Origin: Archaeoglobus sp.
GTDB lineage: Archaea > Halobacteriota > Archaeoglobi > Archaeoglobales > Archaeoglobaceae
DNA: 64,000 nucleotides
Reading direction: 5' to 3'
NCBI RefSeq assembly: GCF_017656475.1
Contig: NZ_JACDNT010000003.1
Coordinates: 1 to 64,000, forward strand
Shown: in pieces, positions 1 through 64,000 of the stretch
How positions within the stretch are numbered: the stretch's first letter is position 1
Layout of the letters: every line of letters starts with the position of its first letter
Made by a program: the position numbers and the translations under genes
The notes under the pieces: generated by a model
What the model was told of the DNA's origin: nothing
What the model saw: only the letters and a program-made list of their open reading frames with translations
The model's database searches: none

Positions 1-970
1 TGACCTCAGGAAGCTTCACCAGAGCCTCCGGCGCTGAAGTTCCTGCAGTTTTATCTAGGAGTGAAAGGTCTCCCTTCTTGACCGTCTTTGTCGCGAAATC
101 GTACTCTATTCCGAGGAAGTGCATGATCTCCTCAATCTTGGCCTGTTCTGCCACCAAAAAGCCACCCTCATAACCCATGTCTCTTGCAGTCTTTATCAGG
201 TTGGCGATGGGTTCAGATGGGCCAACCACGAGAATCACTTCGGGATCTGCAGCAAGTACTTTCTGGAGGTGTGTTGTAAAGTCCGTCTCTGTATAGTAAT
301 TTACTGGAGCCTCTGCAACGATTTCTCCTCCCTTGGACGTCCAGTATTCCTTGAATTTCTCACCCCAGAGAACGCCGTATTCGTGCGTTCCCTCCATCGT
401 TGCTGCCCTCTTTATACCCTTCTCAAGGAATACGTTTGAAAGGAAAGGCACGTAAACAAGCTCGAAGTTGGGCGGAATTTGGAAAATGTGCTTGTTTCCA
501 CCCTGCAGTATTGCGGGACTTGAGGTGTAGGCACCAATTATAAAGCCTCTCTCCTCGTTTATTTTCTCCAGTGCAAGGACTCCACCGCTGTGTGGACAGA
601 AAATAACCGGTGTATTGTACATTTCAAGCATTTTCTCCGCGTTTGGAATCGTTAAAGCCGGGCTGTATTTGTCATCTGCTGAAACGACTTCAAGTTTGTA
701 CTTCTTTCCTGCTATTTCGACACCACCATGTTCGTTTATGTCTTCAACAGCATACTGAATTCCCTGAAGGTTGTTCTGCCCGTAGAGAGCCGCGCCGCCA
801 CTAAGAGGTCCGCTGTAGCCGATGTAGATGGTACCTGCGAACTCCTCAGTTGGGGTTTCACCGGGGGTTGTTGCCGGTTGTTCTGGCTGCTGGCAACCTG
901 CAATCATCAAACCTACGGCTAGCAGCGCTACAATTACTATACTCTTTAATTTCACACTCTTTATTTTCAT
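1..970 (-). CDS. Branched-chain amino acid type ABC transporter substrate-binding lipoprotein (partial, C-terminus off window)
   Basis: The reverse strand is open from an ATG at 970 to the window edge, which is why the ORF track omits it. It begins with a charged n-region, a hydrophobic stretch and a lipobox-like IAGC, then a Thr/Pro/Glu-rich linker, as in archaeal membrane-anchored solute-binding proteins. The mature part starts IYIGYSGPLSGGAALYGQ and continues with NNLQGIQYAVEDIN, typical of the LivJ/periplasmic-binding type 1 fold. It should capture a small ligand outside the cell for an ABC importer whose other genes lie beyond the window. The ligand cannot be read from the sequence. A GGTGAT ribosome-binding site precedes the ATG, and a TATA-like TTATAAATG lies about 35 nt upstream. 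Confidence 0.85.
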   Translation of the reverse strand, partial: MKIKSVKLKSIVIVALLAVGLMIAGCQQPEQPATTPGETPTEEFAGTIYIGYSGPLSGGAALYGQNNLQGIQYAVEDINEHGGVEIAGKKYKLEVVSADDKYSPALTIPNAEKMLEMYNTPVIFCPHSGGVLALEKINEERGFIIGAYTSSPAILQGGNKHIFQIPPNFELVYVPFLSNVFLEKGIKRAATMEGTHEYGVLWGEKFKEYWTSKGGEIVAEAPVNYYTETDFTTHLQKVLAADPEVILVVGPSEPIANLIKTARDMGYEGGFLVAEQAKIEEIMHFLGIEYDFATKTVKKGDLSLLDKTAGTSAPEALVKLPEV

Positions 971-1286
971 CTATATCACCATTTACCATTTTACATCATT
1001 ACATTTATAAGCTTTTCTGAATCTACGAATTTAAAGATTTTAGATTTTGCATAATTTAGAAATGTTTGAGGAAATTATTTCGGAGTGTAATAAGGCTAAC
1101 TCACTATTTTGTGCTTCCAAACTATTTCGCAGCCTTAAATGCAATCTCCATCCACACTACCGCAAAATTAGTAAAATGTTGTCTGAGCATATATAAATAA
1201 TGATAAAAAATTACTTTTAATCAGTCACATTTAAACCTAATCAATTCGACAATTTTGAAAAACTTGAAATAAGACTCAGCTAATGA
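971..1286. other. AT-rich divergent intergenic region
   Basis: These 316 nt separate two divergent genes and contain no convincing ORF. They hold the reverse-strand TATA element near 1006. On the forward strand there are two AT-rich candidates, CATATATAAATA near 1188 and ACATTTAAACC near 1225, either of which could serve the metallo-hydrolase gene. I cannot decide between them, and I see no tRNA or other obvious RNA here. Confidence 0.5.
1002..1011 (-). promoter_or_regulatory. TATA-like promoter element of the binding-protein gene
   Basis: Reverse-strand GCTTATAAATG lies about 35 nt before the ATG at 970. This spacing leaves room for a short leader that carries the GGTGAT ribosome-binding site. 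Confidence 0.45.
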
Positions 1287-2090
1287 ATGAGCATGCTAAT
1301 TTCTGAGATGCATGGAGACGTTGAGGCTGTTAAAGTTGGTACAGAGGTGCAGGGAAGAGTTTTACACTGGGTTTACCTTTACTACTACCGCAGCCTACTT
1401 TTTGATGCCGGCTGTCCCAACACGGCAAGAGAGGTTTTTGAGCACTTCAAAGGGAGAGAAATCAAGGCAGTGCTTATAACGCACTACCATGAAGACCACG
1501 TTGGGGCTGTAAACCTCTTCAAGGAGATAACTGACATCTACGTCCCTGAAGAGTCAATCGAAATTTTGAGGAACCCTCCGGACATACCAGAGTACAGGAA
1601 GATTGGCTGGGGGCAGCCGGAAAGGATAGAGGGAGTTAAGGTAGCGAGAGAGGTAATGAAGTTTGATGGTGTTGAAGTGAGGATGATAAAAACCCCTGGC
1701 CACAGCTTCGACCATGTCAGCTACCTTGTCGATGACAAGCTCTTCTGCGGAGACCTCGTTATCAACACCTCCCAGATGGTCTGCATGCGGGAAGAGGACT
1801 TGCTTAAGACGATAGAGTCAACCGAAAAAGTCCTGAAATACGATTTCAGCTACGCCTACACGGGTGTCGGTGTGGCGAGCAGAGATGAGGTGGTTGAGTA
1901 CCTGAACTACCTTAAAGGGCTCAAAGAGAAGGCCGAGAAGCTTTATGCTGAGGGGAAGAGCATTGACGAGATAGTGGCTGCATGCTTTCCCAAGCCATCT
2001 CAGAAGGCAATACTGATGGAGTTTGTCAGCGAGAAGGAGTGGGCGAGAGAGAACATGGTGAAATCGCTTCTGGGATTGCCGAGGGGGTAG
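1287..2090 (+). CDS. Metallo-beta-lactamase fold hydrolase
   Basis: A 267-aa protein of the metallo-beta-lactamase superfamily. The metal-binding signature reads THYHEDHVGAVN (an HxHxDH variant with H, E and DH), followed by a third His in TPGHSFDHVSYLV and the metal-bridging Asp in CGDLVIN. These support an intact dinuclear metal site and a cytosolic hydrolase, since there is no signal peptide. The C-terminal 60 residues are helical and charged. The substrate is unknown; the superfamily includes thioesterases, lactonases, glyoxalase II and nucleases. In-frame Met codons at 1293 and 1308 are alternative starts. It is convergent with nreA, with 47 nt between the stops. Confidence 0.85.
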   Translation: MSMLISEMHGDVEAVKVGTEVQGRVLHWVYLYYYRSLLFDAGCPNTAREVFEHFKGREIKAVLITHYHEDHVGAVNLFKEITDIYVPEESIEILRNPPDIPEYRKIGWGQPERIEGVKVAREVMKFDGVEVRMIKTPGHSFDHVSYLVDDKLFCGDLVINTSQMVCMREEDLLKTIESTEKVLKYDFSYAYTGVGVASRDEVVEYLNYLKGLKEKAEKLYAEGKSIDEIVAACFPKPSQKAILMEFVSEKEWARENMVKSLLGLPRG

Positions 2091-2137
2091 TTTAAAGAAA
2101 GGTTTAATTAGATAAGATATACCAAACTCCTCCTATC

Positions 2138-3319
2138 TCAAAACCCGAAAAATGACGAAAGGGAGGTCTGCCTTGTAATCAGTTCCTTCCACTTTACGTT
2201 TTCCACTCTCCGTGAAGCAGTGGCTATTGCCTCCTCAAAACTGTCGAACGATTCCGGCTTTTCTTTGAGGGCTTTCCTCACACCCTCCTCAACAACCCAC
2301 ACGCCGAGAGGGGCGTAGTATGAGGGCTTTATTTCCCTCACAACAAGAACCGAAGCCTGCCTCCTAATTTTTCTCAGATACTCAAGTACTGGAAGGCGTG
2401 CAGCATAGTAGCCACCGCTCAGATTTGAGTACTCCTTTTTAGGCCTTACGTCCTCGCTGTCAACACCAATCCAGTCCTCTTTGGGGCTCCAGAACGATTT
2501 TCTCTGCCAGATTTCGATAAGCTGGAAGAAGTACCTCTCAGGAGACAGGATTATTTCAAAATGGTTGCCGAAATGCTCGTAGTGGAAGAGAAGTGTGTTT
2601 TCAATTACTTTGAAGTCCGCAATCTCCCTCTTTATGGCCTCGCCGAGAATGCTGTGGACTGCAGTGATACTCCATCTTGTTGGGACAAGCTTTCTGTTTT
2701 GCTTTTCTCCGAGAATTCCGGCTGAGAAAATTTTCTGAAGGTAATAGGTTGAGAATCCGTGGTTGTAGAGGTATTTAAGCCCATCAAAGGCTTTCATGTC
2801 GTCGTAGTATACTTTCTCCACCTTATCGGGGATTTCTGGATTTTCAGCAAGCCTGATGGATTCTGCAATTGCTGAGTAACCCATTGGCTGCATCACGTCA
2901 TCGAACTCTGCCTTTCTGTTCACCTTCTCAATTTCCGCCTCAACATCCACTGGCTTTATTGCTGCCGTCATCTCCTGAAGTTCCACAATTTCCCTTTTCT
3001 CCTCTCTGACGTCTTCAATTCTGAACCTCCTCGAAACTCTGAGCAGAGAGGTTCTAAGTTTGATAACCTCCTCCACACTCTTCCACAACCATGGCGAGTC
3101 TGCGTAAACAGGGTCGGCGTTTAGGGAAACGAGTGGGCCAACGTAAACCTTTGGATAACCAATCCTGCCAACGAAAATTGATGGTGGGGTGGGGTCGAGA
3201 ATTCTGCTGTCTATCTTAACATCTTTCAGAAACCTGTACTTTTCAAGCAGGGGGCATTTGCTCCTTCCGCACAGCAGTTTCCCCTTGCACTCGGTACACT
3301 TCACAAAATAACTTGGCAT
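2138..3319 (-). CDS. nreA: NreA-family archaeal DNA repair protein with C-terminal PIP box
   Basis: A 393-aa protein recognised as the archaeal Nre family from its conserved N-terminal half (PPSIFVGRIGYPKVYVGPL and following) and C-terminal domain. The N-terminus carries four Cys (CTECKGKLLCGRSKC), probably a zinc site. The last eight or so residues, QTSLSSFFGF, match the PCNA-interacting consensus QxxLxxFF exactly. Work on the Haloferax homologue links NreA to repair of mitomycin C damage in a PCNA-dependent manner with UvrABC, so a PCNA-tethered repair role is likely. The gene starts 32 nt from the divergent DUF1805 gene, so the two promoters must overlap. Confidence 0.85.
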   Translation of the reverse strand: MPSYFVKCTECKGKLLCGRSKCPLLEKYRFLKDVKIDSRILDPTPPSIFVGRIGYPKVYVGPLVSLNADPVYADSPWLWKSVEEVIKLRTSLLRVSRRFRIEDVREEKREIVELQEMTAAIKPVDVEAEIEKVNRKAEFDDVMQPMGYSAIAESIRLAENPEIPDKVEKVYYDDMKAFDGLKYLYNHGFSTYYLQKIFSAGILGEKQNRKLVPTRWSITAVHSILGEAIKREIADFKVIENTLLFHYEHFGNHFEIILSPERYFFQLIEIWQRKSFWSPKEDWIGVDSEDVRPKKEYSNLSGGYYAARLPVLEYLRKIRRQASVLVVREIKPSYYAPLGVWVVEEGVRKALKEKPESFDSFEEAIATASRRVENVKWKELITRQTSLSSFFGF

Positions 3320-3351
3320 CAGTTTTTAAGTGTGCTTCCATAACTTAACGT
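3320..3351. promoter_or_regulatory. Shared divergent promoter region, nreA and DUF1805 gene
   Basis: Only 32 nt separate the two start codons. The forward strand has TTTTTAAG about 25-30 nt before the ATG at 3352, fitting a leaderless transcript. The reverse strand has only weak AT-rich sequence upstream of 3319, so its TATA element may lie inside the DUF1805 coding start. Confidence 0.4.
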
Positions 3352-3639
3352 ATGATTGAGGTGGATATAGTCAATGTTGATGGAAAATCGCTGCTTGGTC
3401 TGAGGGTAGAGCTTCCGAACGCCCCTTTGCTGCTTTTACTTCATGAAAAGCTTGTTGTTGGCTGTGGTTACATCAGTGCTGAGGTTATGGAGAAAATGGG
3501 CAATGCTGCGTGCATTGTAAAAGGAGTCAGAAGCTTTCAGGAAATGCTTGATGCAGAAATTGCAGAAATTACTTCAAAGACTGAAGAGCTTGGGTTGAAA
3601 AAAGGAATGAAGCTGGAGGATGCCTTGAAAATGCTATAA
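3352..3639 (+). CDS. DUF1805 family protein
   Basis: A 95-aa protein matching the DUF1805/YunC-like family: a short beta-rich N-terminus, then VVGCGYISAEVMEKMGNAACIVKGVRSFQEMLDAEI-type sequence, in which the GCGY and VKGVRSFxxML elements are conserved. Its length is normal. No function is established for the family as far as I know. The gene is probably monocistronic, with nreA divergent and tatC convergent. Its stop is followed by tatC's stop after one nucleotide. Confidence 0.75.
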   Translation: MIEVDIVNVDGKSLLGLRVELPNAPLLLLLHEKLVVGCGYISAEVMEKMGNAACIVKGVRSFQEMLDAEIAEITSKTEELGLKKGMKLEDALKML

Positions 3640-3640
3640 T

Positions 3641-4510
3641 TCATCTGGCAAAAATTCTGACAAAGAGGAGACTAATCTCGAAAAAGGCCACCATCGGCAC
3701 CGCGACCATTAGCTGTGTGAAGACGTCGGGAGGAGTGGTGATCGCTCCGATGACGAAAAATGCAACGTAAATGTGCCTTCTGTAGTATGAAAGCGTCTCG
3801 TAGCTTACGATGTTGTTTCTAACGAGGAAGAACATGATGAGGGGGAGCTCGAAAACCATCCCGAAGAGAACCAGCATCAAGGCAACAAAGTTCACAAACT
3901 CTGATAGGCTGTAAAGCGGTATCGCTCCCTGCGAAACTGCCATCGTGTAGAGGAAGCGTATGAAGAACTTCATCATGTTGTAACCGTAGATTACCCCGAG
4001 AATGAAAAGCAAGACTGCAACAATTCCGTACTTGAATGCTGTTGTTCTTCTCAAACTGAAATTCACAACTCCCCTGTCCTTAAGCGTCGTAAGAACGAGG
4101 TGGAAGATGTAAGGCAGAGCGGCAGCAATTCCAACCGCGAGAGAGATTTTAAGGTATAGCAGCAATCCCTCCAGCGGTGTGAGGAGAACTGGGGATGTTG
4201 AGAGCTGCATGGCTATCCTCACAAGACTTTTTGATGCTGCTAATGCAAGGCTCTGGTTCGTTTCTGATGGGTGTAAGGCGTAGCTCTCCAGATCTGAGGC
4301 TATCTTCCTCAGCTCCTCTGCAATCGCCAGTATTTTCTCCCTGTTCTCGATAACCGCCTCGCCAGGGAATAGGTCTCCAATAATTTTTCCGATGACTACG
4401 TTTGCACCGAATGTGAAGAAAATGGAGCTGACCACTATGACTATTAAAGCGACTTTGAGAAATTCCCTCCTGAGTCGGGCGATTATTGCCAGCCAGTCCC
4501 TTGCCTCCAC
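3641..4510 (-). CDS. tatC: Sec-independent (twin-arginine) protein translocase subunit TatC
   Basis: A 289-aa polytopic membrane protein. The second half has the TatC signature: GMVFELPLIMFFLVR, then SYYRRHIYVAFFVIGAITTPPDVFTQ and further membrane segments. TatC recognises twin-arginine signal peptides and forms the core of the translocase that exports folded proteins. The loop after the first membrane helix is unusually long and hydrophilic (about residues 40-110, Glu- and Ser-rich) compared with bacterial TatC, a known feature of some archaeal TatC proteins. The start is GTG at 4510. A reverse-strand GTTTAAATAC about 30 nt upstream argues for a leaderless transcript from this codon. No tatA lies nearby. 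Confidence 0.88.
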   Translation of the reverse strand: MEARDWLAIIARLRREFLKVALIVIVVSSIFFTFGANVVIGKIIGDLFPGEAVIENREKILAIAEELRKIASDLESYALHPSETNQSLALAASKSLVRIAMQLSTSPVLLTPLEGLLLYLKISLAVGIAAALPYIFHLVLTTLKDRGVVNFSLRRTTAFKYGIVAVLLFILGVIYGYNMMKFFIRFLYTMAVSQGAIPLYSLSEFVNFVALMLVLFGMVFELPLIMFFLVRNNIVSYETLSYYRRHIYVAFFVIGAITTPPDVFTQLMVAVPMVAFFEISLLFVRIFAR

Positions 4511-4535
4511 AATACTTCAAGTTGTTTTGTTGGGG

Positions 4536-4545
4536 GTATTTAAAC
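4536..4545 (-). promoter_or_regulatory. TATA element of tatC
   Basis: Reverse-strand GTTTAAATAC is centred about 30 nt before the GTG at 4510. It lies in the 35-nt gap after the upstream gene, so tatC can be transcribed independently of it. Confidence 0.5.
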
Positions 4546-5469
4546 TTAGGGCTGGCAGTAGTTTGTGTAGACATAATCGACTATTCCTCTCAGAGAGTTC
4601 TCGATGAAGAAATCCTCCCTTTTCTGGATATCCTCATCAAGGAGATGGTAGCGGGCAAACCTCCTGTCTTTCTCAAGCAGCTCCTCCTTGGCCAGCTTTA
4701 CTATTTCATCCTCATCCTCGAAGTCCCTCCTGCATGCAATGTCGTAAACAGTGTCGAACCAGATTCCCAGCTGCTTTCTCGCTTTTTGTATTATCTCCAC
4801 GCTGTCTCTCTTGAAGCCGAAGTGGGCGAAGCAGACTCTCAGACTGCCAAGTTTTTCAAGTCTGTCAAGAGTGGACTGCGCAACTTCGAGTATAAACCTC
4901 TTGGGTGTGGCGGGGCGGAGGTAGTAGTCGTTTTTGAGGGGCATGTGAACTCCCGCAGCCTCTCCAATGAACAGAAATTCCCTGAAGACGTAGCACTGGT
5001 GGTGAGGAGCATGGCCCGGAGCATCGATAACTTCTATACTCTCTCCTGCAAATTCAATCTCCCCGTCCCATATCGCGTCGGCACTTATCGGCTTTGGTGG
5101 TCCGTAAACTTCTGCAATATCACCCAAGGCGACCTTTGAAGCTTCCCAGAGCTTTTCAGTGTTAACGAGGTGCCTTTTACCTTTCTCGTGAACCACAACC
5201 TTTGCATCTGGAAAGTTCTCAAGAATGTCGGATATCCCGCCTGCATGGTCAAGGTGGATGTGGGTGAGAAGAATATACGGAACCTTCTTTATTCCCAAAT
5301 ATTTTAAAGATTCTAGGAGCCTTGGAATGGTTGACGATGGCCCCACATCAACCAAAACGGCCTCATCACCACTTTTTATTACCCAGGAGCTTATAAACCT
5401 CCTGAAACCCTCCTTTTTTTGTGGAAGGTCTATCAAGTAGAGATTTTCCGCCACTTCAAGTATGTTCAT
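4546..5469 (-). CDS. Metallo-beta-lactamase fold hydrolase with C-terminal extension
   Basis: A 307-aa metallo-beta-lactamase superfamily protein. The motif THIHLDHAGGI is a canonical HxHxDH site. It is followed by IDAPGHAPHHQCY (third His) and FIGEAAGVH, where the usual metal-bridging Asp position reads Glu. That may be tolerated or may change metal use. The C-terminal ~90 residues are helical, with several Cys and charged residues, like the extended archaeal members of the family. It is cytosolic with no signal peptide. It is unrelated in detail to the other superfamily member at 1287-2090. The substrate is unknown. Confidence 0.82.
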   Translation of the reverse strand: MNILEVAENLYLIDLPQKKEGFRRFISSWVIKSGDEAVLVDVGPSSTIPRLLESLKYLGIKKVPYILLTHIHLDHAGGISDILENFPDAKVVVHEKGKRHLVNTEKLWEASKVALGDIAEVYGPPKPISADAIWDGEIEFAGESIEVIDAPGHAPHHQCYVFREFLFIGEAAGVHMPLKNDYYLRPATPKRFILEVAQSTLDRLEKLGSLRVCFAHFGFKRDSVEIIQKARKQLGIWFDTVYDIACRRDFEDEDEIVKLAKEELLEKDRRFARYHLLDEDIQKREDFFIENSLRGIVDYVYTNYCQP

Positions 5470-5487
5470 AATGTTAAATTGTCGTCA

Positions 5488-5498
5488 GCTTTAAAACC
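5488..5498 (-). promoter_or_regulatory. TATA element of the metallo-hydrolase gene at 5469
   Basis: Reverse-strand GGTTTTAAAGC lies about 24 nt before the ATG at 5469, consistent with a leaderless mRNA. Confidence 0.45.
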
Positions 5499-5594
5499 TT
5501 TTCAGGTGAGGATTTTTAAATATAAACAGCATTATTTGTAATTTCTTCACGATAACGAGAAAAAGTTAATATTCTTTCAGAGATTTTAACTTCA

Positions 5595-7112
5595 ATGAAG
5601 TTCAGGATTAAGACCTTACCTCTAAGGACGGAAAGGATAGCTGTAGTCCTCAGTCAGGATGATGCGGCTGAGCTTGGATTACTTCCCGGAGACAGGGTGA
5701 AGGTTAGTTACGATGGCAAGTCATTCGTGGCTGAGGTTGAAGTATCTCAGGAGTTTATCGGCAGTGGAGAGGCTGGGGTTTGCAGCTTCACCGCTGAAGC
5801 GTGCAGCCTTACAGAGGAATGTCTTGTTGAAATAGTCCCATTCGCAAGACCAAAATCCGTTGAATACATAAGAAAGAAGCTTGATGGGGCCAAATACGAA
5901 AGAGAGGAGATAAAGGACATAATAAGTAGCATATCTTCGGACATACTTTCAGACATCGAAATTTCAGCTTTCATCCTCGCCAACGAGATTGTGGGAATGC
6001 TGAACGATGAGATTCAATGGATGATTGAGGCGATGGTTGAAGTAGGCAAGAAAATCGTTTTCGAAAGGGGAACTGTTGTGGACATGCACAGCGTTGGAGG
6101 GTTGCCAGGGAACAGGTTCTCGTTAATTGCCGTCCCAACAGTTGCGGCAGCGGGGCTTCTGATTCCCAAAACAGCAAGCAGAGCAATAACCTCGGCCAGT
6201 GGAACTGCTGACACAATGGAAGTTCTGGCGAACGTGAACCTGAGCGTTGATGAGATAAAGGAGATTACTGAGGAGGTTGGAGGGGTTATAGCCTGGAACG
6301 CCGCTACCGGAATAGCTCCGGCGGATGAAAAAATAATAAGGGTTGAATATCAGCTCGAACTCAGTCCCAAGCCTCACCTCATGGCGAGTGTGTTATCCAA
6401 AAAGCTGGGTTGCGGGGCAAAGTTTGTTGCTATCGACATCCCGGTTGGGAGTAAGGCCAAAATCGAGAACGTGGATGTTGGAAGGAGTTTTGCAAACTCC
6501 ATGATGGAGATTGGCAGAAATCTTGGTCTGAAGGTTGCGACTGCGTTGACTGACGGCTCTCAACCACTTGGGAGGGCAATAGGGCCAGCACTTGAAGCTA
6601 AGGAGGTTCTGGAAGTTATGGAAAAGAAGCATGAAGGAGACCTGCTTGAAAAGGCTCTGGGCATAGCGGGAATCCTCTTTGAGATGACCGGAATTGCTGC
6701 CAACGGCTACCAGCATGCGAGAAAGATATTCGAGAGCGGTAAGACACTTGAGAAGTTCAGAGAGATTGTTGCCGCCCAGGGGGGAGATGAAAACATTAAG
6801 GCTGAGGATATTGCTGTTGGAGACAAAACCTACACTCTCACATCCTCCGTTGAGGGTGCGGTGGTTTCGGTAAACAATAAAAGCATAGTGAAAATAGCAA
6901 GAACAGCAGGCGCTCCCAAGGACAAGGGAGCGGGAGTTTATGTGCACAAGAAGAGAGGTGAGGTTGTAAAAGCTGGTGACCCCCTTCTCACGATATATGC
7001 CGAGAAGGAGTGGAAGCTTGACAACGCGATTGAGGTTGCGAACACCAAACAGGCTTTCGAGATATCTGGTGTGATTATCGAGAGGTACACGATGGGAAGG
7101 TGGTGGTCATGA
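5595..7112 (+). CDS. deoA: AMP phosphorylase, tandem copy 1
   Basis: A 505-aa member of the thymidine phosphorylase superfamily with the ~80-residue N-terminal domain typical of archaeal AMP phosphorylases. The family converts AMP and phosphate to adenine and ribose-1,5-bisphosphate, feeding R15P isomerase and form III RubisCO. The nucleoside-phosphorylase core and C-terminal pyrimidine-phosphorylase domain are complete. The phosphate-binding motif reads VDMHSVGG, with Met where the usual motif has Lys (DKHS), while the later TDGSQPLGRAIGP looks canonical. Two long blocks are identical in DNA to the next gene. It overlaps copy 2 by ATGA. AAGTTAATATTC about 25 nt upstream is a possible TATA element. 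Confidence 0.85.
   Translation: MKFRIKTLPLRTERIAVVLSQDDAAELGLLPGDRVKVSYDGKSFVAEVEVSQEFIGSGEAGVCSFTAEACSLTEECLVEIVPFARPKSVEYIRKKLDGAKYEREEIKDIISSISSDILSDIEISAFILANEIVGMLNDEIQWMIEAMVEVGKKIVFERGTVVDMHSVGGLPGNRFSLIAVPTVAAAGLLIPKTASRAITSASGTADTMEVLANVNLSVDEIKEITEEVGGVIAWNAATGIAPADEKIIRVEYQLELSPKPHLMASVLSKKLGCGAKFVAIDIPVGSKAKIENVDVGRSFANSMMEIGRNLGLKVATALTDGSQPLGRAIGPALEAKEVLEVMEKKHEGDLLEKALGIAGILFEMTGIAANGYQHARKIFESGKTLEKFREIVAAQGGDENIKAEDIAVGDKTYTLTSSVEGAVVSVNNKSIVKIARTAGAPKDKGAGVYVHKKRGEVVKAGDPLLTIYAEKEWKLDNAIEVANTKQAFEISGVIIERYTMGRWWS
6138..6262 (+). repeat. Identical block A, copy in deoA 1
   Basis: These 125 nt are identical base for base to 7652-7776. The block encodes TVAAAGLLIPKTASRAITS and on to DEIKE. 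Sequence on both sides diverges at once, including at synonymous positions. Confidence 0.95.
6663..7027 (+). repeat. Identical block B, copy in deoA 1
   Basis: These 365 nt are identical base for base to 8180-8544. The block encodes the C-terminal domain from IAGILFEMTG to WKLDN. It is followed by near-identical sequence for about 20 nt, then by unrelated tails. Confidence 0.95.
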
Positions 7113-8623
7113 TTTTCAAAGCTGTAAGGGTTCCGTTCAAGTCGGGGAGGTATGCGGTAATTCTGAATGAAGAGGATGCAAGCGAGCTGGGAGTCAGAGA
7201 GGGAGACAGGGTGAGGGTAAGGTTTGGCAGGACAGGAGTCGTTGCGACTGTTCAGATAACGAGAGAAATCGTTGAGAGAGGGTTTGTTGGATTAACCGAC
7301 CTCGCTTCGAGAGAACTCGGAATATCGGATGGTGTTGAAGTTGATGTTTATCCATCGCCAAAACCGAAAAGCGTTGAACTGATTAAGAAAAAGACGCGCG
7401 GTGAAAAGCTAAATCAGGACGAAATCAGGAAAATTGTTGAAGACATCACTAACAACGCTCTGAGCGAGGTGGAGCTGACGGCATTTGTCATTTCTTCGAT
7501 GCTTCGCGGAATGGACTTTGACGAAATAGAGTGGTTGACAAGGGCTATGATTGAAACCGGCGAGAGGATAGAGTTTGACAGAGGGACAGTTGTGGACAAG
7601 CACAGCATTGGGGGTGTGCCGGGCAACAAGATATCTCTGCTCATCGTTCCTACAGTTGCGGCAGCGGGGCTTCTGATTCCCAAAACAGCAAGCAGAGCAA
7701 TAACCTCGGCCAGTGGAACTGCTGACACAATGGAAGTTCTGGCGAACGTGAACCTGAGCGTTGATGAGATAAAGGAAATTACAGAGAAAGTTGGTGGAGT
7801 TATAGCCTGGGGCGGAGCAACGAACATCGCTCCAGCGGATGACAAGATAATCAGAGTTGAGCATCCGCTTTCCATCGACCCCCGACCCCAGCTTCTTGCC
7901 AGCGTCATGGCCAAAAAAGGCTCGGTGGGGGCAAAGCACGTAGTCATCGACATTCCTGTTGGAGAGGGGGCGAAGATAGAGAAAATGGATGTGGGCAGGT
8001 CATTATCGAACGACTTCATAGAGCTTGGCAGGAGACTTGGTTTGAATGTCATGACGGCCATCACCTACGGAGGTCAGCCGATCGGAAGAGCGATAGGGCC
8101 TGCAATCGAGGCCAAGGAAGCCCTTAAAACAATGGAGGACAGACATGGCCCCTCAAGTCTGGTTGAAAAGTCCCTCGGTATAGCGGGAATCCTCTTTGAG
8201 ATGACCGGAATTGCTGCCAACGGCTACCAGCATGCGAGAAAGATATTCGAGAGCGGTAAGACACTTGAGAAGTTCAGAGAGATTGTTGCCGCCCAGGGGG
8301 GAGATGAAAACATTAAGGCTGAGGATATTGCTGTTGGAGACAAAACCTACACTCTCACATCCTCCGTTGAGGGTGCGGTGGTTTCGGTAAACAATAAAAG
8401 CATAGTGAAAATAGCAAGAACAGCAGGCGCTCCCAAGGACAAGGGAGCGGGAGTTTATGTGCACAAGAAGAGAGGTGAGGTTGTAAAAGCTGGTGACCCC
8501 CTTCTCACGATATATGCCGAGAAGGAGTGGAAGCTTGACAACGCAATTGAGGTTGCAAACACCGAGAGGCCAATCGTGGTTTCGGGAATGGTGCTGGAAG
8601 TTCACGGAAAAAGAGGTGTTTGA
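7109..8623 (+). CDS. deoA: AMP phosphorylase, tandem copy 2
   Basis: A 504-aa paralogue of the preceding gene. I chose the ATG at 7109 rather than the GTG of the ORF track because MIFKAVRVPFKSGRYAVIL then aligns without gaps to the start of copy 1, and the ATG overlaps the upstream TGA. This copy keeps the phosphate-site Lys (VDKHSIGGVPGNK) but reads TYGGQPIGRAIGP where copy 1 has TDGSQP. Outside the identical blocks the two proteins are only moderately similar, so the pair is an old duplication homogenised locally. It is co-transcribed with citrate synthase, whose start lies one base after this stop. Confidence 0.85.
   Translation: MIFKAVRVPFKSGRYAVILNEEDASELGVREGDRVRVRFGRTGVVATVQITREIVERGFVGLTDLASRELGISDGVEVDVYPSPKPKSVELIKKKTRGEKLNQDEIRKIVEDITNNALSEVELTAFVISSMLRGMDFDEIEWLTRAMIETGERIEFDRGTVVDKHSIGGVPGNKISLLIVPTVAAAGLLIPKTASRAITSASGTADTMEVLANVNLSVDEIKEITEKVGGVIAWGGATNIAPADDKIIRVEHPLSIDPRPQLLASVMAKKGSVGAKHVVIDIPVGEGAKIEKMDVGRSLSNDFIELGRRLGLNVMTAITYGGQPIGRAIGPAIEAKEALKTMEDRHGPSSLVEKSLGIAGILFEMTGIAANGYQHARKIFESGKTLEKFREIVAAQGGDENIKAEDIAVGDKTYTLTSSVEGAVVSVNNKSIVKIARTAGAPKDKGAGVYVHKKRGEVVKAGDPLLTIYAEKEWKLDNAIEVANTERPIVVSGMVLEVHGKRGV
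7652..7776 (+). repeat. Identical block A, copy in deoA 2
   Basis: Partner of 6138-6262, in direct orientation 1514 nt away. Confidence 0.95.
8180..8544 (+). repeat. Identical block B, copy in deoA 2
   Basis: Partner of 6663-7027, in direct orientation 1517 nt away. Confidence 0.95.
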
Positions 8624-8624
8624 A

Positions 8625-9743
8625 ATGAAGGAAGGATTAGAAGGTGTGATTGCATGTCAAACCACAATTTCGAGGATTGCCCTTGAGAACGGCAGGGCAG
8701 TTCTTGAGTACAGAGGTTACGATATCCGCGACCTTGCGAGAAAGGCGTGCTTTGAGGAGGTGGTTTACCTTCTGCTTTACGGAGAACTGCCCAAAAGATA
8801 CGAGCTTCAGGACTTCAAGATTGAGCTGGCTGAAAGAAGAGAGCTCCCTCCGCAGATAATAGGGCTGCTCACTCATCTACCCCCTTACACTCATCCGATG
8901 GTTGTACTGAGAACGGCAACGAGCTATCTTGGTAGCCTTGACAAAAAAATAAATGTGAAAACAAGGGAGGAGACCTTTAACAAGGCAAAAGATTTGATTG
9001 CCAAATTTCCGACAATTATTGCTTACTACCACAGAATCAGAACAGGGAGGAATATTATCCCACCTGCTCTCGAATTCAGCCACGCTGCAAACTTTCTGTA
9101 CATGCTTCACGGAGAAGAGCCCTCTAAAACCGCTGAAAGGGCTCTGGACATGGATTTGATCCTCCATGCCGAACATGAGCTGAATGCATCAACCTTTGCA
9201 GCAAGAATTGCTGCCTCAACTCTTGCCGACATTTATGCATGCGTTGTTGCCGCCACAGGAACATTAATGGGGCCACTGCACGGTGGAGCAGCGCAGGAAG
9301 TCATGAAAATGCTCAGAGAGGTTGCATCTCCAAGAAGGGCTGATGAGTACGTGAGAAGAAAAGTGGAGGCTGGAGAGAGAATAATGGGCTTCGGACACAG
9401 AGTTTACAGAGGTGTGATTGACCCAAGGGCCGAGTTGCTGAGATACCTTGCCAGAAGGCTTGCTGCAGAGGGATCGACGAAGTGGTTCGAGATCAGCGAG
9501 TCCATTGCGAAGGCCGCTTACAAGTACAAGAAGTTACTTCCAAACGTTGACTTCTATTCTGCTAGCGTTTACGCCAATCTTGGCATTCCAGACGACCTAT
9601 TCGTTAACATCTTTGCGATGGGTAGAATTTCCGGGTGGACGGCTCATATCATAGAGCAGTACGAGAACAACAGGCTCATAAGACCCAGAGCGGAGTATGT
9701 TGGGGAGAAGGGGAAGAAGTTTGTCCCCATTTCCAAGAGGTGA
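8625..9743 (+). CDS. citZ: Citrate synthase
   Basis: A 372-aa type II citrate synthase, condensing acetyl-CoA with oxaloacetate. Key motifs are LEYRGYDIRDLA near the N-terminus, LMGPLHGGAAQEV with the first active-site His, and IMGFGHRVYRGVIDPRA with the second His and substrate-binding Arg. The ORF track extends upstream into deoA copy 2. The ATG at 8625 gives the normal archaeal length and has an AAAGAGGTG ribosome-binding site about 8 nt ahead. It follows deoA copy 2 directly, so the phosphorylases and citrate synthase probably share an mRNA. Confidence 0.93.
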   Translation: MKEGLEGVIACQTTISRIALENGRAVLEYRGYDIRDLARKACFEEVVYLLLYGELPKRYELQDFKIELAERRELPPQIIGLLTHLPPYTHPMVVLRTATSYLGSLDKKINVKTREETFNKAKDLIAKFPTIIAYYHRIRTGRNIIPPALEFSHAANFLYMLHGEEPSKTAERALDMDLILHAEHELNASTFAARIAASTLADIYACVVAATGTLMGPLHGGAAQEVMKMLREVASPRRADEYVRRKVEAGERIMGFGHRVYRGVIDPRAELLRYLARRLAAEGSTKWFEISESIAKAAYKYKKLLPNVDFYSASVYANLGIPDDLFVNIFAMGRISGWTAHIIEQYENNRLIRPRAEYVGEKGKKFVPISKR

Positions 9744-9780
9744 CGAAACCTTTATTTGACATGCTGAGGTGGTGGGGAGC

Positions 9781-10305
9781 ATGGCAAGAAAACCAGCGAG
9801 AATGTGGAGAAGACTTGAAAGACCATACACGAGAACCGAGTATATTGATGGTGCTCCAGGAACGAGAGTCAGGATGTTCGACATGGGTAACAAGAGCGCT
9901 GACTTCCCCGTCATGGTCACACTTGTCGCAAAGGAGGCTGTGCAGATCAGGGAGAATGCTCTGGAGGCGGCGAGAGTTGTAGCGAACAAGTATGTATCAA
10001 GGAGGGCTGGAGCGAGCAACTACAAGCTGAAACTCCGCATCTTCCCGCACCACATTCTGAGAGAGCACAAGATGGCTGTTGGTGCTGGAGCTGATAGAAT
10101 TTCTCAGGGTATGAGGGCAGCGTTCGGCAAGCCTGTTGGCAGAGCTGCGAGAGTCAAGCCCGGGACAAAGATAATGTCCGTCTGGGTTAAGCCAGAGCAC
10201 TTTGAGATAGCCAAGGAAGCTCTGAGAAGGGCTGCAATGAAAATGCCAACCCCCACAAAAATTGTTGTTGAGAAAGGGCACGAGCTGCTCAAGGGCAAGG
10301 TTTAG
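9781..10305 (+). CDS. rpl10e: Ribosomal protein L10e (uL16)
   Basis: A 174-aa large-subunit protein, universal name uL16, lying near the A site and central protuberance. MARKPARMWRRLERPYTRTEY and RRAGASNYKLKLRIFPHHILREHK are diagnostic of archaeal L10e. The track start (GTG 9769) would add four residues; ATG 9781 gives the family's standard MARKP start, with GAGGTGGTGGGG just upstream as ribosome-binding site. It lies 37 nt after citrate synthase and is followed by a T-rich stretch (AGTTTTTTTGA) that could end transcription. Confidence 0.95.
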   Translation: MARKPARMWRRLERPYTRTEYIDGAPGTRVRMFDMGNKSADFPVMVTLVAKEAVQIRENALEAARVVANKYVSRRAGASNYKLKLRIFPHHILREHKMAVGAGADRISQGMRAAFGKPVGRAARVKPGTKIMSVWVKPEHFEIAKEALRRAAMKMPTPTKIVVEKGHELLKGKV

Positions 10306-10311
10306 TAAAGT

Positions 10312-10319
10312 TTTTTTGA
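10312..10319 (+). terminator. Possible T-tract terminator after rpl10e
   Basis: A run of seven T follows the L10e stop by about 8 nt. Archaeal intrinsic termination relies on such tracts. The tract also overlaps the presumed promoter region of cobQ, so it could be part of that instead. Confidence 0.3.
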
Positions 10320-10338
10320 TTTGAATAAACTTTTATTG

Positions 10339-11733
10339 ATGCTCTCATTAATGGTAGGTGGCACTACAAGCAGTGCCGGAAAGAGTCTGATCGTTGCCGC
10401 CTTCTGCAGAATTTTGGCAAGAAGGGGCTATGATGTTGCCCCTTTTAAGGCTCAAAACATGAGTCTCAACTCCTACGTGACCAGAAATGGTAAGGAGGTT
10501 GCGATAGCACAGGCTTATCAGGCTTTTGCTGCCGGGATAGAGCCGGATGAGAGGATGAATCCGATACTCCTGAAGCCGAAAGGGAACTTTACTTCTCAGC
10601 TTGTTGTGATGGGTGAGGCTGTTGGAGATGTGGATTCAAGGAATTACTATGAAGAGGTTGAATGGCTGAAGAAGGTTGTCGAGGATGCATACACGAGCCT
10701 CGCTGAGGAGTATGATGTTGTGGTTATTGAGGGTGCGGGTGGAATGGCTGAGATAAACCTCTACAAGAAGGATCTGGCGAACATACACATCGCGAGGTTT
10801 GCCAAGCCCGATATAATCATAGTGGGGGATATAGACAGAGGGGGCGTGTTTGCATCCCTTTTCGGCACCTTCTCTCTTTTGCCCGAAGATGTCAGAAGAA
10901 TGGTGAAGGGGTTCATTATAAACAGGCTGAGGGGTAGAAAGGACATTCTGCAGAGTGGGATAACGCAGCTTGAAAGGTTGACCGGCATTCCCGTTCTTGG
11001 AGTGCTCCCCTTTCTTGACTACAACTTTCCCTCGGAAGACTCCCTGAACATTGATGAGTGGGGAAAAGATGGGCCTGTGGGGATAGTAAGGCTGCCCAGA
11101 GTTTCAAACTTCACGGATTTTGAGTTCATAAGGGGTTATACGCGCTTTCTCGATCTGAACTCAAAACTGGATGGGTGTGAAGCAGTCATAATTCCGGGAA
11201 CGAAGGACACCATTGCTGATTTGATGGAGCTGAAGAAGTCGAGGCTTGGTGAGGAAATTGTCAGAAAGGCGGGTGAAATTCCGGTTATAGGAATATGCGG
11301 TGGCTACCAGATTATGGGGAAGGAGCTGATTGACTACGGGGTGGAGCATGGGAAAGTCAGGGTGAAGGGGTTGGGGCTGCTTGATGCCGTAACGAGATTT
11401 GAGAACTACAGAAAGAGGACGGTTCAGGTTGTGAAGAGGGTCAGGGGCAATGCAGTGATTCTGGACAGGATTGCCGGGCAGGATGTCTGGGGTTATGAGA
11501 TACACAAGGGTGTTACGGAGACGTCAAGGCCTTTGTTTGAGGATGAAGGGTGTGTTAGCGAGGACGGGATGTGCTGGGGGACTTACCTGCACGGTTTGTT
11601 CTGGAATGAAAACGTTGTGGATGCCTTGGGGAAGTATCTCGGTGTGAAAATTAAAAGGGAGGATGACTGGGCGGAAGTTATTGCTGGGGAAGTGGAGAGG
11701 AGGCTGAAACTCGGAGTTGTTCTCGATTTCTGA
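10339..11733 (+). CDS. cobQ: Cobyric acid synthase CobQ/CbiP
   Basis: About 464 aa. The enzyme amidates four side chains of adenosylcobyrinic acid a,c-diamide, using glutamine and ATP. The N-terminal dethiobiotin-synthetase-like ATPase domain starts with the P-loop GGTTSSAGKS and contains KAQNMSLNSYVT, typical of CobQ rather than CobB. The C-terminal class I glutamine amidotransferase domain has the nucleophile Cys in VIGICGGYQIMG and the His in GTYLHGLFWNE. The start is uncertain: TTG 10321 (track), ATG 10339 or ATG 10351. I prefer 10339 because it leaves a beta strand before the P-loop. Confidence 0.9.
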   Translation: MLSLMVGGTTSSAGKSLIVAAFCRILARRGYDVAPFKAQNMSLNSYVTRNGKEVAIAQAYQAFAAGIEPDERMNPILLKPKGNFTSQLVVMGEAVGDVDSRNYYEEVEWLKKVVEDAYTSLAEEYDVVVIEGAGGMAEINLYKKDLANIHIARFAKPDIIIVGDIDRGGVFASLFGTFSLLPEDVRRMVKGFIINRLRGRKDILQSGITQLERLTGIPVLGVLPFLDYNFPSEDSLNIDEWGKDGPVGIVRLPRVSNFTDFEFIRGYTRFLDLNSKLDGCEAVIIPGTKDTIADLMELKKSRLGEEIVRKAGEIPVIGICGGYQIMGKELIDYGVEHGKVRVKGLGLLDAVTRFENYRKRTVQVVKRVRGNAVILDRIAGQDVWGYEIHKGVTETSRPLFEDEGCVSEDGMCWGTYLHGLFWNENVVDALGKYLGVKIKREDDWAEVIAGEVERRLKLGVVLDF

Positions 11734-11780
11734 ATTTTGGAGTATTGTCGCAATTCTCAGTTCAAGATTAGCTTTAACCA

Positions 11781-11930
11781 ATGGTGTTCATTGTGACTGC
11801 AGCTCCGCTTGCAATTTACATTGAGGCTTGCGGAGCTTGCAGGGAGTTTGCCTGCAATCTGGGTGTGCGGGAGTGCAGCATCTTGTGGAGAGGTATATTG
11901 GAAGTGCAGACTAAATGCTTATGCAAGTAA
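11781..11930 (+). CDS. Possible small Cys-rich protein (49 aa)
   Basis: An ATG-started frame of 49 codons too short for the ORF track: MVFIVTAAPLAIYIEACGAC and onward, with six Cys (two CxxC-like or CxC-like pairs, ACGAC and KCLCK). The Cys content is far above background and hints at a metal-binding or disulfide-rich peptide. There is no clear TATA element at the usual distance and no ribosome-binding site, and I recognise no family. It lies between cobQ and the DsbA-like gene. It may be spurious. Confidence 0.3.
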   Translation: MVFIVTAAPLAIYIEACGACREFACNLGVRECSILWRGILEVQTKCLCK

Positions 11931-11946
11931 TCACTTCACGCTTAAC

Positions 11947-11955
11947 TATTTATAT
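11947..11955 (+). promoter_or_regulatory. TATA element of the DsbA-like gene
   Basis: TATTTATAT is centred about 25 nt before the ATG at 11976. It supports that codon, not the TTG at 11967, as the start of a leaderless message. Confidence 0.55.
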
Positions 11956-11975
11956 CCCCACAATGTTTGTTGTCC

Positions 11976-12872
11976 ATGAGAGATTTGGCAGCAGGAATCG
12001 TTATAGGCTTGATAATAGGCGCCATCGCCGTTTACGCAATCACCGCAACGCCATCGGGAGAGGAATTCTGCCCAGCGAGTCCGGGATCATCATCTTTGGA
12101 CCAGCAAACTATAGAAAGTGTCACCAAGAAGCTAAACAATCTTGTTCACCAGAACAATCCTGAGGTCAATGTGAGAATCGCCGATTATTCTCTGTATGGG
12201 GAAGTTTACAAGGTGAGAGTTGAATTTTACGACGAGAATGGAACTCTCGAAAGTTACGACATGTTTTTAACTGGCAACGGCTCCCTCCTTTTCACGAATC
12301 AAATTGATTTGACTAAATTGAGCGAAGAGCAGAAGGAAGATAGGATAAATGTAAGTGCTGACGACGACCCTTATAGGGGGGCTGAGGATGCAAAGGTCGT
12401 AATTATCGAGTTCTCTGACTATACATGTCCCTACTGTGCCAAATTCGCTACTGAGGTTGAACCGAAAATTCTGGAAAATTATGGTGACAAAGTAAAAATC
12501 GTTTTCAGAAACTTTCCGGTGCATGGAGAAACAGCCTACTTTGCAGCAGAAGCGGTAAACTGTGCAGGGGAGCAGGGGAAGTACTGGGAGATGCACGAGA
12601 TGCTTTTTGGAAACCAAAAGAAGTGGATTGGTAACAACTCAAAAGTTTACGACTACGCACAGCAGCTTGGGCTGAACGTTGACGAATTCAAGGCCTGCAT
12701 CGAGTCTGGCAAATACAGGGAGGAAGTGGAAAAGGACCTGCAGGATGGAATTAGCTACGGAGTTACAGGCACTCCCACGTTCTTCATCAACGGAAAGAAG
12801 GTTGTTGGATACAGGAGTTACGACCAGTTTGCGGCTTTGATAGAAGAGGAGCTTCAGAAGGTAAACTCTTAA
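11976..12872 (+). CDS. DsbA/thioredoxin-fold disulfide oxidoreductase, membrane-anchored
   Basis: About 298 aa. It starts MRDLAAG followed by a single hydrophobic helix (GIVIGLIIGAIAVYAI), an uncleaved anchor or signal peptide. A ~110-residue region of unknown fold follows. The C-terminal thioredoxin domain has the redox motif YTCPYCAKF and the cis-Pro segment GTPTFFINGKKVVGY, as in DsbA/BdbD-type proteins. It probably introduces or exchanges disulfides in proteins outside the membrane. The start at 11976 is set by the TATA element. It is a lone transcription unit. Confidence 0.87.
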   Translation: MRDLAAGIVIGLIIGAIAVYAITATPSGEEFCPASPGSSSLDQQTIESVTKKLNNLVHQNNPEVNVRIADYSLYGEVYKVRVEFYDENGTLESYDMFLTGNGSLLFTNQIDLTKLSEEQKEDRINVSADDDPYRGAEDAKVVIIEFSDYTCPYCAKFATEVEPKILENYGDKVKIVFRNFPVHGETAYFAAEAVNCAGEQGKYWEMHEMLFGNQKKWIGNNSKVYDYAQQLGLNVDEFKACIESGKYREEVEKDLQDGISYGVTGTPTFFINGKKVVGYRSYDQFAALIEEELQKVNS

Positions 12873-12936
12873 ACTTTTTTGAATTTAGAATTTTGTGCCT
12901 CATTGTAATAATTTTCATCCAAAAACAGCATGCAAA

Positions 12937-12947
12937 CCTTTAAAAGT
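12937..12947 (+). promoter_or_regulatory. TATA element of the bactofilin-like gene
   Basis: CCTTTAAAAGT is centred about 27 nt before the ATG at 12969 and lies inside the longer ORF called by the track. This argues that the real start is 12969 and that the mRNA is leaderless. Confidence 0.5.
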
Positions 12948-12968
12948 GAGAAAAGCAACAATCGTTGG

Positions 12969-14012
12969 ATGCTGGAGAAACTTGCAATCCCTCCCAACAC
13001 GAGATTTGAAGAGAGAAACATAGTGGCCAGTGGGGATGTTATCATAGGCCCAAACTCGAAGCTCAGCTACGGTATAATTGCAAAGAAGATAATCGTGGGG
13101 GAAAGAACCACAATCGATGGTGACCTGCTTGGGGAGGAAATAAGGCTCGATGCATGGTGTAGCGTTACCGGGAGCGTCACCTCAAAGCAGGACGCCTACA
13201 TTGGGGAGTTCGCGTCAATCGGAGGGAAATTAACGGTTTACGGTGACCTTGAAATTGGGAGAAACGTCAGAATTAAGAATGGTTTTGAGGCCAAGGGTTT
13301 GATTACCATTCAAGATCCAACGCCAGCACTTTTCTTCATCTTCCTGTATCTCATGGTTCTCCTGCGTCTTGGAAGGCTTGAGGAGGCTGAAAAGCTGCTG
13401 GAGGAGGTGGAGGAGTTTGACACTCCACTGATTATCCCCGAAAACTCTCAGGTCAGCATCGACAGAATTTCGGCGAGAAAGGATGCGGAGATTGTAGGCA
13501 GCAGAGTTCTTGGGAATATCAAAGCGAGGGATGTTTACGCAGAGGACAGCGAGATTTTTGGCAGCGTGAGGGGCAGAGACATAGTTGTGAGCAACTGCAG
13601 AATTCATGGGGCAATAGAGGGCAGGGTGGTTTATCTCGTAAACAATTCGGAAGTTTTTGGATACATAAGGGCTGACAGGGTTTACATGGAGGATGGATGC
13701 AGCGTAGAGGGCGGGATTATGGGCAGAGAGGGAGTCTGGATTAAGGAGAAGGTCGAGATTCCGGGAAGAGAGGAAGTGGACGAGGAAGAGACTGAAGAGG
13801 AGGAAGAAGCTGAAGAGATGGGGGAAACGGTTGAGGGCGATGAAGCAGAAGCAGAGAAAAGCGAAGAAAACGAGAAAGAAGAGGTGGTTGAGCTTAACAC
13901 TCAAGAGCAGAAAGAGGAGGCAAATGAGTTAAAAGAAGCTCCCCCCGAAGTAAAAGCAGAGGAAGAGAAGGATGGAGTGGAAGAAGGAGAAGTTCAAAAA
14001 GATGTTTCCTAA
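12969..14012 (+). CDS. Bactofilin-like polymer-forming beta-helix protein with acidic tail
   Basis: About 347 aa from ATG 12969. Residues ~15-115 and ~165-265 consist of short strand-turn repeats (GDVIIGPNSKL, GDLEIGRNVRI, AEIVGSRVLGNIKARDVYAEDSEIFGSV), as in polymer-forming cytoskeletal proteins (bactofilins) or acyltransferase-like beta-helices. The two halves are separated by a hydrophobic stretch (ALFFIFLYLMVLLRLG) and a charged helix. The last ~80 residues are a Glu/Lys tail with long acidic runs. Bactofilin homologues (halofilins) shape cells in haloarchaea, so a scaffold role is plausible but inferred. The 3' end overlaps the next gene by 41 nt. Confidence 0.65.
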   Translation: MLEKLAIPPNTRFEERNIVASGDVIIGPNSKLSYGIIAKKIIVGERTTIDGDLLGEEIRLDAWCSVTGSVTSKQDAYIGEFASIGGKLTVYGDLEIGRNVRIKNGFEAKGLITIQDPTPALFFIFLYLMVLLRLGRLEEAEKLLEEVEEFDTPLIIPENSQVSIDRISARKDAEIVGSRVLGNIKARDVYAEDSEIFGSVRGRDIVVSNCRIHGAIEGRVVYLVNNSEVFGYIRADRVYMEDGCSVEGGIMGREGVWIKEKVEIPGREEVDEEETEEEEEAEEMGETVEGDEAEAEKSEENEKEEVVELNTQEQKEEANELKEAPPEVKAEEEKDGVEEGEVQKDVS

Positions 14013-14235
14013 CCTTTTTCACGAGATAGAGGGCGAAAATCTGCCCACCGTCTTAGACCACCTTGAGGTATGCAAGACGATTAGTGAAGCAATCGAAGTT
14101 ATAGATTATTTTGAAAAACGCGGGGAAATAAGCAAGGAATACTCCAACTTTTTAAAGAGCAACCCGTCACTTCTCAAAAGTATCATAGGAACGAGGGAAA
14201 GAGGAGAATACACAAGGAGGGGTTTGAGTGATTGA
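13972..14235 (+). CDS. DUF2095-like small protein
   Basis: An 87-aa protein, MEWKKEKFKKMFPNLFHEIE and following, ending in TRRGLSD. The FPxL..EI element, the central TISEAIEVIDYFEKRGEIS and the helical content resemble what I recall of the archaeal DUF2095 family, which has no known function. It begins inside the acidic-tail coding region of the preceding gene and overlaps the next gene by 8 nt, so the three are translationally linked. An internal ATG at 14002 is an alternative start. The ATG at 13972 preserves a KKxxFKKMFP start that fits the family better. Confidence 0.6.
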   Translation: MEWKKEKFKKMFPNLFHEIEGENLPTVLDHLEVCKTISEAIEVIDYFEKRGEISKEYSNFLKSNPSLLKSIIGTRERGEYTRRGLSD

Positions 14236-15391
14236 GATAGGAATTGCTGGTAAGCCAAATGCAGGAAAGTCCACTTTTTTTAAGGCCGCAACACTTGCTG
14301 ATGCTGAAATCGCAAACTATCCTTTCACGACAATAAAGCCCAATGTCGGAATTGGATATGTGAGGGTTAAATGTGTATGCCAGGAGCTTGGAGTGAAGTG
14401 CAACGAATGTATAGACGGCTGGAGATTCATTCCCGTTAAGCTGATTGATGTGGCAGGGCTTGTGCCGGATGCACACAAAGGTAGGGGGCTGGGCAACGAG
14501 TTTCTCGACAATCTGAGGCAGAGTGAGGCAGTCATACATGTTGTCGATGCTTCAGGCTCAACAGATGAGGAGGGAAACGAAATAGGTTTGGGAGAGAGAA
14601 ATCCTGTCGAAGATGTCAGGTTTCTGTATCATGAAATTGACATGTGGCTTTTCGGCATCCTCAAGAGAAATTGGGACAAGATAATCAGGAGAATGAAGGC
14701 TGAGAAGAGAGATCCGGCAAAGTTTTTGACAGAGCAGCTTGCAGGTCTTGGTTTTGAGGAGTGGATGGTCAGAGAGGCGATGAGAGGGTTTGACGTCTCA
14801 GCACTCAGCGATGAAGAGCTCAAGAGTTTTGCAGTTGAATTGAGGAAGAGAAGAATGCAGATGGTCATCGCAGCAAACAAAGCTGACAAAGCACCCAGAA
14901 AAATGCTGGAAGAGTTGATGAAGCTCGACGAGATAGTTGTTCCAACGTCTGCGGCTTACGAGCTGATTCTCAGAACAGCCGCCAAAAACGGCTACATAAA
15001 GTATCTTCCCGGCGACTCTGACTTTGAAATCATCAAAGAGCTGAACGAGAAGCAGGTAAAGGCTTTGGAGAAAATAAGGGAGTTTTTGAAAGAATTTAGG
15101 AGCACCGGTGTTCAGGAGGCAATAAACAGAGCCGTCTTCGATCTCCTTGACTACATAGTCGTTTATCCTGTCGAGGATGAGAACAAGTTTACCGACTCGA
15201 AGGGAAATGTTCTACCGGATGCGATGCTGGTTAAGAGAGGTACGACGGCAAAGGAACTTGCCTTTAAAATCCACACGGATATAGGAAAGCACTTCATCTA
15301 CGCCCTTGATGCAAAAACTAAGATGAGGGTGGCAGACGATTATGAGTTAAAGAACAATGATGTGATTAAGATCGTTTCAGGTGCGAAGTGA
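14228..15391 (+). CDS. ychF: YchF/Obg-related GTPase (archaeal subfamily) with TGS domain
   Basis: A 387-aa P-loop GTPase with a GTG start. G1 is GIAGKPNAGKST, G3 DVAGLVPDAHKGRGLGNEFL, and G4 AANKADKAP. A Cys cluster (CVCQELGVKCNEC) sits between G1 and G3, characteristic of the archaeal/eukaryotic-type YchF-related subgroup. The C-terminal TGS domain starts near FTDSKGNVLPDAMLVKRGTTAKELA. These proteins associate with ribosomes. It is translationally coupled to the DUF2095-like gene. Confidence 0.9.
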   Translation: MIEIGIAGKPNAGKSTFFKAATLADAEIANYPFTTIKPNVGIGYVRVKCVCQELGVKCNECIDGWRFIPVKLIDVAGLVPDAHKGRGLGNEFLDNLRQSEAVIHVVDASGSTDEEGNEIGLGERNPVEDVRFLYHEIDMWLFGILKRNWDKIIRRMKAEKRDPAKFLTEQLAGLGFEEWMVREAMRGFDVSALSDEELKSFAVELRKRRMQMVIAANKADKAPRKMLEELMKLDEIVVPTSAAYELILRTAAKNGYIKYLPGDSDFEIIKELNEKQVKALEKIREFLKEFRSTGVQEAINRAVFDLLDYIVVYPVEDENKFTDSKGNVLPDAMLVKRGTTAKELAFKIHTDIGKHFIYALDAKTKMRVADDYELKNNDVIKIVSGAK

Positions 15392-15440
15392 TAATTGTAA
15401 TGATGAAATTCATGATAATGAAGCAATATAAAAAAGAAAG

Positions 15441-15450
15441 ATTTAAATAC
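15441..15450 (+). promoter_or_regulatory. TATA element of the small CxxC gene
   Basis: ATTTAAATAC is centred 27 nt before the ATG at 15472, the spacing expected for a leaderless archaeal transcript. Confidence 0.55.
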
Positions 15451-15471
15451 TTTCAAAACTGAAATTACAAT

Positions 15472-15633
15472 ATGGTGTGCAGGATGTGTAAATTCTGGTT
15501 GAGGGACCTCTCATTTCCAGATCATTCAGGATTCTGCTCATTGAAACAGGGTGTTACTGCCGCCTCGTTTTCATGCGAGCTATTCAGAAGGAAAGATGAG
15601 GAGTCAGTGGCCATAAGAGTAATTTCTTACTAA
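15472..15633 (+). CDS. Small CxxC protein, probable zinc-binding (53 aa)
   Basis: A 53-aa ORF too short for the track: MVCRMCKFWLRD, then PDHSGFCSLKQG and SFSCELFRRKD, ending VIRVISY-like. Four Cys arranged CxxC...C...C, with a Gly-Phe-Cys-Ser segment between, resemble small metal-binding proteins. A well-placed TATA element supports expression. I do not recognise a named family. Upstream is ychF, with 80 nt between, and downstream is a gene-poor stretch. A gene of this size is easily missed by automatic calling. Confidence 0.55.
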   Translation: MVCRMCKFWLRDLSFPDHSGFCSLKQGVTAASFSCELFRRKDEESVAIRVISY

Positions 15634-16079
15634 TTTTAACACAGGTGCAATAAAATCGACATTTGCAAGACTTTTACTGAGTCATTTAATTTTATAAGTT
15701 TTCTTATTATAGAACTAATTCTAAATGTCAGCAAAACCGGTGAGAAGAGTACATTCCGAGGAATATATGAAGGAAGCAGACATTATATAATTCGATACAT
15801 CGGTGCAGCTACCTATTTTTTTGTTGATTAATTGTCTTTGCCTTGACAACACCTCTAACACCAACTATCTAAATTCCTTGTTTGCATACCTGGCCATCTC
15901 TGCATTATAAAACTCCAAAAGCCATCGATAAAAGATGGAAACACAAAGAAGCCCTTGACCTCAACCTTTTTCATCCTCACGATGCACCTTTTTCTTCTAT
16001 CCCACTCGAACTATTAGAGTATACAAATCCTGCAAATTTAGAAAAAAGATATATAGTATCAGGACACATAAACTAAACA
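15634..16079. other. Gene-poor AT-rich stretch
   Basis: These 446 nt have no convincing gene. A 21-codon frame (MSAKPVRRVHSEEYMKEADII) starts at 15726 and a 64-codon frame at 15882. Both lack promoter placement and look like chance or decayed sequence. A TATA element for the next gene lies at the right end. It may be a relic region beside the tRNA. Confidence 0.4.
16048..16057 (+). promoter_or_regulatory. TATA element of the small membrane protein gene
   Basis: GATATATAGT is centred about 28 nt before the ATG at 16080. Confidence 0.5.
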
Positions 16080-16397
16080 ATGGATGCGAGAGACGTTGTG
16101 CTGTCGGTTATTAGTGTGTTCTCTGCGGCGGCACTTGTGTACAGATGGCTTTCACTTTACGACCGTGTCGATGCGACGGTGATTTTTTTTGCCACACTAC
16201 TCATAGCATCTCTGACTCTACTTCTGATCAGCATTGAGCTGAGAATGCAGAAGATTATGGACGAGTTTAAGAGCGTAAAGAGAACCATAGCTGTTAACTC
16301 CGACGATCTTGAGGGGAGAATCGAGAGACTTTTCATAGAAAAAGTGAGAGATCTGGAGGACAAACTTGAATCAATAGAGAGGAGAATGTACAGGTAA
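16080..16397 (+). CDS. Small membrane protein with coiled coil
   Basis: A 105-aa protein of unknown family. It has two predicted membrane helices (about residues 5-22, VVLSVISVFSAAALVYRW, and 31-52, ATVIFFATLLIASLTLLLI), then a charged C-terminal half with heptad character (LEGRIERLFIEKVRDLEDKLESIERRM) likely to form a cytoplasmic coiled coil. The well-placed TATA element supports a real leaderless gene. The architecture suggests an oligomeric membrane scaffold, but no function can be assigned. Confidence 0.65.
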   Translation: MDARDVVLSVISVFSAAALVYRWLSLYDRVDATVIFFATLLIASLTLLLISIELRMQKIMDEFKSVKRTIAVNSDDLEGRIERLFIEKVRDLEDKLESIERRMYR

Positions 16398-16448
16398 AAG
16401 CAGCGAACCCAATTTTTCCGTGTAGCAGATGGCATCATCGACAGCAAC

Positions 16449-16458
16449 CTTTAAATAC
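16449..16458 (+). promoter_or_regulatory. TATA element of tRNA-Cys
   Basis: CTTTAAATAC is centred about 30 nt before the mature 5' end at 16484. Confidence 0.55.
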
Positions 16459-16483
16459 AAATTTATACACTTACTTCTATCAA

Positions 16484-16555
16484 GCCAGGGTGGCAGAGGG
16501 GCTATGCGGCGGACTGCAGATCCGCTTTACCCCGGTTCGAATCCGGGCCCTGGCT
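16484..16555 (+). tRNA. tRNA-Cys (anticodon GCA)
   Basis: A complete cloverleaf: acceptor GCCAGGG pairs with CCCTGGC, anticodon stem GCGGA/TCCGC encloses loop CTGCAGA (anticodon GCA), and T-stem CCCGG/CCGGG encloses TTCGAAT. The discriminator base is T (U73), as expected for tRNA-Cys. CCA is not encoded, and there is no intron. In Archaeoglobus-type archaea this tRNA can be charged indirectly through phosphoserine (SepRS and SepCysS); that is family knowledge, not seen here. Confidence 0.96.
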
Positions 16556-16881
16556 TCTCTTCTTCGAGTTCTAATCCCTACTGTAATCCTCAGCAAGCTT
16601 GATCTCATAGAACTTTATATCAAAAACTAAACTGGGGACACTTGTCATATTTTTTTGGGGTTTAAGGGTACTACTATAAAAACTCAATTGGGTAATCGGG
16701 ACATATTCGCGGCGCGAGTCTGGATACTTTGCCGATTGTAAAATTAAGTGTAGAAGATTATTCCAACATTTGCCAATACTGTTGGAGGCAAAAGGTGGGA
16801 AAGAGGAGAACTATTACTTCTCAATAATCTAGCAGAATCCAACAAATGTTTCAACAGCGATAAAAAGCAGAAAAAGCAAAA
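16556..16881. other. Gene-poor stretch downstream of tRNA-Cys
   Basis: These 326 nt contain only broken frames. One reads LPIVKLSVEDYSNICQYCW-like on the forward strand, without start or promoter. I looked for a repeat of the tRNA 3' end that would mark an integrated element and saw none in the window. It may be decayed mobile DNA, but nothing positive supports that. Confidence 0.4.
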
Positions 16882-17616
16882 CTAGTCCAGCTCCTTAACA
16901 TCCACTCTCCAGTAGGTGCTGACAAGAGCAGCAGCTTTGGGGTTCTTAAAGCCCTTCAGCAGCTTGAAATCCTTTGGATAGCCTATAAACGGATCAATTG
17001 TTTTTTCTTCAGGATTTACGACCCAGATTTTAAGCCCTGCTCTTTTTGCGTCCTCCGAATAACGCTTGAAAAACTTCAAGAATGGGTTGAGTTCCTTTTC
17101 AGTTGGAACTACAACCACGTACTCTCCATCCACCTTTGATAGCATGTTTAAATGATGCTTCACATCATCAAAGACGTCATCAATCGTGGAATAGAAGACG
17201 CTATAGCTCTTATCCTTGCTATATTTTCTCAAATACAATCCATTTGCAGAATACCCCTCAAAAAACCTGTCAGTAGTTTCAATCATGGCTTCAAGACCCT
17301 CAAGATATCTTGTTGACTTGAGGTACTCCTCATACGCCAGCTCAAAATCCTCCTTTTCCGGCTTCTCTGTGTGCAGGTAGTAGAAGAAGATATCACCAAT
17401 CTTGACCTTCTCCGAAAAGTGAAGACTTTTAAGGCTGATTGGGCAATCTATAAGGCTGCAGGTAACGTCTTCAATAAAAACATCATCTGCTTCAGCGAGC
17501 TTTGGCCCAAGAACTTTGAGGGCACATCTTATTGCCTTCCGTCTTACTTCTTCTTCAGTTACTACTTTTCTTCCAACAAGCATTTTTGAGAGTTCCTCAA
17601 CTACCTGAACATCCAT
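16882..17616 (-). CDS. Hypothetical protein, 244 aa
   Basis: A 244-aa soluble protein without signal peptide or membrane helix. The N-terminal third is helical ([23 protein letters not shown]). The middle has acidic and aromatic segments ([36 protein letters not shown]). A later alternating hydrophobic strand-turn region reads [20 protein letters not shown] and [17 protein letters not shown], resembling a Rossmann-like core. I recognise no family. It lies 68 nt downstream of the giant surface-protein gene on the same strand and could be co-transcribed with it. Confidence 0.6.
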
Positions 17617-17684
17617 GTAACATTCTTTTCATTCCTTGTTTATTATCTCTTTCGGGGTTGGGAGTGCTGAGTAAACTCCTCTGA

Positions 17685-20600
17685 CTACCGAGGGTCAATA
17701 CCGATGTTAAAGGCCCGGAGCATACTATAGTCTCCCGTGGGCCGTACTGCCAAATCCACATACTTCGTTTCTCCAGCAGCGATGCTGCTGAACTCCCACC
17801 AGTAAACGTTTCCTGACGTGCCGTTTGCATCAAAATCGCCTGTCATTGATGTTATGGACAGGTTGTCCGGTTTTATCCAGTAGACTTTTATGTCGTTTAG
17901 ATCTCCCCTCGCCTTTACGGAAATATTAACAGAGTTTATATTGACATTAAGCGTGGCTTCAGCGTTAATACTCTTCATGGATACTGTTGTGTCTGGGCCA
18001 AACTCAGAAATGTTGTTGTTTAGGTTCGTGACTGCAGAGATGAGAGAACCAATTTCGACACCTTTTCCTGAAACGTCTAGATTTCCTGCGAAGCTACCGG
18101 AAGCGTCAGTTGAAAGCGATCCGAGGTAGATCCACCCCTCTCCATAGAAATCGCTCAGGACAGAGCCGTCAGAGGACACATTATTACCATTTAAGTTATC
18201 TCCGCGATTCGAATTCTTGACAAGGTATACATCAACAATAGCATTTGCAAAGCTTGGATCTCCTCCCACATTATCTGGACCAACGAATCCTGTTAGGTGA
18301 AGTGTGTCATCATTGAGCACAGCCGAAGTTATCACAGGATAGTCAATTCCGCAGTTGGGTTGTGAACAATCAATCTGGCCATCGTTTTGCGTAACATTGT
18401 CTCCAGTGTAGGTACCGGGGTTGTTTAAGCGTTCATCTATGTCGATTCCTATCCTGTCATTGTTGTAGATTGAATTAAATCTAACAAGTACACCTCTAAC
18501 GCTGTATTCGCTCATTCTACCAATGACAACTCCAGGCCCGTTGTTTTCCCTTATCAGATTGTAGAAAACGAAGCTTTCGTTCGTTAGAATTCTTATCCCT
18601 CCAGTCTCTGTTATCTGTCCTGCCTCATTGCCGATGCCGTTGTATTCAAAAGTGCTGTTGTTAACGCTCAGACCTTCATCACCGTACCATGTGTCGATAC
18701 CCATAGCCGCATTGTTTGAAGCAAGACACTTGTTGAATGATACATTACTCGCTCTTTGGTCGTAACCGTCAGTTAAATATCCTTCAACAGCGGATCCATC
18801 AGCATTTGAGCTTTGCAATCCATTTCTGTAAGCTATTACTTCATCAACTTTTCCGTAGTCAACACCACCACCCCAGAAGTAAAGTCCCGTCCCTCCATTG
18901 AATGCAAAGATTGAATTGTGGATGCTTGTGTTGTTAGAATAAACAACCATTCCAATCCCAGCGTTTCTGCTCAATCCACTTTCCGCAGGATCAGTACCAT
19001 TTGCTCTCGACCCAACAAATACATGGCTTAATTTGGCGTTGTTGCCATATATCCTTTCAGCTTCACCAATTTTAATTCCATTACTGCTGGAACCGAAGAG
19101 TGCAAGCCCGCTAATCTCCACATTGTCTGCTGTTACGTTAATAATTTCCGCAATTCCACTTCCATAAATTTCCACTTCTGGCTTGGGAATTGCCTCAAGC
19201 ACTTCTTCATCTCCACTGAAGGGAATTCCATCTTTACCAACTCCGACTGGTATTGTTTTCTGGCTTGCTGTTGATTCAAGGCTTTGGGTGGAGTAGTTGT
19301 AAATCACATATCCCGGATTTGAGTCCCTTATCGTCATGTCTGGATTGAGCACCGTTCCGCTCAGCTCCACTGAATCGGTGATGGTCGGTAACTCTGAGTT
19401 CAATTGTATGCTCCACCAGCTTCCGCTTGAATCCTGAGAGTTTGGATTAACAGCCATTACGAAATAAGATCTTTGCTTTCCTAGTATGGCATTTGAGTTA
19501 AGAATGAACTGCCTTAAACAGCCTTGGCAGGCTCTTTCCGAATCGATGCGAGCAGTTAAAACCCCTGACTTGTTGAAAACCCAGTAGGCAACCTGTTCAT
19601 GTGTGTGTCTTCTCTCATCGTCACTAATTTGATCTTCATCTATTGCAAGCTGAATTACATTGCTAACAGGATTTGAACCGTAAAGCACAGCCCATCCACC
19701 GTTCCCACCATCCATGGCGTTTTGAGTAGCTATACTTATGGAATAGTCACCAGTGAGAGTGTAGGTGTAGGGTGGGCCGTTATCCACGCCCCGTATACTG
19801 TCATCACCGAGCTTTGCTTCATAACTCATACCGTTCACAACTCCTGAACCCTGTTCAACGACTATAACTCCAAGCAGTTCTGGATTTCTTGTTGTGTCTA
19901 TATCTTCACCAATGTGCTTTCCTACATAGAGGTTTGAAGAATCAGGAGGATTATTTTTATTTCCGTTGCAAGTCCAGAAGACGCTCCATCTACTGTCGTT
20001 ATAGCTCATAACCTGTCCTAAGACCACAGGGTTTGTGTAACTCCAGTTGTAAGATATTTGCTCCATTAGCGAAGATTGCCAGTTACCCAGCCTATTTGTC
20101 CCGCCGCTCAAAACCCTATGTGCCTCAACCTTCCTCTCATCCTCAAGCGTCCAGCTTCCTTCCTCCATCACAATGCAGTGAACATCTGAAGGTGTTGGAC
20201 TCATCGAATCTCCGGGGTTCTGGATTCTGATCTCAAAGCTGTAATGGTCTACGTTTCTCAATCTTACGACAGCAGAAGGATCAGATGAGCTTGGTAAATT
20301 GTACGTGCAGACGATGACGGGATTTTCGTAGTAGTTATGGAGGTAAACTTTCTTCCAGCTCGATCCAACGTCATTTACAATGAAAACTTCTCCGATTGGT
20401 TTTAATGTAGCTGCATTCTCATCCTTTGTGTTAACCACTACATCGAAGCTGAATCCGAAGTCTATGCTCTCCCCGTTATAATGGCTCAAGTTGACACCTG
20501 TATAGTGTTCAAAGTTCAATCCAAAATTGTCGCTAATTTCTGGATTTTGACCTCCAAATTTTTTAACAACGACCCAATTGCTACCGTCCCATTCTGTCTG

Positions 20601-23600
20601 GTAAGTTTGCTCTGCCCATGTCTGGGATTGAGTATAGCCGGGGTTTAATCCTCTTGTAGAACTTACAGTTTTCGAATCAACAGCAACGATAAAATTATCT
20701 ACGTTTCTTGTGATGGTAAAAATGTAATTTCCATTGCTATCTGTGTAGGAAATTTGCCTGATTTTGTCGGAGAAATCTATCTGACCATTTCCGTTTCTAT
20801 CTTCGAACAACGCCACTCTTACGTTCGAAACTCCCACATCTTCGCCGTTGTTGACCCCAAGGGGGTAAAAATCTTCTAAAACTCTTCCTTTTATATTAAC
20901 AACGGGTTTGAAGAACAATCCACCACTTAGGTTTACAGCAACTCTCATAAAGTTACCGGTAGAGTAATCGTCAAAATTATTTGTTTGATTAAGCAGAATT
21001 CTAAACCATCCAGCATCAAAAACATCTATCGATTGGGTCCACCATCGATTGTTCCCAGCGGGTGCAAATAACAGAGTAGTCCCATCTGGATATGTAACCT
21101 CAAGAGTTGCTACATTAGAGTCTGGATCGAAAATTGCAATTTCAAAATCGTTGTCAGCATAAACCCAGAACTCTCTCGTGTTTGATATTCCAGAATTATC
21201 GTACTCGAGAATTATTGCATCTGGAGTTCCGTAAAAAGTTTCACCGCCGATATTCCAGCTCTCGTTCACTTTAATGTTGATAGCATCACTACCTGTGATG
21301 TTCAGTCCGTAGTAGTTGCCGTTGTAACCAGACCAATCGTCTGCATGAACTTCAACTCTCCACCAGCCGAACTGATTGTTCGTGTTTATGTTGAAATAAT
21401 CCCAGGCATCACTTGAGGTAGCGTTAAAGCTATTGTAAAATGTTCCACCATTTGGATAATAAACATCGAGCCAGAAATGATAGGTTCGCCTGTTATACAC
21501 AAAGCCGTCATCCCCATCGTAAACACTTATCGTAAATCTATCCCCGTATGGAACGTAAACCCAGTAGGTATGCACTTCATTTGTTTTTCCATCCCTGCAA
21601 ATTGATGCACTCCATTCTCCTGTGAAACCAGCCCACCCTATACCTCCATCATCCACTAAAACACCATTCTCCTTTCCATCCTCATCCCCATATCCGCCAT
21701 CTCTCAGTTTTAAAATCACGGTGCTGTTTTCAGCCATTGCATAAAAATTAGACCAGTTAAGGCTTTCAGGATTGAACTTGTAGTATTTCACTCCGTTATC
21801 CGTTAAAGCACCTTCAAGGTTTGGATAGGCAATCTTAACCTCAACCTCCTCCCCAGCTTCCAACCCTTCAACCCTAAACTTAACGAGCTGGTATGGAAAC
21901 TCTGCAGGCCTTTCAGGCAGGTTTTCAGAATCAACGAAAGCTAAATAGCTCAGATTTCCCTTGCTGACCTCAACCTTCACATCATAAAGCTTCGTTCCGT
22001 TCAAATCGAAAACATGCAGCTTCCCCGATTTACCATTCAACTCTCTCTCAACCTTAAAGCGAGGTATGTAGAACTTTATGGGGTCAACTATAACTCCATC
22101 GGCTTTTCCGTCCTCATCCACAACACCATCCTGAAGTGTAAATGTAATCTCCCTTCCGTGGGCTGTGTAGTTAACTGGAATGAACTTCCCATCAAACTCC
22201 TTCCAGTAGTAGATGTGCATGCCCTCTGGAATTTCGAATGGCAGTTCAACAGTAACGTTAACTTTCTCCCCAACTTTCAGGTTTGCTATAACAATCGAGA
22301 CGTTTTCACCGTCAAACTTGAGTTCGTCAAATTTACCCTTGTCTAAGGAAACGTTAAACTTCATTCCCTCGAATTCAACAACTCTTTTATCTGATACGAT
22401 TTTCCAGCTCAGCTCCAACTCAGCATTTCCACACCTTAGCCTTACAGAGGTTACGTTCTCCGGTATGGGAATAACGAAGCTCCCATTAATGACATCAACA
22501 TTACCACTTAAGTTCATGGGCAACAAAACATATTCTACAAACTCTGGCTTGACGAAGTTCCACTCAACCTCTCCAACCACTTCTGAACCAACAGCTTCAG
22601 CTCTCAACTTATAGGAATCGACAATGAAACTGAAAGTTGAATTGTCTAGAACCAGCTCGTAAATTCCTACCTTCTCTGGTTTAAATGTTGCTTTTCCATC
22701 CTCAAAAGTCAAATCAAAGGTCTCATTACCCAACCTGATAAAGGCCACTTTGGGTTCAAATCCAACATCCAATACAACGGTCTCATTAATGAAGTAAAAA
22801 TCCCTTAAACCAACCGTAAGGTTGAGTTTAAATTCAGCATTACCGCATTCAATCAAAACGAATTCTGAGTTCCCAGGAATCTCTATCCTGAAGCTACCGT
22901 TTGTCAGCTCTGCAACACCGGAGATTTTTGATGGTTCAAAGGTGTAGTTTACAAACTCCGGCTCAACAAAATGCCAGCTAACTTTTCCTTCCACAAAGCT
23001 GCCGTTCAGTTCTGCTTCTATCTGGTAATCATCAACATAAAAACTCACACTCACGTTATCAGCGTAAACCTCGTACTTCCCAACTCTCTCTGCCTTAAAA
23101 CTGTAAACCCAGTCTTTTTCAGACCTTTCAAAAATGATTGGTGTGGTGTTATTCTCAAAAATGATGTAAGCATTAGCAGGTTCAAAGTTGGCCTTTACAA
23201 CAACTTCTTCGCCAATGAAATACAGGTCCTTTGCTATCAGAGTCCTTTCCATCACGATTTCCAATGAAAACTTGGCATTCCCACACTCTATCTCAATTTT
23301 CTCAGCCTTAGAGGAGATGTGCTTAACTGGAATGACAAACCTGCCCTCATCATCCACCTCAACCTTGCCAGTCTCTTTTCCTGCAGTGTAGAAAACAAAC
23401 TCTGGCTTAACGAAATGCCATTTAACTTCCCCGACAACTGCTGAACCATTAAAACTCACATTAATGCTGTAATCGTCAACGAAAAAGCTCTTGTTGAGTT
23501 CATCAACATGCAACTCGTATTTCCCAACCTCTTCAGCCAGAATTTCGGCAACATATAATTCTCCCTTCTTTGAAAAGTTCAACTCCACCGTCCTGTTTGA

Positions 23601-24911
23601 TGGTGTAATGATATAAGCTTCCAAGGGCATGAAGTTCGCCTTAACCTCCACCGTATCGTTGATGAAGTATAATTCTTCAACAAAAACCTCCTTATGGCTG
23701 ATTTTGAGGGTAACTTCGGCATTACCACACCTTATAAAAACCTCTCCTGCCTTTTCTGGCAGTTTAACCTCAAAGGTGCCATTTATAACCTCTGCAACAC
23801 CCTCAAATTTCTCATCCTCGGTAACAATTTGGTACTCAACGAAGGGTTTCGAGAAGAAACAGCTTGCTTCTCCCTCAATCACGCTTCCGTTAGTTTTGGC
23901 ATTAAGCTCGCAGAAGTCAACTGTGAATCTCTTCACAACACCATCCACAACAACTGTGTAGTTTCCGAGAACTACATCCTTTTTCAGCTCAAATTTCGCT
24001 GTATAATTCTCAAACTCAAGCTTATACTTTACATCAGCCGGACTTAAAACAAACGCTTTCTTAAGCTTGAAATTCGTCTTAATAACTACAACATCTCCGG
24101 GATAGTAAACTTCACCTACCTCAACTTCCCTCTTTTCTTTACCGATTTTCAGAACCTTCTCGACAATCAGGCTTCCAACCTCTGCCCTCAAATGGAGCTT
24201 ACCGGTCTTGTTCAAAACTAACTCAAAGCTTCCATTTACGCGAATCTCTTTTTTCTCCTCCCCATCAAACCAGTAGCTTAGATTTCCTCTGACATTTTTG
24301 CCATCAACGGTTATTAAACCCCAAACCACGCTGGTGTTGTTGGCAGCCTCAACCTCAACATTCAGTTCCAGCTTTGGCGATATGTTCAGCTTGTGCCCGG
24401 CATTTCCACATTTTAAAAGCACTTCATACTCCCCAAAACCGACAGGAATTGTAAAGCTACCATTAATTACTTCAACGCTCCCCTTTCTACCATCAGGTTT
24501 GATCTCGTACTCAACGTATTTGGGCTCAATAAAAAAGTAGCTCACGTTACCGACAATTGCTCCATCCCTGTAATCTGCCGAGATGGAATAGCTGTCCACA
24601 TAAAATTCAGCGGTAATGTTGTCCACAAAAACCAGATATTCCCCCAAAACAATGTCTTTCTTTAGCTCGAATTCTGCCTCAAAGCCACTATCCTTTTCCT
24701 CAAACTTCAGCTCATGAACCTTGCCCGATGGATCGACCAGCTTTGCCACTTCAGGCACAAAACTTGACCAGACAACAACTTTTTCACCGGGAAAGTAAAC
24801 TTGTCCCACAGAGATTGTTTTATTTCCAGAAACGTCATTCTCCAAACTACCGGCTAAGTTGGAGATTAGAACTAATGCTACTGCAACTGCTATCAGTCTA
24901 ACCTCTTTCAT
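17685..24911 (-). CDS. Giant secreted repeat and beta-helix surface protein (2408 aa)
   Basis: A Sec signal peptide (residues ~1-22) leads into five related repeats of ~140 residues (about 35-830), each starting like VYFPGEKVVV or LYFINDTVEV and ending near a CGNA motif. Two segments with DGxxDEDGKxxGVxVD (~935, ~1078) resemble choice-of-anchor-type regions. Then come pre-peptidase-like beta domains (~1095-1340), an SdrD-B-like calcium-binding-type domain with EDRNGNGQIDFSD (~1374), a beta-sandwich region (~1520), and a right-handed beta-helix (~1930-2195). There are many N-glycosylation sequons. It has no C-terminal membrane anchor or sorting signal, so attachment is unclear. It is probably an adhesin or cell-surface layer component. 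Confidence 0.8.
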   Translation of the reverse strand: MKEVRLIAVAVALVLISNLAGSLENDVSGNKTISVGQVYFPGEKVVVWSSFVPEVAKLVDPSGKVHELKFEEKDSGFEAEFELKKDIVLGEYLVFVDNITAEFYVDSYSISADYRDGAIVGNVSYFFIEPKYVEYEIKPDGRKGSVEVINGSFTIPVGFGEYEVLLKCGNAGHKLNISPKLELNVEVEAANNTSVVWGLITVDGKNVRGNLSYWFDGEEKKEIRVNGSFELVLNKTGKLHLRAEVGSLIVEKVLKIGKEKREVEVGEVYYPGDVVVIKTNFKLKKAFVLSPADVKYKLEFENYTAKFELKKDVVLGNYTVVVDGVVKRFTVDFCELNAKTNGSVIEGEASCFFSKPFVEYQIVTEDEKFEGVAEVINGTFEVKLPEKAGEVFIRCGNAEVTLKISHKEVFVEELYFINDTVEVKANFMPLEAYIITPSNRTVELNFSKKGELYVAEILAEEVGKYELHVDELNKSFFVDDYSINVSFNGSAVVGEVKWHFVKPEFVFYTAGKETGKVEVDDEGRFVIPVKHISSKAEKIEIECGNAKFSLEIVMERTLIAKDLYFIGEEVVVKANFEPANAYIIFENNTTPIIFERSEKDWVYSFKAERVGKYEVYADNVSVSFYVDDYQIEAELNGSFVEGKVSWHFVEPEFVNYTFEPSKISGVAELTNGSFRIEIPGNSEFVLIECGNAEFKLNLTVGLRDFYFINETVVLDVGFEPKVAFIRLGNETFDLTFEDGKATFKPEKVGIYELVLDNSTFSFIVDSYKLRAEAVGSEVVGEVEWNFVKPEFVEYVLLPMNLSGNVDVINGSFVIPIPENVTSVRLRCGNAELELSWKIVSDKRVVEFEGMKFNVSLDKGKFDELKFDGENVSIVIANLKVGEKVNVTVELPFEIPEGMHIYYWKEFDGKFIPVNYTAHGREITFTLQDGVVDEDGKADGVIVDPIKFYIPRFKVERELNGKSGKLHVFDLNGTKLYDVKVEVSKGNLSYLAFVDSENLPERPAEFPYQLVKFRVEGLEAGEEVEVKIAYPNLEGALTDNGVKYYKFNPESLNWSNFYAMAENSTVILKLRDGGYGDEDGKENGVLVDDGGIGWAGFTGEWSASICRDGKTNEVHTYWVYVPYGDRFTISVYDGDDGFVYNRRTYHFWLDVYYPNGGTFYNSFNATSSDAWDYFNINTNNQFGWWRVEVHADDWSGYNGNYYGLNITGSDAINIKVNESWNIGGETFYGTPDAIILEYDNSGISNTREFWVYADNDFEIAIFDPDSNVATLEVTYPDGTTLLFAPAGNNRWWTQSIDVFDAGWFRILLNQTNNFDDYSTGNFMRVAVNLSGGLFFKPVVNIKGRVLEDFYPLGVNNGEDVGVSNVRVALFEDRNGNGQIDFSDKIRQISYTDSNGNYIFTITRNVDNFIVAVDSKTVSSTRGLNPGYTQSQTWAEQTYQTEWDGSNWVVVKKFGGQNPEISDNFGLNFEHYTGVNLSHYNGESIDFGFSFDVVVNTKDENAATLKPIGEVFIVNDVGSSWKKVYLHNYYENPVIVCTYNLPSSSDPSAVVRLRNVDHYSFEIRIQNPGDSMSPTPSDVHCIVMEEGSWTLEDERKVEAHRVLSGGTNRLGNWQSSLMEQISYNWSYTNPVVLGQVMSYNDSRWSVFWTCNGNKNNPPDSSNLYVGKHIGEDIDTTRNPELLGVIVVEQGSGVVNGMSYEAKLGDDSIRGVDNGPPYTYTLTGDYSISIATQNAMDGGNGGWAVLYGSNPVSNVIQLAIDEDQISDDERRHTHEQVAYWVFNKSGVLTARIDSERACQGCLRQFILNSNAILGKQRSYFVMAVNPNSQDSSGSWWSIQLNSELPTITDSVELSGTVLNPDMTIRDSNPGYVIYNYSTQSLESTASQKTIPVGVGKDGIPFSGDEEVLEAIPKPEVEIYGSGIAEIINVTADNVEISGLALFGSSSNGIKIGEAERIYGNNAKLSHVFVGSRANGTDPAESGLSRNAGIGMVVYSNNTSIHNSIFAFNGGTGLYFWGGGVDYGKVDEVIAYRNGLQSSNADGSAVEGYLTDGYDQRASNVSFNKCLASNNAAMGIDTWYGDEGLSVNNSTFEYNGIGNEAGQITETGGIRILTNESFVFYNLIRENNGPGVVIGRMSEYSVRGVLVRFNSIYNNDRIGIDIDERLNNPGTYTGDNVTQNDGQIDCSQPNCGIDYPVITSAVLNDDTLHLTGFVGPDNVGGDPSFANAIVDVYLVKNSNRGDNLNGNNVSSDGSVLSDFYGEGWIYLGSLSTDASGSFAGNLDVSGKGVEIGSLISAVTNLNNNISEFGPDTTVSMKSINAEATLNVNINSVNISVKARGDLNDIKVYWIKPDNLSITSMTGDFDANGTSGNVYWWEFSSIAAGETKYVDLAVRPTGDYSMLRAFNIGIDPR
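22430..24810 (-). repeat. Five tandem ~140-aa Ig-like protein repeats in the giant surface protein
   Basis: The repeat ends are marked by LLKCGNA, FIRCGNA, IECGNA, IECGNA and LRCGNA at residues ~168, 393, 545, 689 and 826. The first two are separated by an extra ~80-residue partial unit. The repeats have diverged at DNA level, so they are not recent expansions. Confidence 0.8.
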
Positions 24912-24995
24912 CTTTACTCTCTGAAAAGTAATTACACTATATTAAAACCTTTAGCTGATGACTATTATTGTAATCAAGGCCAATATTTGAAAAGC

Positions 24996-25005
24996 GTTTT
25001 TAAAC
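24996..25005 (+). promoter_or_regulatory. TATA element of the RFAP synthase operon
   Basis: GTTTTTAAAC is centred about 25 nt before the ATG at 25025, fitting a leaderless message. Confidence 0.5.
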
Positions 25006-25024
25006 CTTAAATCAATAACCTGCT

Positions 25025-25966
25025 ATGCTAAAATTGAGGACGCCCTCAAGAGTTCACATCACGCTCATCGACCTCAACGGTGCGATAGGGAGAGTGGATG
25101 GTGGTGTGGGGCTGGCTCTGGAAGAGCCCCACATCGAAATCAGAGTTAAAGAACACGATGATTTTATTCTCAAAGGAGAGCCAATCAACCGCGAGAGATT
25201 CAATCTCTCAGCAGAAAAAATGATCAAATACTGCGGGAAAGGTGCCGAAATTGAGGTGCTCTCCGATTATGAAGCTCACGTCGGACTTGGAAGTGGTACG
25301 CAGATCAGCCTTGCCGTTGGAAAAGCGTTCAGCGAGCTTTACAGTTTGAATCTAACAACGAGGCAGATTGCAGAAATAATGGGCAGAGGGGGGACTTCTG
25401 GCATTGGAGTTGCTGTCTTTGACTACGGAGGGCTGGTTGTAGATGGCGGCCACTCAACGAAGGAGAAGAAGAGCTTCCTGCCATCATCAGCCAGCAAGGC
25501 CAAACCTGCCCCTATGATTGCGAGGCTCGACTTCCCTAACTGGGATGTTGTTCTTGCAATTCCTGAACTGAAGGGCTTTTTTGGGGATGCGGAAATCAAC
25601 CTGTTTCAGAAAAGCTGTCCCGTTCCGCTTGATGATGTCAGGGAGATTTGCCACCTCATACTCATGAAAATGCTCCCGGCGGTTGTTGAAGCCGATCTCG
25701 ACAGTCTTGCAGCGACAATAAAACGAATTCAGGAGCTTGGCTTCAAGAAAGCGGAAGTTGAGCAGTATGGTGATCTGATTAAAGGTTGCTTCGACCTTGC
25801 AGACTGCGCGGGAATGAGCTCCACTGGCCCTACAGTTTACGCCATCACAGACACGAATGCTAGGGAGATTGAGAGGAGCTTTAGAGATTACTTCGCAGAA
25901 AGGGGGTATGAGTGCAGGACTTTGATAACAAAGGCGAGAAACAGAGGTGTCGAAATTGAAATATAA
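25025..25966 (+). CDS. Beta-ribofuranosylaminobenzene 5'-phosphate (RFAP) synthase
   Basis: A 313-aa GHMP-kinase-superfamily protein. RFAP synthase condenses 4-hydroxybenzoate or 4-aminobenzoate with PRPP, the first committed step towards methanopterin. Motifs include the N-terminal RTPSRVHITLIDLNG, VDGGVGLALEEP, the glycine-rich GLGSGTQISLAVG in the nucleotide-loop position, and RGGTSGIGVAVFDYGG. The A. fulgidus enzyme was among the first characterised, as I recall. The gene heads a tight cluster with nop5 and flpA, overlapping nop5 by 20 nt. Confidence 0.87.
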   Translation: MLKLRTPSRVHITLIDLNGAIGRVDGGVGLALEEPHIEIRVKEHDDFILKGEPINRERFNLSAEKMIKYCGKGAEIEVLSDYEAHVGLGSGTQISLAVGKAFSELYSLNLTTRQIAEIMGRGGTSGIGVAVFDYGGLVVDGGHSTKEKKSFLPSSASKAKPAPMIARLDFPNWDVVLAIPELKGFFGDAEINLFQKSCPVPLDDVREICHLILMKMLPAVVEADLDSLAATIKRIQELGFKKAEVEQYGDLIKGCFDLADCAGMSSTGPTVYAITDTNAREIERSFRDYFAERGYECRTLITKARNRGVEIEI

Positions 25967-26732
25967 CCTCTGGTTTGGTGTTTACGACGGAAAAGAAGTT
26001 AAGCTCAGTGAGAATTTCGAAGAATCTTTTTTAAAGGCCGAAAATCCCTCTCCGCTTCCTTTTAACGTTTCTGAGCTTGGAATGCAGGTTTTGGGGGAGA
26101 GTTATTACCGAATTTTACGCAAAACCGCTCTGCAGGTGTCTGAAAAGCAGGTTGAGAGGGAACTGAAGAGGGAGGACAGGTATGTTGTTGCACTCGTGAA
26201 AGCTCTTGAGGAGATTGATGAAGCAATAAACATGCTCAACGAGAAGCTTGAGGACATAAAAGCCGTCAAGGAGTCCGATATAACGGAGAGCTTTGAGAGT
26301 AAAATCAGAGAGTTGAGGGAGCTGAGGAAGGAAGTGGAGAGAGAAATTGAAGACGTAATGAAAAAGATAGCACCGAACATGACGGAGCTTGTTGGGGCAA
26401 AGATTGCAGCAAAGATCCTCGAAAGGGCTGGGAGTATGGAAAAGCTGGTAAGGTTGCCGGCAAGCAAGGTTCAGGTAATTGGAGCTGAAAAGAGCCTTTA
26501 CAAGGCATTTGCAAGAATGAGGAAGGGTAAGAAGGCAAAAATACCAAAGCACGGAATTATATTCCTGCACCCCTTCATAAGAACTCTGCCTAAAACCAAA
26601 AGGGGAAAGATGGCAAGGTTCTTGGCTGCAAAGCTTGCTATTGCGGCAAAAATCGACTATTTCAGGGGAGAGGTCGATGAAAACCTTTACGAGAGCATCA
26701 GGAGGAGATACGAGGAGTTGAGGAGGAAATGA
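25947..26732 (+). CDS. nop5: Nop5 (Nop56/58), box C/D RNP scaffold
   Basis: A 261-aa protein. Nop5 bridges fibrillarin and L7Ae on box C/D guide RNAs for 2'-O-methylation of rRNA and tRNA. It has an N-terminal fibrillarin-binding domain, a long charged coiled coil (about residues 90-140, EEIDEAINMLNEKLEDIKAV), and the Nop domain with GAKIAAKILERAGSMEKLVRLPASKVQVIGAEK and KHGIIFLHPFIR. The charged C-terminal tail of eukaryotic homologues is absent, as usual in archaea. The start is GTG 25947 inside the RFAP synthase gene; a TTG at 25956 is an alternative. It overlaps flpA by ATGA. Confidence 0.93.
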   Translation: MSKLKYNLWFGVYDGKEVKLSENFEESFLKAENPSPLPFNVSELGMQVLGESYYRILRKTALQVSEKQVERELKREDRYVVALVKALEEIDEAINMLNEKLEDIKAVKESDITESFESKIRELRELRKEVEREIEDVMKKIAPNMTELVGAKIAAKILERAGSMEKLVRLPASKVQVIGAEKSLYKAFARMRKGKKAKIPKHGIIFLHPFIRTLPKTKRGKMARFLAAKLAIAAKIDYFRGEVDENLYESIRRRYEELRRK

Positions 26733-27364
26733 AAGAACTAATGAGAAACGTTTACCTGAAGGACGGAACGCTGGTGACTAAGAGCAAGTACGGCTCTCAC
26801 TACGGCGAAAAAGTCTTTGATGGCTTCAGAGAGTGGATTCCGTGGAGAAGCAAGCTTGCAGCGATGATTTTAAAAGGTCACAGGCTTAAGCTGAAAGGGG
26901 ATGAGAAAGTACTCTACCTTGGTGCTGCAAGCGGGACGACTGTAAGTCATCTGGCAGACATCGTGGATGAAGGGGTGATTTATGCTGTTGAGTACGCAGC
27001 CAAGCCCTTTGAAAAGCTTTTAGAGCTTGCCAGGGAAAGGGACAACATAATCCCCCTTCTATTCGATGCATCAAAGCCCTGGAAGTACAGCGGAATAGTT
27101 GAGAAGGTCGACCTCATCTATCAAGATATTGCCCAGAAAAACCAGATTGAAATACTGGAGAGCAATGCTGAGTTCTTCCTCGAAAAGGGTGGTGAGATAG
27201 TTATAATGGTCAAGGCGAGGAGCGTAGACTCCACTGCTGAGCCTGAAGAGGTTTTTGAGTCGGTTCTGAGAAAAATGGGTGAGAGGTTTAAAATCGTCAA
27301 CCATGGAAGCTTGATGCCCTACCATAAGGATCACATATTCGTCCACGCTTACAAATCCGAGTAA
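26729..27364 (+). CDS. flpA: Fibrillarin, 2'-O-methyltransferase FlpA
   Basis: A 211-aa SAM-dependent RNA methyltransferase, the catalytic subunit of box C/D RNPs. Diagnostic stretches are SKYGSHYGEKVFDGFREWIPWRSKLAAMI, the SAM-binding VLYLGAASGTTVSHLADIV, and VDLIYQDIAQKNQ. The catalytic K-D-K-H set is present. It lacks the eukaryotic Gly/Arg-rich N-terminus, as in all archaeal forms. Its ATG overlaps the nop5 TGA, so the two partners are made in step. Confidence 0.95.
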   Translation: MKELMRNVYLKDGTLVTKSKYGSHYGEKVFDGFREWIPWRSKLAAMILKGHRLKLKGDEKVLYLGAASGTTVSHLADIVDEGVIYAVEYAAKPFEKLLELARERDNIIPLLFDASKPWKYSGIVEKVDLIYQDIAQKNQIEILESNAEFFLEKGGEIVIMVKARSVDSTAEPEEVFESVLRKMGERFKIVNHGSLMPYHKDHIFVHAYKSE

Positions 27365-27401
27365 ACCAAAACTTTTTAATCATAAGGTTTAGGGAGGATG
27401 G

Positions 27402-27698
27402 ATGATAGATCTGGCCTTAATGCTCACAGTGGAGGGAATGAGCGTTGTATTTCTCGTTCTATCTGTTTTGGCGCTATTTATGTGGATTATGGGAAAGCTG
27501 GCAGGAAGGGGAGAGGTTAAGGAGAAAATTGAAGTAAAACCAGTCTCCGAGTTGAAGGAGGCAGGGTTTAGCGATAAGGAGATTTTTGCAATCGTTGCCG
27601 CACTGATGAGGCATGAAGGGGTGCAGGTTGTGGATGTTAAAGCTCCAAAGAACTGGAAAAAGGTTGCCAGGCTGTATGCAATGAGGTGGGTGGAATGA
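27402..27698 (+). CDS. oadG: OadG-like gamma subunit of a sodium-pumping decarboxylase
   Basis: A 98-aa protein with one N-terminal membrane helix (LMLTVEGMSVVFLVLSVLALFMWIMG) followed by a short cytoplasmic tail ending [16 protein letters not shown]. This layout matches the small OadG subunit that assembles oxaloacetate or methylmalonyl-CoA decarboxylases in the membrane. The position directly before a biotin carrier and the beta subunit supports the call. The stop overlaps the biotin-carrier ATG. Confidence 0.78.
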   Translation: MIDLALMLTVEGMSVVFLVLSVLALFMWIMGKLAGRGEVKEKIEVKPVSELKEAGFSDKEIFAIVAALMRHEGVQVVDVKAPKNWKKVARLYAMRWVE

Positions 27699-28129
27699 GG
27701 TTTTACAGAATCAGGGTGGACGGAGCGGACTTCAAAGTTGGGGTGGAGAAGCTCAGAGAGGGTGTTTACAGAGTAAAGGTTGGCGAAAAGGAGGCTGAGG
27801 TTGTTGTTGAGGACATCTACGAGAGGGTGGAAAGAACAGTGGAAAGAACACAGTTCGAGCCAGTTGCACCTTCTGCTCTGATATCTGAAGTCAGGAATGA
27901 GCTGAAGGGAACTGGAGATGCTGTAACGTCGATGCTTCCGGGAGTCGTGCTGAAAGTCCTTGTTAATCCGGGAGACAGGGTAAAGGCTGGAGATCCGGTT
28001 GTGATAATCGAGTCGATGAAGATGGAAAATGAAATCGTAAGCCCCGTTGATGGTGTTGTGGCCGAAATCACGGTGAAGGAGGGGCAGAGGATAGAAGCGG
28101 GAGATGTTGTGGCAATCATTCAGCGGTGA
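27695..28129 (+). CDS. Biotin carboxyl carrier protein of a decarboxylase
   Basis: A 144-aa protein. The C-terminal lipoyl/biotinyl domain contains [20 protein letters not shown]; the Lys in SMKM is the biotinylation site, where the consensus is usually AMKM. The N-terminal ~70 residues form a small beta domain and a linker, rich in charge rather than Pro/Ala. The carrier moves the carboxyl group from the transferase subunit to OadB. The ATG at 27695 is chosen because it overlaps the OadG stop by ATGA; the track's GTG 27686 would add three residues. Confidence 0.87.
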
Positions 28130-28133
28130 GCTG

Positions 28134-29198
28134 ATGCTCGGAAGCCTTGTGATGATAGGTGCTGGATTGGTTTTGATTTATTTAGGGATAGCCAAGAAAA
28201 TGGAACCCCTCCTCCTCGTCCCGATCGGGATAGGGGCAATTCTAGTCAACATTCCCTGTGCGGGGCTGGCTGAGGAGGGAAGCATTTTCGACCTCTTCCT
28301 GAAGTACCTCATCCACACTGAAATAGTCCCCCTGCTAATATTCCTCGGTTTGGGAGCTTTAACGGACTTCTCGCCTTTACTCGCAAATCCGAAAACGTTC
28401 TTGCTGGGCGCTGCAGCCCAGATTGGCATTTTTGCAGCCCTGATTGCCGCCCTATTTCTCGGCTTCACCCCGCAGGAGGCTGCATCAATAGGCATAATCG
28501 GCGGCGCTGACGGCCCGACGACGATTTACACAACAACGATCCTCGCCCCACACCTGCTCGCAGCTACAGCTGTTGCAGCCTACAGCTACATGTCTCTCGT
28601 CCCGATTATCCAGCCGCCCATCATCAAAGCACTCACGACGAGCAGGGAGAGAAAGATAAAGATGAAGCAGCTCAGAGTGGTGTCAAAGAGGGAGAAAATA
28701 ATCTTTCCGATTGCAACAATAATCATTTCCGGTTTCCTCGCCCCTAAAGCTCTCCCCCTTGTGGGAATGCTCATGACGGGCAACCTGTTCAGAGAGAGCG
28801 GTGTCACCGACAGGCTGGCGAAGGGGGCGAGTGAGGAGCTGATGAACATAATGACGATAATTCTCGGCCTCTCCGTTGGAAGCACGATGAGGGCAGAGAG
28901 TTTCCTCACTCAGAAAACACTTCTTGTCTTAGCTCTTGGAGTTGTTGCCTTTGCCGCAGCAACTGCAGGAGGTGTGCTGCTTGCCAAGCTGATGAACCTG
29001 TTTCTTGAGGAGAAGATCAACCCAATGATTGGTGCTGCAGGAGTTTCAGCTGTTCCAATGTCAGCAAGAGTCGTGCAGAGGCTCGCAGTCGAGGAGGATC
29101 CTTCAAACCACATTCTCATGCATGCGATGGGGCCGAACGTGGCTGGGGTTATCGGATCTGCGGTTGCTGCAGGAGTGCTGATTCAGCTTCTTGGCTGA
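28134..29198 (+). CDS. oadB: Sodium-pumping decarboxylase beta subunit, OadB/MmdB type
   Basis: A 354-aa membrane protein with ~9-10 hydrophobic segments. It decarboxylates carboxybiotin while exporting sodium. Characteristic motifs include [11 protein letters not shown], with the polar GGADGPT region required for sodium translocation, and [18 protein letters not shown] near the C-terminus. The ATG at 28134 lies 5 nt after the carrier stop; the track start at 28104 would lie inside that gene. The carboxyltransferase (alpha) subunit is not in this cluster and must be encoded elsewhere if the complex is complete. Confidence 0.9.
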
Positions 29199-29310
29199 GC
29201 CTGAATCAGAATAAAAAGCTTTAGAGAAAAAGATTTTATAAATATTTGATTCTTTTATTTATTCACGAATTTCGAAATATTATGATGATAACAATAATAG
29301 AAACAGAAAT

Positions 29311-29320
29311 CTATAAATAA
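29311..29320 (+). promoter_or_regulatory. TATA element of the winged-helix gene
   Basis: CTATAAATAA is centred about 26 nt before the ATG at 29341. It argues for that codon rather than the GTG at 29335. Confidence 0.55.
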
Positions 29321-29340
29321 TTTGTAAATTTAATGTGGTT

Positions 29341-29592
29341 ATGGGAGAGAAAAGGTCGCGTTTCGAGATTTTCGTTGCCATTTTGAAAGTGACAGGCAGC
29401 GGGGCAAATATGACCAGGATAGTTTACGGTGCGAACATAAACTTCAAAATGGCTCAAAATTACATTGAATACCTTCTCGATAAAGATTTTCTTGTGTTAA
29501 CCTCAGAAAACGGGAAAAAGATATACAGCACCACTGAGAAGGGGAGAGATTTTGTAAAAAAATACGGTGAACTGGAAGTGTTAGCTGAGTAA
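29341..29592 (+). CDS. Winged-helix DNA-binding protein, archaeal HTH_45-like
   Basis: An 83-aa protein with a single winged-helix domain: an N-terminal helix RFEIFVAILKVTGSGANMTRIVYGANINFKMAQNYIEYLLDKDFL and a wing DFLVLTSENGKKIYSTTEKGRDFV. The pattern matches the small archaeal transcription regulators grouped as HTH_45. It lies just upstream of the secreted-protein and signal-peptidase cluster, so regulation of that cluster is a reasonable guess. It has its own promoter. Confidence 0.75.
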   Translation: MGEKRSRFEIFVAILKVTGSGANMTRIVYGANINFKMAQNYIEYLLDKDFLVLTSENGKKIYSTTEKGRDFVKKYGELEVLAE

Positions 29593-29628
29593 ACCTCAGA
29601 GCATAAGTTCAGTAGCTATACTTCGAAT

Positions 29629-29639
29629 TCTTTAAATAT
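29629..29639 (+). promoter_or_regulatory. TATA element of the 58-aa gene
   Basis: TCTTTAAATAT is centred 27 nt before the ATG at 29661. Confidence 0.55.
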
Positions 29640-29660
29640 TCTTGCCACACAATTCAAACC

Positions 29661-29837
29661 ATGTTAAAAAATATTGACAAAATCCTGGAAATGATAAAAG
29701 ACAAAAGGCTGCCAAAAGAAAAGTTATCGCGAAAAGAACTCAATATTTTGCTTGAACTCGGATTGGTAGAAATAAAAGACGGAGAAATCGTGATTACTGA
29801 GTGGGGAGATAAGTTTCTGAACCTTCCTACTGAGTAA
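29661..29837 (+). CDS. Small winged-helix-like protein (58 aa)
   Basis: An ORF two residues too short for the track: [58 protein letters not shown]-type sequence. The second half ([26 protein letters not shown]) has the helix, strand, turn, strand and helix of a winged-helix wing. A strong TATA element at the leaderless distance supports expression. It may be a DNA-binding or anti-regulator peptide paired with the winged-helix gene 68 nt upstream. No family name is known to me. Confidence 0.6.
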
Positions 29838-29886
29838 TCTTACTGAAAATCCTTTCTAATTTTGGCTTCTGATTTTATTTTCAAAT

Positions 29887-29897
29887 ATTATATATAA
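29887..29897 (+). promoter_or_regulatory. TATA element of the secreted-protein operon
   Basis: ATTATATATAA lies about 58 nt before the ATG at 29951. Unlike most genes here, this leaves a leader of roughly 30-35 nt containing a hairpin and a strong GAGGTG ribosome-binding site. Confidence 0.5.
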
Positions 29898-29918
29898 CAT
29901 TTTGAACAACATATCTTA

Positions 29919-29933
29919 TCGGCTGAATGCCGA
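29919..29933 (+). promoter_or_regulatory. Leader hairpin before the first secreted-protein gene
   Basis: TCGGC-TGAAT-GCCGA forms a five-base-pair stem with a five-base loop. If transcription starts about 25 nt after the TATA element, the hairpin sits at the very 5' end of the mRNA, seven bases before the GAGGTG ribosome-binding site (29940-29945). Confidence 0.4.
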
Positions 29934-29950
29934 GAAAGTGAGGTGAAAAA

Positions 29951-30541
29951 ATGAGAAAAATGCCATTGGGTATATTGGGAGCAATGGTGGCTCTGAGCCT
30001 TGTCATTGGTGTAAGCGCTACCTTTAGTGACTACAACGCAGATAGAAGCATCCACTGGAACATAACAACTGACGATACGGAGCTGATAGACCTGAAACCT
30101 ATTCAGCCCTATGCTTATATCGCTGACAACGGAGAGCTTGTAGTTGACTTCTCGCCCAACAACCCGAATTATCCGGGTTACGGCGATGGAATTAGCCCGG
30201 CAAGCGAGTACAACTTCAACGAGGTTTTTGCAGTGAGCAACCATCTCTGGGAAAACATGCCAATAGTTGTGAGAATTACATCATCCAACACGCACGTTGA
30301 ATTCTACTCACACGAGGGTGGAGTTTATGCGGTGGATGGTGGTGCAGCAGCAACAGCTTCAGACAGTGCCAGGGATGATGTGTGCTTCGTTCTTGGGCCA
30401 AACTCAGAGAAGAAGATTGGAATGGACCTCAGCGCTAACGGAGACAGTCCGGGAGATGTGTGGGATTTGACAATGACAGTGAAGGCCTACAGGCTTGGAA
30501 CAGAGCCTGCTGAGCTGAGTAACTGTGGACAGGTGATATAA
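29951..30541 (+). CDS. Secreted DUF1102-like protein 1, candidate fibre subunit
   Basis: A 196-aa protein with an N-terminal signal peptide (MRKMPLGILGAMVALSLVIGVSA) and probable cleavage before TFSDYNADRSIHWN. The FSDYxAxR segment just after the cleavage site resembles TasA/camelysin-type subunits processed by SipW. The mature part is beta-rich, with IDLKPIQPYAYI, a PNNPNYPGYGDGIS motif and a single Cys pair late in the chain. It closely parallels the next gene. It is probably secreted and assembles or coats the cell. A strong GAGGTG ribosome-binding site suggests high expression. Confidence 0.7.
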   Translation: MRKMPLGILGAMVALSLVIGVSATFSDYNADRSIHWNITTDDTELIDLKPIQPYAYIADNGELVVDFSPNNPNYPGYGDGISPASEYNFNEVFAVSNHLWENMPIVVRITSSNTHVEFYSHEGGVYAVDGGAAATASDSARDDVCFVLGPNSEKKIGMDLSANGDSPGDVWDLTMTVKAYRLGTEPAELSNCGQVI

Positions 30542-31071
30542 TGAAAAAGTTAGCAGGTCTTCTGCTTCTGATTGTTGGCTTAACGCTGACGATAGGGGCG
30601 GGAGCAAACTTTAGGTATTACGAAGCTGAAAGGAGCATAACCGTGAACATTACGTCAGATGACAACGAGTTCATCGATCTAACTCCATTGCAACCCTATG
30701 CCTACCTGAATAATGGAAAGTTGACCATTGAGATGTCACCCAACAACCCGAATTATCCGGGTTATGGTGACGGAATGAGCGTCAACACAATATACGTGTT
30801 TGAAGAGATGTTCAACGTAAGCAACGAGCTTTGGGAGAATGAAAATGGTGATTTCCCGGTTTGCGTGCAGATATCGATAAGTGATGGTGTTGAAGTCTTT
30901 GCCGGGGACTACGACAACCCAATTAGTGGTCCAGGAACGCAATTGCAGTTTACCGTGTACCATGACGAGCCAGTTCCAGTTGGATTCGTATTCAACAACA
31001 CCGACAAAGAAATGGGCGCACAACATGTTCAGATGAGTATTGTTGCCGTAGCAGGAGCTTGCGGTGAGTAA
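30541..31071 (+). CDS. Secreted DUF1102-like protein 2, candidate fibre subunit
   Basis: A 176-aa paralogue of the preceding protein. The signal peptide (MKKLAGLLLLIVGLTLTIGAGA) is followed by NFRYYEAERSITVNITSDD, then IDLTPLQPYAYL and SPNNPNYPGYGDGMS, aligned with protein 1 through most of their length. Two Cys occur in the mature part. Its ATG overlaps the stop codon of gene 1 by one base, so the two are translationally coupled and probably made in set proportion. Likely roles are main and minor subunit of one polymer, but which is which cannot be told. Confidence 0.7.
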   Translation: MKKLAGLLLLIVGLTLTIGAGANFRYYEAERSITVNITSDDNEFIDLTPLQPYAYLNNGKLTIEMSPNNPNYPGYGDGMSVNTIYVFEEMFNVSNELWENENGDFPVCVQISISDGVEVFAGDYDNPISGPGTQLQFTVYHDEPVPVGFVFNNTDKEMGAQHVQMSIVAVAGACGE

Positions 31072-31105
31072 GCTCCCAACTTTAATTTTTTTATGAGGAA
31101 AGCAA

Positions 31106-31564
31106 ATGAAAAAAATCATAATTGCGATAATATTACTTCTCATAGCTCTCGGATTGAGAGCTCCAGCCATATCTGTCATGGCTGCAGATACCATTAGTGG
31201 AATTTTGCTTTACTCTACCTCACCCTACGCAAATAACGAGAACAACCTGACGATAGATATTACCGAAAACAACCCGAACTATCCGGGCTATGGCAATGGC
31301 CTGAGTCCGGGGTCAGTTTACAGATTTGATGACCTTTTAACCATAGAAAACAGCAACAGCTTTCCGGTTTGCGTTGAACTCGAGTCTCAGAGTGATCTGG
31401 TAAAATTTTACACTGACGGAGACTCTTTGCCAGCAATCAGCTTCACACTCGCTGTGAATGAAAGCATGTCTGTGGGTGTGGAGTTCAACGCAGCAGAGCT
31501 TGGACTGATGGAGGAGTATTACAGCATTCAGATACTGGAAGGCGGTTGCAATGAAACTGTCTGA
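31106..31564 (+). CDS. Secreted DUF1102-like protein 3, short variant
   Basis: A 152-aa relative of the two preceding proteins. It has an N-terminal hydrophobic signal (MKKIIIAIILLLIALGLRAPAISVMA) and lacks the FxxYxAxR segment seen in its neighbours, but keeps ENNPNYPGYGNGLSPGSVYRFDDLLTI and the following FPVCVEL. It could be a capping, adaptor or anchor subunit of the same assembly. Its 3' end overlaps the signal peptidase gene by 14 nt. Confidence 0.65.
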   Translation: MKKIIIAIILLLIALGLRAPAISVMAADTISGILLYSTSPYANNENNLTIDITENNPNYPGYGNGLSPGSVYRFDDLLTIENSNSFPVCVELESQSDLVKFYTDGDSLPAISFTLAVNESMSVGVEFNAAELGLMEEYYSIQILEGGCNETV

Positions 31565-32573
31565 TATTCTCCTGCTCGTTTTACTGGCGTTCCTGCTGGC
31601 ATCAACAGCAGGATTCGTGCTTAACAGGCCAGTTCTGCTGTCTTACGTAACTTCAGACAGCATGACTCCAACTTTAAACAGAGGTGACCTTTTCCTCATA
31701 AATCCACTTGCAGAAGCAAAGCCGGACGACATAGTCGTTTTCAACCTGAACGGTCACTGGACAGTTCACAGAGTTGTGGCGGAGACTGATGGAGGTTACA
31801 TTACCAAAGGTGACCACAATATTGCCACAGACCAGCAGGGAGGTACGAACACGGTCAAAAGGGAGAGCGTTGCTGGAGTAGTTCCAATAATCTTTGGCAC
31901 TCCACTAAAAGTTCCAGAAGTTGGAAACTATATCCAGAAACTTTCTGGAACAACGATAAACATATTGTTGGCAGTTTTCATGATAATAGGCGGAGCGACG
32001 CTGTTAACAGGGAGGGGAGAAGAAAGGAAAAAGGAAAAGAAGGTTTACAGGCTGAGATACGAGACTCTCTATGTTGCAGTCTCAACAGTGTCGATTGCCA
32101 TGCTTCTTCTCTCCATACTGGCCACATGGGGGACTGCTGGTTTCAGCTATGCCTCAACCTTAGCAGGTGGTCAGAGGGAGGGATGGTATCTGCCCGATTC
32201 GGAGTTTGATAAGCAGATTGAGATAAAGAACAACGCCCTATTCCCGCTCATTTACGTTTTCAGTTTAGAAAGTGATAGGGCTGAATTGCAGGAATCAAGC
32301 AAAATTCTCTCAGCAGGGGAGAAGGCAGAATTGAACGTTCACGTTAAAGTTCCTTCAGAAACGAGAATTTATTATGACGAAATAGTGGTTCAGGCTTATC
32401 CGCTAATTCTTCCGTCGGAGATCATAATCAGAATGCACAGTTTAAGTCCTCTCCTACCGCTTGCAGCCTTCGCAATGGAGTTTGCGGTGGTTTTGAGTGT
32501 AATCTACTACGCAACAAATGCGGGAGAGGAGGAGGTTATAAGATTGAATAAAAGAAGGAGGTTGAAATTATGA
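31551..32573 (+). CDS. SipW-like signal peptidase I with C-terminal extracellular and membrane extension
   Basis: A 340-aa protein. Residues ~1-160 form a signal peptidase I of the archaeal/ER type: the catalytic Ser is in SDSMTPTLNRGD, the His replacing bacterial Lys in WTVHRVV, and the Asp in TKGDHN. Residues ~170-340 are an extra region with a membrane helix, an outside domain (GFSYASTLAGGQREGWYLP, then KNNALFPLIYVFSLES) and another membrane helix with a basic tail. Ordinary archaeal signal peptidases lack this extension. Its place among four secreted substrates suggests a dedicated processing enzyme. Confidence 0.85.
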   Translation: MKLSDILLLVLLAFLLASTAGFVLNRPVLLSYVTSDSMTPTLNRGDLFLINPLAEAKPDDIVVFNLNGHWTVHRVVAETDGGYITKGDHNIATDQQGGTNTVKRESVAGVVPIIFGTPLKVPEVGNYIQKLSGTTINILLAVFMIIGGATLLTGRGEERKKEKKVYRLRYETLYVAVSTVSIAMLLLSILATWGTAGFSYASTLAGGQREGWYLPDSEFDKQIEIKNNALFPLIYVFSLESDRAELQESSKILSAGEKAELNVHVKVPSETRIYYDEIVVQAYPLILPSEIIIRMHSLSPLLPLAAFAMEFAVVLSVIYYATNAGEEEVIRLNKRRRLKL

Positions 32574-33400
32574 AAAAGTTAATATTAATTCTTGCAGCTA
32601 CTCTCGTGCTCGTTCTGGGGGCGAGCGGGAACTTCAGAGAGTATTATGGAGCGAGGGGTGTTGCCGTCAGCATCGCGGACAACAACAGCTCTTACATAGC
32701 ATTTGAATGTCCGGAAATAACGCTCTACTTGCAGAGCGGAGAAAGCTCAGGTGTAATTTCAGTTAGAAACAACCTTGGAGAGGACGCTGAGCTGTATTTC
32801 TCCACACCTGATGACATTTTAACATTCACCAATCCAACGTTTCTGTATGCAGGTGAGGAGAAGCTTGTTCAGGCTGAGTTCACAGGAGATCAGGGTGAAT
32901 ACACAATCCCGATAGATATCGAAGCGTTCTGGGCAAACGGCTCAGCCAGAATCCCTGCGTGCAGCGTTAAGGTTGTTGATCCGCTGGTAAAAATAAGCAA
33001 GATACTTTTCGAAGGGGACACAGAAGTTCCGCTGTTTGAGAGAGAGGTCTGGACGTTCAGAATTCTTGTTGAAAGTAAAATCGGGGGTAATTATACAATC
33101 CTTGACACAATCCCGGCAGAATTCGAGGTTCTGAGTATAACTTCATCCAGTGGCAGTCACACAGAGCATCATCCTGGAGTGGGAAGAAGCGGTGTGACTA
33201 AAATAGTATGGGAAGTCCACGTTGAAGGGTCAGAATTTATGGACGTTACGGTTGCAACGAAGCTCAACCCTGCAGGGAAGCAGGAGTTCACGAGTCCGGG
33301 AAGTTACAATCTTAACGATGGTGCGGAAATAAAGGGGCTTGGAATAGTCAGCAATCCCATCATCGTTAATGCAGTGAGAGGTGTTAATAATGGAGAGTAA
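32570..33400 (+). CDS. Secreted protein with FxxYxAxR start and DUF11-like domain
   Basis: A 276-aa protein. The signal peptide (MKKLILILAATLVLVLGASG) and following NFREYYGARGVAVSIADNN match the starts of DUF1102-like proteins 1 and 2. The first half is a beta domain with EC and AC Cys. The second half (LVKISKILFEGDTEVPLFEREVWTFRILVESK and GNYTILDTIPAEFEV) resembles the DUF11/conserved-repeat type domain of archaeal surface proteins. It could be a base or tip protein of the assembly. It overlaps the signal peptidase stop by ATGA. Confidence 0.65.
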   Translation: MKKLILILAATLVLVLGASGNFREYYGARGVAVSIADNNSSYIAFECPEITLYLQSGESSGVISVRNNLGEDAELYFSTPDDILTFTNPTFLYAGEEKLVQAEFTGDQGEYTIPIDIEAFWANGSARIPACSVKVVDPLVKISKILFEGDTEVPLFEREVWTFRILVESKIGGNYTILDTIPAEFEVLSITSSSGSHTEHHPGVGRSGVTKIVWEVHVEGSEFMDVTVATKLNPAGKQEFTSPGSYNLNDGAEIKGLGIVSNPIIVNAVRGVNNGE

Positions 33401-34301
33401 GTATAAAAATATAGCCACGGTGGCGCTGTCAGTCACAGGGGTTCTGCTGGCTGTTATGGCTGTTTACGCGTTCTCAACGCCATCTGAGAACGTCAAAAAT
33501 GTTGTTGATGAGGTTGTTGTGCAGAAGGGGAACTTTGAGCATTATGCAACGCTCTCGAATGAATCAATTTACGGCAGGAAGGCGTCGCTTGATTACTATC
33601 CTGAGGGGATAACCGAGAGCATTGAAGGTGTTTACAGCTACACTGTAAGCCCTGAAAAGGTCGGAGAGTATAGAATGGTTGTAAAGACAACATACTACGT
33701 GCAGGAAGGCAGGAGCAAGGTTCAGGTCTGGGAGGAAACGCTGAGGGAAGAGCAGGGAGAATTTGTTGGAAACGTAACCATTCCAGTTACGCTGAACTTC
33801 GCCGAGATGAATGAAATGCTCAATGTGGTGAAAGATGGGACGGCATTGCCGAGACTTGCAGGAGTTACGGAAATCATTTTCACGGCAAACACCGAAAATG
33901 AGAGTTTTAACCACACAGTTACGCTGAATGAAGGTAGCAGCCTTTACAGCTTCTCAGATACATCGAAGAGCACAAGAACGGTTTACAGTACGAGAGAGGT
34001 TACGGAGAACAGCTTTGGCGGTGTCAGTGTGAACAACGCAAGGATATTCTATGCTGCGATGGCCATTTTTACTGCAATACCAGTTGCGGTGATCAACAGA
34101 GACTTGATAAGGAGGGAGAAGAAGAACCCACACGTCGTCAGCGGTAGAAGAGAGGGGGACAAAATTATACTTGAAAGTGAGGAAGACCTCAAAAAGGTTT
34201 TTGCAATGTCGGACAGCCCTGTAGTCAGAACGGAGATTGACGGTGTTGCTGTTTACTCGATAGTAGCAGAAGGTGTGGTTTACGAGTATCGGGAGCGGTA
34301 A
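33390..34301 (+). CDS. DUF5305-like membrane protein
   Basis: A 303-aa protein from ATG 33390, chosen because GAGAGGTG precedes it by about 6 nt; the track GTG is 9 nt earlier. It has an N-terminal membrane helix (NIATVALSVTGVLLAVMAVYAF), a ~170-residue extracellular beta domain (VSPEKVGEYRMVVKTTYYVQ), a second helix (NARIFYAAMAIFTAIPVAVI) and a ~60-residue cytoplasmic tail. This layout fits DUF5305, which I recall next to SipW-like peptidases in other archaea. It may anchor or control assembly. It overlaps the upstream gene by 11 nt and is last in the operon. Confidence 0.65.
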   Translation: MESKYKNIATVALSVTGVLLAVMAVYAFSTPSENVKNVVDEVVVQKGNFEHYATLSNESIYGRKASLDYYPEGITESIEGVYSYTVSPEKVGEYRMVVKTTYYVQEGRSKVQVWEETLREEQGEFVGNVTIPVTLNFAEMNEMLNVVKDGTALPRLAGVTEIIFTANTENESFNHTVTLNEGSSLYSFSDTSKSTRTVYSTREVTENSFGGVSVNNARIFYAAMAIFTAIPVAVINRDLIRREKKNPHVVSGRREGDKIILESEEDLKKVFAMSDSPVVRTEIDGVAVYSIVAEGVVYEYRER

Positions 34302-34445
34302 TTTTAAAAACTCAATTTTTATTTTTCATATGATATCTTGAAAGACTTAACACGTAGTTGTAAAATTTATTCCACTAAGTTCCATTAGTCAGCCCTCTAA
34401 GAATCTATCTTCCTCGCAGAATTGGTAGTTATATAGTCGTTCATG

Positions 34446-34466
34446 GTGATAATTACAATTTATCAC
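34446..34466. promoter_or_regulatory. Palindromic operator candidate upstream of the acyl-CoA genes
   Basis: GTGATAA-TTACAAT-TTATCAC is a perfect 7+7 inverted repeat with a 7-nt spacer. It abuts the TATA-like AATATATAAC (34467-34476), so a dimeric regulator bound here would cover the BRE and block TFB. Confidence 0.5.
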
Positions 34467-34476
34467 AATATATAAC
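34467..34476 (+). promoter_or_regulatory. TATA element of the acyl-CoA dehydrogenase operon
   Basis: AATATATAAC lies about 52 nt before the ATG at 34524. It leaves a short leader that carries a GGTGAGG ribosome-binding site. Confidence 0.45.
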
Positions 34477-34523
34477 GAAAAATTAAAAAATGGTTGTTAG
34501 TTGTGTGTTTTGGTGAGGATGAT

Positions 34524-35741
34524 ATGGAGTTGGAATTCAGCCAAGAGCACAGACTGTTTAGGGATAGCCTGAGGGAGTTTCTGGCAAAGGAAATAGAACC
34601 GATTGTAGATGAAAAGGAAAAGAAGGGGCCACTGACGAAGGATGAGGTTCTGGACCTTTATGCCAAATTCAAGAAGCTCGGAATTGGCTACGATCCGGAA
34701 AGTCTTTCAGTATACTTCGAAGACCCGTTTTATTACGGAATAGCAAGTGAGGAGATAAGCAGGGTTTGGGCGAGTCTAAACGTTGTTCTCGGGATGTCCT
34801 TCCCGGTTGTTTTTGTAAATCTCGCCTCAGAACAAACGAAAGAGGTGATGATGCCGAAGCTGGAGAAAAATCAGCTTATAGGGTGCTTGGCAGCTACAGA
34901 GCCTGAGGGGGGAAGCGATACAACCACAATGAAGACAACAGCAGAGCTTGACGGGGATGAGTGGGTTCTGAATGGCACAAAGACGTGGATCAGCAACGCC
35001 ACAATTGCTGATGTTGCATTGGTGGTGGCAACGAACAAGGAAACGGGAATGCAGGACATGTTTCTCGTTGATAGAGTTAACTCTCCCTTCGAGACGAGTG
35101 AGCTTCACAAGCTTGGATGGAGAGCATCACCGACAGGTGAGATATACCTCAAGAACTGCAGGGTGCCAAGGGAAAATGCCCTGAGCATAATGATTCAGAA
35201 GGCGTTGAGTGAGGGGACTATGGTCGAGTCTCTGCCCATCGCAGCCTCAATATCAAAACTTTACGCGTACATGTCTCCCCTAAGTGCTGTTTTCTGCTTG
35301 ATGCGTTCAGGGATGGCGTTAATGGCCACTGGAATCTCTCAGGCAGCGCTTGACGCTTCCGTAGCCTACGCAAAGCAGAGAAAAGCCTTCGGAAAGCCGA
35401 TAGGTAAGTTCCAGCTTATTCAGGACATGCTTTACAAGATGGCTGCTATAACTGAATCTTCAAGGCTGCTTGGCTACAAGGCGCTTTACATGATACAGAA
35501 AGGCGATCCCAAGGCAAGATACATGTCATCTCTGGCAAAGGGGTATGCTTGTGAGGGATGCGTGAAGGTTACCTATTACGGCATTCAGATACACGGCGGT
35601 CTTGGGCTCAGCGATGAATATCCGCTGGAGAGGTACTTCAGAGATGCGAGGGTTATGACAATTCCCGACGGCACAACGGAGATTCAGAAGCTCATAGTCG
35701 GCAGAGAGTTGCTTGGCAAGGGATTCTCGGCATATTCTTAG
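34524..35741 (+). CDS. Acyl-CoA dehydrogenase
   Basis: A 405-aa FAD enzyme of the acyl-CoA dehydrogenase family, oxidising acyl-CoA to enoyl-CoA. Visible elements are CLAATEPEGGSD (FAD/substrate region), LNGTKTWISNA, the C-terminal QIHGGLGLSDEYPLERYFRDARV, and IPDGTTEIQKLIVGREL. In medium-chain enzymes the catalytic base is Glu in the xEGTxxIQ position; here it is Asp (PDGT), a variant known from other subgroups. The start at ATG 34524 is set by a GGTGAGG site; the track's TTG would add 10 residues. It is in an operon with the next acyl-CoA synthetase gene. Confidence 0.9.
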   Translation: MELEFSQEHRLFRDSLREFLAKEIEPIVDEKEKKGPLTKDEVLDLYAKFKKLGIGYDPESLSVYFEDPFYYGIASEEISRVWASLNVVLGMSFPVVFVNLASEQTKEVMMPKLEKNQLIGCLAATEPEGGSDTTTMKTTAELDGDEWVLNGTKTWISNATIADVALVVATNKETGMQDMFLVDRVNSPFETSELHKLGWRASPTGEIYLKNCRVPRENALSIMIQKALSEGTMVESLPIAASISKLYAYMSPLSAVFCLMRSGMALMATGISQAALDASVAYAKQRKAFGKPIGKFQLIQDMLYKMAAITESSRLLGYKALYMIQKGDPKARYMSSLAKGYACEGCVKVTYYGIQIHGGLGLSDEYPLERYFRDARVMTIPDGTTEIQKLIVGRELLGKGFSAYS

Positions 35742-35742
35742 C

Positions 35743-37299
35743 ATGAAGCCTTGGTTTAAATCCTACCAGATGATGGGTCTCAGGGAGTCCATTGAGCCGT
35801 ATCCAGAGGTTCCCTTATATTATTTTCTTGAGGAATCCGCAAAGAACTTTCCCGATTCAACAGCAATCACATATCTCGAAAAGCAGATGACATATTCAGA
35901 GCTGCTCGATGCTGTCAACAGGCTGGCCAATGGATTCTCGGAGTATCTGAGCAGGGGAGACAGAGTTCTGATAACTTTAAGAAACTGTCCTCAGCTCCTC
36001 ATTGCCGAGCTTGCAGCTCTGAAGTGTGGAGCTTCAGCCGTGCTCGTAAGTCCGCTACTGCCAGAAAAAGAGTTGAAGGATATCGCTGAAAAAACCGAAC
36101 CAAAAATTGTGGTGGGAGAAAAGAAATTTTCTGAATACGGAATCTTTGTCGAAACCAAGCCGTCCAATTTAATGGGAGATGACGACTTCTGGAGTATTAT
36201 CAAATCAAGCCAACCCGATCCACCTGATGCAGAAATTAATCCAAAAGAGGACGTTGCGGTTATCCTGTTCACGGGTGGAGTCACGGGCGTGCCGAAGGGG
36301 GTTATGCTCACCCACCACAATCTGACGACCAACGTTCTTCAGGTCTTGCCGTGGCTTCTTGGCGGTGCGGCAGAAGCTGTAAGGGGTTCCGGTTCTGTAT
36401 TGCTCGCATCTCCAGTCTTCCACTCGTACGGACACTGGGGCATGCATGTGGGGCTTTATTGGGCATTCAACTTGCTTATAGTCTCCGATCCGAGAAACTA
36501 CGATGAAATACTTGGCTACATGAAGAAATACGGCCCTTGGGTTACTGTTGGCGTTCCCGGACAGTATATGAAGCTCATAAAAAGGGAAATCGAGGGGCTA
36601 TGGACCATAAGCGTGTCTGGTTCGGCACCGCTGCCAAAAAGTACCGCAAAGGAGTATGAGAAAAAGGCCGGTATTCCAATAGTTGAAGGCTACGGGTTGA
36701 CGGAAACCTCCCCGGTTACGCACATCAACATCGCAAGCATTGCAAGATTCCTCGGCCTGGATGCTCCGGACAAGACTGGCTCAATAGGTGTCCCTGTCCC
36801 AGATACCGATGTCAGGATTGTAAGAGAGGATGGAAGTGAGGCAGAATTGGGAGAGGAGGGAGAGATGCAGATAAAAGGCCCCCAGCTCATGAAAGGATAC
36901 TGGAACGCTGAAGACCCATTCATTGACGGCTGGTTACCAACGGGTGATGTAGCCTACGTGGATGAGGACGGATTCTTCTACATCGTTGACAGGGTTAAGG
37001 ATATGATAAACGTGTCTGGTTACAAGGTGTATTCGAGAGTTGTCGAGGAGGTTCTTCACCAGCACCCTGCTGTTGAGCTTGCTGCGGTGGTAGGAATTCC
37101 GGACAAGGAAAAAGAGGGGTCTGAGAGGGTCAAGGCCTTTGTAAAGCTCTTTGACGGAGCATCAGCAACGCCGGATGAAATAAAGGAGTTCTGCAGGGAG
37201 AGACTTCCCCCTTACGCCGTTCCCGTTGAAATTGAGGTGAGGGAAACGCTGCCACAGACGGAAACGCAGAAGATTCTGAAGAGGTTACTATTACAATAG
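35743..37299 (+). CDS. Acyl-CoA synthetase (AMP-forming)
   Basis: A 518-aa member of the ANL adenylate-forming superfamily that activates a carboxylic acid to its CoA thioester. The phosphate loop is FTGGVTGVPKGVMLTHHN, the A5-type motif GYGLTETSPVTH, the hinge Asp in PTGDVAYVDEDGFFYIVDRVKDMI, and the C-terminal catalytic Lys lies in ETQKILKR. The ATG at 35743 is one base after the dehydrogenase stop; the track start lies inside that gene. The pair suggests activation and first oxidation of a fatty or other acid. The chain length is not readable. Confidence 0.9.
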   Translation: MKPWFKSYQMMGLRESIEPYPEVPLYYFLEESAKNFPDSTAITYLEKQMTYSELLDAVNRLANGFSEYLSRGDRVLITLRNCPQLLIAELAALKCGASAVLVSPLLPEKELKDIAEKTEPKIVVGEKKFSEYGIFVETKPSNLMGDDDFWSIIKSSQPDPPDAEINPKEDVAVILFTGGVTGVPKGVMLTHHNLTTNVLQVLPWLLGGAAEAVRGSGSVLLASPVFHSYGHWGMHVGLYWAFNLLIVSDPRNYDEILGYMKKYGPWVTVGVPGQYMKLIKREIEGLWTISVSGSAPLPKSTAKEYEKKAGIPIVEGYGLTETSPVTHINIASIARFLGLDAPDKTGSIGVPVPDTDVRIVREDGSEAELGEEGEMQIKGPQLMKGYWNAEDPFIDGWLPTGDVAYVDEDGFFYIVDRVKDMINVSGYKVYSRVVEEVLHQHPAVELAAVVGIPDKEKEGSERVKAFVKLFDGASATPDEIKEFCRERLPPYAVPVEIEVRETLPQTETQKILKRLLLQ

Positions 37300-37352
37300 A
37301 AATAGAATTAGTAAAACGTCAAAGTTAAATCTTACGAGTAAAGTCTCAGTAT

Positions 37353-38360
37353 ATGTTCGACTGGAAGGTTGCGGCGGATGAATTTCCAGCAGCTTTATTT
37401 ATTGTTAATCAATACGGCAGGGTAATTTACATCAACAAGATACTGTCGGAAAGAGGTGAGGTGGACTTCAAAGAAGCGAGCGAGGAGCCTTACAAGTTTT
37501 ATCCGCCTGAAGATTATACAAAACTCGTAAATTTAATTATTAAGACGTTCCAGGAGAAAAAGAAGAATCCAGATCCCGCTTTAATCATAAGGTCTTTCTC
37601 AAAAACCAGGGAGGAATTCTGGCTTGAGGTGAGAACTAGGTATGCGGAGATAGGCGGAGAACCTTACTGTCTGGTTGCACTTACAGACGTTACGGATAGG
37701 GTGAGACTTCAAAGGGAGGTAAATTCGCTCAACGAATACCTCAGGTTTTTGAACAGCATGCTGAGGCACGATATACTGAACATCTTCACGAGAATGCTGG
37801 TGTATATCGAACTCTTAGAAGAAAAGTGCAATGGTAACGAAGTTAAAAAAATAAAAGAGAGCATAGAGGCCGGAGTAAGCCTCATCCGCAAGATCAGGGA
37901 GCTTGAACTATCAACAGACCAAACAAAGAAGATTTACAGCCTTAAGGAGGTTATCGACGAAGTTTCCAGAGGGTACGATGTAAAAGTCACTGTAGATGGG
38001 GATGCTAAGATTCTCGCCAATGAGGGAATATTCAACGTGTTTGAAAACCTAATAGGCAATGCCGTCAAGCACGGTGGGGCGACGGAGGTAAAAGTAACAA
38101 TAACCGAAAATCAGAAGGTCACGGTCAGAGTGGAGGACAACGGAAAAGGCATCCCCGAAGAAGTCATAGAAATAATTTTCGAGCGCGGGTTCACAACAGG
38201 TAAGGGGAGCGGTCTGGGACTTTACATCGTCAAGAAGCTCGTAGAAAGTTACGGAGGGGAAATAAAAGTAGAGAAAGCTGATAGAGGAGCCGTTTTCGTG
38301 ATAGAGTTGCCCCTGTCAAAGCAATCCGGAGGAGCAGGTATGACAAAATCTTCCGAATAA
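37353..38360 (+). CDS. PAS-containing sensor histidine kinase, cytosolic
   Basis: A 335-aa protein. A PAS-like sensor occupies residues ~8-115 (ALFIVNQYGRVIYINKILSE). A dimerisation helix with phospho-acceptor His in LNSMLRHDILNIFTR follows at ~145. The HATPase domain has the N-box ENLIGNAVKHGG, the G1 VEDNGKGIPEEV and the G2 GKGSGLGLYIVKKL. There is no membrane segment or receiver domain, and no response regulator gene is nearby. The H-box variant RHDILN is common in archaeal kinases and also occurs in the kinase at 54096-55826. Confidence 0.88.
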   Translation: MFDWKVAADEFPAALFIVNQYGRVIYINKILSERGEVDFKEASEEPYKFYPPEDYTKLVNLIIKTFQEKKKNPDPALIIRSFSKTREEFWLEVRTRYAEIGGEPYCLVALTDVTDRVRLQREVNSLNEYLRFLNSMLRHDILNIFTRMLVYIELLEEKCNGNEVKKIKESIEAGVSLIRKIRELELSTDQTKKIYSLKEVIDEVSRGYDVKVTVDGDAKILANEGIFNVFENLIGNAVKHGGATEVKVTITENQKVTVRVEDNGKGIPEEVIEIIFERGFTTGKGSGLGLYIVKKLVESYGGEIKVEKADRGAVFVIELPLSKQSGGAGMTKSSE

Positions 38361-38361
38361 A

Positions 38362-38371
38362 AACTTAAATC
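38362..38371 (+). promoter_or_regulatory. TATA element of thiE
   Basis: AACTTAAATC is centred about 26 nt before the ATG at 38392. It overlaps the end of the kinase gene's 3' flank. Confidence 0.4.
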
Positions 38372-38391
38372 TCAATGAAAAATGTGGTGTG

Positions 38392-39024
38392 ATGGGCAAG
38401 CTTGAAGATTACTTGGGCGTTTACTTCATAACAGACTCAAGGTTTGGTTACACACACGAGGAACTTGCAGAAAAAGCTCTAAGGGCGGGAGTCAGGGCTA
38501 TACAGTTCAGGGAAAAGAAGCTGAGCACCAAGAGAATGTACGAAATAGGGAAGAAGATACGGGCACTAACGAAAGATTACGGGGCATTATTTTTCGTAAA
38601 CGACAGAATAGATGTGGCCTTGGCTGTTGATGCAGACGGCGTCCACATCGGTCAGGACGATATGCCTGCGGAGGTTGCAAGAGAGGTTTTTCCCGGCTAC
38701 ATTGGTGTCTCAGCGAGCAGTATTGAGGAGGCAAAGAAAGACGAGAAGTATGCGGACTATCTTGGCGTGGGTTCAGTTTTCCCAACAAAAACGAAGGAGG
38801 ATGCGGGAGAGGCGATAGGTGTTGAGGGGCTGAGAAAGATAGTTGAGAGCGTTAGAATTCCCGTTGTTGCCATCGGCTCGATAAATATAGAAAATGCAGT
38901 TGAAGTTCTGAAGACCGGCGTGGCAGGAATTGCGGTTATATCAGCCATAGCTGCGGCTGAAGACCCTGAGAAAGCTGCAAGAGAGCTGGTTGAGCTCGTA
39001 AGAAAGTTTAAATCGAGATTGTAA
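38392..39024 (+). CDS. thiE: Thiamine-phosphate synthase
   Basis: A 210-aa TIM-barrel enzyme joining HMP diphosphate and the thiazole phosphate to give thiamine phosphate. Diagnostic stretches are GVYFITDS, RAGVRAIQFREKKLS with the conserved QFREK, FFVNDRIDVALAVDADGVHIGQDDMP, and LGVGSVFPTKTKEDA, then VAIGSINIENA. All active-site regions are intact and the length is standard. The ATG at 38392 is preferred over the GTG three bases upstream. No other thi genes are nearby. Confidence 0.93.
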   Translation: MGKLEDYLGVYFITDSRFGYTHEELAEKALRAGVRAIQFREKKLSTKRMYEIGKKIRALTKDYGALFFVNDRIDVALAVDADGVHIGQDDMPAEVAREVFPGYIGVSASSIEEAKKDEKYADYLGVGSVFPTKTKEDAGEAIGVEGLRKIVESVRIPVVAIGSINIENAVEVLKTGVAGIAVISAIAAAEDPEKAARELVELVRKFKSRL

Positions 39025-39056
39025 TCAAAGCAAATTCGCAGGATTTTTATAGTTTC

Positions 39057-39977
39057 ATGAAACCTTATAACATGCTTGAGCTGAATGGTGTGCCGGTTGA
39101 CGACACCTACTGTGAGGCATTTGACGGTATCTACTCGAGAATTATCGTAACTGCAAAGCACAAGTGGTTGCTCAAGAAAGCTGCTTATTCCGCTACTGCT
39201 TTGCCCTCAACAGTTTTTGGAGAGGCTGAGGGTGGAGTTGAGCTGTGGCTGTCCCCTCAAGAAACTCCAGATGGACGGCTGGGGGCAATCTGTCAGATAT
39301 GGGTTCAGAAGTCCAAGAAGTTTTTGGACGTGCTGATGAGGGAGATGGGGAAAAGAATAAGGCAGGGAATCCTCGTCGTCCCCACAACCAGAGTATTCAA
39401 CGCCACGGACAGCGAAACGACTTTCGATGCCGAAATCAATGTGGGAAGGTGCGGAGACGGCTACGAGTGGGAAGACGAGATGTGGGGTAGGAAAGTCATC
39501 AGAGTGCCGATAATGTTCGGGGAGTTTATAATCGAGCGCTATATCGGCTACGCTGAGGGCATAGCGGGTGGAAACATCTGGTACTTCTGCGAGAGTGAGG
39601 AAGCAGCTCTGGAAGCAGGAGAGGCAGCGGTTGAGGCCCTCAAGAAGATTGAGGGGGTCATTACCTCCTTCGACATCTGCTCTGCCGGAAGCAAGCCCGA
39701 AACCAAGTATCCGGAAATGGGGCCGAGCACCAACCACTACTTCTGCCCAACGCTGAAAGGCAAAATCCCCGACTCGAAAGTTCCCGATGGTGTCAAATCG
39801 ATTCCCGAAATCGTCATCAACGGAATAACAAGGGAAGCAGTTGAGAAGGCCATGTACGTTTGCATGGATGTCGTGAGCAGAATCGATGGTGTTGTGAGAA
39901 TTTCTGCTGGCAACTATGGAGGAAAGCTCGGCCAGCACAAGATATACCTGAAGGATATTATAGAGAAGTACTCTTAA
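39057..39977 (+). CDS. ftr: Formylmethanofuran:tetrahydromethanopterin formyltransferase
   Basis: A 306-aa enzyme transferring the formyl group between methanofuran and tetrahydromethanopterin. In Archaeoglobus it works in the oxidative C1 branch that produces CO2. LELNGVPVDDTYCEAFDGIYSR, the QETPDGRLGAICQIWV segment and GRCGDGYEWEDEMWGRKVIRVPIMFGEF are characteristic. The length is slightly above the ~297 aa norm. Archaeoglobus genomes carry more than one ftr as I recall, so this may be the main form or a paralogue. It lies alone between thiE and an unrelated small gene. Confidence 0.92.
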   Translation: MKPYNMLELNGVPVDDTYCEAFDGIYSRIIVTAKHKWLLKKAAYSATALPSTVFGEAEGGVELWLSPQETPDGRLGAICQIWVQKSKKFLDVLMREMGKRIRQGILVVPTTRVFNATDSETTFDAEINVGRCGDGYEWEDEMWGRKVIRVPIMFGEFIIERYIGYAEGIAGGNIWYFCESEEAALEAGEAAVEALKKIEGVITSFDICSAGSKPETKYPEMGPSTNHYFCPTLKGKIPDSKVPDGVKSIPEIVINGITREAVEKAMYVCMDVVSRIDGVVRISAGNYGGKLGQHKIYLKDIIEKYS

Positions 39978-40046
39978 ATATTTTTGATTTTATTTCCTAG
40001 ATTTTTATTCAATTTAAAGCAAAAATTAAATTGTCCCCAGAGCAAA

Positions 40047-40055
40047 GCTTTTAAG
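40047..40055 (+). promoter_or_regulatory. TATA element of the small gene at 40075
   Basis: GCTTTTAAG is centred about 25 nt before the ATG at 40075, which selects that start over the upstream codon used by the track. Confidence 0.45.
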
Positions 40056-40074
40056 ATTGAGAATAACATTGGGC

Positions 40075-40347
40075 ATGGATTTGATATGCATGTACGTTTT
40101 CAAGGGTGAAGAGAGCTTTGGGGAGAGCATAGATGTTTATGGCGACTACCTGATAGTAAAGGTCGGGTCGGAATTTCTTGCAGTTCCCAAGAAGAGCATA
40201 AAATCAGTTGAGGATGGAAAAATCGTTCTGGAAGAGTTCGACGAAGAGGAAGCGAGAGAGATTGGGAGTAAATGGGTTGAGGAAAAGTCGAAGCCCGTAA
40301 CTCTTGAAGAGCTAAAATCGTACGGGTTTGGTGAGGAAGAGGGTTAA
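40075..40347 (+). CDS. Small beta-rich protein upstream of pth2
   Basis: A 90-aa acidic protein, [40 protein letters not shown]-type, then [20 protein letters not shown] and a helical tail. The first half has alternating strands like a PRC-barrel or similar small beta-barrel (DUF5749-like is a guess). Its TAA shares a base with the ATG of pth2, so the two are translationally linked. No function can be assigned. Confidence 0.6.
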
Positions 40348-40694
40348 TGGCCCTTAAGCAGGTAATCGTCGTCAGGGACGACCTGAAGCTATCGAGGGGT
40401 AAGCTTGCAGTCCAGGTAGCCCATGCGGCTATTATTGGCTACCTCAGGTCTGACAGCAGTTTGAGGAGGAAGTGGCTTGACGAGGGTCAGAAGAAAGTCG
40501 TTTTGAGGGTAAAAAGCCTTGAAGAGTTGCTTGCAGTCAAGTACAAAGCGGAATCGCTCAAACTTGTAACCGGGGTTGTGCAGGATGCTGGCTTGACGGA
40601 AATCCCACCCGGAACGATTACCGCTGTTGTAATCGGGCCTGATGAGGAAAAGAAAATTGACAGGGTGACGGGCAGCCTCCCCCTGCTGAAGTGA
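40347..40694 (+). CDS. pth2: Peptidyl-tRNA hydrolase, type 2
   Basis: A 115-aa Pth2 that releases peptides from stalled peptidyl-tRNA. The conserved KQVIVVRDDLKLSRGKLAVQVAHAA, LKLVTGVVQDAGLTEIPPGTITAVVIGP and acidic end are diagnostic; the catalytic region is intact. The A. fulgidus protein has an NMR structure as I recall. It is coupled to the small gene upstream. Its TGA is directly followed, with no spacer, by the reverse-strand stop codon of radB. Confidence 0.95.
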   Translation: MALKQVIVVRDDLKLSRGKLAVQVAHAAIIGYLRSDSSLRRKWLDEGQKKVVLRVKSLEELLAVKYKAESLKLVTGVVQDAGLTEIPPGTITAVVIGPDEEKKIDRVTGSLPLLK

Positions 40695-41351
40695 CTAAGG
40701 TTCTATACCTCTCTCGGTAATCCGGTAAAAGCAGCTTTTTCCCTCTTTCATCCACCTGTGCTTTATCAGTGTTGCTTTCCTCAGCTCATCGCTTCTCTCA
40801 AGGGCAATTATGACCTTTGACAGGTGCTCAAGGCTCGGCCCGCCGAGCGGTCGGTCGGTTCCTGAAGCTACATCTGTGTACATCTGGTTGGTAATCACAA
40901 CAGCCACGTCGTACTTTCTCGCAAGGCCAAGCAGGAAGGTGAGCTGTGAGGTAAGCTCCCTTTTTATCTTAATCTGCTTTTTCTCATCCTCAAGCTCACT
41001 TCTGTATAATGAGGTGAAGCAGTCCACGATAACGAGCTTTACTTTTTCACTTCTGCAGAGCTTTTCCGCCTCCTTAATTGCCACTCCCTGCTGTCTGAAG
41101 CTGAAAACCTCATACACAAAAACGTTGGAAAAGAGCTTCTCGTCACCAAAAATTTGTCTCACTCTCTCCCCTGAAAGCCCCTCGGTGTCGATGTAGGCCA
41201 CTTTGAACTGCTCCGCGGCATTTTTAGCCAGCATCAGACACAGGGTAGTCTTGCCCGTACCTCCATGCCCGTAAATCTGCGTGACAGTTCCAGTCTCAAC
41301 TCCCCCACCGAGAAGCGAGTCTATGCACTTACTCCCGCTCGGAATCAGCAT
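40695..41351 (-). CDS. radB: RadB, RecA-family recombinase paralogue
   Basis: A 218-aa RecA/RadA-family ATPase lacking the N-terminal DNA-binding domain of RadA. Walker A is YGHGGTGKTTLC and Walker B VKLVIVDCFTSLY, followed by an L1/L2-type region VVITNQMYTDV and GTDRPLGGPSLEHLS. RadB probably assists RadA in strand exchange. ATG 41351 gives the normal MLIPSGSKCIDSLLGGG start; the track's GTG adds three residues. It overlaps the larC 3' end by 23 nt, forming an operon with it. Confidence 0.92.
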   Translation of the reverse strand: MLIPSGSKCIDSLLGGGVETGTVTQIYGHGGTGKTTLCLMLAKNAAEQFKVAYIDTEGLSGERVRQIFGDEKLFSNVFVYEVFSFRQQGVAIKEAEKLCRSEKVKLVIVDCFTSLYRSELEDEKKQIKIKRELTSQLTFLLGLARKYDVAVVITNQMYTDVASGTDRPLGGPSLEHLSKVIIALERSDELRKATLIKHRWMKEGKSCFYRITERGIEP

Positions 41352-42516
41352 CTTTCGCACCGTCGATTTTTTTCAAAATCTCCCTATAAACGACATGCGG
41401 TGGAATGTTTAAATCCTCTGCTATTGCCACAACATCGTCAAACTCTGGCTTAAGGTGCAAGAATCCGGGATGCGACCTTTTCACCCTCACCTCAAACTTC
41501 TTGCCACGAATTTCAACATTCACAACCTCTTCGCCCCTCTCTGAAATCACCCTGTGGTGTACAGGCATAACCCTGACACCCAGACTTCCCGTGAGCCTCA
41601 TAACCTCCCTGGCAACCTCCTCCGACCTGTGCATGGGGGAGATGACCTTTAAAATGCTCGCAGGCCTCATTTTCTTGCCGTAAGCCGGAAGAATTACAAC
41701 GTCCAGCACATCATCTCTTTCAAGTAGCTTTCTCATCGCGTAACCAAGCATTTCACCGCTCAAGTCATCTACGTTAGTCTCGATAACTGCAACGCTGTCG
41801 TGAAAAGCCGTCTCACCGAGAATCAATCTCAGAACGTTTGGTACATCGGTTTGTCTCTTTCCTGCCCCGTATGAGACCTCTCTGACCTTTATCGGAAAGG
41901 GCTTTAGCGGTTTGCAGTAATGAGACAGAATTGCCGCTCCTGTTGCCGTCAGAAGCTCTCCCTCGCCGTCCATTATAAACTCCAGAGGTGAGCTTTTCAG
42001 AATTTCAAGAACTGCCGGAGCGGGAACGGGATACTTACCGTGGGAGAACTCGACGAATCCAGAACCAGCTCTGATTGGTGTGGCAAAAAAGGTGTATCCT
42101 TCCTTTTTTAAATTTTCAAACGCCTTTACGCAGCAAACAACATCGAAAATTGCATCGTCAGCACTAACTTCGTGAAAAACACTCTGTCTGTAATCTCTAC
42201 CATGAACTTTCCCCTCGGCTTTGGCCATGATCTCAAAAATCGCTAATGCATTTTCCTTGACATCATCCTCAAGATTTGAGTTCTTTATTATCTTTAAAAC
42301 GTCCTCAAATCTCCTTTCCCCACCTTTTTCCTCAACATCGACACTTTTTGCACTTATTCCATTAATGTTAACATTGGTAACTTTATAACTGACATCGATG
42401 CCAAGAGAACTCACCAATTCCTCAATTTCCTCTTTACCAATCCCAACATCGAGCAGCGAGGCGAGGATCATATCTCCGCTTGCCCCGTTAAAGGCATCGA
42501 ATATTGCAACCTTCAT
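41329..42516 (-). CDS. larC: LarC, nickel-pincer cofactor nickel-insertion protein
   Basis: A 395-aa protein that inserts nickel into the pyridinium-thiocarboxylate pincer cofactor of lactate racemase-type enzymes. MKVAIFDAFNGASGDMILASLLDVG at the start, the His-rich YRQSVFHEVSADDAIFDVV, GATGAAIL-like TATGAAILSHY and ETNVDDLSGEMLGYAM are characteristic. The gene is a single frame, unlike larC in some bacteria where a programmed frameshift joins two parts. No larA, larB or larE is in the window. The start at 42516 is ATG; the track adds a TTG codon. Confidence 0.9.
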   Translation of the reverse strand: MKVAIFDAFNGASGDMILASLLDVGIGKEEIEELVSSLGIDVSYKVTNVNINGISAKSVDVEEKGGERRFEDVLKIIKNSNLEDDVKENALAIFEIMAKAEGKVHGRDYRQSVFHEVSADDAIFDVVCCVKAFENLKKEGYTFFATPIRAGSGFVEFSHGKYPVPAPAVLEILKSSPLEFIMDGEGELLTATGAAILSHYCKPLKPFPIKVREVSYGAGKRQTDVPNVLRLILGETAFHDSVAVIETNVDDLSGEMLGYAMRKLLERDDVLDVVILPAYGKKMRPASILKVISPMHRSEEVAREVMRLTGSLGVRVMPVHHRVISERGEEVVNVEIRGKKFEVRVKRSHPGFLHLKPEFDDVVAIAEDLNIPPHVVYREILKKIDGAKDADSERE

Positions 42517-42587
42517 CAAATCACCACAAGCCTTTTTTATCTCTAAAATAAAAACTGTTTAGGTGTAAAAGATTGGTGGGTGATAAT

Positions 42588-45008
42588 ATGGAAATCACGT
42601 TAAAAGTAAATCAGGCGTATCCGAGCGATTCGGGAAGAGGAATTGCCAGATTGGATCCAGATACAATGTTAAAACTTCAAATTTCTCCCGGAGATATAAT
42701 AGAGATAGAGGGAGCCAGGAAAACCGTTGCAAAAGTATGGAGGGCTCCAAAGAGGGACTGGGGGAAGAATATCATCAGAGTTGATAGGTTTATTAGGGAG
42801 AATGCAGGAGTTGGTGTTGGAGATGTTGTAAAGGTAAGAAGAGTTGATTATCAGCCTGCAAAAACCGTAATCCTCGCACCACTTAAGAAGATGGATTTAA
42901 GAATTTACGGAGTTGATATTGGGGAGTATCTCAAGCATCAATTCCTTAAGAGGCCAGTTGTTGAGGGAGATTTAGTCCCACTCGTTGGATCTCCGGCCCT
43001 CTCAGGATTTGGAAGGTACAACCAGCAGAACCAGGCCGTGGTTTTTGTTGCAGTCAAGACCGAGCCTAAAGGGCCTGTTGTCATCGATGAAACCACGAAG
43101 GTCGTTTACAGGGACAGGCCGGCAAAGGGGTTTGAGAGATTCGGAAAGGCCGGAATCACATACGAGGACATAGGAGGTCTCAAGGAAGAACTGCAGAAGG
43201 TAAGGGAAGTTATAGAACTGCCTTTGAGGTATCCAGAGCTTTTCCAGAGACTCGGAATTGACCCACCGAAGGGTGTGCTGCTCTACGGCCCGCCCGGAAC
43301 GGGAAAGACGCTGATAGCCAAGGCTGTGGCAAATGAGATTGGGGCGAGCTTCTTCACCATTAACGGTCCGGAAATCATGAGCAAGTTCTACGGAGAGTCC
43401 GAGCAGAGGCTAAGGGAAATCTTTGAAGAGGCTAAGGAGAATGCTCCGTCGATAATATTCATAGATGAGATTGATTCAATTGCCCCTAAGAGAGAGGAAG
43501 TTACTGGAGAGGTCGAGAGAAGAGTTGTGGCACAGCTTCTAACTCTGATGGATGGGCTGGAGGAAAGGGGGCAGGTCATAGTCATCGGAGCCACGAACAG
43601 AATTGATGCAGTCGATCCGGCTCTGAGAAGGCCCGGCAGGTTTGACAGGGAGATTGAAATTGGTGTGCCTGACAGAGAGGGCAGATACGAGATTTTCCAG
43701 ATACACACGAGGAACATGCCTCTTGAGGCCAAATATAGCAGAGAGTTTGTTCTCGATGCGATTGAAAGGTATAGAAGACAAATCGACGATCCGGAGTTGA
43801 TTAAGAACCTTGATTTCCTTTACGACGAGATCAAGAACTCGGAGAAGGAGGAAGAGGTCAGAAGCGCTGTGAAAAACCTCTTACCGCAGGAAGTTATCGA
43901 CGAGCTTGAGGTTGAGATAACGAAGGCGATGCTTCGCAGTCTTGCTGACCAAACTCATGGATTCGTTGGGGCGGACATTGAGGCTCTGTGTAAAGAGGCT
44001 GCCATGAAAGCTTTGCGTAGATATTTACCCCAAATAGACCTCAACGAGGACGAGATTCCGCTGGAACTCCTCGAATCAATCAGGGTTACATGGAATGACT
44101 TCATGGATGCTTTGAGGGAAATCGAACCGTCAGCGATGAGAGAGGTGTTTGTGGAGATTCCGAAGGTTACATGGGACGATGTGGGTGGACTTAAAGACGT
44201 TAAGAGAGAAATAATAGAGGCTGTTGAGTGGCCTCTTAAGTTCCCGGAGAAGTTCAGGAAGTTCGGAATCAAGCCACCGAAGGGAGTGCTGCTATTCGGG
44301 CCACCCGGAACAGGAAAAACGCTGATAGCCAAGGCTGTGGCGAATGAGAGCGAGGCGAACTTTATAAGCATTAAAGGCGGGCAGATTCTGAGCAAGTGGC
44401 TCGGAGAGAGTGAAAAAGCGGTGAGAAAAATTTTCAGAAAGGCAAGGCAAGTCGCTCCATGTATAATCTTCTTTGACGAGATTGACGCCATAGCACAGAT
44501 GAGAGGAATAGATGAGGGCAGCAGGGCTGTTGAGAGAGTATTGAACCAACTTCTTACCGAGATGGACGGGCTTGAGGAGCTTCATGGGGTTGTAGTAATA
44601 GGTGCGACCAACAGACCCGATATCCTTGATCCAGCGTTGCTCAGGCCCGGCAGGTTTGACAGGCTCGTTTACGTCAGGCCACCAGACAAAAGGAGCAGAC
44701 TGGCGATTTTCAAGATACACACGAGGGACATGCCGCTCTCAGACGATGTTGACCTTGAGGAGCTTGCTGAACTCACCGAGGGCTATGTCGGTGCAGACAT
44801 AGAGGCAATATGCAGGGAGGCAGTGATGCTGGCGATCAGAGAGAACATCAATGCAGAGAAGGTGGAGATGAGGCACTTCTTAGAGGCTTTGAAGAAGATA
44901 AAGCCGAGCGTCAACGAGACGATGCTAAACTTCTACGAGAGATTCGAGGAAAGAATGAAGACGGAAAGAATGCAGGTCACAACAAAGCCCTTCGTTGGCT
45001 ACGGTTGA
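42588..45008 (+). CDS. cdc48: Cdc48/VAT-type AAA ATPase with D1 lid insertion
   Basis: An 806-aa hexameric unfoldase. It has an N-domain (residues ~1-190), D1 with Walker A GPPGTGKT (~230) and Walker B FIDEID, and D2 with Walker A GPPGTGKT (~570) and Walker B FFDEID; both arginine-finger regions ([16 protein letters not shown]) are present. Between LEAKYS and [15 protein letters not shown] in the D1 lid there is an extra helical, charged segment of about 65 residues (~385-450) absent from the usual MPL...D..ELA sequence. The chain ends KPFVGYG. ATG 42588 follows a GGTGGGTGAT site; the track's TTG adds five residues. Confidence 0.93.
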
Positions 45009-45013
45009 GGATT

Positions 45014-46125
45014 TCAGGTTATCCTGTACTTTTTCAATTTTTCGTAATCTGGCTCAGCTCCAAGTCCATTTTTCTCGGGAAGCTTTGCGTAGCCCTTCTC
45101 GATTTCAACGCTGTCGTCCAGCACTCCAAACATCACCTCTTTCCACCACAGCGGGTCGAGCGGAGTTTCTATATATAAGGACAAAGATTCTCAGGCAGCG
45201 AGGCGGCAAGATGTAAATTTGCGAGCCACCCCAATCCTGGATCCCAGGCGTGTGGCATGAACTTCAGATTGAACGCTTCTGCAACAGCCGCAACTTTTCT
45301 GCACTCGCTGATTCCATTCGAATAAACGGCATCTGCCTGCACGATGTCAAATGCACCGCTTTCAATCAGCATCCTGAACCTCTGCAAGCCGTGTTCCAGC
45401 TCTCCACCAGAGATTTCAACTGTGGTGTTCTCTCTAAGCCATCTGTAACCCTCAATGTCATCCTTCCACAGCGGTTCCTCAAGCCACAGCACTTCATATT
45501 TTTCAAGTTCTCTCGCAACCTTCAGAGCAGTTTTCCTGCTCCAGTAAGGTGGGGTGTAGCTCCACGCCTGATTTGCGTCAACTGCAAGCTTTAAATCCGG
45601 AAACTCCTTAGAGACAGTTTTAAGCACTTCGAGATCATCATCAACTCTTGCCCTCCTAAACCTCAGCTTCACAACGTCAATTCCCATCTCTGCATACTTC
45701 TCAACAAGCTTCAGCGTTTCTTCTGGATTAAGAAGTCTGCCTGTACTCGCATATATTTTAACCTTCCTCCTCCCCCCTCCAAGAAGTCTGTAAAGCGGCA
45801 ATCCCTCTCTTTTTGCTATCAAATCCCAGATGGCAACTTCAAGAGCACCAAGCCTCTGTATCGCCCAGCTACCGATCTCAAGCAATCGAGAATCTACTTC
45901 TTCAATATCCATGTCCAAACTCTGGACGGTAAGTTTAACAGTAGTTTCAAGGAAGTGTTTGTAAGCTGCACCAAACTCGATTGCCGAGTAACCTTTGTAG
46001 CCCCCGCTCTCCACCTCAACAATGCTGAAAACATAGACAGGGTGGGGAAATGGCTCCCACGAGAACTTAATGGGTTCAGGAAGTGGAACGGCAAGAGTAT
46101 GAACCCTAAGATCATCAAGTCTCAT
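45014..46125 (-). pseudogene. Mandelate racemase/muconate-lactonizing (enolase superfamily) enzyme, frameshifted
   Basis: The first frame gives 318 aa and stops at 45169 just after LPENLCPYI. The next frame continues ETPLDPLWWKEVMFGVLDDS and on to LKKYRIT, stop at 45014, exactly the C-terminus such enzymes need. Removing two bases from the TATATATA run at 45171-45178 restores one ORF of about 369 aa, the family norm. Metal ligands are the Asp in VDANQAW, the Glu in WLEEPL and the Glu in SGGELEHG, with His in MPHAWDPG. The product was probably a sugar-acid dehydratase or racemase. A sequencing error or a slippage switch is also possible. Confidence 0.82.
45171..45178. repeat. TATATATA dinucleotide run at the frameshift site
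   Basis: Four TA units within the enolase-superfamily gene. Three units would keep the frame open. Confidence 0.8.
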
Positions 46126-46140
46126 TCTTCAATTTTGCCG

Positions 46141-46152
46141 TCTTTAAATATT
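46141..46152 (-). promoter_or_regulatory. TATA element of the enolase-superfamily gene
   Basis: Reverse-strand AATATTTAAAGA is about 22 nt before the ATG at 46125. Confidence 0.45.
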
Positions 46153-46189
46153 AGTTTTTTGCTTCAGATGTTCAACCAACCTTTGGCAA

Positions 46190-46200
46190 ACTTTTTAAAA
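46190..46200 (+). promoter_or_regulatory. TATA element of the TPP-enzyme gene
   Basis: ACTTTTTAAAA is centred about 25 nt before the ATG at 46220. Together with the reverse-strand element it makes a compact divergent promoter region. Confidence 0.5.
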
Positions 46201-46219
46201 TTATAATCATAAATCAAAC

Positions 46220-47950
46220 ATGGCACAGATTTCTGGAGGAGAATTGCTCGTAAGGTGTTTAATCAAGGAGAACGTCAAGTACATTTTCGGGGTTCCGGGA
46301 GGACAGCTTCTAACCTTCCTCGATGCGATAAAGAGGGTTGGGGAGAAGCACGGGATGAAGTTCGTCAACTGCAGGCACGAGCAGGCTGCAGCAAGCATGG
46401 CGGATGCCTATGCGAGGACAAGCGGTGAGATTGGTGTTTGTGTTGGTACAATAGGCCCGGGTGGGGCTGATTTAGTTCCCGGAGTTTACCCTGCTTACGC
46501 CGACAGCGTTCCGATGCTGGTGATAACAGCACAGAACCAGACATGGAAGAGCTATCCAGACCACGGCTCCATGCAGGCTTTGGATCAGTTTCACCTCTTC
46601 AAGCCGATAACGAAGTGGAATGCTGTGGTTTCACACTGGGAAAGAATTCCTGAGCTCGTTCAGAGGGCGATAAGGGTTGCCCTCTCAGGCAGACCCGGGC
46701 CGGTGCACCTCGATTTTCCATCAGACGTGCTTTACAACGGTAACGAGGAAAATTTCGCAAAGGTTTACCCTCCTGAACGCTACAGACCGATGAAACCGCC
46801 AGTCGGAAATCCTGAGCTTGTAGAGACTGCTGCGGAAATGCTTTACAGTGCTGAAAGACCACTCATCCATGCAGGCACAGGAGTTCTGAGAGCAAAGGCA
46901 TGGAATGAGCTGAGGGAGCTTGCAGAATATCTGGGAGCAGTGGTTACGACCACAATGGGTGGAAGAGGAGCCATTCCGGAAGATCATCTTTTATGCATCC
47001 TTCCAGCCAGTCCGGCAGCAATAATGGCCCAGAACGAGGCTGATGTAGTCCTAGTTGTGGGAAGCAAGATGGGAGATCTGGATTTCCGGGGCAGACCGCC
47101 TGCATGGGGTGATCCTGATCAGCAGAAGACGATTCAGATTGACATCGAGCCTGAGATGATCGCCCTCAACCGTCCCGTTAATGTTGGAATCGTGGGTGAT
47201 GCAAAGGAGACGCTTAAGGCTTTGATTGATGCTGTTAAAAAGAAAGGTGAGAGAAGAGAACCGGTTGACAGGCTTAAAGACTACAGGAAAATGCAGCAGG
47301 AGTGGTTAGAAGGATTTTTGAATCTGGCAGAAAGCAGAGAGAAGCCAATTCATCCGTTGAGAGTGATAAAGGAGGTCAGAGAGTTCTATCCGAGGAACGC
47401 GATTTCCTGTGTAGATGGCGGCAACACGGCAGTCTGGGCTTCTTATCTGAACAGGATTTACGAGCCCAACACATTTCTATGGGCTGCTGATTCGGGGCAT
47501 CTCGGCACAGGCCTGCCGTACGCCATTGGAGCAAAGCTTGCAAACCCTGACAGGCCCGTTTACCTCATTGCAGGTGATGGAGCTTTCGGTCTGACAATGG
47601 AGGAGCTTGAGACTGCGAGCAGGGAAGGGGTGAAAGTTACGTCAATCGTCATGAACGACGGCTGCTGGGGGATGATCAAGGGCTCGCAGAAGGCTGCGTT
47701 TGGTGGGAGATTCATCGGAGTCGACTTCAAAGATGTCAGGTACGATAAGGTTGCGGAGTCAATGGGATGGTACGGGCAGAGGGTTGAGGAACCTGAAGAC
47801 ATTGCAACCGCCCTTGACAAAGCTGAGAGCTCAGACAAGCCAGCCCTGCTGGACGTGAAAATCTCGCAAGAAGCAAACCTCTCGCCGCCCGACTTAATAA
47901 CTCTCTCGATTGTGTGGCTCGAAGGCTGCAATCCGCCTCCGGTGGAATGA
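46220..47950 (+). CDS. TPP-dependent enzyme, acetolactate-synthase-like large subunit
   Basis: A 576-aa thiamine-diphosphate enzyme. The N-terminal domain has IFGVPGGQLLTFLDAI and the catalytic Glu in CRHEQAAASMADAYAR. The central FAD/NADP-type domain and the C-terminal TPP motif GDGAFGLTMEELETASREG...NDGCWGM are complete. It resembles acetolactate synthase, but it has no regulatory subunit beside it and differs enough in the substrate channel that glyoxylate carboligase- or benzoylformate decarboxylase-like activities remain possible. It overlaps the next dehydrogenase gene by ATGA and is divergent from the broken enolase-type gene. Confidence 0.82.
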   Translation: MAQISGGELLVRCLIKENVKYIFGVPGGQLLTFLDAIKRVGEKHGMKFVNCRHEQAAASMADAYARTSGEIGVCVGTIGPGGADLVPGVYPAYADSVPMLVITAQNQTWKSYPDHGSMQALDQFHLFKPITKWNAVVSHWERIPELVQRAIRVALSGRPGPVHLDFPSDVLYNGNEENFAKVYPPERYRPMKPPVGNPELVETAAEMLYSAERPLIHAGTGVLRAKAWNELRELAEYLGAVVTTTMGGRGAIPEDHLLCILPASPAAIMAQNEADVVLVVGSKMGDLDFRGRPPAWGDPDQQKTIQIDIEPEMIALNRPVNVGIVGDAKETLKALIDAVKKKGERREPVDRLKDYRKMQQEWLEGFLNLAESREKPIHPLRVIKEVREFYPRNAISCVDGGNTAVWASYLNRIYEPNTFLWAADSGHLGTGLPYAIGAKLANPDRPVYLIAGDGAFGLTMEELETASREGVKVTSIVMNDGCWGMIKGSQKAAFGGRFIGVDFKDVRYDKVAESMGWYGQRVEEPEDIATALDKAESSDKPALLDVKISQEANLSPPDLITLSIVWLEGCNPPPVE

Positions 47951-49155
47951 GGGCCTTAGTAGTTGACCTAAACCTCTTTAAAGCAGCACTGAACCTCCTG
48001 CTTGGAAGGATCACGAAGAGCGTTTACTACAGCCCGCTGTCACTGCTGAAATACCACGAAAACTATCCCGAACCGAAATTGCCAGGAGAGGACTGGGTTA
48101 AGATTGAAACCAGACTCTGCGGGATATGCGGCTCAGACCTGAGAGTCATAACTCTCGAAGAGAGCTTCTACTTAGCTCCTCTAACCTCTTTTCCATTTAT
48201 TCCTGGCCATGAGGTTGTGGGAGAGGTTGTTGAGGTTGGAGACAACTCGAATGTTTCAGAAGGGGAGAGGGTGGTTATAAATCCAGCCTTATCCTGCAGG
48301 GTAAGGGGATTTGAAGAATGTGAAGCCTGCAGAAAAGGACACTTTGCAGTCTGCCACAACACGGACAGAGGAAGGATCTTTCCCGGCATCTTCACCGGTA
48401 TTTGCAGAGACACCGGCGGAGGTTGGGCTGAGTATTTCGTTGCCCACAACTCTCAGCTTGTAAACGTTCCTGCCAGCATTAAGGACGAGAACGCGGTGTT
48501 TGCAGAGCCGTTGACCATAGGAATCCACTCAGCCCTTAGAAGCTTTCCAGGAGATGATGAGGTTGTTGCGGTAGTTGGATGTGGAGTTATCGGCATCTGC
48601 ACCATTATTGCGCTCAGACACCTTGGCTTTAAGGGCGAGATTATCGGAATTGACATCAGCGAAAGACAGGCGGAGATGGCGAAGAAATTCGGCGCTAACG
48701 AAGTGATAACGGAAAATCCCGTGAAGAGCATTGCGGAAATGACGGGAGGAAGGGTCTATCATCCACCAATGGATAGACCAATGTTTGTTGGTGGTGGTGT
48801 GGATGTTGCCTACGAGTGCACGGGAATTCAGCGGACAGTTGACACCGCTCTAAGAATTACCAAACCGCTTGGAAGAGTGGTGATTGCTGGCACTGTTGCG
48901 AAAATGGACGTGGACTGGGCTCCGGTGTTTGCCAAAGAGCTAACTGTTCTGGGAACCTTTGGGTGTGGGATTGAGGAAGTGAACGGGGAGAAAAAGGATA
49001 CCTTCGACATCGCACTCGACATTCTCCAAAAGGTCGACATCTCGCACCTTCTGACCCACAGATTTGCAATTGAGGACTACAGGAAAGTTCTGAAGGCTGC
49101 AATTGAAAAAAGGAAAAGTGGGGCAGTTAAGGTAGCCTTCGACTTCACTCTTTGA
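47947..49155 (+). CDS. Zinc-dependent medium-chain alcohol/polyol dehydrogenase
   Basis: A 402-aa MDR dehydrogenase. The catalytic zinc Cys lies in LCGICGSDLRV and the ligands GHEVVGEVVEVGD follow. The structural zinc site has four Cys in SCRVRGFEECEACRKGHFAVC. The NAD(P)-binding fold has VVGCGVIGICTIIAL. An extra N-terminal ~30 residues precede the usual start. The ATG at 47947 overlaps the preceding TGA, so the TPP enzyme and the dehydrogenase are coupled and may act in sequence. The substrate is unknown. The last 11 nt overlap the convergent MFS gene. Confidence 0.87.
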   Translation: MRALVVDLNLFKAALNLLLGRITKSVYYSPLSLLKYHENYPEPKLPGEDWVKIETRLCGICGSDLRVITLEESFYLAPLTSFPFIPGHEVVGEVVEVGDNSNVSEGERVVINPALSCRVRGFEECEACRKGHFAVCHNTDRGRIFPGIFTGICRDTGGGWAEYFVAHNSQLVNVPASIKDENAVFAEPLTIGIHSALRSFPGDDEVVAVVGCGVIGICTIIALRHLGFKGEIIGIDISERQAEMAKKFGANEVITENPVKSIAEMTGGRVYHPPMDRPMFVGGGVDVAYECTGIQRTVDTALRITKPLGRVVIAGTVAKMDVDWAPVFAKELTVLGTFGCGIEEVNGEKKDTFDIALDILQKVDISHLLTHRFAIEDYRKVLKAAIEKRKSGAVKVAFDFTL

Positions 49156-50293
49156 GCAGCATAGCGAGAAGGAAGGACACAACGAGAAGTGCTGCAGAAA
49201 GAATCAGAGTTGAATCCCAGCCTGCAACTCTCGCCATGCTCTCAAATCCGACAATCAACACCACCGAGCCCACCTGGGAGAATAGCCATAGTGATGAGTT
49301 GGCAGTCCCGGCAAATTTCTCCCCCACGGACGTGGCGGAGAGGTCGAGAGCAAGCGGAAGAGAGGAGATAAAGAAGAATCCCAGTATGAACAGCACTGCT
49401 GCCACCATTCCCATACCGATCACAGCGGTATGGGCGTAGAACAGGATGGCGGATAGGATGAAGCACAGGTAAAGAAATGGCTTTCTTTTACCTGCTTTGT
49501 CCGATAACGCTGGTATGACTATACTGCCAAAAATTCCGCCCAGAAGGAAAGCTGAGGCTGTCAGCCCGGCTGTTTCCACATCCAGTCCATGTTCTTCAAG
49601 AACCGGCTCAACCCACGTAAGGTAGGCGGTGAATATCCCTACCCCCACGAAGGCAATGAGTGAGAGGATCAGAACGTTCCTGTTTTTCAGCACATTGAGG
49701 TACTCTCTGAGCTTGTGTTCCTCCTCAAACCCTCCTTCTGCCTCCTTGCCGAGTAGGTAAAAAAGAATCAGCACAATGAAGGCGAAAGCACCGTAAGTCA
49801 GCAGCATGCTCTCGAAGCCCGTGCTAACAGTCAGGGCAGGAGTTAAGCTGAGGCCAGCAATCGTGCCAATGAAGAGTGAAATGCTCCCCAAACCCGTTGC
49901 GAGCCCCGCCTCCTCGATGGGAAACCAGCTTTTTACGAGCTTTGATATGCTGTTGAAAATGAAGGGCTGCCCGACGGCTGTTAGAGTTTGAAATACTAGC
50001 AGAGCTTCAAATGTAGTTGCAAACGCCCTAAGCAATCCAAATACTGCAAAAAAGGCGCTGCCAATCAGAACTGCCTTTCTGAACCCCCTTCTGTCCACGT
50101 AATATCCCACAGGCAGTGCAAGAACTATGAAGACAATCGGAAAAACTGCAGAGAGCAGTCCAACCTCAGCATCTCCCACGCCGTAGATTTCCTCCACGAT
50201 GGGCAGAATGGGCGAGAAGGTTATCCACATAACCTGCGAAACGATACCTGCGAGAATGTACACTGCAAGAACAACCCAGCGGTAGGAACTCAT
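49145..50293 (-). CDS. MFS transporter
   Basis: A 382-aa major facilitator protein with 12 predicted membrane helices and the motif-A-like GYYVDRRGFRKAVLIG between helices 2 and 3. GVGDAEVGLLSAVFPIVFIVLALP is typical of the first helices. It could carry the substrate or product of the adjacent dehydrogenase and TPP enzyme, but the direction and ligand are not readable. Convergent overlap of 11 nt with the dehydrogenase gene. Confidence 0.87.
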   Translation of the reverse strand: MSSYRWVVLAVYILAGIVSQVMWITFSPILPIVEEIYGVGDAEVGLLSAVFPIVFIVLALPVGYYVDRRGFRKAVLIGSAFFAVFGLLRAFATTFEALLVFQTLTAVGQPFIFNSISKLVKSWFPIEEAGLATGLGSISLFIGTIAGLSLTPALTVSTGFESMLLTYGAFAFIVLILFYLLGKEAEGGFEEEHKLREYLNVLKNRNVLILSLIAFVGVGIFTAYLTWVEPVLEEHGLDVETAGLTASAFLLGGIFGSIVIPALSDKAGKRKPFLYLCFILSAILFYAHTAVIGMGMVAAVLFILGFFFISSLPLALDLSATSVGEKFAGTANSSLWLFSQVGSVVLIVGFESMARVAGWDSTLILSAALLVVSFLLAMLLKE

Positions 50294-50355
50294 AATACAA
50301 ATAATTAATTTTAGTATTTATTGTTTTTCACGATTGAACGGAAGCCAAACTGAAT

Positions 50356-51495
50356 CTAATCCCCAAGCAGACACCTCGCTATTCTGCTGCTGTATAGACA
50401 TTCGCTGCACGACGGCTGGTTTGCATAACAATCAACATTTGTCTCAGCATACCAGCAACCCTCGACGTAAGGACAGTCGGCACACCATGGAAAGTTCTCC
50501 ATGTCCTCTCTGAGCTTCTCGAACTTGCTCATTTTTTCAATTACATCATCAACATCCTCTCTCAGAACATTGCCGACGGTGTACTCCTCAATTTTCTTGT
50601 AATGCTCGTTAACATACTCGTTGTGAGTGTATGCGAAGGTCATACAGCTTGAAATTGACCCGTCAACTCTCAGAAAAGCAGAATTTTTGTAAGGACACTC
50701 TCTTGCTTTTGAATCCCCGAAAAATGAGGGCTCAATAAGCTCTACACCATACTCCCTTGCCGTTTCTCTCAGCCTCTCGAAAACATCTTCCGCCCTGAAA
50801 GCCGTCTCGATTCTGTCCTTCCTCCCAAATATTGAGAGAAGGTTGATGGAGTAGCCTTTCGAATAAATATCCTTCAGCAAGTGCTTGTACCTTCTGAGAG
50901 ACTCACCCCCACCTCTTGAGCAGTCCCTGATAGCCTCAACAAGAATGCTCTCGTCCAGTCCGAGTACTTCTTCAACCGTTATCCTGCTGCCCTCGAAGTA
51001 AACACCCTGCTCGTAAATTGCGGGATTTGATGCAACAACGTTCGTTGCGAGCATCCCTGCACCAAATTCGGCTATTCTTTCGAAGAACTGTGGAAGGAGT
51101 TCGAGGTTCTGCCTTGTTACAACAACCTCCGCAATCGCCCTCTCACCCAGCTTTTTAAGCAGTCCAATAGCTCTATCAACCTCAAGCCCCTTCCTGAACT
51201 TGTCGTTAACGTCGATCGACACTCCTACTTTATCCACCACATCGAGAATTTCCGAGTCGAGCATCCCGTTGGTGCTGATTATAATCTTCCCGTTAAAACC
51301 CTCAATTTTCCTGAAAAATTCGGGATACAGTAGCGGTTCTCCATAGCCATAGATAACGTACTCCTTGGCCACACCCTCTACCTTTTCAAGTACTTCAAGA
51401 GGCAGATCTCCCGGAGTAACATTTTTTCGGTGACAGTACTCGCAATCGAGTGTGCAGAAAGTTGTTGGTTCAATTTGAAGCTTCTTTAGTCTCAT
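50356..51495 (-). CDS. Radical SAM protein with SPASM-like Cys-rich C-terminus
   Basis: A 379-aa radical SAM enzyme. The cluster motif is CTLDCEYC (CxxxCxxC), followed by YGYGEPLLYPEFF and IIISTNGML. The C-terminus has about ten Cys (SCMTF, WCADCPYVEGC, NVDCYANQPSCSECLY), as in SPASM proteins carrying auxiliary Fe-S clusters. With the MoaD-like gene overlapping by 4 nt, the best guess is the tungsten-oxidoreductase maturase family often found with aldehyde:ferredoxin oxidoreductases, though no such oxidoreductase is in the window. A peptide-modifying role is the alternative. Confidence 0.78.
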   Translation of the reverse strand: MRLKKLQIEPTTFCTLDCEYCHRKNVTPGDLPLEVLEKVEGVAKEYVIYGYGEPLLYPEFFRKIEGFNGKIIISTNGMLDSEILDVVDKVGVSIDVNDKFRKGLEVDRAIGLLKKLGERAIAEVVVTRQNLELLPQFFERIAEFGAGMLATNVVASNPAIYEQGVYFEGSRITVEEVLGLDESILVEAIRDCSRGGGESLRRYKHLLKDIYSKGYSINLLSIFGRKDRIETAFRAEDVFERLRETAREYGVELIEPSFFGDSKARECPYKNSAFLRVDGSISSCMTFAYTHNEYVNEHYKKIEEYTVGNVLREDVDDVIEKMSKFEKLREDMENFPWCADCPYVEGCWYAETNVDCYANQPSCSECLYSSRIARCLLGD

Positions 51496-51761
51496 CCTCC
51501 AGCCACCGGTGGAAAGACAGCTATTCTGGCATTTTCACTCAATTTCCCAATCATCTCGTCCTTTATGTTCCTTCCGTTGACGGTTATTATCCTGTCATTT
51601 CTGAAATTCCCGTTTTCGTCGAAAATTTCTCTCAAAAAATCTTCTCCAAGTTTTTTTGAAGCAGCAATAAAAGCTCCCTTTAAAGTGCCATCGCACTCAA
51701 CTTCGATGGATTTTCCGTACTTTTCTCTCAGGGTTGCGTAAAATTCAATCTTTACTTTCAC
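51492..51761 (-). CDS. MoaD/ThiS family sulfur-carrier protein
   Basis: An 89-aa beta-grasp protein ending in the diagnostic ...VAGG di-glycine tail, preceded by ARIAVFPPVAGG. FYATLREKYGKSIEVE matches MoaD starts. The C-terminal Gly would be adenylated and thiocarboxylated to deliver sulfur to molybdopterin or tungstopterin. It overlaps the radical SAM gene by 4 nt, suggesting the two act on one cofactor or target. Confidence 0.87.
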   Translation of the reverse strand: MKVKIEFYATLREKYGKSIEVECDGTLKGAFIAASKKLGEDFLREIFDENGNFRNDRIITVNGRNIKDEMIGKLSENARIAVFPPVAGG

Positions 51762-51812
51762 AAAGAAGGTTAGTTTTTCAGGATAAAAACCTTCTTTCGA
51801 AACGATTGATCG

Positions 51813-51823
51813 AGTATAAAAAC
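51813..51823 (+). promoter_or_regulatory. TATA-like element of ribK
   Basis: AGTATAAAAAC is about 22 nt before the ATG at 51840 and 40 nt before the alternative ATG at 51858. A second AT-rich run (CCTTTAAA) lies closer and would fit the later start. Confidence 0.4.
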
Positions 51824-51839
51824 CTTTAAATTTTCTGAG

Positions 51840-52505
51840 ATGCTTCTCACATATGAGATGCTTGAAGTCCTCAAATCCTTGGCAATGATGAACGCAACAA
51901 GGAAAGTTGTGAAGATAAGCTCAAAGGAACTTGCCGAGCGTATTGGTCAAAGTCTTCAGACCGCGGCAAGAAAGCTGAAAGAGCTTGAGGATGAAGGACT
52001 GATAGACCGCACACTCACGAAAGATGGACAGTTCGTCGTTATAACGGAGAAGGGAAAGCAACTCCTTTACAAGGAGTACATGGACTACAAGAAAATTTTC
52101 GAGGACGAGGGAACGATTAAGATAAAGGGAGAGGTTTTCAGCGGAGTTGGAGAGGGGAGATACTACGTTTCACTCGACGGATACAGAAAGCAGTTCAAGG
52201 AAAAGCTGGGTTTCGAACCCTATCCCGGCACACTCAACCTCAGAATTCCGAAGGAGCAGATGTACTTCAGGAGAAGGCTTGATGAGGAGAGAGGGATTCT
52301 GATTGACGGATTCTCGACAGAGGACAGAACCTTTGGAGAGGTTAAAGCCTTCAAGTGCAGGATTAACGGTATTGAGGGTGCTATAGTAATTCCGAAAAGG
52401 ACACACTACCCGTCGGAAATCTTTGAGGTAATTTCTCCCGTAAAGCTTAGAGATAAGCTCGGATTGAAGGACGGGGACTTCGTGGAGGTGGAGGTGATTT
52501 TATGA
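51840..52505 (+). CDS. ribK: CTP-dependent riboflavin kinase with N-terminal HTH
   Basis: A 221-aa protein. Residues ~1-85 are a winged helix (SSKELAERIGQSLQTAARKLKELEDEGLIDR). Residues ~90-221 are the archaeal CTP-dependent riboflavin kinase domain with KIKGEVFSGVGEGRYYVSL, FEPYPGTLNLRI and the ending SPVKLRDKLGLKDGDFVEVEV. It makes FMN from riboflavin. The fused DNA-binding domain points to control of riboflavin genes by the enzyme itself. It overlaps ribB by ATGA. Confidence 0.93.
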   Translation: MLLTYEMLEVLKSLAMMNATRKVVKISSKELAERIGQSLQTAARKLKELEDEGLIDRTLTKDGQFVVITEKGKQLLYKEYMDYKKIFEDEGTIKIKGEVFSGVGEGRYYVSLDGYRKQFKEKLGFEPYPGTLNLRIPKEQMYFRRRLDEERGILIDGFSTEDRTFGEVKAFKCRINGIEGAIVIPKRTHYPSEIFEVISPVKLRDKLGLKDGDFVEVEVIL

Positions 52506-53218
52506 TACTCGACTTTGAGGAATCGTTGAGAGCCTTCAGGAAAGGCTCACCCGTGCTGATTTACGACTTCGAGGATAGAGAGGGGGAGACGGACATAGCA
52601 ATCCCTGCGATCCATGTGGGAAAGGAAGAGGTTGCAATGATGAGGATTGATGGAGGGGGGTTGATTTGCGTCGCGATACACCCGGTTGCAGCAGAGAAGC
52701 TCGGATTGCCGTTCATGCATGACGTTCTAAGGGTTGCGAGTGAGGAACTGCCGGAAATAAAGAAAGTTGCCGATGCGGATGACATAAAATACGACTCAAG
52801 AAGCTCCTTTTCCCTCTGGGTGAACCACAGAGACACTTTTACGGGGATAACTGACATCGACAGGGCTTTGACGATAAGGAGAATCGGGGAGGTTGTTGAC
52901 GAAGTAATGATGGGCAAAAAAGTCGATTTTGGCAGCGAGTTCAGGAGTCCGGGGCACGTTGCTCTGCTTAGGGCTGCAGATAAGTTAACCTACGAAAGGG
53001 TTGGACAGACTGAGCTCAGTGTTGCTCTCGCAGAGATGGCGGGAATCGCTCCTGCAGTTGCAATCTGCGAGATGCTTGATGCCGAAACCGGCAGGGCTTT
53101 GACGAAGGAGAAGGCGATGGAGTATGCTGAGGAGAAGGGCATACCGTTCATCGATGGAAGAACGATAGTTGAGCACTACAGAAAGTTCAGGGAAGTGGAG
53201 GTTAGTCTGTTCGTTTAA
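52502..53218 (+). CDS. ribB: 3,4-dihydroxy-2-butanone 4-phosphate synthase
   Basis: A 238-aa monofunctional RibB making the four-carbon riboflavin precursor from ribulose 5-phosphate. The acidic loop YDFEDREGETDIAIPA with its metal-binding Glu, GGGLICVAIH, and FRSPGHVALLRA are present; no GTP cyclohydrolase II domain is attached, as usual in archaea. It forms an operon with ribK, pairing the first and last steps of FMN synthesis. Confidence 0.93.
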   Translation: MILDFEESLRAFRKGSPVLIYDFEDREGETDIAIPAIHVGKEEVAMMRIDGGGLICVAIHPVAAEKLGLPFMHDVLRVASEELPEIKKVADADDIKYDSRSSFSLWVNHRDTFTGITDIDRALTIRRIGEVVDEVMMGKKVDFGSEFRSPGHVALLRAADKLTYERVGQTELSVALAEMAGIAPAVAICEMLDAETGRALTKEKAMEYAEEKGIPFIDGRTIVEHYRKFREVEVSLFV

Positions 53219-53240
53219 TCTTTCGAAGTTTTTCGGGGAT

Positions 53241-53250
53241 ACAATTATAT
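53241..53250 (+). promoter_or_regulatory. TATA element of the DUF166 gene
   Basis: ACAATTATAT is centred about 26 nt before the ATG at 53273. Confidence 0.5.
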
Positions 53251-53272
53251 CCCCTCAAACAATTCTAATTTC

Positions 53273-54115
53273 ATGTTCCAGTCAGACCTCAAACTGATAG
53301 TGTTCCAGCACGGTTTCTTTGGAGAAAGATTTGTGGCAAATCTGATGAACTATCCCAACTCCTGTCCCTCTTACGGTGCATGCGGGATTGATGGCTGCAC
53401 TCAGTGCAAGGAGGGATTATACAACTTCTCCAAGAACATAATCGCCGTTTTTTCCATGCCGGATCCAACGACAATGCCAGACTTCATCGAAAATGCGGAG
53501 GACTTCCTGCCCAAGGCCATTCCAGAAGCCGACATTGCAGTAGCAATCAACCTCCATCCCGACGTTCTTGCGGTGCTGCCTGAGAAGCTGGCTGGGAAAG
53601 TCAAGGCTCTCATAGTGCCTGTTGAGGAGTCGAGATGGTGCTCTCCGGGACTGGCGAAGCAGATCAAGGAGAAGTGTGATGAACTCGGAATTGAGTTCGC
53701 AGCACCCAAACCTTTCTGCAACTTAAGGCCGAATGAGGAGCATCCGGTCATCAACCGGATGATTGAGGAGATGAGAATAGGCTATCCGGAGTTCGAGATC
53801 GAGCTGCTGGAGGATGGCAAGGCATACGTCAGGATTTCAAGATCCCAGCCTTGCGGATGTGCTTACTACATCGGCATAAAGCTGAGGGGGTTTGACTTCA
53901 CTGAGGTGAAAGAGGGGAAGATGAGGGAGCTCTGGAATGTTGTTGCCGAGGCTCATCACAGCTATCCGTGCACAGCGAGCATGGAGAGAGACAACGAGTA
54001 CAATGAAACCCTGCTCCATATTGGCGGCTACATAGCAAGGCATGCGGTTAATAAAGCCCTTGGCTATGAAGGGGACGAGGACATTCCGGAACACATCAAA
54101 CACATCGTTCTGTGA
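53273..54115 (+). CDS. DUF166 family protein
   Basis: A 280-aa protein with FQHGFFGERFVANLMNYPNSCPSYGACGIDGCTQC near the N-terminus, giving a cluster of four Cys, and later WCSPGL, KPFCNL and a CGCAYY motif. These features match the archaeal DUF166 family, sometimes labelled thymidylate-synthase-related without proof. The many conserved Cys suggest a metal or Fe-S site. A leaderless promoter is present. The 3' end overlaps the convergent kinase gene by 20 nt. Confidence 0.78.
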   Translation: MFQSDLKLIVFQHGFFGERFVANLMNYPNSCPSYGACGIDGCTQCKEGLYNFSKNIIAVFSMPDPTTMPDFIENAEDFLPKAIPEADIAVAINLHPDVLAVLPEKLAGKVKALIVPVEESRWCSPGLAKQIKEKCDELGIEFAAPKPFCNLRPNEEHPVINRMIEEMRIGYPEFEIELLEDGKAYVRISRSQPCGCAYYIGIKLRGFDFTEVKEGKMRELWNVVAEAHHSYPCTASMERDNEYNETLLHIGGYIARHAVNKALGYEGDEDIPEHIKHIVL

Positions 54116-55826
54116 ACTTTTTTGGTAGTCTTACGATGAACACAGCACCACTCGGCTCGTTATCCTTAACCCCTATGCTTCCCCCGTAAAGCTCCACAAT
54201 CTTTTTAACGATGAAAAGACCCACTCCGGTACCCCATCCCGAGGAAAAACCTTCTTCGAAAATTTTATCCTTAATTTCGTCTGGGATACCCTTCCCGTTA
54301 TCCTTAACAACGAGAACCCCCCATCCGTTCTCGGCATGCGTTTCCACAACTATTTCAACATCCGATTTTCCCGAATGCTTGACGGCGTTGTTCAGAAGGT
54401 TGAATACGACGGTTTTGATCCCTTCGTTGGCGATGACGTTGACTTCTTCAAGATTCAGTTTAATGTTTGCCTCTTTGAAACTCTCTGCAACCTCTCTCAC
54501 AACCTCAGCGAGGTTAATTTCCTTTCTGACATCTCCGGCAATTTCGAGGTTCTTGGCCTCGTAAATCAACCTTGAAATTCTATCTATCCTTGACATGGCT
54601 GTCTTAAAAAGCCCATCATCCTTTACCTCGATAGCTGCCCTTATAACAGTCAGGTCGTTGAGAATGTCGTGCCTGAGCATTTTGTTTAACAGGGAGAGGT
54701 AATCACTCTTGCGCTCAAGCTCACTCGTAAGCGTGTGGATTTCGGTAGTGTCCATTGCGGTAGAGGCTACGGCGGGTTTACCTTGGTAGTTTATTCTTAC
54801 CAGCCTAACAGTAACCCACCTGACCTCTCCACTTCTTGTTATTATCCTGAAACTAACATCGCTGGATTCCTCTTCTCCAGCCTCTATGTCCCTGTATTTC
54901 TTTAAAACATCCTCTCTGTCTTCGGGATGAATCAGCAAACTCAGGTTTTCCATGCAGGAAAGTTCATCTTCTCTATAACCAGTTACTTTTTCGAATGACT
55001 CGTTTGCATAAACGATTCTCCCATTCTGGACGATGTGAATCGGGGCAAGAGACTTTTCAATCAGAGACCTGTGGAATTCCTCACTCTTCTTAATTTCCGT
55101 TATGTCAATGCCTGTGATTGCCACAGCAGGCTCGTTCTTGTAGGTTATTCTGGTACCTCTTACTCTCACCCAAATATCCTCCCCCGATTTTGAGAAAACT
55201 CTGAAGTCGTGGAATTCAACGTCGCTCTTCCCGGAAATAAGTCTTTGATATTTCTCGGCAATAGTTCCGAGGTCTTCCGGATGAATAAAGAATTCGAACG
55301 GATTTCTGCCAATGATCTCCTCTCTTTTGTAGCCGGAAATTTCTTCGAATGCTTTGTTCACATAAGCAAAAACACCATTCTGGATAATTGCAACAGGCGC
55401 GATGGAATCCTCGATCAGCGACCTGTGGAACTCCTCGCTCTCTCTCAGCTTGCTCTGGAGCACCTTGTTTGCTGTAATGTCTATCCAGTTGCCGACCCCC
55501 ATCAGTTCGTTGCCAATTTTCATGGGTAGTACGTATCCCCAGACCCACCTTCTTTCGTTGTTCTTTGTTAAGTAGCTGATTTCAAGAAAAACGGGTTTTC
55601 CCCCTATGCCTTTCTTGTACGCCTTGGCAACCTTCTCATGATGTTCGGGAACAACGAGTTCGAAAACGTCCATTCCGCAAATCTCCTCTTTTTTGTAGCC
55701 TGTGGTCATCTCCACAACCTTGTTCACATACTTTATTCTCAAATTTTCATCAACTATTATTAACCCCACCAGCGAGTTCTCTACAATCTTGCTGAGAGAC
55801 TCAGGGTCATTCATCAGATTCATCAT
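54096..55826 (-). CDS. Sensor histidine kinase with three PAS domains, cytosolic
   Basis: About 576 aa. Three PAS repeats (residues ~8-120, ~125-245 and ~250-375) each have the xLxxVxNGxxxYxNxxFExxxGYxxEE pattern; repeats 2 and 3 share the linker EEFHRSLIEDSIAPVAII / EEFHRSLIEKSLAPIHIV. Then follow the H-box LNKMLRHDILNDLTV and the HATPase N-box FNLLNNAVKHSG, G1 VKDNGKGIPDEI and G2 GWGTGVGLFIVKK. No membrane helix or receiver. A TATA element at 55851-55860 indicates the start ATG 55826, not the track's 55847. Confidence 0.88.
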   Translation of the reverse strand: MMNLMNDPESLSKIVENSLVGLIIVDENLRIKYVNKVVEMTTGYKKEEICGMDVFELVVPEHHEKVAKAYKKGIGGKPVFLEISYLTKNNERRWVWGYVLPMKIGNELMGVGNWIDITANKVLQSKLRESEEFHRSLIEDSIAPVAIIQNGVFAYVNKAFEEISGYKREEIIGRNPFEFFIHPEDLGTIAEKYQRLISGKSDVEFHDFRVFSKSGEDIWVRVRGTRITYKNEPAVAITGIDITEIKKSEEFHRSLIEKSLAPIHIVQNGRIVYANESFEKVTGYREDELSCMENLSLLIHPEDREDVLKKYRDIEAGEEESSDVSFRIITRSGEVRWVTVRLVRINYQGKPAVASTAMDTTEIHTLTSELERKSDYLSLLNKMLRHDILNDLTVIRAAIEVKDDGLFKTAMSRIDRISRLIYEAKNLEIAGDVRKEINLAEVVREVAESFKEANIKLNLEEVNVIANEGIKTVVFNLLNNAVKHSGKSDVEIVVETHAENGWGVLVVKDNGKGIPDEIKDKIFEEGFSSGWGTGVGLFIVKKIVELYGGSIGVKDNEPSGAVFIVRLPKKFTERCV

Positions 55827-55850
55827 TACAATTACTATTGTCATCAACAG

Positions 55851-55860
55851 TATTTAAATT
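55851..55860 (-). promoter_or_regulatory. TATA element of the three-PAS kinase
   Basis: Reverse-strand AATTTAAATA is centred about 28 nt before the ATG at 55826. Confidence 0.5.
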
Positions 55861-55902
55861 ATTCTATTTGCCTTCCCACTTTCACAAATTTTTTACGTCA
55901 AA

Positions 55903-56643
55903 ATGGTAATTTCAGCCATGCATAACGAGCTGCTATGGTTTGCATTGCTGCTGGCAAGCTTTACAGGAATAATCATAGCATACAGAATTTTTGGCAGGAC
56001 TGGACTCTACGCGTGGACGGCAATGGCGATAGTTCTGGCAAACATTCAGGTCATGAAAACGATAAAGTTCTTCGGTCTGGTTACTGCGATGGGCAACATC
56101 GTTTACGGGACAACCTTCCTCGTTACAGACATATTATGCGAAAATTACGGGAAAAGGGAGGCCAAGAAAGCTGTTGAGGTTGGATTCTTCGTCCTCATAG
56201 TCTTCACCCTACTCATGCAGATCTGCCTAGCTTTCATACCCGACGAAAGCGACACTCTCAGCCCAGCACTAGAGCAGATTTTCGGCATCATGCCGAGAAT
56301 AACGGTGGCAAGCCTTACAGCCTACCTGGTTTCGCAGTTACACGACGTGTGGGCGTTTGACTTCTGGAAAAGGAGGACGAAGGGCAGATTTCTGTGGCTC
56401 AGGAACAACGCTTCAACAATGGTCTCACAGCTCATCGACAACGCAGTCTTTACATGGATTGCCTTCGTCGGCTTCGGCGTATTCTGGGAGCAGGTGTTTC
56501 CGTGGGAGCTTATAGCTGAGATTTTCGTAACTTCCTACATAATGAAGTTCATAGTCGCAGCTCTCGATACGCCATTCGTTTACCTCGCAAAAATGATTAA
56601 GAGCGATGCTGACAGGGCAGAGGTTGTATTAAAGACCCATTGA
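55903..56643 (+). CDS. YhhQ/VUT-family transporter (queuosine/archaeosine precursor type)
   Basis: A 246-aa membrane protein with ~6 helices. Signature segments are ANIQVMKTIKFFG near the first helices, YGTTFLVTDILCENYGKREAKKAVEVGF, SQLHDVWAFDFWKRRTKGRFLWLRNNASTMVSQLIDNAVFTWIAF and the C-terminal YIMKFIVAALDTPFVYL. The family imports 7-deazaguanine precursors such as preQ0 or preQ1, which archaea use for archaeosine in tRNA. The start may be ATG 55918 instead of 55903. Convergent overlap of 15 nt with marC. Confidence 0.9.
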   Translation: MVISAMHNELLWFALLLASFTGIIIAYRIFGRTGLYAWTAMAIVLANIQVMKTIKFFGLVTAMGNIVYGTTFLVTDILCENYGKREAKKAVEVGFFVLIVFTLLMQICLAFIPDESDTLSPALEQIFGIMPRITVASLTAYLVSQLHDVWAFDFWKRRTKGRFLWLRNNASTMVSQLIDNAVFTWIAFVGFGVFWEQVFPWELIAEIFVTSYIMKFIVAALDTPFVYLAKMIKSDADRAEVVLKTH

Positions 56644-57270
56644 AACCAATTTTTCTGCAAGTCCGTCAAAGACGAACTCAACGGCAATCGCAGCCAGGAA
56701 TATGGCGAGTATTCTTGCTGCAATATCCGCACCGCTCCTGCCGAGCAGCCTGATGATAGGGGCGCTGTAAATGTGGCTCAGCCTGACGATTAGGTAAACC
56801 AGAGCGGCGCTGAGCACCACAAGCAGCTTCATGATCACGTCTCCTGCCTGCGAGTAAAGCACGATTCCTGCCGTAATCGCTCCAGGACCTGTGTAAAGGG
56901 GTAGAGCGAGAGGAAACACGGCTATTGAGTCAACGTCTATGCTTTCCTCGGCTCTTCTTCTGTAAGCCTCTCTCCTCGTTCCACCGAGGAGAATGTCAAC
57001 AGAGGAGATGAAGAGGAGTATTCCACCTGCAATCTTTAAACTGCTAATCGAAACGCCGAAGTAGTCGAGAACTTTCCCGCCCGTCACCATGGTGATGAAG
57101 AGAATCAGGAAAGCGATGATTGTGGCCCTTTTCGATATCTTCTCTCTATATTCATCGCTGAACCTCTCCGTTAAGGCTATGAAAATCGGCAGATTTCCTG
57201 GGGGGTCGATTATTATGAACAGCGTCGTGAAGCTTGCCAGAAAGAAGCTGAGGTAAGCAGCGACATCCAT
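56629..57270 (-). CDS. marC: MarC family integral membrane protein
   Basis: A 213-aa protein with six predicted helices: FTTLFIIIDPPGNLPIFIALTERF at the first pair, AGGILLFISSVDILLGG in the middle, and FPLALPLYTGPGAITAGIVLYSQAGD, all typical of MarC. The family was once thought to give multidrug resistance but has no firm function. It lies 2 nt after the MetE-like gene and is probably co-transcribed with it. Confidence 0.88.
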   Translation of the reverse strand: MDVAAYLSFFLASFTTLFIIIDPPGNLPIFIALTERFSDEYREKISKRATIIAFLILFITMVTGGKVLDYFGVSISSLKIAGGILLFISSVDILLGGTRREAYRRRAEESIDVDSIAVFPLALPLYTGPGAITAGIVLYSQAGDVIMKLLVVLSAALVYLIVRLSHIYSAPIIRLLGRSGADIAARILAIFLAAIAVEFVFDGLAEKLVSMGL

Positions 57271-57272
57271 AT

Positions 57273-58208
57273 TCAGCCCTCATCCACTGCTCTTCTCACA
57301 TTTTCCAGCAGCTGGACAGCAAGTTCCTGAGATGGGAAGGAGAACAGCCCACAATCAGGACCAATGTAAGCAAGCAGTTCTCCAAAGCGTTCTTTGGCCA
57401 TTTTTATTCTCTCTGCAATTTTTTCCACAGGCTCAATCTCCTGAATTGCGAAGGAGATTAGTTCCTCATCCCCCCAGGCGTTAACCCCGTGCATGGTGTT
57501 GAACTCTGCGATTATCCCGTCTATGTCGCTCCTTGCAACACCAATTCTCAGCTTTTTTTCAGCAGAAGCTACCACCTCAGCGTCGATGAAGTCCATGTTC
57601 TCAGGCTTCTTTGCACACTCAATGCCTATGACGTCAATGGAAGTCTCCAGGATTTTTTCGTAGTAGAGGGGTTCGTGCAGGTGAATCTGAACGTCCTGGG
57701 GAATACTGTATTCCAGAGCTTTCTGGAGGAGTTCTTCATCCGGCTGGAGGTCAGGAGCTAATCCAAGGCTCGGCTCGTCAATGCTTATGCAGACAACGTT
57801 CTCATACTTGGCCGCGTTCTCAACGAAACGCCTTACAGATTCTGCGAGGTTCAGCAGAACGTCCTCGTAAATCACACCTCCGAACTCCTTGTAGTACAGC
57901 TCGAACGGGCCTGTGATGCAGACTCTCACTGACTCAGCTTTAATTTTCTCCACGTATTCAAGCTCTGGTATCACAGCCTTATTTTTAGAAATCAGGTAGG
58001 GCTCCTCCTGGAAGGCCTTTATTGGCTCAATGAACATTTTTATCATGTCCCTGAACTGAGGGTAGGTGGGAGCGTCGAGAAACTTTGCCTTCATCAGGAA
58101 TGCCCTCTGAACCATTTCCTCGTATTCCTTTGTGCCGAGATTCCGCTCAACCCAGTCCCTTTTGATTCCCTTCGGAAGCGGGAAACTGCCGATATCGTCA
58201 ACCTTCAT
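57273..58208 (-). CDS. Core MetE-like methionine synthase (cobalamin-independent family)
   Basis: A 311-aa protein matching the C-terminal catalytic barrel of MetE without its N-terminal half. It starts with the family's DDIGSFPLP, and the zinc ligands are visible as His in QIHLHEPLY, Cys in GIECAKK and a late Cys in GPDCGLFSFP. Such short archaeal versions use a corrinoid protein or another methyl donor rather than folylpolyglutamate; which donor applies here is unknown. The gene is followed two bases later by marC and preceded two bases earlier by a small helical gene. Confidence 0.85.
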   Translation of the reverse strand: MKVDDIGSFPLPKGIKRDWVERNLGTKEYEEMVQRAFLMKAKFLDAPTYPQFRDMIKMFIEPIKAFQEEPYLISKNKAVIPELEYVEKIKAESVRVCITGPFELYYKEFGGVIYEDVLLNLAESVRRFVENAAKYENVVCISIDEPSLGLAPDLQPDEELLQKALEYSIPQDVQIHLHEPLYYEKILETSIDVIGIECAKKPENMDFIDAEVVASAEKKLRIGVARSDIDGIIAEFNTMHGVNAWGDEELISFAIQEIEPVEKIAERIKMAKERFGELLAYIGPDCGLFSFPSQELAVQLLENVRRAVDEG

Positions 58209-58209
58209 A

Positions 58210-58512
58210 TTACTGCTCTAGGATTCCTCCTCTAATGGCGAGCCTCTCAATCTGGTCCCTCAGCTCTTCCAGACTATCCATAAGCTCTCTCCAGCAATCG
58301 TCTTTGCAGTTTGCATAATTTTCTCTCAGCTCTCTCAGCCTTAACTTTATTCTCCTTACCTGATCAGCGTAAATCTCCTCGTTCTCAGTCCCGTAGAATA
58401 TGTTGCTTATTCTCCCTATTGCAGCTCTTAGAAGTCTTATCCTTTCCTCAACATCCCCGCTATAGTCAAAGGTTTCGAGAAGCTCTTCAAGATGTTCTTT
58501 TATTGAAACCAT
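58210..58512 (-). CDS. Small helical protein upstream of the MetE-like gene
   Basis: A 100-aa, highly charged, all-helical protein (IKEHLEELLETFDYSGDVEERIRLLRAAIGRI, then VRRIKLRLRELRENYANCKDDCWRELMDSLEELRDQI), with two Cys in CKDDC. It ends one base before the MetE-like start codon, so the two are probably partners. Similar helical proteins can be metallochaperones or subunit adaptors; nothing more can be said. A TTTTTTAAC element about 24 nt upstream may be its TATA box. Confidence 0.65.
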   Translation of the reverse strand: MVSIKEHLEELLETFDYSGDVEERIRLLRAAIGRISNIFYGTENEEIYADQVRRIKLRLRELRENYANCKDDCWRELMDSLEELRDQIERLAIRGGILEQ

Positions 58513-58554
58513 ATAACAGAGTTACTTTCTTGTTAAAAAATTTTGCAGTTACAT

Positions 58555-59373
58555 TTACCCCCAGCCTCCCCTCTTGCTGAGTAGGTAGAGGAAAAGCAGT
58601 CCAGATGCTGCGATGATAAGGACTGCTGATGTTTTATCCACTTTTATCTCAGGCTCTGCCTTGAATTCGAGTGTGCAGTCTGATTTGCACCGATAAACGC
58701 TGTAATCCTCACCGCTGAACTGCTTAACTCCCAGATAGCTCGTGTTGTTTTGCTTAATGACTGGAAGAGTTGTCAAAATAAAAATGCTCTGGTTTTCAAT
58801 GGTGGCTAATGAGAAAAATGGTTTTGCCAGCTTGTAAGTGATTGATATTTCACCCGTGCTGTTTGCGGGGACGATTATTTTTTCCAGAATAAGTTTTCCG
58901 TCAACTTCGGGTACATCGAGAAAACTAAGCGATGAGTCCGTTATCTCCAGGCCAGAATGCTGGGGGAGTGGAATTGTGACGTCGCCTTCAAAGTTTGCTT
59001 GCCCTGAATTTGTTATGAGGACTATCTCCAGAACTTCGAGGTTGGGCTGGATGATTACATGCCTAATCACGCTCAAATTTTCCGTTTTGTTGGTGAACAG
59101 CAGGTTGAAGGTGATGGTTTTGTTACCATCAAGTTTCAGATCCTCTACAAACGTTTTGTTCAGTGCAAAAAGCTTCAGGGTGTAGTTTCCTGGTGGTAAG
59201 CTTAAAACTGAACCATTTTTCACCGTTTCAACTTTTGAAAAGTTCTCTCCAAGTATGTTCAGCTCCGCCGTGCCATTGTAACCCTTTGTAAAAATCTGGA
59301 CACTAAACTGGTTGGCTGAGGCTACCACAATTCCTGCTGTGATCAAAAGCAAAAAAAATGCAAGCTTCCTCAA
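58555..59373 (-). CDS. Membrane-anchored extracellular protein
   Basis: About 272 aa from a TTG start at 59373, preferred because GAGGGTGGT lies 8 nt before it and it overlaps the upstream TGA; the track start ATG 59400 lies deeper in that gene. It has a signal peptide ([20 protein letters not shown]), a beta-rich extracellular region with many N-glycosylation sequons (two NxT-rich segments: VKNGSVLSLPPGNYTLKLFALN and DVTIPLPQHSGLEI), a Cys pair (YRCKSDC), and a C-terminal helix (SAVLIIAASGLLFLYLLSKR). It is a probable pilus- or S-layer-associated protein. It is coupled to the glycosyltransferase. Confidence 0.72.
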   Translation of the reverse strand: MRKLAFFLLLITAGIVVASANQFSVQIFTKGYNGTAELNILGENFSKVETVKNGSVLSLPPGNYTLKLFALNKTFVEDLKLDGNKTITFNLLFTNKTENLSVIRHVIIQPNLEVLEIVLITNSGQANFEGDVTIPLPQHSGLEITDSSLSFLDVPEVDGKLILEKIIVPANSTGEISITYKLAKPFFSLATIENQSIFILTTLPVIKQNNTSYLGVKQFSGEDYSVYRCKSDCTLEFKAEPEIKVDKTSAVLIIAASGLLFLYLLSKRGGWG

Positions 59374-60332
59374 TCTACCACCCTCTGCATCGCTCCCCAC
59401 TCAACCTCCCTTTTTCTGACAAAGGAGAACAAAGCTTTTACCGCTGCGTACTGAAGCATGAGAGCGTGGATAAATAGGCCGAAAGTCACCTTTACCTTTG
59501 AAATCTTTCGGAAGTGAGCAAGGAGGAAGAAGGGCGACAAAAGCAGGAGAGGCAAGTAGAGCATGGGTACGAATGTGAGAGTGAGGGCCATGTACCATGA
59601 AAGCCTCACACCTAACGAGGCTTTTCTCATCTCCTTTCTATAGCGCCACAGCTGCAAACCCCCGTAGTACCACCTCTTCCTCTGATTGTAGAGGTCTTTC
59701 CAAGTGATTGGTGCCTGCTCGTAAATCCTGGAAGTTTTAACCAACACCGCTTTTCTTCCTTTCGCGTGCATTCTCGTCGCAAAGTCTGCATCCTCCGCAA
59801 CAGCCCACTCATTCAAACCCTCTTGCATCAAAAATTCCGCCCTTAAAACCCCAATGAGCCCGTTGAACTGTCTGAACTTGCTTTTTCCAAGAAGAAAGTT
59901 GATCAGATAGTATTCTGCCTCCACAGTCTCAGAGACGAGGTTAATCGGGTTGCTTATGTATCTCTTAGTGGAGGCGATGTAGCAATCCTCGCAGCTTTCC
60001 AAGGCTTTGACACATTCAACGATAAAGTTCATCTCAGGCCTCGAATCGACGTCGAAGATTGCGACATAGTCAGGTTTGAAGTCGGACAGGTATTTGAGAG
60101 CGTCGTTTATGGCTCCAGCCCTCTTTCCCCTCCTGTTTTCCCTGAAAACAACCTCGACCCCTAATCTTATGGCAGTTTCCGGTCTCCTGTCATTTTCACC
60201 GTTGGAGTCTATTACGTACACTAATTTAACGTCAAAATCATCGTAATCAAGGGATTTCAGGTGCTCAATGCTTCGCCTGATTATCTCCTCATCCTCGAAG
60301 GGAGAAACGGGAACCACTACGGCAAGCTTCAT
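59370..60332 (-). CDS. Family 2 glycosyltransferase, membrane-associated
   Basis: A 320-aa GT2 enzyme. The nucleotide-sugar region has [15 protein letters not shown] and [14 protein letters not shown]; the metal motif is [10 protein letters not shown] (DxD); the catalytic base region is [14 protein letters not shown] and the processive-type motif [10 protein letters not shown]. Two or three C-terminal hydrophobic helices anchor it. It may build a surface polysaccharide or glycan, perhaps on the neighbouring Ser/Thr/Asn-rich surface protein. It overlaps gatB by ATGA. Confidence 0.87.
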
Positions 60333-61744
60333 GAGAGCAATTCTTCTATCAGCTTGGCAGTGTCTGCAGGATCAGCTCTTCCGCGCGTCTTCTTCATAAC
60401 CTGCCCGACGAGGAAATTCAGAGCCTGCTTCTTGCCACTCAGGTAATCCTCCACCGCTTTTGGATTCTCCTCGATAGCCTCCTTGCAGAATCTGATAATC
60501 TCATCTTTGGGAATTGCAAAAAGGCCTTTCTTTTGAATTATCGCGTCGATTTCTCCGCCTTCGTCAAGCTTGGTCCTTATTACCTCTACAACACCTTTCT
60601 CCGTTATCCTTTCTTCGTCAAAATACTTCAGGAGCTTTGAAAACTCTTCAGGCTTGAAAATCTCCCAGCACTTTGCAAAGTTCCATCCTCTGTAGTTCAG
60701 TTCTCCTCTCAGAACATCAACAATCCAGCTCGCTGCAAGTTTTGGATCGACGTGCTTTGCAACCTCCTCGAAGTAGTCAGCCATCTTTACATCCAGAATA
60801 AGGACTTTTGCGAAGTTATCTCCAATGCCGTATTCTCGCTTTAACCTCTCCCTCTTCTCCTCAGGCATCTCAGGCAGAGTTCCCTCAACCTCTTTCACGA
60901 TTTCATCGGTTAAAATTGGTACCAGGTCTGGCTCAGGGAAGTAGCGGTAGTCCTGCTCCTCCTCTTTGCTCCTCAGCGAGACCGTTATGTTTCTGGCCTC
61001 ATCAAAGTGCCTTGTCTCTCTTACAACAGCCCTGCCTCTCTGCAGCAGGTTTTTCTGTCGCATTATCTCATAGCTCAGGGCTTTTTCAACACCTTTGAAG
61101 GATGAGATGTTCTTGACCTCAACTCTACCGCTCCCCTTGATGGAGATGTTGGCATCGACCCTCATCGCACCTTCCAAATCGCCGTCAAAGACATCAAGGT
61201 ACTCAAGAATCATTCTCAGCTTGTTCAGAAAGAGTCTCGCCTCTTTCGGGGAGTTCATTACGGGCTCGGTGACGATTTCGAGCAGAGGAGCTCCGCTTCT
61301 GTTGTAGTCAACAAGCGAGTACTTTGCTGTTGTTATGGAGCCTTTGTAACTCAGCTTCCCCGGATCTTCTTCCATGTGTATTCTCTTTAGCTGAATTCTT
61401 TTTTCCTGGCCGTCAAGCTCAATTGTAACATGCCCGCCAAGGGCGAGGGGGCGGTCGTACTGGCTGATCTGAAATCCCTTTGGAAGGTCGGGATAGAAGT
61501 AATTCTTCCTGTCAAAAACCGTGAAGGGTTTAATTTCGGCATTCAATGCCATGGCAACCTTAACTGCAGCCTTAACAGCCTCCTTGTTGACTACAGGCAT
61601 CGCCCCCGGCATTCCGAGGCATACGGGGCAGACGTGTGTGTTGGGAGGGCTGTGATGATAGTTGAGGGGGCATGAGCAGAAAAGTTTAGTTCTGAGCTTG
61701 TTAAGCTGAACGTGAACTTCAAGACCTATTACCACGTCATCCAT
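60329..61744 (-). CDS. gatB: Aspartyl/glutamyl-tRNA amidotransferase subunit B
   Basis: A 471-aa GatB that, with GatA and GatC, converts misacylated Asp-tRNA-Asn (or Glu-tRNA-Gln) to the amide form. [64 protein letters not shown] and [16 protein letters not shown] are diagnostic; the C-terminal YqeY-like tail ends [11 protein letters not shown]. The Cys quartet CSC...CPVC binds zinc. The track's start is 96 codons too long; ATG 61744 is right by homology. A TATA-like CCTTTTTAATAC lies about 25 nt upstream. Confidence 0.95.
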
Positions 61745-61783
61745 AATGGCTGCACTAAAAGTCGTATTAAAAAGGTTGTGAAC
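61745..61783. promoter_or_regulatory. Shared divergent promoter region of gatB and alkA
   Basis: 39 nt lie between the two start codons. One AT-rich element (GTATTAAAAAGG / CCTTTTTAATAC) sits about 25 nt from gatB and about 16-20 nt from alkA, so the two genes' TATA sites must overlap or coincide. Confidence 0.4.
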
Positions 61784-62671
61784 ATGTGGAGGATTGAGCT
61801 GGAGCGCGAGGTGAACTGGGAGCTCAAGATGAAGTTTTTTCTGCTGCCAGAACTGCCAACTCCCGATGTTGTGGAGGGTAACGTTTGGAGAAGGGCGATT
61901 GTGCTGGAGAACGAAGCATTTGCCGTTCTTGCTTATCCTAAAGGGGAGAAAGCAATAGCTGTTGAAGGGAACTTCTCCACTAAGGAGTGGAAGACAATCA
62001 GGGAGAAGCTTGTCGAGTACTTTGGCCTTCAAAATCCAGAGGAGCTTTACAAATTCATGGAGGGCGATGAGAAGCTGAAAATGCTCAGGGAACGGTTTTA
62101 CGGATTTGGAAAGGCCGGTTTGATGTCGATGAGCGTTTTTGAAGGCATTGCCAAAGCTGTAATCCAGCAGCAGATTTCCTTTGTCGTTGCGGAGAAAATA
62201 GCTGCAAGAATTGTCCAGAAATTTGGCGAAACTGTTGAGTGGAACGGTTTGAAGTTCTACAGCTTCCCCACTCAGAGAGCCATACTTCAGGCTGGAGTGG
62301 AGAGGTTGAGGGAGTGCGGGCTGAGCAGGAGGAAAGCCGGGCTGATTCTGGAGATTGCTGGAGAGGAAAACCTTGAGGAGTTGAGGAAGGCAAGTGAGGA
62401 TGAGGCGTATGAGTATCTCACGTCGTTCAAAGGCATCGGAAGGTGGACAGCAGAGCTGGTTCTGTCGATGGTATTGGGGAAGAACGTTTTTCCTGCAGAT
62501 GATCTGGGGGTGAGGAGGGCAGTTTCTAAGCTGTACTTCAACGGCGAGCTTCAGAGTGCTGATAAAGTTAGAGAGGTGGCGAGAAAGAGGTTCGGGAAGT
62601 ATGCGAGAGACATACTGTTTTACCTCTTCCTCTACGACAGATTTTTTAGTAAAGAGTCAGAATTAATTTGA
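61784..62671 (+). CDS. alkA: AlkA-type 3-methyladenine DNA glycosylase
   Basis: A 295-aa DNA glycosylase removing alkylated bases. The helix-hairpin-helix and catalytic region is [37 protein letters not shown], with the catalytic Asp in [26 protein letters not shown] matches the second domain. The length equals that recalled for the structurally known A. fulgidus AlkA. The track start lies in gatB; ATG 61784 is correct by length. Its TGA overlaps the ATG of the HTH-CBS gene by one base. Confidence 0.94.
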
Positions 62672-63225
62672 TGTTCCCCGAAATAGAGGAAATCAGAAGG
62701 AAGAGAAAGAAGCTCGGAGTTAGCCAGAAAAAGCTTGCCGAGCTTGTAGGGGTAAGTCAGCCTTTAATAGCTAGAATTGAGGCTGGTAAGTTTGATCCAA
62801 AGCTCTCTCTTGTTAAAAAGATGATGAGGGTTCTTGAAGAGATTGAGGGTGGGAGAGTTGAGGCGAGGGTTGTGATGAATTCTCCCGTCATTTCCGTCTC
62901 CCCGAATGACTTATTGAAGAGGGTTGCGGAACTTATGATGGAAAAGGAGATATCCCAGATTCCGGTAATGGAAAACGATGAGCCTGTTGGCGGGATAACT
63001 GAGGCAGACATCGTAAAGGCAGTGCTGGAAAAAGGTTCGAGGGCAGAGAGCGTAAGGGTGCGGGAGATAATGAGTGAACCTTTCCCTGCAGTTGACCCCG
63101 AAGAAAGCGTTAATACCGTTTCTAAGCTCCTCATGGAGCACCCTGCTGTGCTGGTTGTTGATAAAGGGAAGGTTGTTGGGATAATCACGAAGCAGGATGT
63201 GATGAAGTTTTTGACTCAAAACTGA
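62671..63225 (+). CDS. HTH (XRE-type) regulator with two CBS domains
   Basis: A 184-aa protein. Residues ~5-60 are a helix-turn-helix (RKKLGVSQKKLAELVGVSQPLIARIEAGKFDPKLS). Residues ~70-184 are a CBS pair (MEKEISQIPVMENDEPVGGITEADIV and LLMEHPAVLVVDKGKVVGIITKQDVM). CBS pairs usually bind adenosyl ligands, so the protein may tie transcription to energy or SAM state. It shares an mRNA with alkA through a TGATG overlap, so a link to repair is possible but unproven. Confidence 0.87.
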   Translation: MFPEIEEIRRKRKKLGVSQKKLAELVGVSQPLIARIEAGKFDPKLSLVKKMMRVLEEIEGGRVEARVVMNSPVISVSPNDLLKRVAELMMEKEISQIPVMENDEPVGGITEADIVKAVLEKGSRAESVRVREIMSEPFPAVDPEESVNTVSKLLMEHPAVLVVDKGKVVGIITKQDVMKFLTQN

Positions 63226-63266
63226 GGTTTTTGGTAAAAGGCAAAAATCAAAAAATAAAAAATAGA

Positions 63267-64000
63267 TTAAACTTCTTTCGTCAGCTCCACACAGTACTTC
63301 TGCACGGCTTCCTCCTCAACAGGCTTTGTAAGCAGTGAGACGACTATGAACAGTATGAATCCAACTGGTATCGCCCAGACTTGGTGCGGTGTGATTAGAG
63401 CAGTCTTGTCTCCGAACAGCACGTCGTTGAGGAAGAAGAACGCATGGTGTCCAAGCCCTCCTTGTTCAACTGGTAGTTTTGCTCTCAACCATGCAAATAG
63501 GTGCAGCGGTGTCATGATGACTGCAGTCGTCCACATCGCAGCTCTTGTTGCTCTCTTCCACCATAGGCCAAGAATTAATCCCGGACCGAGAGCGGAGATA
63601 ATGACGACGAATGCCCACCCTGAGAGGTCAAGAACCAAGCCTGGCGGGTTGATGGCAATCACAAGTCCGACAAGCAGGAATATCACTGAAATGATTCTGG
63701 CGAGGGCGATTGGATTTTCCTTTGCATACCTGCTCTTAAGCATCATGTCTCCCCAGTCCCTCGTCACAATGGTGTTGACGACCATGACCCATCCTGCTGC
63801 TGTGGACATGGCTATAGCTAAACCACCAGCACAGAGAACGCCGAGAATCCACGGATTTTGCAGTGCTTCGACTGCTGCAACCATCGAGTAGTCTGTCCAG
63901 CCTCCAACTCCATACTGTGCCATGTAGCTCTTAAGTATCGCGACGGCGTTGGCCCCCTCTCCACCCATTGGGCCTGTCTCAATCATAAGCTTTGAAGCCG
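63267..64000 (-). CDS. Sodium:solute symporter family transporter (partial, N-terminus off window)
   Basis: The last ~244 residues of a polytopic transporter; the ORF track lists only the part from an internal Met (MIETGPMGGEGANAV). The frame continues to the window edge. The motif CAGGLAIAMSTAAGWVMVVNTIVTRD is the SSS-family core, and RARIISVIF-like, LGLWWKRATRAAMW and the ending VSLLTKPVEEEAVQKYCVELTKEV fit the acetate- or monocarboxylate-type subgroup. The substrate is uncertain. The stop is followed by an A/T-rich region with AAAATAAAAAATAG. Confidence 0.85.
   Translation of the reverse strand, partial: ASKLMIETGPMGGEGANAVAILKSYMAQYGVGGWTDYSMVAAVEALQNPWILGVLCAGGLAIAMSTAAGWVMVVNTIVTRDWGDMMLKSRYAKENPIALARIISVIFLLVGLVIAINPPGLVLDLSGWAFVVIISALGPGLILGLWWKRATRAAMWTTAVIMTPLHLFAWLRAKLPVEQGGLGHHAFFFLNDVLFGDKTALITPHQVWAIPVGFILFIVVSLLTKPVEEEAVQKYCVELTKEV

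What the first reader, a model, noticed from the sequence alone, without database searches (positions are those of the whole stretch)
6138..8544. Local gene conversion between tandem AMP phosphorylase genes
Blocks of 125 nt (6138-6262 = 7652-7776) and 365 nt (6663-7027 = 8180-8544) are identical at every base, including third positions, while surrounding coding DNA differs strongly. Selection on protein cannot explain synonymous identity. Recent gene conversion or unequal exchange in segments is the simplest explanation. The two blocks bracket a divergent region, so two tracts or one tract with later change in between are possible.
Basis: seen in the sequence. Interest (0 to 1): 0.7.

Follow-up and report, generated by a model that had tools for sequence, protein, structure and literature searches.

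The report
Tandem enzyme genes repeatedly partly homogenised
Two neighbouring, long-diverged archaeal AMP phosphorylase genes keep copying the same two stretches of DNA onto each other in species after species while the rest of each gene stays different; this is a clear case of partial gene conversion, an already known process.

Summary
Gene conversion is right, but the picture is larger than one local event. Eight other Archaeoglobaceae genomes, two apparently finished, carry a tandem pair with near-identical blocks at the same two places, each genome with its own block sequence. Outside the blocks the genes group by copy (one old duplication in seven pairs); inside they group by genome. This is recurrent, segment-limited concerted evolution, not explained by protein constraint nor, in general, by assembly collapse. 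The window adds a lineage-specific event: 26 of 26 diagnostic bases in block 2 of gene 1 are gene-2 type, so gene 2 overwrote a segment that gene 1 keeps in its relatives. That detail rests on one draft assembly. "One tract with later change" is rejected: the region between is old orthologous sequence. Why only these segments are exchanged is inferred: probably shared structural parts, with diverged catalytic parts protected by selection or lack of homology. Precedents: thermosome subunits, RF1/RF2, and 26 catalogued prokaryotic genes that do not include AMP phosphorylase.

The parts
5595..7112 (+). Gene 1: AMP phosphorylase paralogue 1 (505 aa), the divergent copy
   Evidence: TIGR03327 662 bits (cut-off 535); ORF
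7109..8623 (+). Gene 2: AMP phosphorylase paralogue 2 (504 aa from the ATG at 7109; a GTG at 7100 is also possible), the conserved copy next to citrate synthase
   Evidence: TIGR03327 791 bits; closest solved relatives 4ga5/4ga4
7109..7112 (+). ATGA overlap of gene 1 stop and gene 2 start (likely translational coupling)
   Evidence: sequence ...GTCATGATT...
6138..6262 (+). Block 1 in gene 1 (residues 182-222), identical to 7652-7776
   Evidence: paralogue dS 0
7652..7776 (+). Block 1 in gene 2
6663..7027 (+). Block 2 in gene 1 (residues 357-477), identical to 8180-8544
   Evidence: paralogue dS 0
8180..8544 (+). Block 2 in gene 2
6840..6914 (+). Overwritten patch within block 2 of gene 1: 26 of 26 diagnostic bases are gene-2 type, replacing the gene-1 form (HAAKEGYVREIDIAxLNEI) kept in relatives
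6263..6662 (+). Middle of gene 1, not converted: paralogue dS about 2.15, groups with gene 1 of other species
7777..8179 (+). Middle of gene 2, not converted
5595..6137 (+). 5' part of gene 1, not converted (synonymous sites saturated against gene 2)
8625..9743 (+). Citrate synthase-like gene downstream; conserved neighbour used for synteny. Name is by inspection; no family search was run on it

Best explanation
The two genes come from a tandem duplication older than the split of the Archaeoglobus-type genera sampled here. Ever since, homologous recombination between the neighbouring copies has copied short stretches without reciprocal exchange (gene conversion), but it persists only in two segments, residues about 182-225 and about 357-480. 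Shown: same-genome identity inside the segments against copy-wise orthology outside; recurrence in every pair examined; gene 2 to gene 1 overwrite of the 6840-6914 patch in the window assembly. Inferred: recombination starts within the islands because only there enough continuous identity remains, which makes them self-maintaining. Conversions into the N-terminal, base-binding and middle parts are blocked by divergence or removed by selection because the copies have specialised there. The islands code for parts of the alpha/beta and C-terminal domains that both copies can share, perhaps inside one mixed oligomer.
For: Exact blocks and permutation p = 2e-4. In nine genomes paralogue dS in blocks 1 and 2 (excluding the patch) is 0-0.25, except 0.74 in block 1 of G006, against 1.2 to saturated in the 5' and middle parts for the seven Archaeoglobus-type pairs; most between-species comparisons of the same copy are saturated in the blocks too. 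Flank tree: gene-1 clade SH-aLRT 100, gene-2 clade 97. Block tree: all nine pairs sit together by genome. Tests reject a gene-1 clade in the blocks (p-AU 1.3e-4; each block separately far lower) and reject WIN_1+WIN_2 in the flanks (1.3e-6). Synteny shows positional orthology. G001 (2,178,400 bp in one contig, the size I know for A. fulgidus VC-16) and G013 (2,076,931 bp, one contig) show it in finished genomes. In draft relatives 14 of 17 contig ends inside this gene fall in the two blocks (p = 3e-5), and two G046 contigs end in an exact 116-nt overlap within block 1. Direction.
Against: Nothing contradicts conversion itself. The reason for segment restriction is not shown. The complete identity of block 2, and above all the overwritten patch, rest on one draft assembly (92 contigs), where bubble removal in a short-read assembler could fake it. 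That is an unlikely cause for block 1: G006 has no exact match over 18 nt there, and its block-1 paralogue dS (0.74) exceeds the WIN-G006 orthologue dS (0.35-0.45). One pair, G003, is only marginal in the longest-run test (p = 0.04). The duplication in G012/G013 looks separate, so not all nine pairs share one origin.
Confidence: 0.93

Rival explanations
1. Assembly artefact: the two copies were collapsed to one consensus in the repeats, so the identity is exaggerated or false.
For: The genome is a 92-contig draft. Many drafts of relatives break or join exactly at these blocks, and four relatives show single chimeric genes whose switches lie inside the blocks.
Against: Finished-size genomes G001 and G013 show the same blocks, slightly eroded. 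A relative-like block 1 has no long shared k-mers to collapse on. Both copies with distinct flanks lie in one 91-kb contig.
Confidence: 0.06
2. Strong purifying selection on protein or nucleotide sequence (for example overlapping antisense ORFs or an RNA element) keeps both copies identical.
For: Long antisense ORFs overlap the blocks; block 1 is well conserved in protein.
Against: Synonymous sites in the blocks differ freely between species, mostly to saturation. Single-copy relatives are only 63% identical in residues 357-412, less than the middle (81%), yet paralogues are 94% identical there and 58% in the middle. Overall correlation is Spearman 0.16, not significant.
Confidence: 0.01
3. 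Independent recent tandem duplications in each species, with fast divergence outside the blocks.
For: Same-genome clustering in blocks; G012/G013 do look like a separate duplication.
Against: Outside the blocks the seven Archaeoglobus-type pairs form one gene-1 and one gene-2 clade, with conserved synteny.
Confidence: 0.02
4. Unequal crossing-over (deletion and re-duplication) rather than non-reciprocal conversion homogenises the blocks.
For: Single chimeric genes (gene-1 start, gene-2 end) with switches inside block 1 (G049, G051) or block 2 (G004, G005) are what a deletion crossover would leave.
Against: The window pair keeps both distinct flanks and both distinct middles, which a crossover cycle would not preserve. 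The chimeras come from draft assemblies and may be assembly jumps.
Confidence: 0.08

Closest known systems
Gene conversion between thermosome (archaeal chaperonin) subunit paralogues, Archibald & Roger 2002 (cited in PMC4530459; not read here)
   Same: Archaeal paralogues with segment-wise conflict between paralogue and orthologue signal
   Different: Different protein; tandem AMP phosphorylase pair; whether a mixed oligomer forms is unknown here
RF1-RF2 domain 3 gene conversion (PMC4530459)
   Same: Functionally diverged paralogues exchange only the segment that does the same job in both; direction can be inferred
   Different: RF genes are bacterial and the two reported cases are old; here many repeated events, still recent at synonymous sites
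Long-lasting recurrent concerted evolution genes in prokaryotes, 26 genes incl. tuf, mtrA (PMC6053082)
   Same: Same-species paralogues more alike than orthologues, shared synteny, repeated over many species
   Different: Phosphorylase and Archaeoglobus do not occur in that paper's text; here only about a third of the gene is concerted
Thermococcus kodakarensis AMP phosphorylase (PDB 4ga4/4ga5/4ga6)
   Same: Same family as both proteins
   Different: That protein is one enzyme; here two diverged tandem copies

Membership tests
AMP phosphorylase (TIGR03327) | Score above the curated equivalog cut-off (535) | tested here: met
   662 and 791 bits
AMP phosphorylase (TIGR03327) | Helical-bundle, alpha/beta and PYNP C-terminal domains | tested here: met
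   PF02885, PF00591, PF07831 in both proteins
AMP phosphorylase (TIGR03327) | Enzyme activity of each copy | not testable with these tools
   Gene 1 changed residues invariant in single-copy relatives (K164, K174), but the T. kodakarensis enzyme also lacks the first (DVHS)
Concerted evolution by gene conversion | Paralogues of one genome group together in the segment | tested here: met
   Nine of nine pairs in the combined-block tree; p-AU
Concerted evolution by gene conversion | The same genes group by copy outside the segment | tested here: met
   Gene-1 and gene-2 clades of the seven Archaeoglobus-type pairs
Concerted evolution by gene conversion | Shared synteny, excluding independent duplication | tested here: met
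   Citrate synthase-like gene downstream in all loci checked; G012/G013 duplication probably separate
Whole-gene long-lasting concerted evolution (type of PMC6053082) | Whole paralogues homogenised | tested here: not met
   Only two segments; flanks saturated
Hetero-oligomeric paralogue pair | Physical co-assembly of both products | not testable with these tools
   Only indirect hints: ATGA overlap, both genes induced together in A. fulgidus (PMC3949148)

The most novel reading that the evidence does not exclude
The two products form one mixed AMP phosphorylase assembly. Recurrent conversion is retained by selection because it keeps the shared structural module matched between subunits, while the catalytic and N-terminal modules specialise (gene 1 possibly a regulatory or altered-specificity subunit). 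Conversion would then act as a long-term mechanism for co-evolving an interface.
Probability: 0.2. Interest if true: 0.65.

Novelty: new member of a known kind. Interest (0 to 1): 0.45.

Why it matters
It adds a clean archaeal case of segment-limited, recurrent concerted evolution in a gene pair that I did not find described, with a conserved map of where conversion is and is not kept. It can be used to separate mechanism (homology length) from selection in keeping conversion out of specialised domains. It also warns that trees, annotation and short-read assemblies of this locus are misled by the blocks: family assemblies break or may fuse there, so 'single-copy' AMP phosphorylases in some bins may be false chimeras.

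Tried and rejected
A search for an orphan gene-1-type patch elsewhere in the window genome found none; this does not decide between conversion and bubble removal. GC-biased conversion: GC3 is not raised in the blocks. Protein constraint as cause of the islands: rejected. Calling gene 1 catalytically dead from the loss of K164: dropped, because the T. kodakarensis AMP phosphorylase has V there. AlphaFold model of gene 1: too poor to use (mean pLDDT 56), so no fold search was made. Direction of block 1: only two clear sites, both gene-2 type; mixed against G006 alone, so left open. Reading J Bacteriol 2012 (JB.01335-12): not held. Nishitani 2013 on the T. kodakarensis structure was seen only as cited in PMC8376864.

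Full report
OBSERVATION. The two blocks are exactly as described: 6138-6262 equals 7652-7776 (125 nt) and 6663-7027 equals 8180-8544 (365 nt), with no difference and no other exact match of 16 nt or more between the genes. The genes are 5595-7112 and 7109-8623, overlapping by ATGA. Both score above the curated cut-off for AMP phosphorylase, TIGR03327, and gene 2 matches the T. kodakarensis AMP phosphorylase structures. Inside the blocks all 162 codons are identical; outside, only 41-60% of same-residue codons are. Paralogue dS is 0 in the blocks and 2.15 or saturated in the 5' part and middle; a permutation of synonymous sites never approached the observed run.

RELATIVES. The family search found the tandem pair complete in G001, G003, G006, G012, G013, G048, G050 and G053, and single genes in many others. 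In every pair long exact matches between the copies concentrate in the same two places: residues about 180-250 and 350-480. In G012 the converted stretch is longer, and in G006 block 1 has decayed. So the pattern is shared in position, while the block sequence is specific to each species.

TREES. A protein tree of the unconverted parts puts the seven Archaeoglobus-type gene-1 sequences in one clade (SH-aLRT 100) and the seven gene-2 sequences in another (97); the G012/G013 copies form their own group, probably a separate duplication. A DNA tree of the blocks pairs the two copies of every genome, nine of nine. Holding gene 1 as a clade in the blocks is rejected (p-AU 1.3e-4, and for each block alone), and holding the two window copies together outside the blocks is rejected (1.3e-6). 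In single-block trees a few placements are weak, notably G006 block 1, as expected from its older divergence. Synteny is constant: AMP phosphorylase then the citrate synthase-like gene in single-copy relatives, gene 1 - gene 2 - citrate synthase in pairs. This is concerted evolution of two segments within genes that otherwise evolve as orthologues.

THE WINDOW EVENT. At sites where G006 and G001 agree on a gene-1 and a gene-2 state, gene 1 of the window is gene-1 type at 152/156 (5' part), 66/70 (middle) and 24/24 (3' end), but gene-2 type at 26/26 in block 2, positions 6840-6914. At protein level a run of 13 diagnostic residues (416-433) has switched to gene-2 type; relatives carry HAAKEGYVREIDIA-type sequence there. 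Gene 2 therefore overwrote gene 1. The window and G006 differ by orthologue dS of about 0.2-0.5 in most segments, while G006 block-1 paralogue dS is 0.74, so the block-1 homogenisation in the window is younger than their split.

ASSEMBLY. Collapse cannot explain the general pattern, which is present in finished-size genomes. It remains a possible cause for the exact extent of block 2 in this 92-contig draft. The blocks do trouble assemblers: 14 of 17 contig ends inside this gene in family genomes lie in them (binomial p = 3e-5, a test made after seeing the pattern), and two contigs of G046 overlap by exactly 116 nt in block 1. G004, G005, G049 and G051 show single genes that begin as gene 1 and end as gene 2, switching inside a block; crossover deletion and assembly jump cannot be told apart here.

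WHY THESE SEGMENTS. Protein constraint does not predict them: single-copy relatives are 63% identical in residues 357-412 and 81% in the middle, while the paralogues are 94% and 58%. Of 98 columns invariant in the single-copy set, none is altered in most gene-2 sequences and 5 are altered in most gene-1 sequences; in the companion list of columns invariant in gene 2 plus single copies, 12 are altered in gene 1, 11 of them outside the blocks and one in the patch. Block 1 lies in the alpha/beta domain and block 2 spans its end and most of the C-terminal PYNP domain. The T. kodakarensis enzyme forms very large multimers through its C-terminal and N-terminal parts (PMC8376864). The A. fulgidus genes annotated as thymidine phosphorylase AF1341 and AF1342, which I take to be this pair, are induced together in mid-log phase (PMC3949148), so neither looks like a silent pseudogene. 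The most likely mechanism is homology-dependent conversion in self-maintaining islands, with specialised parts protected by divergence and selection. A mixed oligomer that profits from matched shared parts is possible and untested.

KNOWN CONTEXT. Partial conversion between diverged paralogues is known for RF1/RF2 (PMC4530459) and thermosome subunits (Archibald & Roger 2002, as cited there). Long-lasting concerted evolution is catalogued for 26 prokaryotic genes that do not include this one (PMC6053082). I found no description of it for AMP phosphorylase in the open library searched. It is a new, well-supported member of a known kind.

Noticed in passing
L004 (G005), L007 (G004), L099 (G049), L100 (G051): Single AMP phosphorylase genes that start as gene 1 and end as gene 2, with the switch inside block 2 (G004, G005) or block 1 (G049, G051): real crossover deletions or assembly chimeras.
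   Followed up: partly
window 30144-31306: Three copies of a ~53-nt repeat (68-85% alike) about 0.5 kb apart, one reading of which would encode NNPNYPGYG-like peptides.
   Followed up: no
window 43574-44663: Two 76-nt stretches 72% alike, 1014 nt apart, reading like the two ATPase domains of a CDC48-type AAA+ protein; looks ordinary.
   Followed up: no
L005 and L007, upstream of gene 1: About 3 kb more DNA lies between the metallo-beta-lactamase-like gene and the AMP phosphorylase gene than in the window.
   Followed up: no
window 6084-6086 and 7598-7600: Residue 164 of the DKHS motif is M in gene 1 and K in gene 2; gene-1 orthologues vary here (M, T, L, S) while single-copy relatives keep K.
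   Followed up: partly
L090 (G047) 1556-1655: A 100-nt run of N lies inside the AMP phosphorylase gene between residues about 205 and 388, a scaffold gap reaching from block 1 to block 2.
   Followed up: partly

What the first reader, a model, noticed from the sequence alone, without database searches (positions are those of the whole stretch)
29311..34301. Candidate TasA/camelysin-type fibre operon with a dedicated, extended signal peptidase
Seen directly: two small winged-helix-like genes, then six genes in one direction, mostly overlapping. Three are paralogous secreted proteins sharing an NNPNYPGYGxG motif. One is a SipW/ER-type signal peptidase (SDSM, VHRVV, KGDHN) with a ~170-residue extension. 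One is a secreted protein with a DUF11-like domain. One is a DUF5305-like two-helix membrane protein. Proteins 1, 2 and 5 carry FxxYxAxR just after the cleavage site. Established knowledge: Bacillus TasA and camelysin are processed by SipW and form fibres; archaeal bundling pili are homologous to TasA. Inference: this locus makes a related extracellular filament or coat in Archaeoglobus, with several subunit types and a peptidase specialised for them.
Basis: partly seen in the sequence, partly recalled or inferred. Interest (0 to 1): 0.85.

Follow-up and report, generated by a model that had tools for sequence, protein, structure and literature searches.

The report
Archaeal donor-strand fibre operon (DUF1102)
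This Archaeoglobus operon most likely builds a protein fibre on the cell surface whose subunits plug into each other like the matrix fibres of Bacillus biofilms, and it carries its own membrane signal peptidase fused to a chaperone-like domain, a candidate for the assembly machinery that archaeal fibres of this kind have so far lacked.

Summary
Three DUF1102 proteins, an ER-type signal peptidase (SPase) with a ~210-residue extension, a secreted two-domain protein (P7) and a DUF5305-type membrane protein lie on one strand behind two small winged-helix genes.

The fibre interpretation is supported by computation, not by experiment. The AlphaFold2 model of subunit S1 (pLDDT 85.6) has AbpA, the P. 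calidifontis bundling pilin, as its best Foldseek match in the PDB (350,542 chains); ranks 2-5 are FimA pilins. TM-scores are only ~0.4. The conserved N-terminus is disordered in the monomer. It puts Phe and Tyr at mature positions 2 and 5, where the TasA donor strand has F29 and I32.

The same genome has two sister loci with SPase, DUF5305 and winged helices: one AbpX-like by sequence (E 1.4e-13), one camelysin/TasA. The operon recurs across Archaeoglobaceae; DUF1102 is in 87 of 94 Thermococcaceae; haloarchaea have a Tat-exported version. The SPase extension is a confident membrane-tethered PapD/MSP-like beta-sandwich. A third subunit, where present, usually lacks the donor segment.

I found no paper naming DUF1102 or DUF5305. 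I file it as a new variant of TasA/AbpA donor-strand fibre systems. Fibres and strand exchange were not shown.

The parts
29335..29592 (+). Small winged-helix protein (HTH_45 / Sso10a family), probable local regulator
   Evidence: PF14947 1.9e-23 and NF053610 1.1e-21, both over cut-off; paralogues precede both sister loci
29661..29837 (+). 58-aa winged-helix-like ORF, probable second regulator
   Evidence: weak HTH hits only; same place in related loci L033 and L036
29951..30541 (+). S1: DUF1102 fibre subunit with N-terminal donor segment
   Evidence: PF06510 3e-59; AF2 pLDDT 85.6, pTM 0.82; best PDB fold match AbpA 7ueg E 4.8e-5
30020..30046 (+). Proposed donor segment of S1, TFSDYNADR, directly after the inferred cleavage site
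   Evidence: residues 1-8 pLDDT < 50 in the monomer; near-universal motif in subunits 1 and 2; positional match to TasA AFNDIKSKD (PMC9674648)
30541..31071 (+). S2: second DUF1102 fibre subunit with donor segment
   Evidence: PF06510 1.3e-55
30607..30633 (+). Proposed donor segment of S2, NFRYYEAER
   Evidence: alignment A1, motif count
31106..31564 (+). S3: third DUF1102 subunit, no donor segment; proposed accept-only terminal subunit
   Evidence: PF06510 7e-27; 15 of 16 third subunits lack the motif
31551..32573 (+). Dedicated ER/SipW-type signal peptidase with Ser-His-Asp residues (S37, H73, D94 invariant)
   Evidence: TIGR02228 over cut-off; invariant columns; human SEC11A/C best by sequence and by fold
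32130..32402 (+). SPase extension: beta-sandwich (residues 194-284) held between TM helices 170-190 and 302-322
   Evidence: AF2 pLDDT about 90 in this part; PapD-like/MSP-domain fold matches; conserved to haloarchaea over 346 columns
32570..33400 (+). P7: secreted two-domain protein, DUF1102-like N-terminal domain plus DUF11-like C-terminal domain; proposed tip, anchor or minor subunit
   Evidence: hhalign with DUF1102 98.4 %, E 9e-15; DUF11 in 11 of 24 aligned members
32630..32656 (+). N-terminal segment of P7, NFREYYGAR (Phe at mature position 2)
   Evidence: alignment A4
33390..34301 (+). DUF5305-like two-helix membrane protein, proposed assembly or anchor platform
   Evidence: 26 of 28 aligned members match PF17231; 34 of 36 places in the family lie beside TasA/AbpX/DUF1102-type subunits

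Best explanation
The operon makes a heteromeric, non-type-IV surface fibre built by donor-strand exchange, related to TasA and the archaeal bundling pili AbpA/AbpX. Proposed sequence of events: (1) S1, S2, S3 and P7 leave the cell with signal peptides. (2) The operon's own ER-type signal peptidase cuts S1, S2 and P7 just before [N/T/D]-F, where Phe sits at P2', a position the general bacterial enzyme cleaves poorly. (3) The freed N-terminus, (N/T)FxxY.A.R, is the donor strand; with its Phe and Tyr at mature positions 2 and 5, like TasA F29 and I32, it completes the beta-sandwich of the next subunit. (4) S3 can accept but not donate a strand, so it would end the fibre. P7 donates and carries an extra domain, so it would be a tip, anchor or minor subunit. 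(5) The membrane-tethered PapD/MSP-like domain of the peptidase and the DUF5305 protein receive or anchor freshly cleaved subunits. Steps 1 and 2 are supported by sequence and established precedent, 3 by fold and positional pattern, 4 and 5 are inference. None is shown experimentally.
For: Fold: S1 model pLDDT 85.6, N-terminal residues 1-8 disordered; best of 350,542 PDB chains is AbpA 7ueg (E 4.8e-5, prob 1.00), ranks 2-5 are FimA, itself a donor-strand pilin. Donor segment: 82 of 83 first/second subunits have FxxYx[ASV]xR (the miss is a search-window artefact), P1 is Ala, Gly or Ser and P2' is Phe in 102 of 104 proteins with the motif; TasA mature N-terminus AFNDIKSKD with anchors F29 and I32 (PMC9674648) gives the same spacing. 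TasA's P2' Phe goes with poor cleavage by LepB and use of SipW (PMC10269814). P7's first domain is homologous to DUF1102. Sister loci in the same genome: AbpX-like (PDB 9sj2 E 1.4e-13) and camelysin (PF12389 and TIGR04088 over cut-off), each with SPase, DUF5305 and winged helices. Linkage: 33 loci with room downstream, 32 with DUF5305; 24 of 24 DUF1102-positive Archaeoglobaceae genomes have DUF5305 against 4 of 31 others, Fisher p 9e-12. Distribution: 87 of 94 Thermococcaceae; haloarchaeal version. SPase extension is a confident tethered beta-sandwich with PapD-like/MSP matches, conserved to haloarchaea.
Against: TM-score to AbpA is only about 0.41 (rmsd 11 A); the fibre form and a monomer model differ, but this is below the usual 0.5 for the same fold. 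No sequence-level match of DUF1102 to any solved structure. Direct profile comparison with camelysin is weak (31.6 %; controls gave 19-24 %), and that with the AbpX group is local and modest (80 % over 27 columns). No oligomer could be modelled. Fisher's test ignores kinship of the genomes. No filament, expression or processing data were found.
Confidence: 0.78

Rival explanations
1. The DUF1102 proteins form a cell-surface coat or S-layer-associated sheet, or decorate the S-layer, rather than free fibres.
For: Several paralogous beta-rich secreted subunits; near-universal in Thermococcaceae, as expected of a basic envelope part; the SPase domain and DUF5305 could tether them to the membrane.
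Against: The best fold matches are fibre subunits that polymerise by strand donation; the N-terminal donor pattern is nearly invariant; patchy presence in Archaeoglobaceae, 24 of 55 genomes, argues against an essential coat.
Confidence: 0.14
2. The proteins are secreted enzymes of the camelysin/Peptidase_M73 kind, not structural subunits.
For: Camelysin was named a metallo-endopeptidase; a trace of PF12389 similarity at the S1 N-terminus (E 0.19).
Against: No known metal-binding protease motif was seen among the invariant residues (R9, D18, P27, Y31, G38, G57, W77, by inspection); tandem paralogues with a dedicated processing enzyme fit subunits better.
Confidence: 0.03
3. The locus is a fibre system, but the signal peptidase is an ordinary processing enzyme and its extra domain and DUF5305 have no assembly role. 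This rival concerns step 5 only and is compatible with the rest of the best explanation.
For: Recombinant Bacillus TasA forms fibres without membrane machinery (PMC6334530, abstract); the PapD/MSP-like fold is a common Ig-type fold and the match does not prove homology.
Against: The domain is kept from Archaeoglobi to haloarchaea with a strongly conserved motif; DUF5305 occurs almost only beside such loci; a separate stand-alone 189-aa SPase-like protein lies elsewhere in the genome.
Confidence: 0.4
4. A type-IV-pilus-like or archaellum-related appendage.
For: Most archaeal appendages described are of this kind (PMC10370314).
Against: No class III signal peptide or prepilin motif, no ATPase or platform protein in the cluster; beta-sandwich subunits.
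Confidence: 0.01

Closest known systems
Archaeal bundling pilus AbpA of Pyrobaculum calidifontis (PDB 7UEG)
   Same: Best fold match of S1 in the whole PDB; secreted beta-sandwich subunit; proposed N-terminal strand donation.
   Different: Different sequence family; AbpA's paper was not available, so its gene neighbourhood could not be compared; here two or three DUF1102 paralogues plus P7, a fused SPase and DUF5305.
AbpX fibres of Pyrodictium abyssi (PDB 9SJ2, 9RHP)
   Same: The sister locus A of the same genome matches AbpX by sequence (E 1.4e-13) and shares DUF5305, an SPase and winged helices with the window locus; aromatic residue at mature position 2.
   Different: DUF1102 itself is not AbpX by sequence; its SPase has a C-terminal tethered domain, whereas that of locus A has an N-terminal membrane extension.
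TasA-TapA-SipW of Bacillus subtilis / TasA-CalY-CapP of B. cereus
   Same: Dedicated ER-type signal peptidase; Phe at P2'; donor segment with the same anchor spacing; more than one subunit type.
   Different: No TapA or CapP homologue found; SPase carries an extra exported domain; DUF5305 partner; S3 would be the opposite of TapA (accepts but does not donate).
Chaperone-usher pili (FimA/FimC, PapD)
   Same: Fold ranks 2-5 are FimA; the SPase extension resembles PapD-like/MSP domains and one FimC complex is listed.
   Different: No usher and no outer membrane; the chaperone-like domain is fused to the peptidase and membrane-tethered. Likely analogy, not membership.
Sulfolobus threads (Saci_0406)
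   Same: Archaeal donor-strand-complemented fibre.
   Different: No chaperone or usher could be definitively assigned in that gene cluster (PMC9715654); here two candidates are conserved.

Membership tests
DUF1102 (PF06510) | Profile match over curated cut-off | tested here: met
   S1 199.7, S2 187.9, S3 94.8 bits against 22.2
Camelysin/TasA (PF12389) | Profile match over curated cut-off | tested here: not met
   S1 12 bits against 22.5; hhalign with local camelysins 31.6 %. Not filed as a camelysin.
TasA/AbpA-type donor-strand fibre subunits | Beta-sandwich/jelly-roll fold of AbpA or TasA type | tested here: inconclusive
   AbpA is the best PDB match, E 4.8e-5, prob 1.00, but TM only 0.41
TasA/AbpA-type donor-strand fibre subunits | N-terminal segment free in the monomer, with hydrophobic anchors after the cleavage site | tested here: met
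   Residues 1-8 disordered in the model; F2/Y5 conserved like TasA F29/I32 (PMC9674648)
TasA/AbpA-type donor-strand fibre subunits | Strand exchange between subunits and fibre formation | not testable with these tools
   Needs oligomer prediction or cryo-EM
TasA/AbpA-type donor-strand fibre subunits | Dedicated SipW/ER-type signal peptidase next to the subunits | tested here: met
   SPase follows the subunits in every locus with room for it
Archaeal/ER-type signal peptidase I (TIGR02228) | Profile over cut-off and Ser-His-Asp catalytic residues | tested here: met
   63.6 against 51.85 bits; S37, H73, D94 invariant in 39 sequences; their catalytic assignment is from general knowledge of the family
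SipW equivalog (NF046067) | Profile over cut-off (190 bits) | tested here: not met
   26.5 bits; may work like SipW but is not the Bacillus equivalog
DUF5305 (PF17231) | Profile over cut-off | tested here: inconclusive
   Window protein 20.2 against 29 bits; 26 of 28 aligned members match the model at E <= 0.01, best 4.5e-24
Type IV pilins/archaellins | Class III signal peptide, helical N-terminus in the filament core, dedicated ATPase and platform | tested here: not met
   SPase I-type sites, beta fold, no ATPase or platform genes in the cluster
Chaperone-usher chaperone (PapD) | Two-domain boomerang chaperone donating its G1 strand | tested here: not met
   A single beta-sandwich domain between TM helices; only fold resemblance to PapD-like/MSP domains

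The most novel reading that the evidence does not exclude
This is an archaeal counterpart of the chaperone-usher logic packed into one membrane complex. The signal peptidase cuts a subunit loose and its own tethered PapD-like domain immediately caps the open groove. DUF5305 acts as the base on which S1, S2 and P7 polymerise by strand exchange until the accept-only S3 ends the fibre. DUF5305 and the peptidase are shared by AbpX, camelysin and DUF1102 fibres across Archaeoglobi, Thermococci and haloarchaea.
Probability: 0.33. Interest if true: 0.87.

Novelty: new variant of a known kind. Interest (0 to 1): 0.72.

Why it matters
I found no paper in the open-access library naming either DUF1102 or DUF5305, yet DUF1102 is in 87 of 94 Thermococcaceae genomes and in many Archaeoglobaceae, with distant relatives in haloarchaea. 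Assigning them to donor-strand fibres would give a function to a widespread archaeal surface system. It also names concrete candidates, a peptidase with a tethered PapD/MSP-like domain and DUF5305, for the kind of assembly machinery that could not be identified for archaeal threads (PMC9715654). And it offers a simple reason why such fibres travel with their own signal peptidase: the first anchor residue of the donor strand occupies P2', where the general bacterial signal peptidase does not tolerate an aromatic residue well.

Tried and rejected
Direct sequence link of DUF1102 to TasA/camelysin: weak (PF12389 E 0.19; hhalign 31.6 %, near control values of 19-24 %). PDB sequence search with DUF1102, P7 and DUF5305 profiles: nothing meaningful. 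A viral origin: no relatives in viral contigs. Camelysin-like protease: no catalytic motif seen. Type IV pilus: rejected. SPase extension as a fused DUF1102 domain: only a weak resemblance (23.8 %; 5 % with P7), so not claimed. The AbpA paper (PNAS 2022) is not in the library, so its gene neighbourhood was not compared. Oligomer modelling was not available.
Full report
Observation. The window holds a compact same-strand cluster as described: a winged-helix gene of the Sso10a/HTH_45 family, a 58-aa winged-helix-like ORF, three DUF1102 proteins (S1, S2, S3), an ER-type signal peptidase, a secreted protein (P7) and a DUF5305-like membrane protein. Four of five junctions in the six-gene run overlap. 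Minor corrections: the first gene starts at 29335/29341; P7 has FxxYxGxR; the SPase extension is about 210 residues. The closest large single-contig relative (G117, 2,178,400 bp) has the length I recall for A. fulgidus DSM 4304; that identification is from memory.

Conservation. A phylum survey with the DUF1102 model found it in 58 of 394 genomes: 24 Archaeoglobaceae genomes with strong, mostly tandem matches, one further genome of the same order, and more distant genomes of the phylum with weak matches, which read as haloarchaea (that reading is mine). The neighbourhoods showed the order S1-S2-(S3)-SPase-P7-DUF5305 again and again. A scan of named genomes returned 42 loci, in Archaeoglobales and many Thermococcus MAGs, with the same order. 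Among 33 loci with at least 3.6 kb downstream, 32 hold DUF5305, and the SPase follows the subunits in every locus with room for it. In the family of one Thermococcus genome 87 of 94 genomes have DUF1102. In haloarchaea a Tat-exported DUF1102-like protein sits beside an SPase of 383-397 aa and DUF5305; that SPase is homologous to the window's over 346 columns, extension included.

Sister loci. The same genome has two more SPase + DUF5305 clusters preceded by winged helices. Locus B (contig C16) encodes camelysin-type proteins, four over Pfam's PF12389 cut-off and five over the SipW-dependent signal model TIGR04088. Locus A (contig C20) encodes NAYPGY proteins; the profile of this group matches AbpX (PDB 9sj2, E 1.4e-13) and, weakly but in register, TasA. 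AbpX, AbpA and TasA fibres are all described as donor-strand exchanged (PMC11952670). In Archaeoglobaceae, 24 of 24 genomes with DUF1102 have a DUF5305-type protein against 4 of 31 without (p 9e-12, ignoring kinship). Of 36 DUF5305 places, 34 lie beside DUF1102, AbpX-like or camelysin-like subunits; of the other two, one is at a contig end and one is a short fragment. This makes DUF5305 a general partner of these loci.

Fold. AlphaFold2 with 99 sequences gave S1 a mean pLDDT of 85.6 and pTM 0.82, a beta-rich domain whose first eight residues are disordered. Foldseek against 350,542 PDB chains put AbpA (7ueg) first (E 4.8e-5, probability 1.00), followed by four FimA entries. The TM-score of 0.41 is low, so the fold relation is supported but not settled. 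P7's first domain is homologous to DUF1102 (98.4 %), so P7 is a fourth, two-domain subunit-like protein.

Donor segment. The third subunit lacks it in 15 of 16. The inferred cleavage site is [A/G/S] | [N/T/D]-F, so Phe is at P2'. TasA begins A28-F29-N-D-I32, with F29 and I32 named as donor-strand contacts (PMC9674648). LepB, the general E. coli enzyme, cleaves proteins with an aromatic P2' residue inefficiently, and TasA is cleaved by SipW instead (PMC10269814; that study also points to the Trp at P2). One conserved residue may therefore explain both strand anchoring and the need for a dedicated peptidase. That link is my inference.

Peptidase. The model (pLDDT 79; pTM 0.49, so domain packing is uncertain) has one N-terminal helix, a SEC11-like catalytic domain, two helices, a beta-sandwich (residues 194-284, pLDDT about 90; placed outside the cell by inference from topology) and a last helix. 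Fold matches are human SEC11A/C for the catalytic part, and PapD-like/MSP domains, presumably for the extension; the list also includes SipA, a signal-peptidase homologue needed for pilus polymerisation, and a FimC complex. The motif FxYxSTxAGGQREGWYLPGSxF at the start of the extension is strongly conserved. A tethered chaperone-like role is plausible but unproven, since this fold is common.

Verdict. Filament formation, strand exchange and the roles of S3, P7, DUF5305 and the SPase extension remain to be tested.

Noticed in passing
L081:5893-10479 (own genome, contig C20): A second, AbpX-like fibre locus with SPase (N-terminal membrane extension) and DUF5305; on the opposite strand beside it lies an 842-aa peptidase C25-PKD-dockerin protein. 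Similar proteins lie beside the related loci L144, L145 and L146.
   Followed up: partly
L080:3826-14060 (own genome, contig C16): A third, camelysin/TasA-type locus with two SPases and DUF5305, next to a 1170-aa subtilase-PKD protein; same arrangement in the A. fulgidus-like genome (L143).
   Followed up: partly
L041:5959-7527 and L044:8695-10263: In two genomes of one related genus a second DUF1102 cluster has four subunits, one enlarged to 522 aa with a long C-terminal part, perhaps an adhesin-like tip.
   Followed up: no
L059, L062, L063, L067, L068: Haloarchaeal DUF1102-like proteins carry Tat-type signal sequences followed by GAFSxVxxxRxVxVxVxxDxxA, matching the Archaeoglobus pattern; export of folded subunits would change how a donor strand is kept free.
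   Followed up: partly
L096:5263-5703, L039:6148-6474, L059:10565-11182: Outside Archaeoglobus proper the operon is often next to a DUF7344 winged-helix protein instead of the Sso10a pair, so the regulator appears to have been swapped.
   Followed up: partly
window:27402-29198 and 34494-37299: The flanks of the cluster differ between close relatives: upstream genes (biotin carrier and membrane decarboxylase-type) are shared with the A. fulgidus-like genome, downstream acyl-CoA genes are not, suggesting rearrangement at the locus.
   Followed up: no
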